Positions 1-41,600 of a stretch of 41,600 nt of DNA are shown piece after piece. Numbering within the stretch: position 1 is the stretch's first letter; each line of letters opens with the position of its first letter. Below the pieces are notes generated by a model. That model ran no database searches, was not told the DNA's origin, and saw nothing but the letters and a program-made list of their open reading frames with translations. The position numbers and the translations under genes were made by a program. Source of the stretch: an uncultured Armatimonadota bacterium (GTDB lineage: Bacteria; Armatimonadota; Fimbriimonadia; Fimbriimonadales; Fimbriimonadaceae); contig CAILEM010000087.1 of assembly GCA_903833215.1 (NCBI GenBank), positions 1-41,600 on the forward strand, in the 5' to 3' direction.

Positions 1-189
1 AAACGATTCGAGGTTAATCGTCGCCATCAAAGCAGGCTGAATCTGATCGGCGCCCTTCACATAGTAAAGACGAATGACCTAATCCTCAAGAATCTCGCAA
101 TACCCCCGATTTCGGCCTTTCTCCGCACCCTGATAGGTAAAATCCAAGAAAATGGCGGTGAGGGCAACTTCCCCCCCGATGGAATCGCC
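1..189 (-). pseudogene. Possible decayed coding remnant running off the left edge
   Basis: On the minus strand the frame starting after a TGA at 190-192 reads as protein-like sequence: 36 codons including AIFLDFTYQGAEKG and GYCEILED. It is then cut by a TAG at 79-81 and continues in the same frame to the window edge (VIRLYYVKGADQIQ, PALMATINLESF). No start codon with a ribosome binding site is visible. Continuity across a single stop suggests a point-mutated gene or gene tail rather than noise. I cannot assign a family. It could also be chance, since only 63 codons are visible. Confidence 0.25.
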
Positions 190-191
190 TC

Positions 192-1445
192 ATGAAATCA
201 GGATTACCCATGGTCACCTTGCTTGCTGCTTACGTCGGCATCCTCGCCGGATGCAGTTCTCCACTGCCCTCGGCCAGTTCCTCGGTTGCTTCTGCCAGCC
301 AGAGACAGAGTGACGAAGACTATCGAAAAATCGCTGACACCATCGACCATCCGGAAAGAATCTTCGCGAAAGCTGGTTATCAGCAACTTTGGACTGCTGA
401 TGCTGCATCCGCCGCATCCCAACTGCCAAAGGGCTTGAAGACGGTGCCCCACGAAGCTCGAGTCTGGGAGGATTGGTTTAGGAACAACCTGACCAATGGG
501 GGAAAGAAGCTCACCACGGCGGAGCTCCTCACCATCAAGATGACCGTAGCCAAAACGGTCGCGAACGACCCCGCCTGTCAGTTTTCACCTCCAATGAAGG
601 TTGAGGAGGTTGCGCGAAGAATCGAAAGCGCCAGAATCGCCGCGCTGAAATCCTTGGGATTCACTAACCCCTCCTCGGCACTGGTTCAGACGACCCGTCT
701 CGATGCCGTGACCGCTTTTGTCCGCGGGCAGTGGAACTACGCTGGCGATGCGGAGATAGATCCGGCGCTCAAGAAAATTGAGATGGGAGCGCACTATAAG
801 ACCATCACCTACAGTAACGGACAACTCGCCGAAGAAAGTGACCCGAAGGATATAAAGAGATACCCGAGTGCAAACGAGTTGTTGGCCGCCGACTATCACC
901 TCAACTGTGCGCACTCGGATTTGCTGGCCCTGTATATCGTCCGACAACTTGAACAGTCAAATCCGACGGGGCTGAAGGTGGGGTCTTCTTATATTTTCAC
1001 TTACAACAACGCAGGAAAGCTTGGGTTACACGCAAACATGGTGGGAAGAGTTGCCTTACCGGGTAATCAGTTTGCGCATCTGTACTATGACCCAACAGCT
1101 TCAGGCAAGAACTCCATGCGGAACGTGGCTCCTAGTGCCCTTTCAAAATTCCTGGGACCGATTGATGAAGCTTCACTTGAGCTGTACGTGAACCGGAACT
1201 GCATCGCTGTGTATCCGAAAGAGAAATATCCACACCCAGTAGATTTCGTCAATACCCTGAATGAAAAATGGCCCCAGTTTGGGCTTGGCAACTGGGATGC
1301 AACGGCTTTCTTGAGTACTGACTACATCAGCTGGCGCGACCAGCAGCCATGCAAAGCGGCCTTTGAGCAGTACGTCAAGGAGCATCTTCAACCTATCGCC
1401 GCTTTGGATAGAGCCGTAGATGATGCGTACAGAGGCAAGCTCTAG
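192..1445 (+). CDS. Lipoprotein with transglutaminase-like Cys-His-Asp arrangement
   Basis: This is a 417-aa exported lipoprotein. A hydrophobic N-terminus ends in the lipobox LAGC at about residues 18-21, followed by SS, so lipid anchoring is well supported. I do not recognise a named family. Residues about 236-305 contain NCAHSDLLALYIV (C239), then GLHANMVG (H280), then FAHLYYDPTAS (D300). A Cys, a His about 40 residues on, and an Asp in a Y-D-P-T context about 20 residues later is the layout of transglutaminase-like cysteine enzymes, so an enzymatic role is possible but unproven. An alternative ATG at 210 has a better-placed AGGA but lacks the basic N-terminal residue. The gene stands alone, convergent with the AbiE-like cassette. 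Confidence 0.8.
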   Translation: MKSGLPMVTLLAAYVGILAGCSSPLPSASSSVASASQRQSDEDYRKIADTIDHPERIFAKAGYQQLWTADAASAASQLPKGLKTVPHEARVWEDWFRNNLTNGGKKLTTAELLTIKMTVAKTVANDPACQFSPPMKVEEVARRIESARIAALKSLGFTNPSSALVQTTRLDAVTAFVRGQWNYAGDAEIDPALKKIEMGAHYKTITYSNGQLAEESDPKDIKRYPSANELLAADYHLNCAHSDLLALYIVRQLEQSNPTGLKVGSSYIFTYNNAGKLGLHANMVGRVALPGNQFAHLYYDPTASGKNSMRNVAPSALSKFLGPIDEASLELYVNRNCIAVYPKEKYPHPVDFVNTLNEKWPQFGLGNWDATAFLSTDYISWRDQQPCKAAFEQYVKEHLQPIAALDRAVDDAYRGKL

Positions 1446-1553
1446 ATTATGAGCAGTTGACCAAAGTGTCGGGTGAGTTTCGTCCACCAGCAACGCCCCA
1501 GAATTCCCCTTCCCCAGATGGCAAAAGTAGACGCTCTGCGCTGGGCTCGCACG

Positions 1554-1590
1554 GTCAAGGACACCGAAGGTGCTCGTTACTATCCTTGAC
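1554..1590. terminator. Stem-loop between convergent genes
   Basis: GTCAAGGA at 1554-1561 pairs perfectly with TCCTTGAC at 1583-1590, and a small CACC-GAA-GGTG hairpin lies in the loop. It sits in the 210-bp gap between the convergent lipoprotein gene and the XRE gene, where a bidirectional terminator would be expected. There is no clear T run, so intrinsic termination is uncertain. Confidence 0.35.
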
Positions 1591-1655
1591 TGTGTGAGAA
1601 CTGGGCTGCACAATCTGACTTCTTTTGGGGAAGGGTTCCGAGCGCTTAGCCCCAT

Positions 1656-1868
1656 CTACTCGACCACGAGAATGGATCGGAGTGTCCTTTTATAGAGCTT
1701 GGACAGCCGGTGGATATCCAAAGAATTGATGGTCTCGTCACCCGTTTCCAGTCCCGCAATTCGCTCCCGCGTGACTTCAATGGCAGTAGCAGCCTGTTCT
1801 TGCGAGAGACTCATAGCCTCCCGTGCCTCTTGAAGTCGCTTGCCCAATTCCTGCGGCGTGAGTCCCAA
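1656..1868 (-). CDS. Small XRE-family helix-turn-helix regulator
   Basis: This 70-aa protein is essentially one Cro/C1-type HTH domain: LGKRLQEAREAMSLSQEQAA, then TAIEVTRERIAGLETG, with the typical SQEQAA...I..LE.G pattern. It is the third gene of a minus-strand cassette and lies just after the stop codon of the nucleotidyltransferase gene. The start is TTG at 1866-1868, chosen because a GGAGG lies about 10 nt upstream, inside the end of the preceding gene, and the HTH begins at once. It probably represses the cassette or acts as an extra antitoxin-like component. Standard AbiE loci are two-gene systems, so its presence is notable. Confidence 0.8.
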   Translation of the reverse strand: MGLTPQELGKRLQEAREAMSLSQEQAATAIEVTRERIAGLETGDETINSLDIHRLSKLYKRTLRSILVVE

Positions 1869-1871
1869 CTT

Positions 1872-2678
1872 CTATTCCCCTCCATCGAGCTTCGCCAACA
1901 ATTCGGCAACTCGCTCAAATGCCTCACGTTGCTTGAGAGCAGCATCTTCGAAATCGTCGGCCTCCCTCGCGTAGGCGACTGGCCCGACTGAATCGGTTGA
2001 AGCGAACAGATCCCCGAGGAGCTCGACTCCGGATGCCACGATTGGATTGGAAATCGCGCTACGGAATTCTTCGGCCACGGCATCAACTCCTCCCGGATAA
2101 TTCCGCAAACAGTAGACGATGTCGTAAGCGTCTTTGGTCTTCTTGAGTTCCTCTCGGCGGCTCAATGCGACCGCCTTCATGGAAAAGAACGCGGGAAGAG
2201 ATGCAACCGAAACGCTTTGATTCGAATCGTCTGGAAGCTGAACCTCCTGGGGATTTTCGAGGGCCACCTCCATGCCTTGGATGATGCTGACGTAGACATC
2301 CTCGGACCGAATGTGCCGTAGCCCGTCAGGAGGCGGGTTTCCACCGGCAAGTAGCTCGATCAGGACTTGGTAGGGCTGACCTCCAATGTCGACGCCCTTC
2401 GTATATCGGAAAGGCTTTTTTGGATCCTGCACAAACAGCCTTCGCTCGAGTATCTCGTGCAAGGTATAGACCTCGTCAGCCCCTGGCTGCTTGAGGTCCA
2501 AGACGACGTCGATGTCCACTGTTCCTTCATGCGGCTCGACGTCTTGTGGAATGAGGAGATATGGAACGGAACCTCCGGCGATGACCGCTCGTGGATAGGT
2601 TTCGAGAATCTCCGCAATCTCGCCAAGCACCAGTCTTGTGGCGGCAATCAAACCAGGGGTCGCGTGTTCTCGGCTCAT
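1872..2678 (-). CDS. AbiEii-like nucleotidyltransferase, candidate toxin
   Basis: This 268-aa protein has DNA polymerase beta-type nucleotidyltransferase hallmarks: AGGSVPYLL (GGS near residues 35-37), then TVDIDVVLD with the metal-binding DID near 55-57. Further on, KAVALSRREELKKTKDAYDI resembles the conserved K...R....K-D..D segment of AbiEii/MNT proteins. Family members transfer nucleotides to RNA or protein targets and act as toxins or abortive-infection effectors. The start is ATG at 2676-2678, overlapping the upstream TGA (ATGA) and preceded by AGGTGG. A GTG six bases further upstream is an alternative. Translational coupling to the AbiEi-like gene is evident. The substrate is unknown. 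Confidence 0.82.
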   Translation of the reverse strand: MSREHATPGLIAATRLVLGEIAEILETYPRAVIAGGSVPYLLIPQDVEPHEGTVDIDVVLDLKQPGADEVYTLHEILERRLFVQDPKKPFRYTKGVDIGGQPYQVLIELLAGGNPPPDGLRHIRSEDVYVSIIQGMEVALENPQEVQLPDDSNQSVSVASLPAFFSMKAVALSRREELKKTKDAYDIVYCLRNYPGGVDAVAEEFRSAISNPIVASGVELLGDLFASTDSVGPVAYAREADDFEDAALKQREAFERVAELLAKLDGGE

Positions 2679-3730
2679 TTCCACCTGGGTTCAATCACGG
2701 ATTCAAGCAAGTGCTCGGCTGCGTCCTGGCCTCGTCCGGCCAAGAGCCGAAGGTCGAGATAGGTTTGGATTGGAGAAACGCATCGGCTGCCGTTGACGGT
2801 TTCAACGAAGGCAATGTCTTCGCCCGCTTCGTAGATCGTGACGTTGGCTGCTCCGTCTCCTCCCTTCAAGCCAAGTGTCGAAGCCTGTTCATCATCCCAA
2901 CGCTTGACATACAAAGCGACCCTTTGATGCCGTGTGTAGGGGGCATATCGTTGCGCGGCCGAGAGCTCGGTGAATGCATATCCCGAAAGGGTCGAGGCGA
3001 TGCCCTCTTCCAGTTGTGCCGGCGAATCGAGTGTGAACATCCGAATGCTTTTCCTTTTCGGCTTGTAATGATTCGACCAGTCATCGAGGAGCTTTCTTGG
3101 CTCGGTCAGCGATGTCTCTCCGTATGTGGCTCGGATCCAGCTGTTGGTCTCAAGGAGCTTCTTGACGCTAGAGACCTGGCCAAGACTCGCACCCGCCTCC
3201 TTCGCGAGCTCTTCCGTGGTCCACTTGCGGTGAGGTGCAAGAAGAAGCGCGTGAACGATTCGTGAGGACTGGGGGCTGTAGAGAGAAGCGGTTCCCCTTC
3301 CCTTCTTGTATGGGTTTTCATTCCCCATCACCTTGATAAAGGCCCCGTCGATTTTGAGTTCGCAATTCCCCGCAAGATCAGCCCATGAAAGGCCGAGTTC
3401 AGCGCACGACTGAATTGCCTGAGGCGACAGGTAGGGAGCAATGAAGACCGGAATCGACCGCTCTGGCAAGTGTTGGCGGACACCCTGCTGAAGTCGATGC
3501 GCGATCGCGTGCAACTCATTGGGCCATGCCCGGCTCTTCGCTTCGCAGAGCAGCCTTTGCCTGCCAGAATTGAGGGTCACGAAAGCTTCAAAGTCCCATT
3601 CCCCTTCGGACGGCAGCGGGGCAATCTCGATGCGGGCACCAGGAATCGTAGCCACCAGGTCACGGAGGGTGGCTTGAGCTTTTAGCTCCAATTCTGCTCC
3701 AGATATAGATGCGGGCTCAACTTTTAGCAC
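2675..3730 (-). CDS. AbiEi-like protein: nuclease-fold N-terminus plus winged helix
   Basis: This 351-aa protein is the first gene of the cassette. Residues about 10-130 look like a restriction-endonuclease fold: E13, then GEWDFEAFVTL (D46), then LLCEAKSRAW (E63-A-K65), i.e. a D...ExK pattern. ELGLSWADLAGNCEL follows, a signature I associate with proteins annotated as AbiEi-family type IV antitoxins. Residues about 155-215 form a winged helix (WTTEELAKEAGASLGQVSSV). The rest (about 220-351) is an AbiEi-like C-terminal region. It may bind the cassette promoter and neutralise the nucleotidyltransferase, while the ExK motif raises the possibility of its own nuclease activity. The start is a GTG at 3728-3730 with no clear ribosome binding site. 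A TTG at codon 14 with GGAG 7 nt upstream is an alternative. Confidence 0.78.
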   Translation of the reverse strand: MLKVEPASISGAELELKAQATLRDLVATIPGARIEIAPLPSEGEWDFEAFVTLNSGRQRLLCEAKSRAWPNELHAIAHRLQQGVRQHLPERSIPVFIAPYLSPQAIQSCAELGLSWADLAGNCELKIDGAFIKVMGNENPYKKGRGTASLYSPQSSRIVHALLLAPHRKWTTEELAKEAGASLGQVSSVKKLLETNSWIRATYGETSLTEPRKLLDDWSNHYKPKRKSIRMFTLDSPAQLEEGIASTLSGYAFTELSAAQRYAPYTRHQRVALYVKRWDDEQASTLGLKGGDGAANVTIYEAGEDIAFVETVNGSRCVSPIQTYLDLRLLAGRGQDAAEHLLESVIEPRWK

Positions 3731-3759
3731 GTGCTGAAACTGATCATACCACTGAAAGT

Positions 3760-3873
3760 TCAGCTGCCAGCTTCACAACCTGATAGGTCGACTGCGGTGT
3801 AAGTTTGGGCCTGGGCCGAAACGGAGAGTGTGCTCAGCACGACAAACGTAAATGCTAGTGAAGTAATTCTCAT
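3760..3873 (-). pseudogene. Signal-peptide stub of a truncated secreted protein
   Basis: A short frame starting at ATG 3871-3873 encodes MRITSLAFTFVVLSTLSVSA followed by QAQTYTAVDLSGCEAGS and a TGA, 37 residues in all. The first 20-23 residues are a textbook signal peptide with an AxA-type cleavage site. The mature part stops almost at once, about 30 bp upstream of the AbiE-like cassette. It looks like the 5' end of a secreted-protein gene whose body was lost or replaced, perhaps when the cassette arrived. A genuine small secreted peptide is possible but less likely. Confidence 0.5.
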
Positions 3874-4024
3874 CTCAGTTCTAAGGAACGTGTTGCGTTC
3901 TCTGGGCATGGAGCGCACTCAAGTCATGGAAAATACATCACTCCTAAAATTTTGGGCCCAAATCACTCCAAAGTGAATCCTCCAGAAAGGGGTGACCTGG
4001 TCAGACCTTTGGGGCTTAAGCCGC

Positions 4025-4030
4025 TATAAT
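4025..4030 (+). promoter_or_regulatory. Perfect -10 hexamer upstream of the CDF gene
   Basis: TATAAT lies 20 bp upstream of the TTG and 41 bp upstream of the first ATG of the cation transporter. The best -35 match at the right distance, CAGACC near 4002-4007, is poor, so this is a tentative promoter. The other ~290 bp between 3731 and 4024 hold the signal-peptide stub and nothing else I recognise. Confidence 0.35.
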
Positions 4031-4050
4031 CAGGTTAGGGTTGCCTTGAT

Positions 4051-5004
4051 TTGGCAGTCGCCAAATCGCCCATGGGATCTGCTCCAAGTACTCTCGACCC
4101 AACCGTCAAGTCGAAAACCGCACTTTTGTCGGTTGGGTCGAACACGTTGCTGGTCGCCCTGAAGCTCGGTATCGGCATGATGATCGGTTCGGTCGCCGTC
4201 ATCTCCGAGGCCATCCACTCGGGCATCGATTTACTTGCGGCACTCATCGCCTGGCAAGCCGTTCGTGTCGCGGACACCCCGCCCGACGAAGACCATCCTT
4301 ATGGGCACGGCAAGTTCGAATCCATTTCCGGAACAGTCGAAGCGATGCTCATCTTCATCGCAGGCGGTTGGGTCATTTATGAATCTGCCTTGGGGCTCAT
4401 CCACGGGAGAACAAGTCAGCCTCCAATCTGGGGACTGGTGGTCATGGGATTCTCAGCGGTGGTGAATACCCTCGTCGCGCGCAGGCTTCACAAAGTCGCA
4501 GAGGAGCATGACTCGGTCGCTCTTCGTGCGGACGCCCATCATCTGAGCATTGATGTCTACACCTCTCTTGGTGTCTTTGTCGGGTTGGGACTCGTGGCCC
4601 TGACCGGATGGCACGCCCTCGATTCCATCGCTGCATTAGCGGTGGGCTTGCTTATTCTTTACACAGCCTACGGCATCACCAAACAGGCGATTGCTCCTCT
4701 CGTCGATGTGGCACTTCCCGCTGAAGAGATTGAGAAGATTGTGGCCGCCTTACGTTCGCACCCTCAAGTGAGAGGATGGCACAAGCTTCGGACGCGGAAA
4801 GCAGGCTCCACGCGCTTTGTCGCGTTCCACCTGCTGCTCGACGACGATCTTCGCCTTGTTGAGTCTCATGCCATCGCGCACGATGTGAAAGCCCTGATCG
4901 TTGCGTCACTTCCCGGGTGTGTCGTTGATATCCACACCGAGCCGTGCACTGAAGATCTCAAGAAGCACAGCAAAGATACCGTCGTGGTTGCCTCTCGAAA
5001 CTAA
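4051..5004 (+). CDS. Cation diffusion facilitator (CDF) family metal exporter
   Basis: This 317-aa protein exports divalent metals such as zinc, iron or manganese from the cytoplasm by proton antiport. Six membrane segments can be read. TM2 carries VAVISEAIHSGIDLL with the family HxxxD site, and TM5 begins with ADAHHLSIDVYTS, again HxxxD. DEDHPYGHGKFE between TM2 and TM3 is the conserved family loop. The C-terminal ~90 residues form the cytoplasmic dimerisation domain (VRGWHKLRTRKAG). The start is either TTG at 4051 or ATG at 4072. Neither has a good ribosome binding site, and the short leader after the TATAAT favours the later one. Metal specificity cannot be told. Confidence 0.9.
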   Translation: MAVAKSPMGSAPSTLDPTVKSKTALLSVGSNTLLVALKLGIGMMIGSVAVISEAIHSGIDLLAALIAWQAVRVADTPPDEDHPYGHGKFESISGTVEAMLIFIAGGWVIYESALGLIHGRTSQPPIWGLVVMGFSAVVNTLVARRLHKVAEEHDSVALRADAHHLSIDVYTSLGVFVGLGLVALTGWHALDSIAALAVGLLILYTAYGITKQAIAPLVDVALPAEEIEKIVAALRSHPQVRGWHKLRTRKAGSTRFVAFHLLLDDDLRLVESHAIAHDVKALIVASLPGCVVDIHTEPCTEDLKKHSKDTVVVASRN

Positions 5005-5454
5005 ACACTGGGCGTCCGTGCAAGCGCAACGAGACGATCGAGCCGCTCTTGATGAAGTGGTCGTGAATGAAATCCAGTCGCCACGTCTGGCAAGGCCCGT
5101 CCGGCACGGTGAGGGGCGACCGTTCGACAACAACCATACTTTGGAGGCTTCTGCGCGAACTCACGCAGTGCGGTTCTGACCTCGACGTTGTCGTCGCTCA
5201 GCGTAGCGCGATAGTGGAACACGGTCCTCGATATGTCAACCAATCGGCACTCCTGCCTCACGCTCAAGCGCCATCTCTCGATGAAATAGGCTTCAATGTC
5301 GCCCTTGGTTTGTGCCGTTAAGAGTTTTTTCGAGGGCGTAGAACGCTTCGTGAGGCATGCCGTATGTCCGGTACAAGTCTGCGACCGGTGTCCCCGCCTC
5401 TAGTTCCTTGAGAATCGCGAGAATCTGCTCGCTGGAATATTCCCCTCGTCCCAT
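5005..5454 (-). pseudogene. Degenerate IS3-family transposase remnant
   Basis: The 634 bp between the CDF gene and vapB hold a wrecked insertion sequence on the minus strand. An OrfA fragment (5293-5454) starts MGRGEYSSEQILAILKELEA and continues GTPVADLYRTYGMPHEAFYA, the HTH of IS3-type OrfA. It ends after 53 residues, where about 90-100 would be normal. Overlapping frames then encode an OrfB-like HTH_21 segment (LSVRQECRLVDISRTVFHYR, then PPKYGCCR). After a frameshift and internal deletion comes TWRLDFIHDHFI, matching the start of the integrase core with its first catalytic Asp. Nothing here can be active. Terminal repeats were not found. Confidence 0.72.
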
Positions 5455-5626
5455 AGGGCCAGCTATCGCCACTCCTCAAGCGTGTCCTGTGCAGCAACCT
5501 CTGGAGGTTCGCCACCTTCAAATCTCAACCCATCAAAGGCGACACCGATATCCATCGATTCAATGTCGCCGATTGGGCGGGGGTGTGCAGTCACCTCTCG
5601 GTAAAGAAAGGTAGAATTTGTTACAG

Positions 5627-5633
5627 AAGGAGG
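5627..5633 (+). promoter_or_regulatory. Strong ribosome binding site of vapB
   Basis: AAGGAGG sits five bases before the ATG at 5639. It fixes the vapB start and is the strongest Shine-Dalgarno match in this part of the window. Confidence 0.75.
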
Positions 5634-5638
5634 CCTAG

Positions 5639-5887
5639 ATGACCCTAAACGTGAAAGACCCGGAAGCGCACCGTCTCGCTGAGGCTATCGCCCAGGAAAC
5701 CGGCGAAACTCTAACTAAAGCGGTGACGAAAGCGTTGCGCGAACGTTACGACCGCCTTCAACGAAACCGCACCAAGGCTTCAGAAGATGAATTGCTCGCG
5801 ATAGCGGGCCGCGCCGCCCTCCACGTCAAGCGGCCCTATATCGATCACGCAGAATTGCTTTATGACGAAATGGGCCTGCCCAAATGA
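5639..5887 (+). CDS. VapB-type antitoxin
   Basis: This 82-aa protein is of the short VapB/PSK-type antitoxin family. The N-terminal MTLNVKDPEAHRLAEAIAQE, then TGETLTKAVTKALRERYDRL, is the ribbon-helix-helix-like dimerisation and DNA-binding part. The C-terminal ~35 residues would wrap the PIN toxin. It overlaps vapC by four bases (ATGA), as is usual for coupled antitoxin-toxin translation, and probably autorepresses the operon with VapC. The module sits directly beside an IS3 remnant, in keeping with horizontal arrival. Confidence 0.9.
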   Translation: MTLNVKDPEAHRLAEAIAQETGETLTKAVTKALRERYDRLQRNRTKASEDELLAIAGRAALHVKRPYIDHAELLYDEMGLPK

Positions 5888-6273
5888 TCCTTGATACCTC
5901 GGCACTTGTCGCAATTCTGTTTGGTGAACCTGAAGTTGCCCTCTTCATCGGTCTCATCCACGAAGCTGATCGCTGCCTCATAAGTGCTGGAACCTACCTC
6001 GAGTTGTCCATCGTCATGGAGCGCCAGGCTGGGCCGGATGCCGAGCGTCAGCGAGAGATGTTTTTTCGGCGGGCCGGTATCATCGTCGAGCCCTTCACCG
6101 TGGAGCAGGCGCATCTTGCACGGCAGGCCTATCACGATTACGGCAAGGGTCGTCATCCAGCGGGCCTAAATTACGGCGACTGCTTTTCCTATGCTCTGGC
6201 GAAGTTCAGCGGGGAGCCACTTCTCTTCAAGGGAGAGGATTTCAAAAAGACCGATCTCGTCTCGGCGGTTTGA
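5884..6273 (+). CDS. vapC: VapC-type PIN-domain ribonuclease toxin
   Basis: This 129-aa PIN-domain protein is expected to cleave RNA, in this family usually tRNA or rRNA, when not bound by VapB. The acidic active site is intact: D4 in MILDTSALVAI, E40 in TYLELSIV, D99 in LNYGDCFSYALA, and the GEDFKKTDL motif (D119 and D124). Full length and complete motifs indicate a functional toxin. It is translated through an ATGA overlap with vapB. Confidence 0.92.
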   Translation: MILDTSALVAILFGEPEVALFIGLIHEADRCLISAGTYLELSIVMERQAGPDAERQREMFFRRAGIIVEPFTVEQAHLARQAYHDYGKGRHPAGLNYGDCFSYALAKFSGEPLLFKGEDFKKTDLVSAV

Positions 6274-6364
6274 ACCTCATTGGTGGTGTGAGAGCTTGTG
6301 ATCCTCTGGGACTTTTGGGGGTCCATGTATCAAATCGAAAACGTGCCTGCTCTTACCTGTCGTT

Positions 6365-7792
6365 ATGAAAACACAGTTTAAAGGAAGCATCTTGGCCGCG
6401 TTTGCGTTGCTGGTTGCACTTGGTTGTGGCGGTGGCGGCGCAGGTGGAACAGGTACCTCCGTGGCTGGCCCCAAGGTTGGATTGTTCGTCACTGCGTCAT
6501 CAGGTCCCTACTCTCATGTTTGGGTCAACGTGAAACAGGTCAACCTTGTCGGCGCAAGTGGGACGGTTAACGTATTTAAGAGTGCGGCAGGCAAATCGAT
6601 CGACCTTGCGAGCCTTAACCAAGGCGGGAAGAAACTTTTCGCAGCTCTCGGAACTGGAACTGTTCCTTCTGCTTCCTTCTCCAAAGTGCAAGTCGTAACT
6701 TCAAGCTCACTCACGGTGATTCCAACCGGTGCGTCGAACGGCAGCCAAGTGACTTTTGCCGGTGCGGTAGGTGGGACGAAGACCCTGACTTTTGCGAAGA
6801 CCACAATGGCTTCACAGCCGATCGTTGCGAATTTCGACCTATCGAAGTGGTCTGTTAGCGGTAGTGAAGTGAGCGGATCTGCTCAAGAAGACAACGGTTC
6901 CGACGTGGGAAGCGGCACCCAGGAGCCCGAAGACTTTGGCGGCAGCGTGTCGAACATCGGTGGCACTGCCCCGGATATGACGTTTGATATTTCGGAAGAT
7001 GGTTCGACGATTCACGTGGCCACGGATGCGACGACAGTCATCGCCAACTCTGACGGATCTGCCAACCCTGTTCTGACGAACGGCGAAAAGGTAGAGATCG
7101 TTGGCACAGTCGATCCGACAAGTCTGATCCTTGCTGCGACGAGCATCAAAATTCACGTTGGGAACAGCGAGCATGCGAATCGCGCTCGTGGAACCATCGC
7201 TAGCTTGGGAACGGACTCGTTCGTCTTGAATGTCACGGGATGCGAAGGCATGCTGCCGAGCTCAACAACTGTAAACGTCTCCACAACGGCGACGACGACT
7301 TATGTGGATGCAAACGGTATCTCAATCACCTCAGCTCAGTTCTTTGCGACAGCTGCAGTCGGTTCAGGCGCAGAAGCACGCGGAACTTTCGACCAGCCTT
7401 CCAATACTTTGACGGCAACGACCGTAAGCCTGCGCAAGTCAGAGGACGGTGGCGGCAGTGGTGGCAACGGTGGGAATCATGAGGTTCAGGTCAAGGGACC
7501 AGTCGCATCGGTCGACGTCGCCAACAACCTCTTCACAGTTACTGTGGGCGAGTATGAGGGGGCGCTTCTCACCAAGGGTAGCACCATCACTGTCAGCCTA
7601 TCCGGCTCCACTCATCTCAATGGCCTGACGCTTGCGACCCTGCAAACGGGAACAAATGTCGAGGCTCAGGGAACCCTTTCGGGTACGACGCTCACCGCGA
7701 CCGAAGTGAACGCTGGTGGCGATAGCGGCGGGAATGGTGGTCACGGCGGCGGCAACGGTAAAGGCAACCGGATTCACATCGGCCGCAAATAG
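6365..7792 (+). CDS. Gly-rich lipoprotein with DUF4382 and DUF5666-like repeats
   Basis: This 475-aa cell-envelope lipoprotein has a signal peptide and lipobox (LLVALGCGGGG, Cys near residue 21). Residues about 38-185 match the DUF4382 pattern (VGLFVTASSGPYSHVWVNVK, then a threonine/valine-rich beta domain). At least two repeats follow of the type 'G-x-I/V-x-S-x-D...F-x-V-x-V' (RGTIASLGTDSFVLNVTG; KGPVASVDVANNLFTVTVG), which resemble the small beta-barrel DUF5666. The C-terminus is Gly/Asn/His-rich with basic ends. Function is unknown; a surface-exposed structural or binding protein is an inference. No clear ribosome binding site precedes the ATG. Confidence 0.85.
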   Translation: MKTQFKGSILAAFALLVALGCGGGGAGGTGTSVAGPKVGLFVTASSGPYSHVWVNVKQVNLVGASGTVNVFKSAAGKSIDLASLNQGGKKLFAALGTGTVPSASFSKVQVVTSSSLTVIPTGASNGSQVTFAGAVGGTKTLTFAKTTMASQPIVANFDLSKWSVSGSEVSGSAQEDNGSDVGSGTQEPEDFGGSVSNIGGTAPDMTFDISEDGSTIHVATDATTVIANSDGSANPVLTNGEKVEIVGTVDPTSLILAATSIKIHVGNSEHANRARGTIASLGTDSFVLNVTGCEGMLPSSTTVNVSTTATTTYVDANGISITSAQFFATAAVGSGAEARGTFDQPSNTLTATTVSLRKSEDGGGSGGNGGNHEVQVKGPVASVDVANNLFTVTVGEYEGALLTKGSTITVSLSGSTHLNGLTLATLQTGTNVEAQGTLSGTTLTATEVNAGGDSGGNGGHGGGNGKGNRIHIGRK

Positions 7793-7804
7793 AGAGCCCT
7801 AGTG

Positions 7805-7869
7805 CAAACCGCAATTCTGATCTGTTGGTTATTTCTGGCCTTTACTGTGAAGGGACAGATTGCGGTTTG
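7805..7869 (+). terminator. Inverted repeat downstream of the DUF4382 lipoprotein
   Basis: CAAACCGCAAT at 7805-7815 is perfectly complementary to ATTGCGGTTTG at 7859-7869. It begins 12 bp after the stop codon. The 11-bp stem could end the transcript or stabilise its 3' end, although the 43-nt loop is long and no U run follows. Confidence 0.4.
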
Positions 7870-7941
7870 GGTTCCTTCTCTACCCCTTGTCCATCGCCTG
7901 TGATCGGTGAGTGAGACGTTTGCTTTTACAGAGCCCGGCCT

Positions 7942-8140
7942 CCGCTGATGCCCTCGCCTTTTTCTAAAAGGAGAGGGTCGGGCTCACCCCATGCGTCGCG
8001 GCATAGCCGGGACTCCTGATCTCTGGGAACTCTCGTGGTTACCAGAAAAGTGGAGTCACGACTGCGTCGTGACGCAATTTTCTGACCGGGTCTCCCCCAC
8101 CTGACCTCCCCCGCTTGAACGCGGTAGAGGAACCAGTTTG
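7942..8140. repeat. Dispersed hairpin repeat, copy A (~200 bp)
   Basis: This is the first of two direct copies in the 698-bp gene-free stretch 7793-8490. It contains a hairpin made of CTCGCCTTTT and AAAAGGAGAG, a central block (GGGACTCCTGATCTCTGGGA), an ACGACTGCGTCGTGA palindrome and a final hairpin, CCCCCGCTTGAACGCGG, followed by AGAGGAACC. The 3' half recurs in reverse orientation at about 36.4-36.8 kb. No protein-coding signal is present. Confidence 0.8.
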
Positions 8141-8236
8141 GCATATGGGTTGTGTTTCCGATGGTCCGTTGAACCAAGCGGAAGCGTATCGGGTCCTGAC
8201 CGCAAGTTGGCTCTTCGTTTCCGCTGGAGCCGGTCG

Positions 8237-8450
8237 CCGCTGATGCCCTCGCCTTTTTCTAAAAGGAGAGGGTCGGGCGAGGATTATGCCGTCCAGCGTC
8301 TCGGCGTAGCCGGGACACCTGATATCTGGGAACTCTCGTCGTTCCCGGATTTATTGGTGTCACGACTGCGTCGCGACGCTATTTTTCTGACCGGATTTCC
8401 CTCTCCTGACCTCTACCCGCTTGGACGCGGGAGAGGAACCAGATTGGATG
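8237..8450. repeat. Dispersed hairpin repeat, copy B (~210 bp)
   Basis: This is the second direct copy of the same element, 295 bp downstream of copy A. It shares the 37-base 5' hairpin block exactly (8242-8278 against 7947-7983) and the order of modules, with scattered substitutions and small indels. It lies just beyond the 3' end of the S9 peptidase gene and may help end that transcript. The ~95 bp between the copies hold nothing recognisable. Confidence 0.8.
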
Positions 8451-8490
8451 GCGCCGGCTCGTGCGGGGGCTTTTTGTTGGCGTTTTGAAC

Positions 8491-11055
8491 CTATTTGGCG
8501 TTCTTTACATACTTGTCGAGCCATGCCACGAAGCGGGCCCATTGGTCTAGGATGGTTTCCTTGGCGACTTGGCCGTGGTCTTCGTAAGGATATTTGTAGA
8601 GGGCAGCGGTCTTGCCGAGGGCTTCCATCGCGTCGAACATGCGCTCGGAGTTGATGGGGTCGGTTCCGATGTTTTGGTCTTCCATGCCGTGATACATGAG
8701 CAAGGCACCCGTCATGCGCTCGGCGTAAAGGAAGGGCGACATTTCCAAGTAGAAGGCCCGTCCATCCCAGAGTTGGCGGTCATCGGTCTGGAATCCAAAG
8801 GGTGTGAGGCTTCGGTTGAAGTTTCCGTCACCGGCAATCCCGGCTTTGAAGAACGGCGTGTTCACCATCGCGTTTGCGGTGCTGAACGCACCGTAGCTAT
8901 GTCCGCCGATCCCGAGACGGCTGCGATCTATCCAGCCTCGTCTGTCAAGCTCATCGATGACGGCAGCAAGGTTGTTTCGCAGTTGTGGAACGTATTCGTC
9001 GTTCTTTCGGTCGGCGGGACCAACGATCGGGCAGTCTGGTTCGATCACTGCGTAACCAAGTCGGGTGAGGATTGCTTTGTTAGCGCCGCCGATCTGGGTG
9101 AACAGATTCTTGTTGACGTTCTTTTTGCTACGGTCATAAGCGGCTTGGTCGACAAACTCGGAAGGATAGAACCAAAAGAAGGCGGGAGGCTTCACTCCGT
9201 AGGTGAAGTACTTGGGAAATGTCACCTTGACTTGAAACTTAAACCCGTCTTGACGCGTGATCGTGATGGTCTCGCGGTGGGCTTGGGTTAAGTCGGGAAC
9301 GTAGTCAATGTTCTCCGTGAGTTTCTTTTCAACTCCACTCTGAACCAGGAATGTGTTTGGAACCTGCTTTGGAGACTGGCGCGCCAACAGGTAAGACTTC
9401 ATGTCGTCGTCCAGTAGGGTTGCCTGCTCAAAGGCGTCAGCCTTGCTTATAAAGACGTTTTCTCGCTTGCCTGTCGCTAGGTCGATCTTGTCGATGAACG
9501 GCCTTGGTGCCTCTTCATGAGCATCTTTCGGTGATTTTGTGCCTACGAGGTACGCAAACTTTCCGTCACTCGTGGTCCTCACGACGGAACCTGTTTTGGA
9601 TCCATCGCGTGAAGCCAAATTGACGGCGTCGTCCGTGGTGCCTGTCTCGGTCAGGGTGGTGACCTTGCTGTCTGCATCCAAGCGAACGATGCTTGTTCGG
9701 TCTTTGCCGGCGAAGGTCTGGCCCAGGAAGAGGGCCTTCATGTCGGGCGAATAGCGAAGGCTGTTGATGTGCGATGTCAAGGTGAAAAGTAGGTGCGCAT
9801 CCTTGTCGCTGAAGGGTGGCAACCACTGGAAGACTTGGTCGGGCCTCTGAGGTCCCTGGCCAGTTGCACCAGCTCCTCTTCCACCACCACGGGTTCCAGT
9901 TCCACGTCGCGCCTGCTCATCCTCGAATCCACCACCGGTGGCATCGGGGGTGACCGGTGCGGGTTCGACCTGCACGTAGCTTAGTCCGGCACCATCGGGC
10001 CGCCACTCCAATAGCCGACGTGCATTGGCGGTGCGGGCATTTCCGGCTGGAGTTGGATTTTCGTCACTTTGCAAACCGCGGCGCTGGATGAGGGCCTTTT
10101 CCGCGCCGGAATCATCCCAGATCGTCTCCTTTTGCGGGAAGTTGGAGACAGGGAAGATCATCGAGAACGGCCTTTCCATCACCGTTACCAGGAAGTACTT
10201 GCCGTCAGGAGCAGGATCAACCGAGCGGATCATCGCCGGTTTGCCGATTGGCTTGACGGTGCCGGTTGCCACATCGACTTTTGCAAGTTGTCCGGTGGCA
10301 TAGAATTCCACCAGTTGACCCTCATAGGGACTTTGGAGAAGGCTGGGATAGGTTCGGATGGAGGTTGCCTTACCATCGCTGACCTTCACCTTGGGCGTGG
10401 TCGCGATTTCTGGCTTCGGTAGTCGTGCAGCTCGGCCTTTGGGGACGAGCACGGTGATCAGGTTGTCATCCATAGTCCAACGCAGGGTGGTGACCATCGT
10501 AGCGAGCACGGGCCATGCCGTGACTTGGTGGCACTTCCCGTCGCTGGCATTCGCGACCCACAGTTCTGATCGATCTAGGAAGTGAGCGAGGAACGCGACC
10601 ATCTTGCTGTCGCGAGACCAAACAACCTCAGAAACCCGTGCATCGGGTTTTAGGGGGACCTTGAGAGTCTGGCCGGTATTAAGGGCTACAAACCGGAAAC
10701 CCTTGGCGCTTCTGGTTGTGAGATCGCGAGAGCGGTTGGCTGCAACATCCACCTGGAATCCACCAAGATTCACATGCTCCTTACCCAGGGCAGCTAGAGA
10801 AGGCATTCCGTCGCGCTCGAGCACGACGTAGGTTTTGCCGTCCGGGCTCAGGTTCGAGATCGAAACGTTCTTGTACCAAGGGGCAAGCGCTGCGCTCGCG
10901 ACATCCACCGACGGCTGGATATACGATTCCTCGGTTAACGGATTGACCTTCTTGGTCGTTTGGGCAGAACAAGCCGCAAACAGCAAGCAACCAGCGGCGA
11001 TAGCGCAATCACGAGCAGAAATCATGGATAGGCGATTCTTACCCGATTCACGCAT
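8491..11055 (-). CDS. Prolyl oligopeptidase-family (S9) serine peptidase, exported
   Basis: This ~854-aa exported peptidase has an N-terminal hydrophobic stretch ending LLFAACSAQ that suggests a lipoprotein or cleaved signal. A beta-propeller of about 550 residues follows (LRYSPDMKALFLG, WSRDSKMVAFLAH), then an alpha/beta-hydrolase domain. The catalytic triad is complete: S720 in GGHSYGAFS, D793 in YHGMEDQNIGT and H827 in YEDHGQVAK. It should cleave oligopeptides or act as a glutamyl/dipeptidyl-type peptidase. A Gly/Arg-rich low-complexity loop (ARRGTGTRGGGRGAGATGQG) interrupts the propeller. The ATG at 11053-11055 is preferred because it gives a basic n-region; a TTG two codons earlier is possible. 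Confidence 0.93.
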   Translation of the reverse strand: MRESGKNRLSMISARDCAIAAGCLLFAACSAQTTKKVNPLTEESYIQPSVDVASAALAPWYKNVSISNLSPDGKTYVVLERDGMPSLAALGKEHVNLGGFQVDVAANRSRDLTTRSAKGFRFVALNTGQTLKVPLKPDARVSEVVWSRDSKMVAFLAHFLDRSELWVANASDGKCHQVTAWPVLATMVTTLRWTMDDNLITVLVPKGRAARLPKPEIATTPKVKVSDGKATSIRTYPSLLQSPYEGQLVEFYATGQLAKVDVATGTVKPIGKPAMIRSVDPAPDGKYFLVTVMERPFSMIFPVSNFPQKETIWDDSGAEKALIQRRGLQSDENPTPAGNARTANARRLLEWRPDGAGLSYVQVEPAPVTPDATGGGFEDEQARRGTGTRGGGRGAGATGQGPQRPDQVFQWLPPFSDKDAHLLFTLTSHINSLRYSPDMKALFLGQTFAGKDRTSIVRLDADSKVTTLTETGTTDDAVNLASRDGSKTGSVVRTTSDGKFAYLVGTKSPKDAHEEAPRPFIDKIDLATGKRENVFISKADAFEQATLLDDDMKSYLLARQSPKQVPNTFLVQSGVEKKLTENIDYVPDLTQAHRETITITRQDGFKFQVKVTFPKYFTYGVKPPAFFWFYPSEFVDQAAYDRSKKNVNKNLFTQIGGANKAILTRLGYAVIEPDCPIVGPADRKNDEYVPQLRNNLAAVIDELDRRGWIDRSRLGIGGHSYGAFSTANAMVNTPFFKAGIAGDGNFNRSLTPFGFQTDDRQLWDGRAFYLEMSPFLYAERMTGALLMYHGMEDQNIGTDPINSERMFDAMEALGKTAALYKYPYEDHGQVAKETILDQWARFVAWLDKYVKNAK

Positions 11056-11064
11056 CTGCAAGAC

Positions 11065-11096
11065 CTAACCCACTGCCCAGGGTGGCAGTGGGTTAG
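11065..11096 (-). terminator. Perfect 13-bp stem-loop after the FAS1 gene
   Basis: CTAACCCACTGCC at 11065-11077 pairs exactly with GGCAGTGGGTTAG at 11084-11096 across a six-base loop. It lies eight bases downstream of the FAS1 stop codon and just upstream of the S9 peptidase start on the same strand. It probably ends the FAS1 transcript or insulates the next gene. There is no long U run after it. Confidence 0.7.
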
Positions 11097-11103
11097 TGAT
11101 AAC

Positions 11104-11616
11104 TTACTTAGGAAGTAGGACGGTGTCGATGACGTGAATCACGCCGTTCGTGCACACGATGTCTGTCTTGATGACCTTCGACTTGTCGACGCTCACACCG
11201 TGCTTGTTGTGAACGGTGATCGAAGCGCCGTTGAGAGTCTTCACCTTGGTGCCGTTCTTCAACTTGAGAACGTCGGCAGCGAGGAACTTGCCGGATACTG
11301 CATGGTAGGTGAGGATCGCTGTGAGTTTGGCCTTGTTCTCTGGCTTGAGAAGGGAGGCGATGATGCCGTGGTTGTGCTTTTCGAGCTTCTCGAAAGCTGC
11401 ATCGGTCGGAGCGAATACGGTGAATGGACCGGCACCCTTGAGTGCATCGACCAAGCCAGCAGCCTTAACAGCGGCGACAAGGGTCTTGAAGCTGCCAGCG
11501 GCAACAGCGGTATCAACGATGTCCTTTTCTGCATGTCGTGTTCCCGACACTGCAAATGCGGCAGGAATGGTTGCCATAGCGGCAACAGCGATCATAGTCC
11601 AACGTGTTAGTTTCAT
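11104..11616 (-). CDS. Secreted fasciclin (FAS1) domain protein
   Basis: This 170-aa protein has a signal peptide (about residues 1-22, cleaved after AAFA) and one FAS1 domain. The FAS1 hallmarks are present: [15 protein letters not shown], then [16 protein letters not shown] (H1-like box), [12 protein letters not shown], and the closing [14 protein letters not shown] (H2 box). Single-domain bacterial FAS1 proteins are secreted or surface adhesion-type proteins; no enzymatic activity is expected. GGGAG lies about 9 nt before the ATG. A near-consensus promoter lies upstream, overlapped by boxes that match the divergent CarH-like regulator, so light/B12 control is likely. Confidence 0.95.
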
Positions 11617-11647
11617 AGATTTCGTCTCCCTTAAGAATTCTTAAAGT

Positions 11648-11684
11648 TAGACAAAGTATAGACACGATGTCTAGGTATTGTCAA
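11648..11684. promoter_or_regulatory. Four CarH-like operator boxes over the FAS1 promoter
   Basis: TAGACA occurs on the plus strand at 11648 and 11659 (11 bp apart). On the minus strand the boxes TTGACA and TAGACA start at 11684 and 11673, again 11 bp apart. The two pairs face each other, forming the palindrome TAGACACGATGTCTA at 11659-11673. As I recall, characterised CarH proteins bind direct repeats with an 11-bp period and a TnTACA-like core. The arrangement would let the regulator block RNA polymerase in the dark. Confidence 0.65.
11655..11684 (-). promoter_or_regulatory. Sigma-70-type promoter of the FAS1 gene
   Basis: On the minus strand TTGACA (11684-11679) and TATACT (11660-11655) are separated by 18 bp, putting the start of transcription near 11648 and giving a leader of about 30 nt. 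The leader contains the perfect palindrome TTAAGAATTCTTAA at 11631-11644. Both promoter hexamers coincide with or touch the TAGACA-type boxes. Confidence 0.75.
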
Positions 11685-11743
11685 GAAATCAGGAAGAAGT
11701 GCCGTAAAGTGTGATATCTCTAAGAAAGGAACTCCCTTCATTC

Positions 11744-11760
11744 TAGACAGAACCTAGACA
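11744..11760 (+). promoter_or_regulatory. Two further TAGACA boxes in front of the CarH-like gene
   Basis: TAGACA at 11744-11749 and again at 11755-11760 keeps the same 11-bp spacing and ends four bases before the GTG start of the regulator gene, which suggests autorepression. I could not place a convincing -10/-35 pair for this gene. Confidence 0.6.
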
Positions 11761-11763
11761 TCT

Positions 11764-12702
11764 GTGACAAGATTAGAGACCTTGAGCCCGACGTATACGA
11801 TTGGAACACTGTCTTCGCTCACCGGCCTCTCTCAGCACACTATCCGAGCTTGGGAGCGCCGATATAGCGCGCTGTCTCCCAATCGGTCGGAGACCAATCG
11901 CCGTCTGTACGTTGAAGAGGATGTCACACGCCTTAAGCTGATCAAAAAAGTCGTTGAATCTGGACACAGCATTGGACAAGTGGCGCAGTTGCCCGTGGAC
12001 CAACTACTTGGGCTTGGTGGTGGAGAACAACCCATCCCAACATTCGCTGCCCACGAATTCCCTGTCGTTGATGCTTCGAGAGCATTGAGCGAAGCCCTTT
12101 CTGCGGTGCACCGACTTGATCCGGAACGCCTGGAAGCGACTCTGGCTCGTGCGCACGCATCTATGGGAATTCTGGGTTTGCTCCGAGAGGTGGTCATTCC
12201 CCTGCTCGGAGAGGTTGGCGCAGGTTGGGTGGATGGGACGGTGAGTATTGCTCAAGAACACACCGCCACGGCAGTGTTGCGAGGGTATTTGGATGTTGTC
12301 CGCAAGTCGCTTCAATCCTCACCGACCGCACCGCGTTTAATGGTGACGACTCCCCAAAACCAGTTTCACGAAATTGGTGCCCAAATGGTTGCCATCATGG
12401 GCGCGGCCCAAGGCTGGGCCGTTACCTATCTGGGACCGAATATGCCCGCCCTAGAAATTGCCGCCGCGGCGAGACAGCGGTCCGCGCGGGCAGTGGGATT
12501 GAGTCTGGTATTCCCACTCAACGATGAGGCACTTCCCGGCGAGTTGCGGCTCCTTCGAGAAAACCTGGATCCTTCCGTACATATCCTTGTCGGTGGCCAA
12601 GCCACAACACGTTATGCCGACGTGTTGTCAGAGATTGGAGCCTTGGTCAGTCATGACCTATGGACGCTGAGGGACCACTTGGCTCAGATCGTAGCTGCAT
12701 AA
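11764..12702 (+). CDS. carH: CarH/LitR-type B12-dependent MerR regulator (photoreceptor)
   Basis: This 312-aa regulator has an N-terminal MerR winged helix (YTIGTLSSLTGLSQHTIRAW, then RRYSALSPNR, residues about 11-80). A helical bundle (about 105-180) and a C-terminal cobalamin-binding Rossmann domain (about 188-310) follow. The CarH light-sensing signature W-x9-E-H is exact: W155 and E165-H166 in GWVDGTVSIAQEH. H202 in NQFHEIGAQM is the predicted lower axial cobalt ligand, although the usual D/E-x-H-x-x-G motif is Q-x-H-x-x-G here. In the dark such proteins bind adenosylcobalamin, form tetramers and repress; light breaks the Co-C bond and releases DNA. The start is GTG at 11764, with TTG at 11782 as an alternative. 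It is divergent from the FAS1 gene and convergent with the acyl-CoA ligase gene. Confidence 0.9.
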   Translation: MTRLETLSPTYTIGTLSSLTGLSQHTIRAWERRYSALSPNRSETNRRLYVEEDVTRLKLIKKVVESGHSIGQVAQLPVDQLLGLGGGEQPIPTFAAHEFPVVDASRALSEALSAVHRLDPERLEATLARAHASMGILGLLREVVIPLLGEVGAGWVDGTVSIAQEHTATAVLRGYLDVVRKSLQSSPTAPRLMVTTPQNQFHEIGAQMVAIMGAAQGWAVTYLGPNMPALEIAAAARQRSARAVGLSLVFPLNDEALPGELRLLRENLDPSVHILVGGQATTRYADVLSEIGALVSHDLWTLRDHLAQIVAA

Positions 12703-12713
12703 CGATAGAATTC

Positions 12714-14414
12714 CTAGCTCTTGAGCGAGGCAATCGCCGCCGCGTACTTTTCCTTCACGACCTTTCGCTTGACCTTTTGAGTCGGAGTGAGCTCACCACC
12801 TTCGATCGAAAATGGGTTGTCGAGGATGTAATGCTTCTTCACCATCTCAAAGCTCGCCACCGACTTATTGATTCTATCGATTTCTTTCTTGATAAGCGAC
12901 TTTGCGTCCGCATTCTCAGAAAGGACCGTGCCATCTGGAAGCTTGAGCAGTGTCCGAACCGCCTCGAAATTCGGAATGATGAGCGCGATGCAATGGTCCA
13001 TTCCATCTCCGAGAACAACCGCCTCTGAAATGAAGGGTGATTCTGTTAACTTGGATTCGATTGGCTGAGGGGCCACGTTCTTTCCGTTGCCAAGAACAAT
13101 AAGGTCTTTCTTGCGATCTGTGATCTTGAGATTCTGGCCTTCGAACTCTCCAATGTCACCGGTATGAAACCAACCATCTACATCGATCGCATTCGCCGTC
13201 TCTTGCGGCAGATTGTAGTACCCCGTCATCAGGGCAGGACCCTTGATCAGGATCTCCCCATCGGCAGCGATCTTGATATCCATTCCGATGGATTCGCCAA
13301 CCGTCCAGTATTTATTCCGGTCTGGATGGTTAATACAAGTGCCGCCAGTTGTTTCTGTTAGTCCATAGCCCTGAAGCACCGTCAGTCCTGCGCTGATGAA
13401 AAACTCGGCAACATGTTTGGGGAGGGCCGCACCACCAGATACGAAATATCGAATTCGGCCGCCGAGCCTCTCCCGCACTTTGGCAAGCACGATTTTGTCT
13501 AGCACACCGGCTAATGGAGCAAATTCACCGGTTCCTCGTTTGAGCCCCTGGGCCATCGCGACTGCAAAGAGTCGTTGTCTCAAGGGTGGTGCTTTGGCGA
13601 CTGCGTCGGTTACCTTGTCGCGGAATGCTTCGAGGAAGCGGGGAACGCAGAGAAGCACTGTCGGACGAACCTTGAGCATGTCCCCGGCAAGGGAAGCAAG
13701 ATTCTTCGCATAGGCAATGGTCGCGCCAAGGCAGATAGGGAGGCATTGACCCGCGACCTGCTCGTAAACATGAGACATCGGAAGGAACGTGAGAAACGTA
13801 TCGTGCTCGTTAAGGGGTAGCTGCTTTTGAGCACACTCGCAGACATGGATAAATGCCCGATGGGGGAGCATCGCACCTTTGGGAAGACCGGTCGTACCAC
13901 TGGTATAGATGATCGTGGAAAGGTCTTCCACCCCGGTCGCATCGATTTCCTCGTTCCATGTCTTCGCATCCATCCCATGTTCGCGAGACTGAACGCGTGC
14001 GTCTAGGCTGAGATCTCCTTTCAAAAGGATTGTCTCGACACCGTCGATGTTGTTAACCTTGGCTCGCTGATCTGGGCTTCCAGCGACGACTAAAGATGCA
14101 CCGCAATCCTTTACGATGTAAGTTGCCTGGTCAGCGGGCAAGGTTGGGTAAATCGGAACGACTACCACACCCAACGTGTGGCATGCCCAGTCCACAAACG
14201 CCCATTCCGCACAGTTTTCGCTGAGAATCGCGACTCGGTCGCCTCGCTTGATCCCCAAACTCCTGATGGCGCCCGAGTAGGCCCTCACAGTGTCCAGCAA
14301 TTCGGAATACCGAATTGCTGAAAACTCGTGCTTCCCTGGTACCAACATTGCTGTCTTTTCAGGCAGCCTGTTCGCCGTACGGCGCAGCATATCTCCTAGC
14401 GACTTTGCTTCCAT
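12714..14414 (-). CDS. Long-chain fatty acid-CoA ligase (AMP-forming)
   Basis: This 566-aa member of the ANL superfamily activates fatty acids with ATP to acyl-AMP and then acyl-CoA in the cytoplasm. The motifs are complete: the P-loop-like IIYTSGTTGLPKGAM (about 167-181), GYGLTETTGG (about 350), WFHTGDIGE (about 415), then ITDRKKDLIVLGNGKNVAPQ, which holds the hinge and the FadD15-like 'NGKN' segment. Length matches FadD15-type ligases. It is the last gene of the long minus-strand run, 77 bp after the phosphoesterase gene, and may have its own promoter. The ATG is at 14412-14414. Confidence 0.95.
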   Translation of the reverse strand: MEAKSLGDMLRRTANRLPEKTAMLVPGKHEFSAIRYSELLDTVRAYSGAIRSLGIKRGDRVAILSENCAEWAFVDWACHTLGVVVVPIYPTLPADQATYIVKDCGASLVVAGSPDQRAKVNNIDGVETILLKGDLSLDARVQSREHGMDAKTWNEEIDATGVEDLSTIIYTSGTTGLPKGAMLPHRAFIHVCECAQKQLPLNEHDTFLTFLPMSHVYEQVAGQCLPICLGATIAYAKNLASLAGDMLKVRPTVLLCVPRFLEAFRDKVTDAVAKAPPLRQRLFAVAMAQGLKRGTGEFAPLAGVLDKIVLAKVRERLGGRIRYFVSGGAALPKHVAEFFISAGLTVLQGYGLTETTGGTCINHPDRNKYWTVGESIGMDIKIAADGEILIKGPALMTGYYNLPQETANAIDVDGWFHTGDIGEFEGQNLKITDRKKDLIVLGNGKNVAPQPIESKLTESPFISEAVVLGDGMDHCIALIIPNFEAVRTLLKLPDGTVLSENADAKSLIKKEIDRINKSVASFEMVKKHYILDNPFSIEGGELTPTQKVKRKVVKEKYAAAIASLKS

Positions 14415-14491
14415 GTTCTTAGGCTGGTAGTTTGCCCCAAAACCGCGATCAATGGAAGGCCGAGTTTTCTAGGACTACTGGCCGAGATATC

Positions 14492-17179
14492 TCAATCGCG
14501 ATCGTAGGGGTCGTACGTATCCCTTTGAACAGAACGCATCGCTCGTGCTTTTCGATAGTCCGGATCCTTTGGATCACGGGATTTTGGCCAGTCGAAGAGC
14601 CTTGGATCTACTTTCTGCACGTTGTACGGGGTGAAGTCCGGCTTATCCGTGAAGCAGTCCGAGAAGTCGTTTGACAGGCCATCGAACAGGTTCAGCGCGC
14701 CAAGGCCAAAGATCTCGTACATCGTGCGATGCATGCTGGTGATCGTAGTGTGTCGGTGGGAAACGTACTTGTGCTTCACCCACGGGCTGATTGCCAACAA
14801 TACGCTTCGTTGGGCATCGATGTGGTCGGCTTCTCCTCCTGAGTCATCCTGGGTGACCAAGATAAGCATGTTCTTCCAGTAGGGAGTGTGCGAAAGAAAG
14901 TCTACGATTGTCCCAAGGGAGTAGTCGTTGTCTGCCATCCAAGATGCGTGGTAGGGATAACCCTTCTTCGGATTTGGATTTGTGCCATGGTCGTTACAGA
15001 TCGCGATGTTGACGAAGGATGGGAATTTCTCTCCGCCCTTGATGTATTTCTGCTCGACTTCCTTTTGGAACCATTCCGCGCGATACATATCCGGAATGTT
15101 CATGTTGAAAATGGGGAAGTCTCTACTTGTGTTATCGTAGAGTGACTTCGGCATGGGCATGTTGATCACTTCGCGTGCCCCTGTCTTCTCTTCCTTCTCG
15201 TCCTCTTCGACTCCAGCGAATTCGAAGCCTTCGCCGTAGTTTCGGAAGGTGACACCATGTCGATCCAAGTGCTCCCACATCGAACCTGCTTCTGGATAGT
15301 CCTCGGGTGCCATCGATCCATTGCTACCAAAGGATGCCCGTCGACCCGCAGCCGTCGTGTTCAACTTGAAGTTCCAGCCGAGAGTGTAGAGGAGTTGGCA
15401 GAAATTGTTAGGTTGGATACCAATGAGCCATCGGTGACCGACACCAGATGCTTCTGGCTCCATGTAAAAATTGTCGGAAACAACGAACTGGCGAGCCAGC
15501 TTGTTGTGGTTGACCATCACGGCAGTGTGCTCAAGTGTCGGCTGGCCAGGACCGCTAATCTTTTGGTCGTAACCCCACTTCAAAAGGCTCGGATCATTTT
15601 CAGTGCCTGGAACCCGATCAAAGATCGCGTCAAACGAGTGGTTTTCTTTGGTGATGAACACTACGTATTTGATCTGATCGGAAGGCTTTCCAAGTTCGTT
15701 GGACCAAACCGGCGATTTCATCTTCGGCAAGTCCGCGGTAGCGTCGACGATGCCGTTGTTGGACAAAACGGTCTGGGTCAGTTTCGGCAATTCCGAATCT
15801 GATGGGACGGGAATGGTGAGGAAAGCCCCCCGCATGGATGTGTACGGATCCTTTGGCCCGTTGGCAATACCAGCTGGGCCATTGCCATAGCCCTTAAAGC
15901 AGATACACGCCAACTTTGTGCCATCAGGCGTCAAAGCGAGGCGGTAGGGGTACCAAGCGGTTGGGATCAGGCCAACGACTTTTCGGGTTCGCAGGTCAAT
16001 CTCTGCGATGGAATTCAGTCCCGATTCAGCCACAAATAGTCGGCGCTTATCTGGCGAAAGTGCAAGACCTGTCGGCTCGACTCCCCGCAAACCATGCACG
16101 AGTGGCGACGGCTCAAGCGAGATGCGTGCGAGGATCTTGCCGTTAGAAGCATCAATCTCCTCGACACTGTCATCGTTCGAGTTGCAAACGTAGACGACCT
16201 TTCCGTCGGCAAGAAGGAAGCTTGGTCCGCTTCCGCCAACAACTTTGCCCCAGCTCTCGGATGAGCCGATTTGCGAACCCGTTTTAGTTCGGGTCGTCAG
16301 TTTCGGGCTGGTGGGATTGGAGACATCGAACCCATAAACCGAAAATGCTTCCAACGCGTAAGGTGAGCCCAAACCTGGAACGTGGCGTCCTTCCATCTCC
16401 ACGCCCTTTTCCGCTTCTTTACTTGGATAAGCGAAAGGAGGGAAGGTAAGACCGCGTGGATCGTATCGCTTGTCTTGGGTGCCAACGACGGAGGAGTAGG
16501 CAAACTGACCGATGTTCGCGACGAATACTCTGTTTCCGTAGGCGCTAAGGGCGTAAGGGTATCGACCGGTTGGCACCGATGCGATCATCTTCTTGGAGCT
16601 GATCTCGATGATGGCCAAGCGAAAATTCGTGATGTCCGCGCAGTAGATGTACTTACCATCGCCACTCAGCGCGAGGTCATTGATGTAGCTGTCCTCGAAT
16701 TTCTGAACGCCAAGAGGTCCGTTGATCGAAATATCCGCCTCAATTTCATTGGAGGCGGCATTGACGATAACCACTCCGCCATCCTCTCCGCTGCTCCAGA
16801 AGAGGTGCTTGCCGTCTTTGGACACGGCGCATGCACCCGCATTGCTCTTCTTGCCCTTTGCTCCCAAGGAGAGCTTCGAGACGTCTGGCTTATTCTGCCA
16901 ACCAGCAATCCACTGTCCAACGCCTTCACTGGCAACGAACGCTCGATCTCCTTCAGGAGTGAGGGCCAGGCCGTAGGGCCACCTGGCCACCGGAGTTGGA
17001 GTGCCTGCCGGTGTTAATAACCGACCTTCAGGGAGAATCGTGACGCCACTCGGATCGTGCTTTGCAAAGCTATCGACCGAAGGCATATGAAGATAGGGAC
17101 GTGGCTTTTTCGAGGGGCCAACGGTGAGGTTAAGCAGCAGCAAGGCGAGCATTGCCCAATAGCTTATGCCACAAATCAT
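14492..17179 (-). CDS. YncE-like propeller fused to a phosphoesterase/alkaline phosphatase-fold domain
   Basis: This 895-aa exported protein has a signal peptide at residues about 1-20. An N-terminal seven-bladed YncE-type beta-propeller (about 40-470) follows, with repeats such as GLALTPEGDRAFVASEG, GDGKYIYCADITN and GLALSPDKRRLFVAESG. A phosphoesterase domain of the acid phosphatase/phospholipase C group comes next: FITKENHSFDAIFD near 511, NIAICNDHGTNPNP, and LVTQDDSGGEADHID near 777. Such fusions probably hydrolyse phosphate esters outside the cytoplasm; the substrate is unknown. It starts 28 bp after the ABC exporter permease gene and is likely co-transcribed with it. Confidence 0.9.
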   Translation of the reverse strand: MICGISYWAMLALLLLNLTVGPSKKPRPYLHMPSVDSFAKHDPSGVTILPEGRLLTPAGTPTPVARWPYGLALTPEGDRAFVASEGVGQWIAGWQNKPDVSKLSLGAKGKKSNAGACAVSKDGKHLFWSSGEDGGVVIVNAASNEIEADISINGPLGVQKFEDSYINDLALSGDGKYIYCADITNFRLAIIEISSKKMIASVPTGRYPYALSAYGNRVFVANIGQFAYSSVVGTQDKRYDPRGLTFPPFAYPSKEAEKGVEMEGRHVPGLGSPYALEAFSVYGFDVSNPTSPKLTTRTKTGSQIGSSESWGKVVGGSGPSFLLADGKVVYVCNSNDDSVEEIDASNGKILARISLEPSPLVHGLRGVEPTGLALSPDKRRLFVAESGLNSIAEIDLRTRKVVGLIPTAWYPYRLALTPDGTKLACICFKGYGNGPAGIANGPKDPYTSMRGAFLTIPVPSDSELPKLTQTVLSNNGIVDATADLPKMKSPVWSNELGKPSDQIKYVVFITKENHSFDAIFDRVPGTENDPSLLKWGYDQKISGPGQPTLEHTAVMVNHNKLARQFVVSDNFYMEPEASGVGHRWLIGIQPNNFCQLLYTLGWNFKLNTTAAGRRASFGSNGSMAPEDYPEAGSMWEHLDRHGVTFRNYGEGFEFAGVEEDEKEEKTGAREVINMPMPKSLYDNTSRDFPIFNMNIPDMYRAEWFQKEVEQKYIKGGEKFPSFVNIAICNDHGTNPNPKKGYPYHASWMADNDYSLGTIVDFLSHTPYWKNMLILVTQDDSGGEADHIDAQRSVLLAISPWVKHKYVSHRHTTITSMHRTMYEIFGLGALNLFDGLSNDFSDCFTDKPDFTPYNVQKVDPRLFDWPKSRDPKDPDYRKARAMRSVQRDTYDPYDRD

Positions 17180-17207
17180 GGGCCTAACCTGGTCTTAATA
17201 ACTTGTT

Positions 17208-18872
17208 TTATCGATTTCTGCGAACAACAGACATGACGCTGACAGGTTCACCGGTAGCCACCGCCTTTTCCGATGCCTTGCCCGCCAGAAGGAGGAGCAC
17301 AGCGCCGATCGGAATTTGAATCAAGGTCAGGCTGATTGCGACGATCCAGAAGCTGTGGAGAATCATCCCGGGAAGACAGATAATGAACTCGGCGACAAGA
17401 AATGGACTGGTGGCAATCGCGTAAACACCAACCGCGAAGAATTGTTGAAGCTTGTCGGCAGCATCGGGGTAAGCGATACCGATGATGTACTGCAAGATCA
17501 TTCTTGCGCTCAGGCGAAGGGGCAAACCAACTCCAAAAGCAAAGCTGACGAGTGGCCAATAGGGTGCTCGGAATAGGGCGTAGGTGATTCCGCAACCGGA
17601 AAAGAACAGGATGATCGTGCAATAGGGCGTTCCCAGATTCGCGGCAACACTTTGCCATCCTGGGAAAGGCAATGGAGAAAGAAGCTCACGCCGTCGAATC
17701 GCCGATTCGCAAGCAGCCTTCGCCGTCGCAAGAAATCCCATCGAGCAGTACAGGCCAATGGCGAAGAGGGCACCCAAGCCGATGGTCTCGGTGTCCTTAT
17801 TCGCGGAAGCAGCGAACGCGGCGAAGGAGCCAGCGAGAATTCCGCCAAATACTGGGCCAATGAAGTTTCCGAACGGCCGTTTGGCCGCAGCACACAAGTG
17901 AGCCCAGAATAGACTCATGGCTCCTGAGCCAAACGGCTTGAGGGTGTACATTCTTGACCGTGTGCTCTTGAGTGAACTTGCCTTCGCACCCATGAGCGAC
18001 GCGTAACCACCTCGCGCGGCCTGACGAAACGCAAAGCTACGTTCTGTGCTCACGATTGACTGCTCGTACCAATTTGCCTTGGCCGTGAACATTGGGATAA
18101 GCGAAAGTGCGTAACTGACAGCAAGCCACCCTAGGGGGGCAAGTGACGGTTCTTTCGCATATCCAGCAAGCAATGATTCGGTGGCAAGACTGGCTGGCAA
18201 GAAGAGCCACCAGACCACCTTTGAAAGGACGGCGGCTTCGACTGTATTTGCTCCCAATCGCCATCCAACCAGTCCGAGCAGACCCGCGACAACAAATACC
18301 GAAACCATAAGTGCTCGGTGAATCATCTTTCGGTTATTCATCCGCACCGAGATGAACATCGCCAAATTCATATAGATCCCGCCGGAAAGGAACAATGCAG
18401 CGGGAGCCGCCCAACCGGGTGGCGTTGTATGACCAACGTGTTGCCACTTCGGCTCGGCAACACGCATGGCCAAATCAAACGCCATCAGCACGAATCCGGC
18501 CATAAATAGTGCCCCAAACATCAGGCCCGGTAACCGAAATGCCAACACCACCCTCCGAGGAATCGGAGAAGGGAATAGGTAGTCAACGTCCGACATCCCA
18601 AACGTCAGAAGGCTATCTCCGAGGCCTGAGTCGATAAAGCTAAGTCCAAGCAGGATGAGAGATAAGAGCACTCCAGCATGAAAAGCTCTTGGATCGAGAT
18701 GCTCGTGGGAAGCGTTGGGGTGGGGTTGGTTGATCCCGATTTGGCCCAGCACGATCATGAGGGCAACGAGGGCTATCGCAACTGCCAGAGGAAGCAGCTT
18801 TCTGGGGTCGCTGAAAAGGGTCCGCAGCGAGTTCTTGAACTTGAAGGCGCTCAGTAGGGCAACCGCCCTCAT
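17208..18872 (-). CDS. ABC exporter permease (ABC_export-like), paralogue 1
   Basis: This 554-aa integral membrane protein has many hydrophobic segments and the same plan as the 605-aa protein two genes upstream: KNSLRTLFSDPRKLLPL at the N-terminus, DVDYLFPSPIPRRVVLAFRL, LFLSGGIYMNLAMFISV, ANWYEQSIVSTERSFAFRQA and LFWAHLCAAAKRPFGNF. It should form the membrane channel of an export complex with the ATPase encoded just upstream, whose stop overlaps this start by four bases (ATGA). It lacks the ~60-residue insertion after TM1 seen in its paralogue. The exported substrate cannot be inferred. Confidence 0.88.
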   Translation of the reverse strand: MRAVALLSAFKFKNSLRTLFSDPRKLLPLAVAIALVALMIVLGQIGINQPHPNASHEHLDPRAFHAGVLLSLILLGLSFIDSGLGDSLLTFGMSDVDYLFPSPIPRRVVLAFRLPGLMFGALFMAGFVLMAFDLAMRVAEPKWQHVGHTTPPGWAAPAALFLSGGIYMNLAMFISVRMNNRKMIHRALMVSVFVVAGLLGLVGWRLGANTVEAAVLSKVVWWLFLPASLATESLLAGYAKEPSLAPLGWLAVSYALSLIPMFTAKANWYEQSIVSTERSFAFRQAARGGYASLMGAKASSLKSTRSRMYTLKPFGSGAMSLFWAHLCAAAKRPFGNFIGPVFGGILAGSFAAFAASANKDTETIGLGALFAIGLYCSMGFLATAKAACESAIRRRELLSPLPFPGWQSVAANLGTPYCTIILFFSGCGITYALFRAPYWPLVSFAFGVGLPLRLSARMILQYIIGIAYPDAADKLQQFFAVGVYAIATSPFLVAEFIICLPGMILHSFWIVAISLTLIQIPIGAVLLLLAGKASEKAVATGEPVSVMSVVRRNR

Positions 18873-19609
18873 GAACCGGGAATTTCCTCTGTGAGTTCCA
18901 AAAACATATCTTCAAGCGAAACGTCGCTACTCGACTGTAATCGCTCTTTGAGTTCGGCGACGGTGCCTTCCGCGATCAGTTTGCCGCGCTTAAGGATCAC
19001 AACGCGGTCACATAGACGTTCGGCGGTGTCGAGCATGTGCGTGGAAACGAGCATCGCGTTGCCTTGGGCGCGTCGCTCCATCATCATGCCTTTCAATTCG
19101 CGCATTCCTTTCGGGTCCAAGCCGATGAGTGGCTCATCAAAGCAGAACACTTGAGCGCGATGGATGAACGCACACGCGCAAGCCAGCTTCTGGCGCATTC
19201 CCTTAGAGAGACTTGCGCCGAGATCGTTCTTCTTTTCCCAGAGGTCAAGACGGGTGAGGATCTCCTCGGCGTGAACGAGTTCCTCTTCCATGCCGTACGC
19301 TGCTGCCACGAATCTCAAGTGCTCCATTACGGTGAGCATCTCGTACGGATTTGGCACTTCCGGCACAAAGGCAAGCGCACGCTTGGCAGCTACGGGATCA
19401 TCGGAAACGTCGTGACCGTTGAGCAGGATATTCCCACTTGTCGGCTGGAGAAGCGACGCGACGCACCGAATCGTGGTTGTCTTGCCAGCGCCGTTTGGAC
19501 CGAGCAGACCCACAATTTCGCCAGCGTTGACGGTGAACGACAAATCGTCCACGGCTAACATTCCGCCAAACCGTTTGGAGAGGTTTAAGACTTGCAGCAT
19601 GAAGTTCAA
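18869..19609 (-). CDS. ABC exporter ATP-binding subunit
   Basis: This 246-aa ATPase powers the two paralogous permeases flanking it. Walker A is GPNGAGKTTT (about 37-46), the signature region is GASLSKGMRQKLA, so LSKGM replaces LSGGQ, Walker B is VFCFDEPLIGLDP and the H-loop is STHML. The weakened signature is common in the CcmA/NatA-like group of exporters. The gene follows the 605-aa permease by 52 bp and overlaps the 554-aa permease, giving a permease-ATPase-permease operon. Confidence 0.94.
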   Translation of the reverse strand: MNFMLQVLNLSKRFGGMLAVDDLSFTVNAGEIVGLLGPNGAGKTTTIRCVASLLQPTSGNILLNGHDVSDDPVAAKRALAFVPEVPNPYEMLTVMEHLRFVAAAYGMEEELVHAEEILTRLDLWEKKNDLGASLSKGMRQKLACACAFIHRAQVFCFDEPLIGLDPKGMRELKGMMMERRAQGNAMLVSTHMLDTAERLCDRVVILKRGKLIAEGTVAELKERLQSSSDVSLEDMFLELTEEIPGS

Positions 19610-19661
19610 CGACGTTACCCCGCAAGGCTAACGTGCGACTTACTCAGTGACGTTACGGGCC

Positions 19662-21479
19662 TTACGCTTTGCCTCGAAACAAGGCAAAAATACGGACCGG
19701 CTCACCCGTCGCGATGGCCCTCTCGGTAGCTTTTCCAGCGAGGAATAGGAACAGCCAACACAGTGGAAATTGAATCAAGATCAACCCGATTGCCCCGATC
19801 CAGACGGAATGTAGGAATAGGCCAGGAAGGCAGGAGATCGCTTCGATCACCAGGAATGGGAACCCAACGATTGTGCCAATGAACATTGATACAAGCCGCT
19901 GGAGCTTGTCGGCAAGGTCGGGATAAGCGATAACAATGATGTGCTGCAACACAGACCTTCCCGCGAAGCGCAGGGGAACCACGATGCCAAACCCCACGGC
20001 GACCAGGCTCGCCTTCGGCCCGCCTAAGGCGACATATGTTACTGCTCCGATAGCAAAGCAGAGAGAGGTTGCTAGTATGGGCACGCCAAGATCCGCAGCC
20101 ACCATTTTCCAGCCAGCGATCGGTAGAGGAGAGACAAGGTCCCGTCTTCGAATCGATGCTTCTGAGGAGGTGCGGGCAATGGCGGTGAACCCTTGCCAGT
20201 AATAGAAGGCAAGGAATCCGACCATCGTATAGACAAAGCCTTCGGCGGCAGTGCTGGATGGTCCGTGATGCGACGCTGAGAGTTTTTCCGTAGCGACTTG
20301 GAGGACCTTGGCTCCTATCGTCCCCAGGGCGATTCCTGCAATGATTGGGGCCACGATGTTAGGCAGTGGCCGCTTCGCGGCCGCACAAAGGTGAGCCCAG
20401 AAAAGAGCACCAGCATGCCTTCCAAAAGGTGAGATGGTGTAGGTCTTGTCGCTCTTGTACTTGTATGAACCCGCCTTAGCGGCCATCATGCCGGATACGC
20501 CACCCTTGGCCGCCTGCCTTAGCGCCGTCCATTTCTCGGTGCTTGCGATGGACTGCTCGTACCAATTTGCGTTGGATGAGAACAAAACCGCCAGTGACGT
20601 CAGGTAGCCGACAAACAACCAAAGAAGCATGGACCCCGCGGGGTTTTGGCTGTAGGACGCAATGAGCGTATCTGCCGCCAATGTCGATGGGATAAACGCT
20701 GCTCTTAAGATGGGCGATCGCAGAAATGCTTGTACGCCGACAATTCCATTGGACCAAAACAGGGCGGCGACGCAAATCGCAAATCCCCCCGCACATATCC
20801 AAAGTCCTTGCTGGTATCCCTTCCGATTCTTGACGTGAACCGAGATAAACATCGCAAGGTTCATGTAGATTCCTCCCGACAAGAACAGCGCCAGTGGGTT
20901 CACCCACCACGGCGCAATCGTCTGGCCAGGGTTTGGAAGGTTTGGATCGGATGACTGGGTAAGCATCGAGATCATGAACAGGAGGTACAGCGCGATGCCT
21001 AATGCCCCGAACATCAGTGATGGAAGTCGGTACGCCAGGATGACGCGCCTTGAAATCGGAGCAGGGAACAGATAGTCGACATCCGAAGCGCCGAGGGCAA
21101 GGAGGCGGTCTCCCAGGCCCGTGTTGAGGACACTGACTGCTACCAGAAGCAGGCCAAGAGTGAGTACTGTTGTGAAGATCGCTGGGTCGATCTTGGGTCT
21201 TGGTGGCGTAAAGCGGCTCGGGTCAAATTGAGGGGTAACCGCGGTCACCTTTGTGCCCGGCTCAATGACTTTCAGGTGCTGGGCAGCATATTGCTGACGG
21301 GCCGATGCAGCACGCTTCATCATATTGCTCGACATCGACCGAGTGAACGAGTACATCCCCAGCGGTGCCGCAAAGACTAGGAGCATCAGCAGAACCGGGA
21401 TGAGTTTTCTCGGATCTGTGAACAGAGTTCGAAGCGAATTCCTGAGCTTCCAGAAGCTCATTAGGCCGATCGCGCGCAT
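19662..21479 (-). CDS. ABC exporter permease (ABC_export-like), paralogue 2
   Basis: This 605-aa membrane protein is clearly homologous to the 554-aa permease: RNSLRTLFTDPRKLIPV, DVDYLFPAPISRRVILAYRL, LFLSGGIYMNLAMFISV and LFWAHLCAAAKRPLPN are shared. Between TM1 and TM2 (about residues 45-105) it has an extra Pro/Arg-rich loop. The pair most likely arose by tandem duplication around the ATPase gene and now forms a heterodimeric channel. Its ATG overlaps the stop of the molybdenum hydroxylase large subunit by one base (TAATG), so the oxidase and exporter are translationally linked. Confidence 0.88.
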   Translation of the reverse strand: MRAIGLMSFWKLRNSLRTLFTDPRKLIPVLLMLLVFAAPLGMYSFTRSMSSNMMKRAASARQQYAAQHLKVIEPGTKVTAVTPQFDPSRFTPPRPKIDPAIFTTVLTLGLLLVAVSVLNTGLGDRLLALGASDVDYLFPAPISRRVILAYRLPSLMFGALGIALYLLFMISMLTQSSDPNLPNPGQTIAPWWVNPLALFLSGGIYMNLAMFISVHVKNRKGYQQGLWICAGGFAICVAALFWSNGIVGVQAFLRSPILRAAFIPSTLAADTLIASYSQNPAGSMLLWLFVGYLTSLAVLFSSNANWYEQSIASTEKWTALRQAAKGGVSGMMAAKAGSYKYKSDKTYTISPFGRHAGALFWAHLCAAAKRPLPNIVAPIIAGIALGTIGAKVLQVATEKLSASHHGPSSTAAEGFVYTMVGFLAFYYWQGFTAIARTSSEASIRRRDLVSPLPIAGWKMVAADLGVPILATSLCFAIGAVTYVALGGPKASLVAVGFGIVVPLRFAGRSVLQHIIVIAYPDLADKLQRLVSMFIGTIVGFPFLVIEAISCLPGLFLHSVWIGAIGLILIQFPLCWLFLFLAGKATERAIATGEPVRIFALFRGKA

Positions 21480-23524
21480 TACGTCGGCAATCTCAAGGGC
21501 ATAGATTTGAGACGAACGTTTGTGGCTGCAAAAACAGCATTGCCGATAGCAGGTGCGATCGCCATGATGGGGGCTTCGCCCGCTCCGGCTGAGGGTAAAT
21601 CCTTACGGTCGAGGAGGATGGTTTCCAACTTCGGGACGTCCGAGAACCTCGGCACCCGATAACGCGAAAGCCTGTTGTTCAAAATTCGGCCGTTTTCGAA
21701 CTCAATGGCTTCGAATAATGCTCCGCCGAGCCCCATCAGAACCCCGCCTTCGATTTGGTTCCTCAAGTGGTCGGGATTCAGAATCGCACCGCACTCGAAG
21801 GTATTGACCGCCCTCACAACGCGAATCGCTTTGGTGTCTGTGTCCACCGCAACTTCGACGAAGGTCGCAATGTAACCACCTTTGTCGGTACCACAAGCGA
21901 GACCGTAGCCATGTCCTGCCGGAGCCTTGGTTGTTGCCCAGCCAAACCTCTCGGCAGCCGCCTTTAATACGGCTTGAAGGCGTGGCATCTTCTGGAGGTT
22001 TTTCAGTCTGAACTCTAGTGAGTCCATGCCGATCTCGTGAGCCAAGCGATCCATGTGGGTCTCCCGAGCGAAGTTATTGAACGTTGCTCCCAGACAGCGG
22101 TAGGAGCCCTGGCGTAGTGGCGAATGGCTTGGGTGAGACTGGACCCGAGGGCTTTCGACGTCGTACGGGGTCTCAATTCCTGGAGGGCCGGAATTATAGT
22201 TATCGCATTCCCAGGTCACGAGAGTTCCGTCCTTCTTGACGGCTGAATAGATCTGATCTACGCCTGCTGGACGGAAGTAGGCAAAGGAGAACTCTTCTTG
22301 ACGCGTCCACACGACCGATACCGCCTTGCCGACAGCTTTCGCGATGCGAGCCGCTTCAATCGCAGTTTCACCACTGTGCTTTCCGCCGTATCCCGATCCG
22401 GTGTCAGGGACGAGCACACGCACATCTGCCTCGGGAATGCCGAGAGCCGTGGCGACCTCAGGCCTGACGCCAAACGGACGTTGGGTGCCGGTTTGGATGG
22501 TTACCTTTGAGCCTTTCCACTCTGCCACAGCAGCTCGTGGTTCCAGCGGCACGTGAGCGATGTAGGCACAGGTGTAGGTGTCGCCAATCTGAGGCACGTC
22601 AGCCGGCATTTGTGGTGCTGGAGTCTGCTCGTTACCTCTCAACAGTTTGAAGATGTCTTTCGAGGAGGGCTGCTCAGCAGGAGTCCACTCGGCTTTGATC
22701 GCATAGATTGCCTGCTGGGCTTGGTGGCTTGTCGGCGCGGCGACGGCGATGAATTCGCCTTCCTCGACGACATGAACACCTGACATCGCTTTTGCTTTGG
22801 AAGTGTCGATCGACTTTAGCTTCGCGCCATAGGATGGGGCTCGAAGGACTTTGCCGTGGAGCATTCCCGGGATGCGTACATCGGACGAATAGACGTGCTT
22901 CCCTGTGACGAATTCTCGAGCGTCGATCTTCGGGAGGGATGTGCCGAGGACCTTCCAATCCGTTGCGGGGGTCAAAGCGACTGCGGCGTCGATTGGTGCA
23001 CTGATCGCCTTTCCGCTCGCAAGTTCGCCAAACGAGGCTGACCCCTTCTGGCCGATGACGTGACCATTTTCAACTCGGAGGGTCTTCCCATCGACTCCCC
23101 ACTTCTTACTTGCAATATCAACTAAGGCTTCGCGCGCACTCGCCGCGGCTCGGCGAATCTGAGGCACCATGTTCGGTGTGGTCATGCTGCCGAACGTGCC
23201 CATGTCGTAAGGCACGAGGTCTGTATCGCCCATGATGACGCGGACGCTTTCTGGAGAAATATGGAGTTCTTCGGCCGCGGCCTGCGTTAATGAAGTCCTG
23301 GCGTTTTGACCGACTTCAACTTTTCCGGTGAGGACGGTCACTTTGCCGTCGGTACCCACATGGATCCAGGCGCTGACGACTTGGGGAAGCTGCGGTCCGC
23401 GTCGCTGATCAATCAGGTTTGCAAGCCCCTCGGGGACGAAGGCTGCAACCAATAAGCCGCTGCCAAGCACTTTGAGTAACTTGCGTCGACTGAGTTCGAT
23501 AGGGTGCTGTTCGGCAGAGATCAT
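21479..23524 (-). CDS. Molybdenum hydroxylase large subunit (xanthine dehydrogenase/IorB type), Tat-exported
   Basis: This 681-aa protein is the molybdopterin-binding subunit of an aldehyde oxidase/xanthine dehydrogenase-type enzyme. The N-terminus has a twin-arginine signal (LSRRKLLKVLGSGLLVAAF), so the folded complex is exported to the periplasm. Mo-cofactor motifs are present: GSGYGGKHSGETA near 378, QGSYRCLGATFNNFARE near 471, and the catalytic-glutamate loop GAGEAPIMAIAPAIGNA near 646. It is a little shorter than typical IorB proteins. The ATG at 23522-23524 overlaps the stop of the 2Fe-2S gene (ATGA) and puts the Tat signal at the N-terminus. The substrate, a heterocycle or aldehyde, is unknown. 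Confidence 0.92.
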   Translation of the reverse strand: MISAEQHPIELSRRKLLKVLGSGLLVAAFVPEGLANLIDQRRGPQLPQVVSAWIHVGTDGKVTVLTGKVEVGQNARTSLTQAAAEELHISPESVRVIMGDTDLVPYDMGTFGSMTTPNMVPQIRRAAASAREALVDIASKKWGVDGKTLRVENGHVIGQKGSASFGELASGKAISAPIDAAVALTPATDWKVLGTSLPKIDAREFVTGKHVYSSDVRIPGMLHGKVLRAPSYGAKLKSIDTSKAKAMSGVHVVEEGEFIAVAAPTSHQAQQAIYAIKAEWTPAEQPSSKDIFKLLRGNEQTPAPQMPADVPQIGDTYTCAYIAHVPLEPRAAVAEWKGSKVTIQTGTQRPFGVRPEVATALGIPEADVRVLVPDTGSGYGGKHSGETAIEAARIAKAVGKAVSVVWTRQEEFSFAYFRPAGVDQIYSAVKKDGTLVTWECDNYNSGPPGIETPYDVESPRVQSHPSHSPLRQGSYRCLGATFNNFARETHMDRLAHEIGMDSLEFRLKNLQKMPRLQAVLKAAAERFGWATTKAPAGHGYGLACGTDKGGYIATFVEVAVDTDTKAIRVVRAVNTFECGAILNPDHLRNQIEGGVLMGLGGALFEAIEFENGRILNNRLSRYRVPRFSDVPKLETILLDRKDLPSAGAGEAPIMAIAPAIGNAVFAATNVRLKSMPLRLPT

Positions 23525-23997
23525 TTCTGACCTTCCATCGCTTCGGCAGCTTCCTTGATGGCGGCGACCATCCTTGGATACCCGCCGCAACGGCAGATAT
23601 TTCCCGACATGTGTTCGACGATCTGTGCCTCGGACGGAGTGGGGTTCGACGCAAGGAGTCCGGCTGCGGACATGATCATCCCGGAAACGCAGTAGCCGCA
23701 CTGCAGGGCAGCCTTATCAAGAAATGCCTGCTGAAGAGGATGGAGTCTTCCATTCTTCTCAAGCCCTTCGATGGTGGTGATAGGAAGTCCAACCGCTTCC
23801 CCGAGAGTCGTAATGCACGACCTTGTGGGTTGACCTCCCAGCAGTACGGTACAGGCACCACACTGCCCTTCACCACATCCGTACTTCGTGCCGGTCAGCC
23901 CGAGTTCTTGTCGAATAACCTCAAGCAGACTCGTCGACGGGTCTGCCTCCACTTTGTGCTTGACGCTGTTGATTTCGAGTTCAGTGGAGGATTTCAT
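23521..23997 (-). CDS. 2Fe-2S subunit of the molybdenum hydroxylase
   Basis: This 158-aa electron-transfer subunit of the CoxS/IorA type carries both clusters. The plant-ferredoxin cluster is bound by C41, C46 and C49 in GCGEGQCGACTVL plus C61. The second, close to the molybdenum centre, is bound by C100 and C103 in CGYCVSGM and C135 and C137 in ICRCGGY. It has no signal of its own and presumably rides out with the Tat-tagged large subunit. It starts 17 bp after the sugar permease gene and overlaps the large-subunit gene by four bases. No FAD or cytochrome subunit lies nearby. Confidence 0.95.
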   Translation of the reverse strand: MKSSTELEINSVKHKVEADPSTSLLEVIRQELGLTGTKYGCGEGQCGACTVLLGGQPTRSCITTLGEAVGLPITTIEGLEKNGRLHPLQQAFLDKAALQCGYCVSGMIMSAAGLLASNPTPSEAQIVEHMSGNICRCGGYPRMVAAIKEAAEAMEGQK

Positions 23998-24014
23998 TGC
24001 GATGTGCCTAGAGC

Positions 24015-24896
24015 CTATTTAAGGCCGCTGGTTGCGATGCCTTGGATGAACACTTTCTGCGCCAAGAAGAAGACGATCATCACGGGAAGGATGACGAGGA
24101 ACGAAGCGGCCATCAAAAGGTTAAACGGTGTTCCCCCGTGTTGACTCTGGTACGCCTGCAATCCCAATGACAGCGTAAAGGTGTTCTGATCCACCAGATA
24201 GATGAGTGGCCCGAGGAAATCATTCCACGAACCCATGAAAGTGAAAAGCGCGATCACCATCAGCGCCGGTCTTGAGAGAGGAACGATGATGTCGGTAAAA
24301 ATTCGAAATTCGCTGCAGCCGTCGATCTTGGCCGCCTCGCTCAACTCCATCGGGATCGTCTTGTAGAACTGCCGAAGGAGAAAGATTGAGAAGGCGCTGG
24401 CGAAGAAAGCCGGAACCCAAAGCGGTTTGAACGTTCCCACCCAGCCGAGCCATTTGAACAGCGCAAAGGTCGGAACCATCACGACGGGGAACGGAATCAT
24501 CATCGTCGCGAGGGTGACTCCAAAGAACAGATCACGTCCTGGCCACTTCAGACGGGCGAAGGAATACGCCACAACCGAGTTCGACAGCACGGCGCCACCC
24601 ACCGACAAGATCGTTACGATGATCGTGTTTCGGGCATACACCAACAGCGGGATGTACCCGAGTTCCTTACTATTGAACGAGATCGCATCCGGGTAGTTGC
24701 TCCAGAGTAGATGGGAGGGAATCCAACGCGGCGGGTTCGTCAGGGTTTCTCCAATCGGCTTTAGCGACGTGGAAAGCATCCAAAGCAGGGGGATGACGAA
24801 CAGCACCGACAGCGAGACCAATGCGATGTGAGCAAGGATCTTCGTGAACTGCTTATCCCGCCGGTGGGACCTTGATGTTTTGGCGACTTGGCTCAT
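24015..24896 (-). CDS. Carbohydrate ABC transporter permease, MalG type
   Basis: This 293-aa inner-membrane protein has six predicted segments and the CUT1-family EAA loop ELSEAAKIDGCSEFRIFTDI followed by IVPLSRPAL, which docks with the ATPase. The C-terminal KVFIQGIATSGLK is typical of MalG-like subunits. It pairs with the MalF-type permease encoded six bases upstream. No cognate ATPase gene is present in the operon, so a shared MsmK/UgpC-like ATPase encoded elsewhere is likely. Confidence 0.94.
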   Translation of the reverse strand: MSQVAKTSRSHRRDKQFTKILAHIALVSLSVLFVIPLLWMLSTSLKPIGETLTNPPRWIPSHLLWSNYPDAISFNSKELGYIPLLVYARNTIIVTILSVGGAVLSNSVVAYSFARLKWPGRDLFFGVTLATMMIPFPVVMVPTFALFKWLGWVGTFKPLWVPAFFASAFSIFLLRQFYKTIPMELSEAAKIDGCSEFRIFTDIIVPLSRPALMVIALFTFMGSWNDFLGPLIYLVDQNTFTLSLGLQAYQSQHGGTPFNLLMAASFLVILPVMIVFFLAQKVFIQGIATSGLK

Positions 24897-24902
24897 GGGT
24901 TA

Positions 24903-25778
24903 TCAGTTGCTTTCGTAGTGAACGTGCTTCTCCGAAAGCTTCAATGCAATCAAGGTCAGGGAAAGCGTGATCAAGAACAACACCCAACCCATCGCGCTGG
25001 CATATCCCATGCGCTGGTACTGGAAGGCGTTATCGTAGAGATAGCTAGTGTAGAAGTAAGCCGACCGCGCAGGCGCGCCACCGGGGAACATCACGTACGG
25101 AACCGCGAAGACTTGGAGCGACCCGATGATGCTCATAACGACGTTGAACAGGATGACCGGCGAGATCATTGGAAGAGTCACGTGGATCGTCTTCGCGAAC
25201 GATTTCGCTCCATCTAGCTCTGCCGCTTCATAAAGCGATACCGGCACATCTTGAAGTCCAGCAAGGTAGATCACCATCGCCTGTCCGCATCCCCACATTG
25301 AGATCAGAATCAGTGTCCATTTGGACCACGTGGGGTCAGTGAGCCAGCCGGGAGGTGTGACTCCCACCTTCAAAAATGCTTGTTTGAAAAGCCCGTAGTC
25401 TCCGTTGAATACCCACAGGAACAACGTGCCCAGGGCGACCATGGGTACGAGGGTCGGCAAAAAGAACAACGTCCGATAGATCGACATCCCCTTGACCTTT
25501 GTGTTGAGCAAAAGGGCAAGAAGGATGGCGCAGACGGTCGTGAGAGGTACAGCTCCTACAACATACAAGAGTGTGTTCGAAAGGCTCTTGTAGAAGACCT
25601 CGTCGTGGAAGAGCTCTACGTAGTTCTGAACTCCGATACCTTTCGGTGGACGCAGGATCGAGAAGTTGGTGAAGCTCGAAATTAATGACGCAATCAGCGG
25701 ATACGTCATGAAGATCAGGAAGCCAAGAATCCATGGCAACGCAAACAGAATGCCGATACGGGCGTCTCGTCGAATCAT
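24903..25778 (-). CDS. Carbohydrate ABC transporter permease, MalF/UgpA type
   Basis: This 291-aa membrane protein has the EAA loop SLYEAAELDGAKSFAKTIHV followed by TLPMISPVI. The N-terminus IRRDARIGILFALPWILGFL is the usual first segment. The ATG at 25776-25778 was chosen because it overlaps the stop of the solute-binding protein gene (ATGA); an upstream in-frame start would intrude 36 bases into that gene. With the MalG-type permease it forms the channel for an oligosaccharide captured by the upstream binding protein. Confidence 0.93.
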   Translation of the reverse strand: MIRRDARIGILFALPWILGFLIFMTYPLIASLISSFTNFSILRPPKGIGVQNYVELFHDEVFYKSLSNTLLYVVGAVPLTTVCAILLALLLNTKVKGMSIYRTLFFLPTLVPMVALGTLFLWVFNGDYGLFKQAFLKVGVTPPGWLTDPTWSKWTLILISMWGCGQAMVIYLAGLQDVPVSLYEAAELDGAKSFAKTIHVTLPMISPVILFNVVMSIIGSLQVFAVPYVMFPGGAPARSAYFYTSYLYDNAFQYQRMGYASAMGWVLFLITLSLTLIALKLSEKHVHYESN

Positions 25779-27094
25779 TTGTCTAGCACCTGGGAGCGAT
25801 AGGTGTCCCAAAGCGATGTCACCCGCTTCTGGGCATCGTGGAGCGCAACTTCGGGAGTTTTCCCTTGGGTCGAGACTTCTTGGAACGCGACGTCCATCTC
25901 CGTCCGAAGCTGATTGAGAATCCCTATTTGGGGAGCGGTGAAGGCTTTAGGAGAGCGGGCCAGTTGGTCAAACAGGCGGATGTACTTGTTGTTGTTCGTT
26001 GCGAAGAACTCCTCGCTGACTTTAGCAAGTGGGGAGTTCTTGCCGTGGCCTTTACACAAGCCTTCCATCACGTCTTGCCGTTGGACAAATCGCATGAATT
26101 CAAACGCTTCTTTCACATGCTTTGCACCGCGAGGAATCGTGAGCACATCTTGAGAAAGACACGCGTGACCTTCAAGGTCTTTGCGGTCCTCGGGGTAGGG
26201 GAATGGAACCGCAAACCACTTCGTATCAGGTCGGAATACTCGTACGTAGCTTCCTTTCCAGACCCCGTTAATCTCTGTGGCGACTTTGCCCGTCATAAAT
26301 GGATCTTGGGGTGAAGCAAACGTACCGAATCCGCTTTGAAAGCTCTGGACTTCTTTGGCACCGAAGCGAGTTGCGTAGCTGGCAATCCAATTGAACGCAC
26401 GAATATTCTCTGTGGAGTCGATCGTCAAATTCTCACCATCAAACAACTTCCCGCCGAAGTACATTCCCCAAGCGTAGTTCCACCAACCCGGATTGGACGG
26501 AAGGAATCCAGCCATTTCTAGATCACCGTTTGATGATTTTTTCGAAATCCGGTCGACCAGTTTGTCCAAACCTTCAATGGTTTTCGGAAATGTCTCGGGA
26601 GTCGCGACATCGGCAGGAACGAGGTCCGGGCGAACGTGGAGGGCGATGGATGCTGGCGTGCTAGGCAGTGCCCAAAGGTGCCCCCGATAGCTAAGTGCGT
26701 CGTAGTAACCTTTGATGTAGTAATCCGGTCCCAAGCCGTTGGAGTTGGCCATCTCCGTCAGGTCGGTGAGCGCCTTGGCATCGGAAAACTGAGCGACCTG
26801 CTCTTGCCAAATGCCCGCGATGTCGGGTGGATTCCCACCTGCTGTCGCCAACATCGTTTTGGTGTCAACGCCCGAAATGCTGAGGTACTGGACGAAGATC
26901 TTGTCTTGTGACTTGTTGAACGCATCAACGACCTTTCGCATTTCCTTGGCTTCGTCACCGGTCCATTTTTCCCAATAGACAACGGTGGTGCGTCCAGGCT
27001 GACCTTGGCGAGAGACAACCAAATCACCGCCATAGGCAGCGACGGCCATCACTCCGGCGGCAATGCTGAGGCCAACTACTTCTCGTACTGTCAT
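25775..27094 (-). CDS. Extracellular solute-binding protein, family 1 (sugar ABC importer)
   Basis: This 439-aa binding protein has a hydrophobic N-terminal segment (residues about 5-22) but no lipobox Cys, so it is either cleaved or membrane-anchored. The mature part starts VVYWEKWTGDEAKEMRKVVD and continues ISGVDTKTMLATAGGNPPDI, a typical family 1 opening. Hinge and lid regions such as KVATEINGVWKGSYVRVF follow. It lies 77 bp downstream of the GH53 gene and overlaps the first permease gene. With GH53 and GH5 upstream, galacto- or gluco-oligosaccharides are the most likely ligands; this is an inference from context. Confidence 0.93.
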   Translation of the reverse strand: MTVREVVGLSIAAGVMAVAAYGGDLVVSRQGQPGRTTVVYWEKWTGDEAKEMRKVVDAFNKSQDKIFVQYLSISGVDTKTMLATAGGNPPDIAGIWQEQVAQFSDAKALTDLTEMANSNGLGPDYYIKGYYDALSYRGHLWALPSTPASIALHVRPDLVPADVATPETFPKTIEGLDKLVDRISKKSSNGDLEMAGFLPSNPGWWNYAWGMYFGGKLFDGENLTIDSTENIRAFNWIASYATRFGAKEVQSFQSGFGTFASPQDPFMTGKVATEINGVWKGSYVRVFRPDTKWFAVPFPYPEDRKDLEGHACLSQDVLTIPRGAKHVKEAFEFMRFVQRQDVMEGLCKGHGKNSPLAKVSEEFFATNNNKYIRLFDQLARSPKAFTAPQIGILNQLRTEMDVAFQEVSTQGKTPEVALHDAQKRVTSLWDTYRSQVLDK

Positions 27095-27171
27095 TTGCTA
27101 CTCTGATCGAATGCCTCAAGCCAAATCGAGGCTTTGCGTTGGGCTACGCAGATGAATTTACCGCGCATCCA

Positions 27172-28303
27172 CTACTTATGGCTTGATCCTCCGAGAGTGT
27201 CGAAGGATGGGAGTGCCTCCCCATCATAGTTGAATAAGGCAACGTTGTCGTAGGTCGTCGCTCGCTTACCCGGTGAAATCCAAGTTGGCGCCCAATAGAG
27301 CAGACCTTTGCCTTTCCCGCCAGGAACGTGCTGAATGACGTCGATGACCTTTGCGAGGAACTGAGCTTGACCTTCAGGGGTGGCCGGAAACCCGGCAAGC
27401 AGACCCTTCGGATCGCCTATAACGTGCCCCATCGATCGCGTTCGTTGGTCGATAACCCACGGGTAACCGGTTTCGACGATATAGACGTCTTTGCCGTATC
27501 GCTTGGCCAGATCGTTCAGGTTCTGCTGCATCTGGTCGATCGTGCCGTGCCAGTTGGGATAGTAAGAGAGCCCGATCGTGTCGAACTTAAGACCCCCTTT
27601 GAGGGCGTTGTCGAACCACCAACGTGCCGCCTTGTTATCGCCTCCGCGATCCAAGTGGATCATCGTAACGATGTGGTTTTGTCCCTCAGCGTCATGAACA
27701 GCTCGAAATCCAGCATCGAGCAACTTGATGAGCGGATCCCATTTGGCGGGATCATTTCCGGTCACCCGACCATCGGGCCACAACATGCCCCCGATAATTT
27801 CGTTACCGACCTGGACCATGTATGGCGGCGTTCCCTGCTCCACCATAGCGGCGACGACGTCTTTGGTGTAGTCGTAAACGGCAGTTTGAAGTTTGTCGAA
27901 TGGCAGGTCTTTCCATGCTGCCGGTTTTGTTTGTTTGGCCGGGTCTGCCCACCAATCGGAGTAGTGGAAGTCGAGACTGATCTTCAGTCCCTGTTGCGCG
28001 GCTCGGATGGCGAGTGCGAGTGCGTGCTGCTTATCGCACCATGCACCGCGTGGATTGTTCCAAACGCGAAACCGAACGAAGTTCCAGCCCGCCTGTCGCA
28101 TCATCACGAACGGATCCGTCTGCTTGCCGTGATAGAAATAGTGCCCACCCGTGCTTGCCGTGATAGAAATAGTGCCCACCCGCGGCTTCGACTTCGGGAA
28201 TCTCAGAGACATCTCCGCCTCGGAGAAATGGCGAAGACGTCTGGCCCATGGCAGCTGCGCTTAAGCCCACCAGCAGAAATAGGAGCGTTCTCTTGAGTTT
28301 CAT
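27172..28303 (-). pseudogene. GH53 arabinogalactan endo-beta-1,4-galactanase, frameshifted by a 31-bp duplication
   Basis: The intact gene would encode a ~366-aa secreted galactanase. It starts at ATG 28301-28303, preceded by GGAGGA, with signal peptide MKLKRTLLFLLVGLSAAAMG and then FLRGGDVSEIPEVEAAGGHY, the classic GH53 first strand. An exact 31-bp tandem duplication at 28121-28182 shifts the frame after HYFYHGK. The rest continues in another frame from QTDPFVMMRQAGWNFVRFRV. Both catalytic glutamates survive downstream: MVQVGNEIIGGMLWPDG (acid/base) and VYIVETGYPWV (nucleophile). As written, no secreted full-length enzyme can be made. The cause may be a real mutation, slipped-strand switching or an assembly error. 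Confidence 0.85.
28121..28182. repeat. Perfect 31-bp tandem duplication inside GH53
   Basis: Positions 28121-28151 and 28152-28182 are identical. The unit begins TGCTTGCCGTGATAGAAATA and ends GTGCCCACCCG. Since 31 is not a multiple of three, it causes the GH53 frameshift. Removing one copy restores a continuous reading frame across conserved family residues. Confidence 0.97.
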
Positions 28304-28350
28304 CTGTAGATGGATCCTCCGTTGGATCTTCATGGGAAAAGCGTATCGTT

Positions 28351-29331
28351 CTAGGGTTTGATCAATTCGAGCAATTCACGGTCGACTTCGTAGCCATCGA
28401 TCATTTCAATCACAGCGCCGTCGCGTCCGTGGCCGATAATCCCGAACGGACCCCCGAAATTCCACAGGCCCCATCCCCAACCATACTCCCGCCAGAGTGA
28501 GATGAGGTCACCAAGCCAACGCAGGGCCACATCATTCGGTGTGCGGTTATAGCAGCCGAACTCACCGATGTGGACGGTGCGCCCCTGGGCCGCGATTTCT
28601 CGCCAGGGTGCGTAGTATTCGTGCAAAGTCTCGCGGTTCCAATATCTACCCCACCAGTCGCCGCCCGGGTACTCCGCTTGATGGCCCTTCCAGCCGCTGT
28701 ACCAGCTTGCGCCCAAATGGCTTACCGGCATCGGTTGGTAGCCTCTGGTGGAGTGGATCAAGTCAAGGTCGGCAAGCTCAGGCATCGCGACATTTCCACC
28801 TTCAAGGCCATCGATGACGATGACGCGGTGGGGGTCGATATGGCGAATCGCTTTCACGATTCGGCGAATGAGCGCTTCATGAATTTCGCGCGTCATGCCG
28901 TATTGGCCGATGTCGGGAGGCTCGTTGATGAGGTCGAAGCTCAGCACCTCGGAGGACACACCCCGATACCGCTTGGCGAACGTTTCCCACTGGAACACGA
29001 GCCCGTCCTGGGCTTCCACATCCAGCCACAGGTTGTGCTTTTCGATGTCGGGCCGATTGATGCAGTAACCGGGGACCCGGTGCATGTTCAAGCTGAAATG
29101 GATATTCCGCTGCTTACAGGCATCAATGTAGCCATCGATGTGAGGAAAGGCGGATTCCACAGGATGAAGGTAGTCGAAATCCCTGCACCAGAAGCGGTAG
29201 TCGCAGGCTAATCGAGCGAAATTGAAGCCATGTTTGGCCAGAAAATCAAGAGCTTTGAGGTCCACCGGCGCCGGGTCTCTCCCCTCTTGCCATCCTGCCA
29301 TCCACTGAAAGTTGAATCCAGTCCAAGCCAT
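28351..29331 (-). CDS. Glycoside hydrolase family 5 (cellulase/mannanase-like)
   Basis: This 326-aa TIM-barrel glycosidase has no signal peptide, so it should act in the cytoplasm on imported oligosaccharides. The GH5 catalytic pair is visible: E137 in FDLINEPPDIG (acid/base) and E257 in TVHIGEFGCYN (nucleophile). Other family features are the N-terminal GFNFARLACDYRFW, HRVPGY near 84-89, and WGWGLWNFGGPFG near the last strand. It is the first gene of the long minus-strand run, 47 bp before the GH53 start. The exact bond cut cannot be told. Confidence 0.92.
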   Translation of the reverse strand: MAWTGFNFQWMAGWQEGRDPAPVDLKALDFLAKHGFNFARLACDYRFWCRDFDYLHPVESAFPHIDGYIDACKQRNIHFSLNMHRVPGYCINRPDIEKHNLWLDVEAQDGLVFQWETFAKRYRGVSSEVLSFDLINEPPDIGQYGMTREIHEALIRRIVKAIRHIDPHRVIVIDGLEGGNVAMPELADLDLIHSTRGYQPMPVSHLGASWYSGWKGHQAEYPGGDWWGRYWNRETLHEYYAPWREIAAQGRTVHIGEFGCYNRTPNDVALRWLGDLISLWREYGWGWGLWNFGGPFGIIGHGRDGAVIEMIDGYEVDRELLELIKP

Positions 29332-29462
29332 GAAACGATATTAGCCTCATTTGGTGGGGGCGAGACGTGTTACGCCCATTAGCGGGCGCTTTGGGTGACC
29401 AAATTTGGGGTCACCAAATGCGGCCAAGAGCAGCCCATCCCATGCGCCAAAGGCGATGATCT

Positions 29463-29506
29463 CCAAAAAGCGAAGGCATGCCCCGCCGACGGGGCTTGCC
29501 TGGTAT
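29463..29506 (+). repeat. 44-bp hairpin repeat, left copy of an inverted pair
   Basis: This repeat contains AGGCATGCCCCG, CCGA and CGGGGCTTGCCT, a stable hairpin. It matches the reverse complement of 30149-30192 at 39 of 44 positions. Confidence 0.8.
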
Positions 29507-30148
29507 TTGGGAAGAGTACGCGCCCTATGCCGAAGGTATAGCGTCACCGGCCCTTCGAAAACCTTCGCTTGCTCAACACGAATTGGCGGTTCAGGTTCCT
29601 TCTCCTTTGCCGAAAAGGGGAAGGGCAGGATGGGGAATCTGCCATAAACGGCGACGACGGAGTCGGCGCGATCCTCGTCGCATTCGGCCTTTGAACAATG
29701 CCTGAACTCATGGTGCAAATTTCCATTGAGCGATTCTCAATGGATTCGATAAGCGCCGATATCTCACGAGAATCCAATCGAGGAAATCAGGAGCGGTCCC
29801 ACTAGCGGGATGGATTTGGGACTTGTTAGCCAAATTGAATGGTGGGTAACGGCATCAAAGACGGTCAGAGTTTGTGAGTTCCGGAAACAACGGAGCCAAA
29901 GGCGCATCGATGGCATAACCCTCTCCTGTCCTCTACCCTTTTGAAAAAGGGCGAGGAACCCGCCTTACGATTTTCAGTGTTTGTCCACTCAGCCTCTAGC
30001 ACGGGTTATCCAGCCAGCATAGGGGAAATGAGGTCCCGTGCCCTTAGATTTTTGGTTATATGGGAGGGCAAAAAAGGTCACAAACGCGGGATGACGACCG
30101 ACGTCTCCGGACGCATCCCCTTCAGGGAAGGAACCCTCGCCAACCTAT

Positions 30149-30192
30149 TTACCAGGCAAGCCTCGTCGACGAGGCATGCCTTCGCTTCTTGG
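30149..30192 (-). repeat. 44-bp hairpin repeat, right copy of an inverted pair
   Basis: This is the inverted partner of 29463-29506. Read in the same direction, its stem is CCTCG/CGAGG in place of CCCCG/CGGGG, a compensated C-G to T-A pair change. The hairpin rather than the exact sequence therefore seems to be conserved. Confidence 0.8.
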
Positions 30193-30228
30193 ACAGGACT
30201 GGCTTTGCCAAACCGGATCAAGGCTCAG

Positions 30229-30999
30229 CTATTTGAGCGCGCTTTTGAACGAGGCGAGGGTTAATGAAACCATCACGACGAACAGGATTCCGGCGACGAG
30301 GAAGCCTTGCCAGATCGCGGGATTGCCCCAGCCGTCGAGCACCAACGCTCTCACGCCTTCGACGATGTAGGTGACCGGGTTGTAGGTCACGATCGTTCGA
30401 AACGCGGGAGGCAACAGGGCCTTCGGTGCTTGTGACGTCGTGAGATACAGGAACGGGAAGACCAACACGAACATCGACTGAACCAGTCGCGCGTTCTGGG
30501 TTCGGAGCGCGGCTATCATTCCGATACAACTCCACGCCATCGCGAAGAGGATCTGCATGCCAAACATCGCGATGACGCCGAAGAAGCCAGTATTGATCGG
30601 CACTCCGAAAATCATGAGCAGGATCAAAACGAGGCCGCCCTGAAAAACAGATTGCACCGCGACTTCGGTGAGCTTGCCAAGCACGATGGCCAGGTGGTGG
30701 ATTGGCATCACCAACAGCTTTTTGAAATACCCACACGAGATGTCTTGAACGAGTTCGATGCCAGCATTACCTGCCGAGAAGAAAATCGCGGTGAAGATGG
30801 CGACAGGGGCGATGAACTGCTTGTAGGAAACGTGAGCAGGAAATCCCTCAACTTTCGAAAAGCGGTCAAGCGACTGAGAGTTCACCACGAAGAAGAAGAT
30901 CGGGATGAACATCGACGGGATCAGCGCCATGATTGGACGCCAAATCTGCCGGATGTTCCGAATGGAGAGGTAATACCAATCCGAGAAGAAAGTGCCCAT
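30229..30999 (-). CDS. ABC-2 type transporter permease (DrrB-like)
   Basis: This 256-aa inner-membrane protein has six hydrophobic segments. It begins NIRQIWRPIMALIPSMFIPI and includes the ABC-2 motif YNPVTYIVEGVRALVLDGWG near the C-terminus. It forms the channel for the ATPase encoded immediately upstream, whose stop overlaps this ATG by one base (TAATG). The family exports drugs, lipids or polysaccharides; the substrate here is unknown. Confidence 0.93.
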   Translation of the reverse strand: MGTFFSDWYYLSIRNIRQIWRPIMALIPSMFIPIFFFVVNSQSLDRFSKVEGFPAHVSYKQFIAPVAIFTAIFFSAGNAGIELVQDISCGYFKKLLVMPIHHLAIVLGKLTEVAVQSVFQGGLVLILLMIFGVPINTGFFGVIAMFGMQILFAMAWSCIGMIAALRTQNARLVQSMFVLVFPFLYLTTSQAPKALLPPAFRTIVTYNPVTYIVEGVRALVLDGWGNPAIWQGFLVAGILFVVMVSLTLASFKSALK

Positions 31000-31796
31000 T
31001 ATCGTCTCCCTCGAACATAAGGGTCAGATGCCTTCGTGTTGACTTCTTCATCGGCCAAGCTGCTTCCGGTCGTGGACAGGAAGACCTCCTCCAAATTCTT
31101 GGCGTTGTGCTTCGCCAAGAGTTCTGGCACCGTGCCGTGGGTGACGATTTGGCCTTGGTCCATGATCGCAATTCGTTCGCAAAGCGTTTCGGCTTCCTCC
31201 ATGAAGTGGGTGGTCAAGAAGACAGTCATTCCCCTCCTATTAAGATCACGCAGATGGTTCCAAATTAGCTGCCGGGCGTGGGGATCGAGACCTTGAGTTG
31301 GTTCATCAAGAAACAAAACGCGGGGTTCATGGATCAGTGACAGCGCCAGGTCTAGACGACGTCGCATGCCGCCGGAGTAGGTCGATGCATATCGGTCAGC
31401 TACCTTCTCTAGTTCAACCAGTTTGAGCAACTTGGCGATTTGCTCCTGGATGCGTTTGGTTGGCAGGTGATACAGACGGCCATGCAACTCGAGCATCTCG
31501 CGCGCGGTTGCGGTTTCATCGAGGCCGATCTCTTGCATCGCGAAGCCAACACGCTTGTAAACCTCGGCCGGCTGATGCTCGACGTCGAATCCGTCGATCT
31601 TTATGGTGCCCGAAGTCTTCTTGACCAGGTTCACCAACATATTCATGGTGGTGGTCTTTCCGGCACCGTTTGGCCCCAGAAATCCAAAGAATTCACCCTC
31701 CTTTACATCAAAGGTGACGCCTCGGACGGCCTCAACCCCACCGGGGTAGGTCTTGGCAAGGTCTTTGACCTCGATAATCATTCCGCTATTGTGCAT
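30999..31796 (-). CDS. ABC transporter ATP-binding protein (DrrA/NatA-like)
   Basis: This 265-aa ATPase is partner of the ABC-2 permease. Walker A is GFLGPNGAGKTTTMNML, the signature is YSGGMRRRLDLALSL, Walker B is RVLFLDEPTQGLDP and the H-loop is FLTTHFMEEAE. The C-terminal tail is short. It starts three bases after the stop of the lipoprotein gene, so three genes form one minus-strand operon. ATGs at 31794-31796 and 31779-31781 are both possible starts. Confidence 0.95.
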   Translation of the reverse strand: MHNSGMIIEVKDLAKTYPGGVEAVRGVTFDVKEGEFFGFLGPNGAGKTTTMNMLVNLVKKTSGTIKIDGFDVEHQPAEVYKRVGFAMQEIGLDETATAREMLELHGRLYHLPTKRIQEQIAKLLKLVELEKVADRYASTYSGGMRRRLDLALSLIHEPRVLFLDEPTQGLDPHARQLIWNHLRDLNRRGMTVFLTTHFMEEAETLCERIAIMDQGQIVTHGTVPELLAKHNAKNLEEVFLSTTGSSLADEEVNTKASDPYVRGRR

Positions 31797-31799
31797 TGC

Positions 31800-32615
31800 C
31801 TACAGCCCGGTGAACTGCCAATTTGTGAAATGTAGCACGAGGCTGTTCGCAAAAGTGACGGTTCCAGTACCTGTGTTGTCCCACTTGAGCTTGGCGGGCA
31901 AACCCGGATCGGGCCCTGCGATGAGTCCATTTCCAGAATAATCGGCGGCAAAGTTCAGCGTGCTTGTGTAGCCATTGCTATCCGACGCGGTGACTTTCAT
32001 GGTGCCATCGGTGTGGCGAACGATGGTCGTGGTTGCGCTGTAGCCGTTTGACTCTGAGATGCTTTGGGTAAGGGTTCCGCTGGGTCGGCCGAGCAGATCG
32101 AAGGCGAGGGAGAGCTGGCAAGACAGGGTCGTACCGTTGGGGAAAGTGAGGGTGTAGTTACCGTCAAAACCGTTGGAGGTTTTCGTGACGCTGTAGTTTC
32201 CTGACAGTCCGGCGTACTTTCCGGCTGTGATGGAGATGGTCCCCGACAGAGTCTTTGTCGAGAGATTGAGCGTGTAGACGGCACTTCCTGCTGGCTGAGT
32301 TTCCGCCTGGTCTTGGTAAAAGTGTGATGTATAGGTTGTGAGCGTGATCGTCGTGTCGACCCAGAGACCGAGATTGGCGTCGTACTTGGCTCCTGAACTG
32401 GATGGGGCAAGAGCTTTGAAGGTTGTGAAGCTATTGCCGATGAGTCCGAGACTCATCGCATTCAGATTCGTTGCCACGCTCGCTTTGGTCTGCGCTGTTG
32501 GGGCAGTGCCTCCCGTAGGAGTTGACGTGGAACCACCGCCTCCGCCGCATCCCTGAATAAAGATCGCGACAACGGCGAGCAACCCTATCAAAACGTTCCT
32601 AAAGCCGATGCGCAT
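31800..32615 (-). CDS. Gly/Ser-rich lipoprotein of unknown function
   Basis: This ~271-aa protein has a signal peptide and lipobox (VVAIFIQGCGGGGGS). A Thr/Pro/Ala linker follows, then a Ser/Thr/Asn-rich beta domain with short repeating units (YSVTKTSNGFDGNYTLTFPN; SNGYSATTTIV; SNGYTSTLNFA). The ATG at 32613-32615 was chosen because it puts the basic n-region (MRIGFRN) directly before the hydrophobic core; a longer in-frame start adds ten residues. It is first in an operon with an ABC exporter, which could involve the lipoprotein in export or its regulation, but this is only context. Confidence 0.82.
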   Translation of the reverse strand: MRIGFRNVLIGLLAVVAIFIQGCGGGGGSTSTPTGGTAPTAQTKASVATNLNAMSLGLIGNSFTTFKALAPSSSGAKYDANLGLWVDTTITLTTYTSHFYQDQAETQPAGSAVYTLNLSTKTLSGTISITAGKYAGLSGNYSVTKTSNGFDGNYTLTFPNGTTLSCQLSLAFDLLGRPSGTLTQSISESNGYSATTTIVRHTDGTMKVTASDSNGYTSTLNFAADYSGNGLIAGPDPGLPAKLKWDNTGTGTVTFANSLVLHFTNWQFTGL

Positions 32616-32749
32616 GGTCTTACCTACTCCTGACTGACAAAGCATTATACGAACATGTTTGAACGATTGGCGCGAAGGATAGCGTTTGAGCTTGGGATAA
32701 GGTTGGTACGATTACCAGTAGGTTCTACCGAGCCTGAGGTAAGTGTTCG

Positions 32750-34324
32750 ATGTTGATTTGTGCTCTCGCATCACTGGTCCTGGTTGGTTCTCTGTCAATC
32801 AACACCGTCCAATCGCCGTTTGCGGATCTGCCGTCCGCGATTAGGGCTGTAGCCGAGCGCCCGAACGTCTTTCACTCCCGAACCTACACCCTTACGCCGT
32901 TGCCTGCGTTTGAGGCGAGTCGATCCAGCCTGCCTCAGCCCATCGTTGCCGACCACCCGGAGTGGGAAAAGTTGTATTGGAAGGCATGGGAACTGGCGTT
33001 TAGCCACTTGATGCAGCCGGCACCGGAAAGCGGATTCGTGAGTAATTTCATCGATCCCGCATTCAACGGCAACACGTTTCAGTGGGACTCCTGCTTCATG
33101 TTGATGTACGCCCACTATGCCGAACCGACATTTCATGCCATCGGCACGTTGGACAACTTCTATGCGAAGCAGCACGACGATGGCTACATCTGTCGCGAGA
33201 TTAGCCGACAGACCGGTAAGGATTTTGTTTTCGGCGGCATTGAGAACACGATCAACCCTCCGCTGTACTCGTGGGTGGAGTGGCAGAACTACCTACTCAC
33301 CGGTGACAAGAGCCGATTTCGTGACGTGTTGCCCCCGCTCGTGAAGTACTACGCATGGATTCGAAAGCACATGCGCCGCGAGAATGGCCTCTACTGGAAC
33401 ACCGGCCTCGGCGCAGGCGAAGACGATCTGGTGCGAAATGCCACTGCCCACTCGTGGGTTGATATGACCGCCCAGCAGGCACAAAACGCCTATTTCATCG
33501 CACGCATCGCCGAGCAGATCGGCGAGAAAGACGTGAAAGCGTATTTCGACGCCGTCAATAAGTCTCTCTCTGCTCAGGTCACCAAGTCGATGTGGGACCC
33601 CAAAACCGGGTTCTACTACGACCTCAAGAAGGACGGCTCGGTGACCGGAATCAAGACGGTCCTCGGCTTCTGGCCGATGATGGCGCACATCGCGTCGCCC
33701 AAACAGGCAGCCTCGTTGGTGGCCCACCTGAAGGACCCCAAGGAGTTCTGGCGACCAAACGTCGTGCCAGCTCTCGCCGCTGACGAGAAGGGGTATTCGG
33801 CAGAAGGGCAGTACTGGAACGGCGCGGTTTGGGCTCCCACTAACTTCATGGTGGTAAAGGGCCTACAGGACTACGGATTTGAGGACCTGGCGACCGAAGT
33901 GACGACACGGTACCTGACCAACATGTCGGAGAGCCTTGAGAAGTCAGGAACGATTTGGGAGAACTACGCACCCGAAAGCTCGAACGGCCACGGTGCCCGA
34001 GATATGGTCGGCTGGAGCGCCGACGGCCCGATTGCTCTTTTGATCGAAAACGTTCTAGGTATTCGCGCCTTCGCCGCCACCAACTCAGTGACCTGGCGTC
34101 CGCGGCTCTCCGGGCAAAATGGAATCCACAACCTGACGGTCGGTACGAATCACGTCTCTCTCATCGCCTATGCCGTCGTAGGCGGACGTCGGACGATCTC
34201 GATGACAACCGAGCAGCCGATCGACCTGACGGTGGATACAGGTGTGGGGAAAGCGCGAATCTATCACCTCCAACCGGGTCCGACGACTTCGGAAATTGCA
34301 GTTCCGGTAACAGACCAGCAGTAA
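32750..34324 (+). CDS. Trehalase/GH63-like (alpha/alpha)6-barrel glycosidase, secreted
   Basis: This 524-aa protein has an N-terminal signal peptide (about 1-20). The body resembles GH37/GH63 'MGH1-type' glycosidases: FQWDSCFMLMYAHYAEP near 104-120, GLYWNTGLGAGEDD, then EGQYWNGAVWAPTNFMVVKG, which matches the YW-G-xW-P-N signature of these families. WENYAPESSNGHGARDMVGW near the C-terminus would carry the catalytic base. It should release glucose or mannose from alpha-linked sugars. Trehalase is one option, but the family assignment is by motif only. It is divergent from the lipoprotein/ABC operon and 26 bp upstream of the orphan gene. Confidence 0.85.
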   Translation: MLICALASLVLVGSLSINTVQSPFADLPSAIRAVAERPNVFHSRTYTLTPLPAFEASRSSLPQPIVADHPEWEKLYWKAWELAFSHLMQPAPESGFVSNFIDPAFNGNTFQWDSCFMLMYAHYAEPTFHAIGTLDNFYAKQHDDGYICREISRQTGKDFVFGGIENTINPPLYSWVEWQNYLLTGDKSRFRDVLPPLVKYYAWIRKHMRRENGLYWNTGLGAGEDDLVRNATAHSWVDMTAQQAQNAYFIARIAEQIGEKDVKAYFDAVNKSLSAQVTKSMWDPKTGFYYDLKKDGSVTGIKTVLGFWPMMAHIASPKQAASLVAHLKDPKEFWRPNVVPALAADEKGYSAEGQYWNGAVWAPTNFMVVKGLQDYGFEDLATEVTTRYLTNMSESLEKSGTIWENYAPESSNGHGARDMVGWSADGPIALLIENVLGIRAFAATNSVTWRPRLSGQNGIHNLTVGTNHVSLIAYAVVGGRRTISMTTEQPIDLTVDTGVGKARIYHLQPGPTTSEIAVPVTDQQ

Positions 34325-34349
34325 CTTCACGTCCTGAATTATCAGACGT

Positions 34350-36365
34350 ATGTTACTCATCGCCTTAGGATTATTACTTCAGGCCAACGACCAGGGGCAA
34401 CTGGTTACAGCCGAACAGGAAGCCCGCGTGCTTTCGTCTCGGTTAGGTCATGAACTTGTCGTGGCAAAGCCGCTCCGATCGGAGATGTTGTATGTCGCTT
34501 CGCATGGTGCGACTCCTGAGATCGAAGCGAAAGCGGTGGCTGAAGCTCTTCACGCCTCGCTGGACAAGAACGGCGCTGGATGGCTCATTCAGCGCACAAA
34601 GCAGCAGCGCCTGGACATTGAACGTGATCGCAGAACCGAGCGTGCAACGTGGATAAGGCGAGCGATAAAAGATCGCACAACCCAGCGAACCAAGAAACTC
34701 GCTGGGCATTCTGCTGAAAGCGTTGTCGTGGCCAACCTCAATCGGGCACTGAAACCGCAAACGGGACGACCCACAACACAGGCCGAGGATGTGGCATCGG
34801 ACCAAGGTCTCTATGATTGTGAACTCTTGCTTCCAGGTGCAACCCTCCTCGAGTCCATCGTCGCACGGCTAACGCCTGAACGCCTCGCCTCGATACCCAG
34901 CGGTGATTATCGTGTCTACGAGACGGATCCGATCCTCCCTGCCGAAGCGCTACCGGATGTAAGCGACTTGGTTGCCTCCTTTACCCGTAGCATGCACGCG
35001 TTTGAAGGTTCACCACTTGCGGTTGAAATGAAGGAACGCTCGGTTGGAGCTGGCGGAGCATTCCTCACTGGCTTTGGCGGCGCGAGCAAACCAGTGAAGA
35101 CTCGTTTGATGGTGACCACCAGCCTTACCGGGTTGACCCTGAGTTTGGAGCTTTTTGACGAGGTCGGTTCACGGATTGGCGTCGCGTCGATGTTCATTTC
35201 TAGACCTGACATCTCGCGCTCCGCTGAGATTGAGGCACGAAAACCAGGTGTGCAAGGGCACCCGGTATGGATTCCGGTGTCAGATGCCGCCACAAAATGC
35301 GCCTCATTCCGCTCCCGTAAAGGTGAATTTCCCGACTGGTTCAGATACCCCGAACGAACGGAACCTCTAAGCATTATTAGCACCACCGGGTTTGCATGGA
35401 TGGCTGAACAAGCACCGGAAAAATGCTTTGTTGTCGACATGCCGGATAGTGTTTTTTCGATGGCGATGCAGGTCGTCAAACAGGATCGACTTAATGTCTC
35501 TGCGTTTCAAGTGAGTCTTGCAGGGGCTGAGATGATGCAACAGGTTTCGGACGACCATGCAGTTGTGTGGCGGAGCCGCGACCCAGAGTGGGTGGAAATA
35601 ACCCGCAGTGACAGGAAGGCTCTAGGTTCGTTCTCTCGCGGAGTGATCAGTGCTGGCTGGATAGACCCACGAGAAGAAGGCCTCGTGTTCCATCGTTGTC
35701 GGCAACTCAATTACGACTGGCGGGCCGCAGCTCGCTTGGGGCTGGAGAAGGGAAATGGCAGGCCTCAAATATCACCTAGTGGTGGCGAGCTAATGCCAAT
35801 CATTGGGGAGATTTCCGACGCCGATTGGCAGAGTCTCAGATCGGGTCGGACGATAACAGTCGGCGAACTCGGCATCGTTCACGAGACTGCGCTTCTGCTC
35901 TCCTTGGAGCCGGACGTTGTCGGTGGGAACGCCCTAAGTGACCTGTTTAGGCATCCGCTCGAAATGTACGGCAGGTACCGAATTGAGGAAACTCCTGTGT
36001 CGCTCAAGGGGCAACCGGAGCAGGTAGTACAGGTTAAAACCGATTCCTTCGTTGGCGACTGGTGCCCATTGCGTGTCCTTCCTGCGCAATTGACGCACGA
36101 TGGCTTAGGGGTTGTACGGAACCGCAAGCTCACTCGCGACACTTTGGAAGCCTATCTCGAAGAAAAATGCTCATTCAACGTTGGGCAACGCAGTGAACTT
36201 ACTATGATCGTGGGCCTGCCGCAGGGGCACTCTATTGAGCAGCGCCTGCTGATGCCAGTAGAAACCGTGTCATCGAAACTCCCTTATAGCCAGATGCCCA
36301 AAGAAATTAGGGACAAGGTATGGGAGCTGTTTTCTCGTCGCGGAACCAGCAATCGGGGCGGATAG
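34350..36365 (+). CDS. Hypothetical 671-aa protein, possibly secreted
   Basis: I do not recognise this protein. It has a short hydrophobic N-terminus (MLLIALGLLLQA) that could be a weak signal peptide. A basic, helical stretch rich in Arg/Gln/Lys (about 85-120: TKQQRLDIERDRRTERATWI) follows. The rest is a mixed alpha/beta region with FLTGFGGASKPVKTRLMVTT and a C-terminal segment around SFNVGQRSELTMIVGLPQGH. There are only a few Cys and no obvious catalytic motif. It follows the trehalase-like gene by 26 bp and may share its transcript. No ribosome binding site is clear. Length and codon use support a real gene. Confidence 0.7.
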   Translation: MLLIALGLLLQANDQGQLVTAEQEARVLSSRLGHELVVAKPLRSEMLYVASHGATPEIEAKAVAEALHASLDKNGAGWLIQRTKQQRLDIERDRRTERATWIRRAIKDRTTQRTKKLAGHSAESVVVANLNRALKPQTGRPTTQAEDVASDQGLYDCELLLPGATLLESIVARLTPERLASIPSGDYRVYETDPILPAEALPDVSDLVASFTRSMHAFEGSPLAVEMKERSVGAGGAFLTGFGGASKPVKTRLMVTTSLTGLTLSLELFDEVGSRIGVASMFISRPDISRSAEIEARKPGVQGHPVWIPVSDAATKCASFRSRKGEFPDWFRYPERTEPLSIISTTGFAWMAEQAPEKCFVVDMPDSVFSMAMQVVKQDRLNVSAFQVSLAGAEMMQQVSDDHAVVWRSRDPEWVEITRSDRKALGSFSRGVISAGWIDPREEGLVFHRCRQLNYDWRAAARLGLEKGNGRPQISPSGGELMPIIGEISDADWQSLRSGRTITVGELGIVHETALLLSLEPDVVGGNALSDLFRHPLEMYGRYRIEETPVSLKGQPEQVVQVKTDSFVGDWCPLRVLPAQLTHDGLGVVRNRKLTRDTLEAYLEEKCSFNVGQRSELTMIVGLPQGHSIEQRLLMPVETVSSKLPYSQMPKEIRDKVWELFSRRGTSNRGG

Positions 36366-36407
36366 ATCTTGCCTCAATCGGTCAAGAAGTCCCCTAAAGT
36401 ACGGGCA

Positions 36408-36526
36408 CAAGGACTCTCGCACAAGCCAGAGCCGCACAAATAGGTTCCTCTCACGCGTCCAAGCGGGGGAGGAAAAGGTGGGGGTGATCCGGTTCGCAAA
36501 ACGCGTCGCGACCCAGTCGAGACTCC
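36408..36526 (-). repeat. Dispersed hairpin repeat, copy C
   Basis: This copy contains GGTTCCTCTCACGCGTCCAA, GCGGGGGAGG, GGTGGGGGTGATCCGG and CGCGTCGCGAC in that order. It is the reverse complement of the 3' half of copies A and B near 8 kb, and a direct copy of D 283 bp downstream. Confidence 0.8.
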
Positions 36527-36690
36527 AATGCCTGATGCAAGGTTCAAGACCACAAATTCCCGCATTTCGGAGTGTGAACCTGCACAGATTTACCCTAACG
36601 CCAAGGACGCAATGGCACGCAAAGGGAATAGAGATTTTCCATCGGCTCAAGCGATCGCAAACGCCACGAATATTAAGAAACGTATTTCAC

Positions 36691-36808
36691 CAAGGTCCTC
36701 GCTCAAGCCAGAGCAGCCCAAACAGGTTCCTCTCACGCATCCAAGCGGGGGAGGAAAAGGTGGGGGTGATCCGGTTCGCAAGACGCGTCGCGACGTAGTC
36801 GTGACTGC
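36691..36808 (-). repeat. Dispersed hairpin repeat, copy D
   Basis: This is a direct repeat of copy C with a long near-identical core (GGTTCCTCTCACGCATCCAA, then AGCGGGGGAGGAAAAGGTGG and GGGTGATCCGGTTCGCAA). Substitutions are scattered, mainly in the flanks. Confidence 0.8.
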
Positions 36809-37289
36809 ATAAATTCAGGTGACCACGGAAGTTTTCACCGCCGGCGGCTCCGTTGCTCCCGGAACTGTCGGCTTTGCTTTGGTCTGAAGTATTAAAATTA
36901 ATGGCGAATCCACAGGTTCTTCCGGCAAACAACTCGAATCGAAGTTTTGGCCCAAGTTTTGGGACGAACACGCAAGCGGGAGTTCAGGCTTAGGTTCTGA
37001 TGCCGAACGCAATATGGATGTGTCGACTGCGTCGCCACCGTCTATGTTTGACCCCTCATCCTGGCCTTCTGCCCCTGCGAGGGGAGAAGGAACCCAATCC
37101 GCAATTACTGCTGGCTTGGCAAATGACCTAAAGAATGAACAGGACAGTCTACGTTGCGATTCGTGCCCCCTCGTGCACACATTCTCGTCCACCCAAAGCG
37201 ATGGTAGCTACTTACTTCCCACGCGTTTGGATCTGGCCCAAGCAACAGGTAATCTGACCCCCTGCCGAAGGCGGCTTGGGGTGGGATGG

Positions 37290-40247
37290 ATGACTAAGAT
37301 GTCTGCTTGGGTCGCGATTGGGTTGGCCTTGACGATTGCCACCGCGAGAGCCCAGGAAGTCCCGCGCGGCGTTGGCGACTGGAAGGTTGAGTTGGGCAAT
37401 GAACGCGCCCGAGTGCTCGTCTCCGACAAGGTTTCCGCCGTTCGAGTCCATCTCCCTTGGCGTCGACGTGATCTGAAGCCAGAAAAGAAGGGGCTGACTG
37501 TGGTCGATGCCGCTACCGGCAATCCGGTCAAGAACGTTTTTCGCTTCAATATCAACCGCGAATCCGGCGACATCGCGTTCGAGCCGGTTTCCGGGCAGGG
37601 CGTGTACCTCGTTTACTACATGCCTTTCAAACAGACCGGCTCACCCTATTTCCCGACCGTCGAGTATCCACCTTCCAAGGACGAAGCCGATCCCGCTTGG
37701 ATCAAGGCGAATGCCCTGCAAACTGATGCTTGGAAGGAGCTACCTGAGGCCCGGACGATCCAGCTTCAAGCCCGATCTGAGTGGGATCGACCCGACCCGA
37801 TGGACATCATCGCGACCAAAGGTGAGACGGACCAACTCCGCGACGATCATCCAAATTCGCCGTATGTAGTGTTCCCCGAAGACCGTCTGCACCCGATTCG
37901 CCTAACCCATGATCTGCCCGAACGGTGGATTCAAAAGGGTGCCAGCGATTCGTTCTCGGCAGACGCCAAGCGAGGCGAATTCTACTCACTTCAGTTCGGG
38001 ATCTGGGCATGCCGCGCCCGTCTGGACGGAGTGAAATTGGAGTTCGCTGACCTGAAAGATGGCCACGGGAACACTATTCCTGCATTGAATCTCCGCTGCT
38101 TCAATCAGGGCGGAACCGACTGGCTTGGACGCAAATTTGAGAAGTCTCTCTCGGTCGCCAAAGCCGACATCGCACCGCTTTGGGTGGGGATTCAGGTGCC
38201 GTCAACTGCGACGCCGGGAATGTATCGAGGTGTTGTTCGCCTGCATGCGAAGGGCCTAAGTGCAAAACCACTCACCATTGTTCTGAATGTGACGAAAGAG
38301 GTCGCCGCCGATGCTGGCGACGCCGATCCGTTCAAGATGACGCGCCTGAGGTGGCTGGATTCGACCATCGGTCTCGACGACGAGGTGGTCGCGCCATATA
38401 CGCCACTGAAAGTCGACGGAGCGACCGTCCAGTGTTTGGGACGGAAGGTTCAGTTCGGGGATGTTGGTTTCCCGGTGAGCATCACGGCCGGCGGTCACGA
38501 GTTGTTGCGGCAGCCGATCTCAATGATCGCCAAGGTAGGCGGTGTTAACGCCATGTGGAAGGCGGGAGGCAGCAAGACAGTTGCCAGGGCCGCTGCTGCG
38601 ATCACGCGACGTTCGGAGAGTTCGGCTGGCTCGTTGGCGATGAGTTGCGTATCGAAGATGGAAGCCGATGGCTACATCAACTTCCGAGTGGCGATTACTA
38701 CCAAAGCTAAGACAAAGCTGGACGACATTCGGCTGGAGATACCGGTGCGCAAGGACATGGCTCCCTTCCTGATGGGCATGGGCCGCAAGGGTGGGAATCG
38801 CCCGGCTGAGTGGAACTGGGACTGGAATAAGGGCTACGCCAACAACATGGTTTGGGTCGGGTCGGCCGAAGCCGGCCTTCAGTGCAAGTTGAAGGGTCCC
38901 GAGGAATCTTGGGACCTGTTTCGGCTGACCACCGTGCCAGAAGCTTGGGCGAACGGAGGACATGGTGGGTGTTCGATCACGGAGAGCGGACCCGAAACGG
39001 TGCTTGTTCGAGCTTTCAGTGGCAATCGCGAGATGAAAGCGGGGCAGACTTTGCAATTCAACTTTGGGTTGCTGATCACTCCGGTTAAGCCCCTCGATCC
39101 TGCCCACTGGTCTCAGCGATACGACCACGAGTTCATCTCGCCGATTAAGGCGAAGGCAAACGGGGCGTCGATTATCAACGTCCACCAGGGCGGGGAATTG
39201 AACCCGAACATCAACTATCCGTTCCTTCAGACGGGGAAGATGGCGGCGTATATCAAGGAAGCCCACGGCTTGGGGATGAAGGTGAAGATCTACTACACCG
39301 TCCGCGAGTTGAGCAGCCGACTGCCCGAGATCTGGGCGCTTCGCAGCCTTGGATATGAAGTGTTTGTCGACGGTCCGGGTGGCGGAGATTCATGGTTGCA
39401 GGAGCACCTCGGCGACCACTACAAGCCCGCGTGGCATACACCTTTGTCGGACGGATCGGTTGATGCCGCGATCATCACGGTGGGGCTGTCGCGATGGCAC
39501 AACTACTACTTGGAGGGCCTCGGTTGGCTCATTAAGAACGTCGGTGTCGATGGCCTGTATCTGGACGGCATCGGCTATGACCGCGAGATCATGAAGCGGG
39601 TTCGCAAAGTGATGGACCGCGCCCGACCCGGTTGTCTGATCGACTTTCACTGCGGAAACAGCTTCGAGCCCCAATACGGCATGAACAGCTGCGCCAACCA
39701 GGACATGGAGCACTTTCCGTACATCAACAGCCTGTGGTTTGGCGAAGGTTACGACTACAACGAGTCGCCCGACTACTGGCTGACCGAAATTTCCGGCATC
39801 CCGTTCGGCCTGTACGGCGAGATGCTTCAAAACAACGGAAACCCCTGGCGCGGCATGGTGTACGGCATGACCGCCCGCTACTACAGCGGCGCCGACCCCA
39901 AGCACATCTGGTCGCTATGGGACGACTTCGGCATCGCCAAAGCCAAGATGATCGGCTACTGGTCAAAAGATTGCCCCGTGAAGACTTCAGATCCCAACGT
40001 CTTGGCAACTGCCTACGTGCGAGATGGCAAAACCTTGGTCTCCATCGCCAGCTGGGCGAAGACCGCCGTCGATGTGAAGCTAACCATCGACTGGAAATCC
40101 CTCGGTCTCGACCCCACCCACGTCTCAATCACCGCTCCCGATGTAAAAGGATTCCAACCCGCAACCATTTTCATGGCAGACGAATCGATCCACGTAGAGC
40201 CCGCTCACGGCTGGCTGATAGTCATCCAAAGCACCAAAGGTGCGTAA
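37290..40247 (+). CDS. Secreted GH123-like/DUF6067 glycoside hydrolase
   Basis: This ~985-aa exported protein begins with the signal peptide MTKMSAWVAIGLALTIATARA. The N-terminal half is beta-rich (EFYSLQFGIWACRARLDGVK, WVGIQVPSTATPGMYRGVVR), like the N-terminal domains of GH123-type enzymes. The second half is a TIM-barrel glycosidase domain with MKVKIYYTVRELSSRLPEIW, GVDGLYLDGIGYDREIMKRV and ARPGCLIDFHCGNSFEP, followed by a small C-terminal beta domain. D and E residues in DGLYLDGIGYDRE are candidate catalytic or binding residues. The family placement is by pattern and not certain. The ATG at 37290 (or 37299) was chosen for the signal peptide; 92 further upstream codons lie in repeat DNA. 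Confidence 0.83.
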   Translation: MTKMSAWVAIGLALTIATARAQEVPRGVGDWKVELGNERARVLVSDKVSAVRVHLPWRRRDLKPEKKGLTVVDAATGNPVKNVFRFNINRESGDIAFEPVSGQGVYLVYYMPFKQTGSPYFPTVEYPPSKDEADPAWIKANALQTDAWKELPEARTIQLQARSEWDRPDPMDIIATKGETDQLRDDHPNSPYVVFPEDRLHPIRLTHDLPERWIQKGASDSFSADAKRGEFYSLQFGIWACRARLDGVKLEFADLKDGHGNTIPALNLRCFNQGGTDWLGRKFEKSLSVAKADIAPLWVGIQVPSTATPGMYRGVVRLHAKGLSAKPLTIVLNVTKEVAADAGDADPFKMTRLRWLDSTIGLDDEVVAPYTPLKVDGATVQCLGRKVQFGDVGFPVSITAGGHELLRQPISMIAKVGGVNAMWKAGGSKTVARAAAAITRRSESSAGSLAMSCVSKMEADGYINFRVAITTKAKTKLDDIRLEIPVRKDMAPFLMGMGRKGGNRPAEWNWDWNKGYANNMVWVGSAEAGLQCKLKGPEESWDLFRLTTVPEAWANGGHGGCSITESGPETVLVRAFSGNREMKAGQTLQFNFGLLITPVKPLDPAHWSQRYDHEFISPIKAKANGASIINVHQGGELNPNINYPFLQTGKMAAYIKEAHGLGMKVKIYYTVRELSSRLPEIWALRSLGYEVFVDGPGGGDSWLQEHLGDHYKPAWHTPLSDGSVDAAIITVGLSRWHNYYLEGLGWLIKNVGVDGLYLDGIGYDREIMKRVRKVMDRARPGCLIDFHCGNSFEPQYGMNSCANQDMEHFPYINSLWFGEGYDYNESPDYWLTEISGIPFGLYGEMLQNNGNPWRGMVYGMTARYYSGADPKHIWSLWDDFGIAKAKMIGYWSKDCPVKTSDPNVLATAYVRDGKTLVSIASWAKTAVDVKLTIDWKSLGLDPTHVSITAPDVKGFQPATIFMADESIHVEPAHGWLIVIQSTKGA

Positions 40248-40256
40248 CAACAATAG

Positions 40257-40276
40257 CCTAGGGCACTCGCCCTAGG
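40257..40276 (+). terminator. Perfect 8-bp hairpin after the GH123-like gene
   Basis: CCTAGGGC-ACTC-GCCCTAGG starts ten bases after the stop codon. No T run follows. The surrounding bases repeat a short motif: CACCAAAGGTGCG at about 40232 and CGCCAAAGGTGCG at about 40301. The hairpin may therefore be part of an intergenic repeat rather than a simple terminator. Confidence 0.5.
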
Positions 40277-40410
40277 ACTAGGATGACCACGAAACCAGAG
40301 CGCCAAAGGTGCGACCCAACACGTCGATGTGCATCGCTCATCGACTTCGAAAATCGTCAACGGTCCGCGATGCCCTCAAACTGTTCGCCGCCGTGTTACT
40401 ATCTGGGACC

Positions 40411-41121
40411 ATGAAAATTAACGACGATCTCCACGTCCTGGAGGTACCGATGCCGCTCGCCGGGACGGTAAACATCATGAACCTAAGTCTGATCGTCGAC
40501 CCCGTCCACGGGCTGACGCTCGTGGACACCGGGCTGCCCAGCCAAGCTGACCTCGTCGAGGAGACCATCGCTGCCGAAGGATTCTCGTCGGCCGATCTCA
40601 AACAGATCATCCTCACCCACCAAGACCTGGACCACGTCGGCGCCCTCCACCCGCTCAAAGAGCGAACCGGGGCCGCGGTCTTTGCCTACGTGGACGAAAT
40701 CCCATACATCGACGGCACGATTATCCCGCTCAAGATGCCAACCCCCGAACGCCTGCTCCAGTACCCAGAAATGGCGGAACGGCTGAAGCACTACAAACCA
40801 ACCCCGGTCGATGAAGCCGTGACCGACGGCCAAATCCTGCCCCGTTCTGCCGGAGTCCAAGCCATTGCCACCCCCGGACACTCACCCGGCCACATGTCGC
40901 TGTATTTCCCCGCGACAAAGACGCTCATCACCGGCGACGCCCTGACATCCGCCGATGGAGTCCTCAACGGCCCAAGCCGTGGCGCAACCCCGAACATGGA
41001 ACTCGCGATGGAATCGGTGAAGAAACTCGCCCAATTGGACGTGGAAACCATCATCTGCTACCACGGTGGACTGGTCACCCAAGACGCCAACGCCCAGCTA
41101 AAACGCGTCGCCGGCATCTGA
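40411..41121 (+). CDS. Metallo-beta-lactamase fold hydrolase
   Basis: This 236-aa MBL-fold protein binds two metal ions. The metal ligands are present: LTHQDLDHVGAL (H-x-D-x-D-H form, about 68-79), TPGHSPGHMSLY, ITGDALTSADG and IICYHGG near the C-terminus. The THQDxDHxG variant is common in glyoxalase II-like and lactonase-like MBL hydrolases, so the substrate is probably a thioester or lactone. The ATG at 40411 starts MKINDDLHVLEVPMPLAG, matching the family opening strand; 34 upstream in-frame codons look like leader DNA. Confidence 0.93.
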   Translation: MKINDDLHVLEVPMPLAGTVNIMNLSLIVDPVHGLTLVDTGLPSQADLVEETIAAEGFSSADLKQIILTHQDLDHVGALHPLKERTGAAVFAYVDEIPYIDGTIIPLKMPTPERLLQYPEMAERLKHYKPTPVDEAVTDGQILPRSAGVQAIATPGHSPGHMSLYFPATKTLITGDALTSADGVLNGPSRGATPNMELAMESVKKLAQLDVETIICYHGGLVTQDANAQLKRVAGI

Positions 41122-41221
41122 TTTTCACGAAAGTTGGCCCGAAGCCGGGCGAATCCCCACCCATTCCCCCGGCTGCTACTTGCAAGCAGCGTTCCGTCCG
41201 GGTATCCTTTACACTCGCTTC

Positions 41222-41298
<77 letters not shown>

Positions 41299-41377
41299 AT
41301 CCTCCCTGAAGCGCATTCGCAGAAATCCGGGAATGGATATCTAGCGATGACGGCGCATCTTGGGATCGGCAATTTCG

Positions 41378-41445
41378 GGCTCTACGCCAATCGTGGCGCA
41401 ACTCTTCGGCTCTACGGCTCTACACCATTCGTGGGGCAACTCTTC
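41378..41445. repeat. Two adjacent 30-bp IS-end-like repeats
   Basis: Units at 41378-41407 and 41416-41445 both read GGCTCTAC, then CCA, TCGTGG and GCAACTCTTC, agreeing at 27 of 30 positions. The eight bases between them repeat GGCTCTAC. Starting with GGCTCT next to an ISL3-type transposase end, they look like terminal inverted repeats of that family. Having two suggests nested or repeated insertions. Confidence 0.5.
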
Positions 41446-41455
41446 TTCACCCGAC

Positions 41456-41600
41456 CTATGAGCACATTACCCTCACTCTTAGTCGGTAGTTTTCAAAGTT
41501 TCTAAATCCGTATGCTTGTCGCGAGAGTGACTCCATCTTGTTGTGGAACCCTTCTGTGATTCCGTTGTTCTTCGTGAACCTCCACATAGTGGCGATCTCT
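41456..41600 (-). CDS. ISL3-family transposase, C-terminal end (partial)
   Basis: A minus-strand frame enters from the right edge and ends at TAG 41456-41458. It encodes 47 residues, including GITEGFHNKMESLSRQAYGF and RNFENYRLRVRVMC. The sequence N-x-x-TEG-x-NKM-x..RxAYGFRNF-x-NYRLRV is the conserved C-terminus of ISL3 transposases, just after the catalytic Glu. The rest of the element lies outside the window. Its 3' end abuts the IS-end-like repeats, about 150 bp from the tRNA. Confidence 0.8.
   Translation of the reverse strand, partial: EIATMWRFTKNNGITEGFHNKMESLSRQAYGFRNFENYRLRVRVMCS

Follow-up and report, generated by a model that had tools for sequence, protein, structure and literature searches.

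Features of the locus

A CarH/LitR-type regulator gene and a divergent gene for a secreted FAS1 (fasciclin) protein lie side by side in a 41.6-kb stretch of DNA from an uncultured Armatimonadota bacterium (contig CAILEM010000087.1 of assembly GCA_903833215.1, positions 1 to 41,600; the window). The region between them contains six T(A/T)GACA boxes arranged in three pairs, and the spacing within each pair is exactly 11 bp. Regulation of carotenoids is the role usually ascribed to CarH. The features of the locus are as follows.

11065..11096, minus strand: perfect 13-bp hairpin, lying between FAS1 and the S9 peptidase gene downstream of it (folding energy −29.2 kcal/mol, z −5.1)
11104..11616, minus strand: secreted single-domain FAS1 (fasciclin) protein, 170 amino acids, with an N-terminal hydrophobic signal-like segment (Pfam)
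11625..11630, minus strand: Shine-Dalgarno-like GGGAGA before the FAS1 ATG (direct sequence reading)
11648..11664, plus strand: operator pair TAGACA-N5-TAGACA (boxes at 11648 and 11659), overlapping the FAS1 −10 and opposite in orientation to the other FAS1-side pair
11655..11684, minus strand: FAS1 promoter TTGACA-N18-TATACT (11/12 consensus match, better than any other in the region)
11668..11684, minus strand: operator pair TTGACA-N5-TAGACA (TTGACA at 11684, TAGACA at 11673), with TTGACA as the FAS1 −35 hexamer
11744..11760, plus strand: operator pair TAGACA-N5-TAGACA (boxes at 11744 and 11755), at the carH promoter
11782..12702, plus strand: CarH/LitR-type regulator with a MerR DNA-binding domain, a four-helix B12 cap, and a B12 Rossmann domain (Pfam, model, and motifs)

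The pattern TWGACA-N5-TWGACA matches the window three times, always in this intergenic region, and was absent from 100 dinucleotide shuffles of the window. Three of the five matches in the whole 6.2-Mb genome are the ones at this locus. All four FAS1-side boxes overlap the FAS1 promoter, and the carH-side pair, followed by a weak −10 (CAAGAT, 11768 to 11773), is a probable site of carH autoregulation. The probable start of the regulator is TTG 11782, not GTG 11764, the first-listed start of the open reading frame, because the sequence M-S-P-T-Y-T-I-G matches the starts of close relatives (M-x-x-x-Y-T-I-G); this would place the last two boxes 22 to 38 bp before the start. The preliminary description of this DNA had reported six TAGACA-like boxes paired at exactly 11 bp, four of them on the FAS1 promoter and two just before the regulator, and these claims are confirmed, with the start moved to TTG 11782. 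Tandem 11-bp repeats overlapping a promoter −35 are the operator design of the CarH/LitR family, and the window operators have it. The A of the published consensus nAnnTnnACAn (PMC8156234) is present in 3/6 boxes. The FAS1-side operator consists of two facing pairs, where many relatives have a tandem triple, so its occupancy may differ from theirs.

A wider regulon in the window genome was considered and rejected: outside the locus there are only two strict pairs, both single and candidate sites at most. One (C72:807) lies inside a gene. The other (C125:73921) is a single TTGACA-N5-TTGACA between kdpD-like and phosphoesterase genes and is either a second CarH site or chance. The hairpin downstream of FAS1 has no T run, and the terminator scan found no terminator there; it may separate the FAS1 and S9 peptidase transcripts. 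Elsewhere in the window (5639 to 6273), two small overlapping open reading frames resemble, from their translations alone, a VapB-type antitoxin and a PIN-domain toxin.

Regulator

The regulator matches MerR, B12-binding_2, and B12-binding above the Pfam gathering scores. Its structural model (pLDDT 90.9) is closest to full-length Thermus thermophilus CarH (TtCarH, 5c8d; Z 23.9, 34% identity). Retention of W-x9-E-H and of a predicted axial His, as first described, holds: in the 306-amino-acid form these are W149, E159, H160, and H196. Against the motif ExHx2Gx41SxV/Tx22-27GG, residues H196, G199, S241, V243, and G271-G272 are correctly spaced (G-x41-S-x-V-x27-GG), and the first E is Gln, as is usual in members from this phylum, including the CarH of a crt operon in genome G104. 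The NCBIfam CarH score (NF052513) is 140.8 bits, below the cutoff of 400; the protein is therefore designated CarH type and not an NCBI equivalog. At the position of His132 in TtCarH the protein has Val; this His is absent at 32/33 CarH loci of the phylum and kept at only one. The window genome encodes an ATP:corrinoid adenosyltransferase, and PF01923 is found in 21/21 genomes tested; judged by this gene content, adenosylcobalamin can be made in all of them.

Conservation and operators in Armatimonadota

A search of 291 Armatimonadota genomes found CarH homologues in 30 genomes, at 33 loci. The genomes are mostly MAGs, and the counts given here are of loci, which share ancestry and are therefore not independent evolutionary events. 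FAS1 adjoins carH divergently at 23/33 loci, in families f1, f3, f5, f11, f12, f23, and f27. Conservation of the gene pair and of the 11-bp boxes in relatives had been set beforehand as a check on the initial reading, and both are kept across these seven families. In a FAS1 tree, carH-linked genes cluster beyond chance (8 changes versus 17 when shuffled) without forming one clade; the tree is poorly resolved.

The ten loci without a divergent FAS1 are G032, G104a, G012, G157, G104b, G060b, G161, G145, G146, and G147. The contig ends beside carH in G032, an SRPBCC gene neighbors carH in G157, and G104a is an operon of carH, polyprenyl synthetase, phytoene synthase, and desaturase. In G012 (L031, contig C27), carH is divergent from a TspO/MBR gene, and the carH-side operator is kept. 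TspO, which is light induced in Mycobacterium kansasii, recurs near carH-FAS1 at further loci. The CarH-like MerR-B12 genes of G145, G146, and G147 (L138, L140, and L139) have Arg in place of H142 and show neither a FAS1 neighbor nor 11-bp boxes; these possibly form a B12-independent (CarA-like) branch.

Operators were scored as T..ACA pairs in the 260 bp upstream of each of the 33 carH genes (8,745 bp). At 11-bp spacing there are 57 pairs; the other spacings between 6 and 21 yield 0 to 2 each. Elsewhere in these loci, 483,823 bp contain 6 pairs at 11 bp. Chance as the source of the boxes is ruled out by this spacing specificity together with the shuffles. At least one pair is found at 27/33 loci, those without including all three H142R loci. 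In aligned operators at most loci, a box usually forms the −35, with a −10 17 to 18 bp farther on, on both the FAS1 and carH sides. As a positive control, the scan recovers the T. thermophilus carH operator, TGTACAAAAGCTTGACAAAACCTATACA, before carH. Myxobacteria use operators in which two repeats are accompanied by degenerate ones (PMC9304148).

Operator pairs accompany 21/23 carH-linked FAS1 genes versus 0/22 unlinked ones (Fisher p 7e-11); the linked loci in G033 and G160 have no pair near carH under the T..ACA rule. A genome-wide search for triple operators gave 14 matches in 26 CarH-bearing genomes, 12 of them at carH loci, and in 17 CarH-less genomes a single match, which is a simple repeat. 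In G161, where carH has no FAS1 neighbor, a triple operator lies 82 bp upstream of an unlinked FAS1 gene on another contig. In G160, the gene behind a triple operator encodes a member of a secreted protein family; genes of this family cluster with FAS1 and neighbor carH or FAS1 at 8 other loci. Members of this family, at L193 (G160:C131), L032, L035, L036, L038, and L137, are about 170 to 210 amino acids long and have no Pfam match. An operator pair of 11-bp spacing also lies upstream of folE2 (GTP cyclohydrolase) in G060 (L156, C62:29613), a likely further CarH target. At L157 (G104:C42, about 4170 to 5000), the translated repeats VHPHACGEY and TPTPVGN resemble a CRISPR array and surround an 11-bp pair that is due to chance.

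The conserved gene pair, operators on both sides, the 11-bp register, and an operator that follows an unlinked FAS1 gene support the CarH-type control of FAS1 that had been predicted from the window. Local autoregulation as the only function of the boxes is rejected in view of the 22 unlinked FAS1 genes without pairs and of the operator at the unlinked FAS1 gene in G161.

Carotenoid genes

The window genome (G000) has phytoene synthase on contig C18 and photolyase domains on C98 and C60, and no operator pairs were found in the fetched regions around these loci. None were found either in the examined phytoene synthase regions of G019, G012, and G004. In G104, carH heads crt genes, and an operator is present there. 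Nine CarH-FAS1 genomes that are 92 to 99% complete (G003, G049, G061, G050, G072, G060, G033, G187, and G074) lack PF00494 and with it any phytoene synthase, which suggests that this branch of CarH acts on FAS1 without carotenogenesis. The examined crt and photolyase loci of the window genome have no boxes either, and together these results point to FAS1 as a primary, noncarotenoid target. FAS1 is the main dedicated target predicted for CarH in the window genome, and this branch of CarH in Armatimonadota probably had FAS1 as its founding target.

FAS1 protein and its neighbors

The FAS1 protein matches Fasciclin (PF02469) with an E value of 1.2e-35. By sequence, its closest solved bacterial structure is Rhodobacter sphaeroides Fdp (1w7d), 55% identical. 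Its model has a moderate pLDDT of 69.8, and the fold also matches the AstaP structures 8c18 and 22iy (Z 16.5 to 17.2).

An FAD oxidoreductase gene follows FAS1 in G187 and G188, and in G187 genes for DUF1365, CFA synthase, an AhpC-like protein, and DUF1295 also lie behind FAS1. At 10 loci, a DUF378 gene separates carH from FAS1. Genes for SRPBCC, TspO, and an SDR-DUF2867 protein recur as neighbors of carH-FAS1 loci. In R. sphaeroides, the FAS1 gene RSP_1409, folE2, and RSP_1087-1091 are induced by photo-oxidative stress (PMC7074977). A fasciclin of Azospirillum is reported to be under RpoE-ChrR and flocculation to depend on it, as cited in PMC10949492. In M. kansasii, mpt83 and mpt70 rise in light (PMC9861118), and a Synechocystis FAS1 is upregulated in high light and binds no carotenoid (PMC10147662). 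A plasmid of Polymorphobacter (L187, NZ_CP080242.1) carries FAS1 beside genes for a bacteriorhodopsin-like protein and a Brp/Blh carotene dioxygenase, another light-related FAS1 context.

The neighbors and operator-bearing genes (FAD oxidoreductase-DUF1365-CFA, FolE2, TspO, SRPBCC, and AhpC-like) point to a photo-oxidative stress regulon. The common denominator of these FAS1 contexts is photo-oxidative stress, of which adhesion may be a part, one not indicated by the neighbors. The preliminary description had proposed light-dependent adhesion or biofilm formation as the output, and this proposal was not supported as worded: the neighbors and operator-bearing genes are stress-like, and FAS1 proteins are already known to be induced by light or singlet oxygen under other regulators. 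We consider it unlikely that the system is a switch for light-controlled adhesion or biofilm formation with the FAS1 protein as its adhesin. FAS1 domains have a known role as adhesion modules, the closest solved bacterial match is Fdp, and there is the fasciclin-dependent flocculation reported in Azospirillum; however, adhesion is not demonstrated by the domain alone, and the conserved partners are stress, lipid modification, and redox genes and not matrix or appendage genes.

Comparison with known systems

The window regulator resembles TtCarH in domain order, fold, the Wx9EH motif, the axial His, and tandem 11-bp TnnACA repeats overlapping the −35. TtCarH, however, lies beside carotenoid and photolyase genes, and the window regulator lies beside FAS1, with Val for His132 and facing pairs in place of a tandem triple on the FAS1 side. 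The CtMerR protein of Chloracidobacterium thermophilum (8JBS) is likewise a B12 photoreceptor without the His132 ligand; it has Arg at this site and still goes from tetramer to monomer in light (PMC11796333). CtMerR is a distant relative (23% over the B12 part) and is described in that source with an alternative DNA-binding site. The RpoE-ChrR and RpoHII photo-oxidative stress regulons of Rhodobacter and Azospirillum likewise involve FAS1: in Rhodobacter, FAS1 (RSP_1409), folE2, and the RSP_1087-1091 lipid genes are photo-oxidative stress genes, and the Azospirillum fasciclin is under RpoE-ChrR. The regulator there is a sigma/anti-sigma pair, whereas here it is of the B12 photoreceptor type.

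In the plasmid collection, Eleftheria terrae, a betaproteobacterium (L185, NZ_CP106953.1), also has a CarH-type MerR gene with Wx9EH divergent from FAS1. Unlike in the window, the intergenic region there has no 11-bp repeats and instead contains two TTTGTCC-N-GGACAAA palindromes, which makes it an independent pairing of the two genes under a different operator design; this is a single case and a lead only. A plasmid-borne relative of the Eleftheria regulator in Azoarcus (61%) is divergent from FAD oxidoreductase-DUF1365-CFA. In the open literature, we found no paper linking CarH or LitR with fasciclin; subscription LitR work could mention one.

Proposed mechanism and alternatives

The material for an explanation consists of the boxes, their register, their overlap with the promoters, their conservation, their association in trans with FAS1, and their absence from the examined crt and photolyase genes. 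As a whole, it is best explained by a CarH-type switch that represses both promoters in the dark and releases them in light, with FAS1 serving in photo-oxidative stress, and we regard this explanation as quite probable. In the dark, the adenosylcobalamin-bound regulator would oligomerize on the tandem 11-bp T-n-G-A-C-A repeats. These form the −35 regions of the two divergent promoters, and both carH and FAS1 would be shut off. Light would break the cobalt-carbon bond, the oligomer would fall apart, and carH and FAS1 would be transcribed together. The FAS1 protein would then act in the envelope, most likely in the response to photo-oxidative (singlet-oxygen) stress, by analogy with related alphaproteobacterial FAS1 proteins controlled by RpoE-ChrR; one way in which it protects may be cell-cell adhesion or flocculation. 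We infer repression, the dependence on B12 and on light, and the role of FAS1 from the features of the DNA and the predicted proteins.

Alternatively, the regulator could control FAS1 as a sensor of adenosylcobalamin and not of light and, without His132, repress whenever adenosylcobalamin is present. In favor of such a sensor, this residue is missing from the window protein and at nearly all loci of the phylum, and TtCarH without it (H132A) stays mostly tetrameric after light (PMC10442372). CtMerR, however, monomerizes in light with Arg at the same site, and the neighbor and target genes, including the crt operon in G104, are genes of light and photo-oxidative stress; we judge the sensor reading quite improbable. 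It is very doubtful that FAS1 resembles algal AstaP in binding carotenoids and giving photoprotection when induced by light: this would fit the usual carotenoid theme of CarH, the presence of phytoene synthase in the window genome, and the match to 8c18 and 22iy, which is one of fold only, but the nine CarH-FAS1 genomes without PF00494 hence have no known carotenoid route, and the light-induced cyanobacterial homologue binds no carotenoids. That FAS1 is a bystander and the boxes are there for carH autoregulation alone or for another regulator is scarcely credible, since separate FAS1-side operators overlap the FAS1 promoter, an operator precedes the unlinked FAS1 in G161, and FAS1 genes unlinked to carH otherwise have no boxes, even though the carH-side pair is kept at some loci without FAS1 (G012, G060b, and G104a).

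A broader history can be suggested tentatively, at somewhat less than even confidence. CarH of Armatimonadota may be primarily a noncarotenoid regulator: a B12-light switch would have taken over a FAS1-centered response to photo-oxidative stress, which elsewhere is the task of RpoE-ChrR, would be released photochemically without a need for His132, and would serve cells lacking carotenoids.

The CarH-FAS1 pair and its DNA switch recur throughout the phylum, often in species without a recognizable carotenoid synthase, so these receptors evidently serve more than carotenoid production. CarH-type proteins without His132 form a natural set that would be useful for studying light release without bis-His ligation and as optogenetic parts. 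The CarH-FAS1 module, found also in genomes without phytoene synthase, would be a second well-defined output of CarH, and the poorly understood FAS1 proteins of bacteria would gain a candidate regulator and a condition, light, under which they can be tested.
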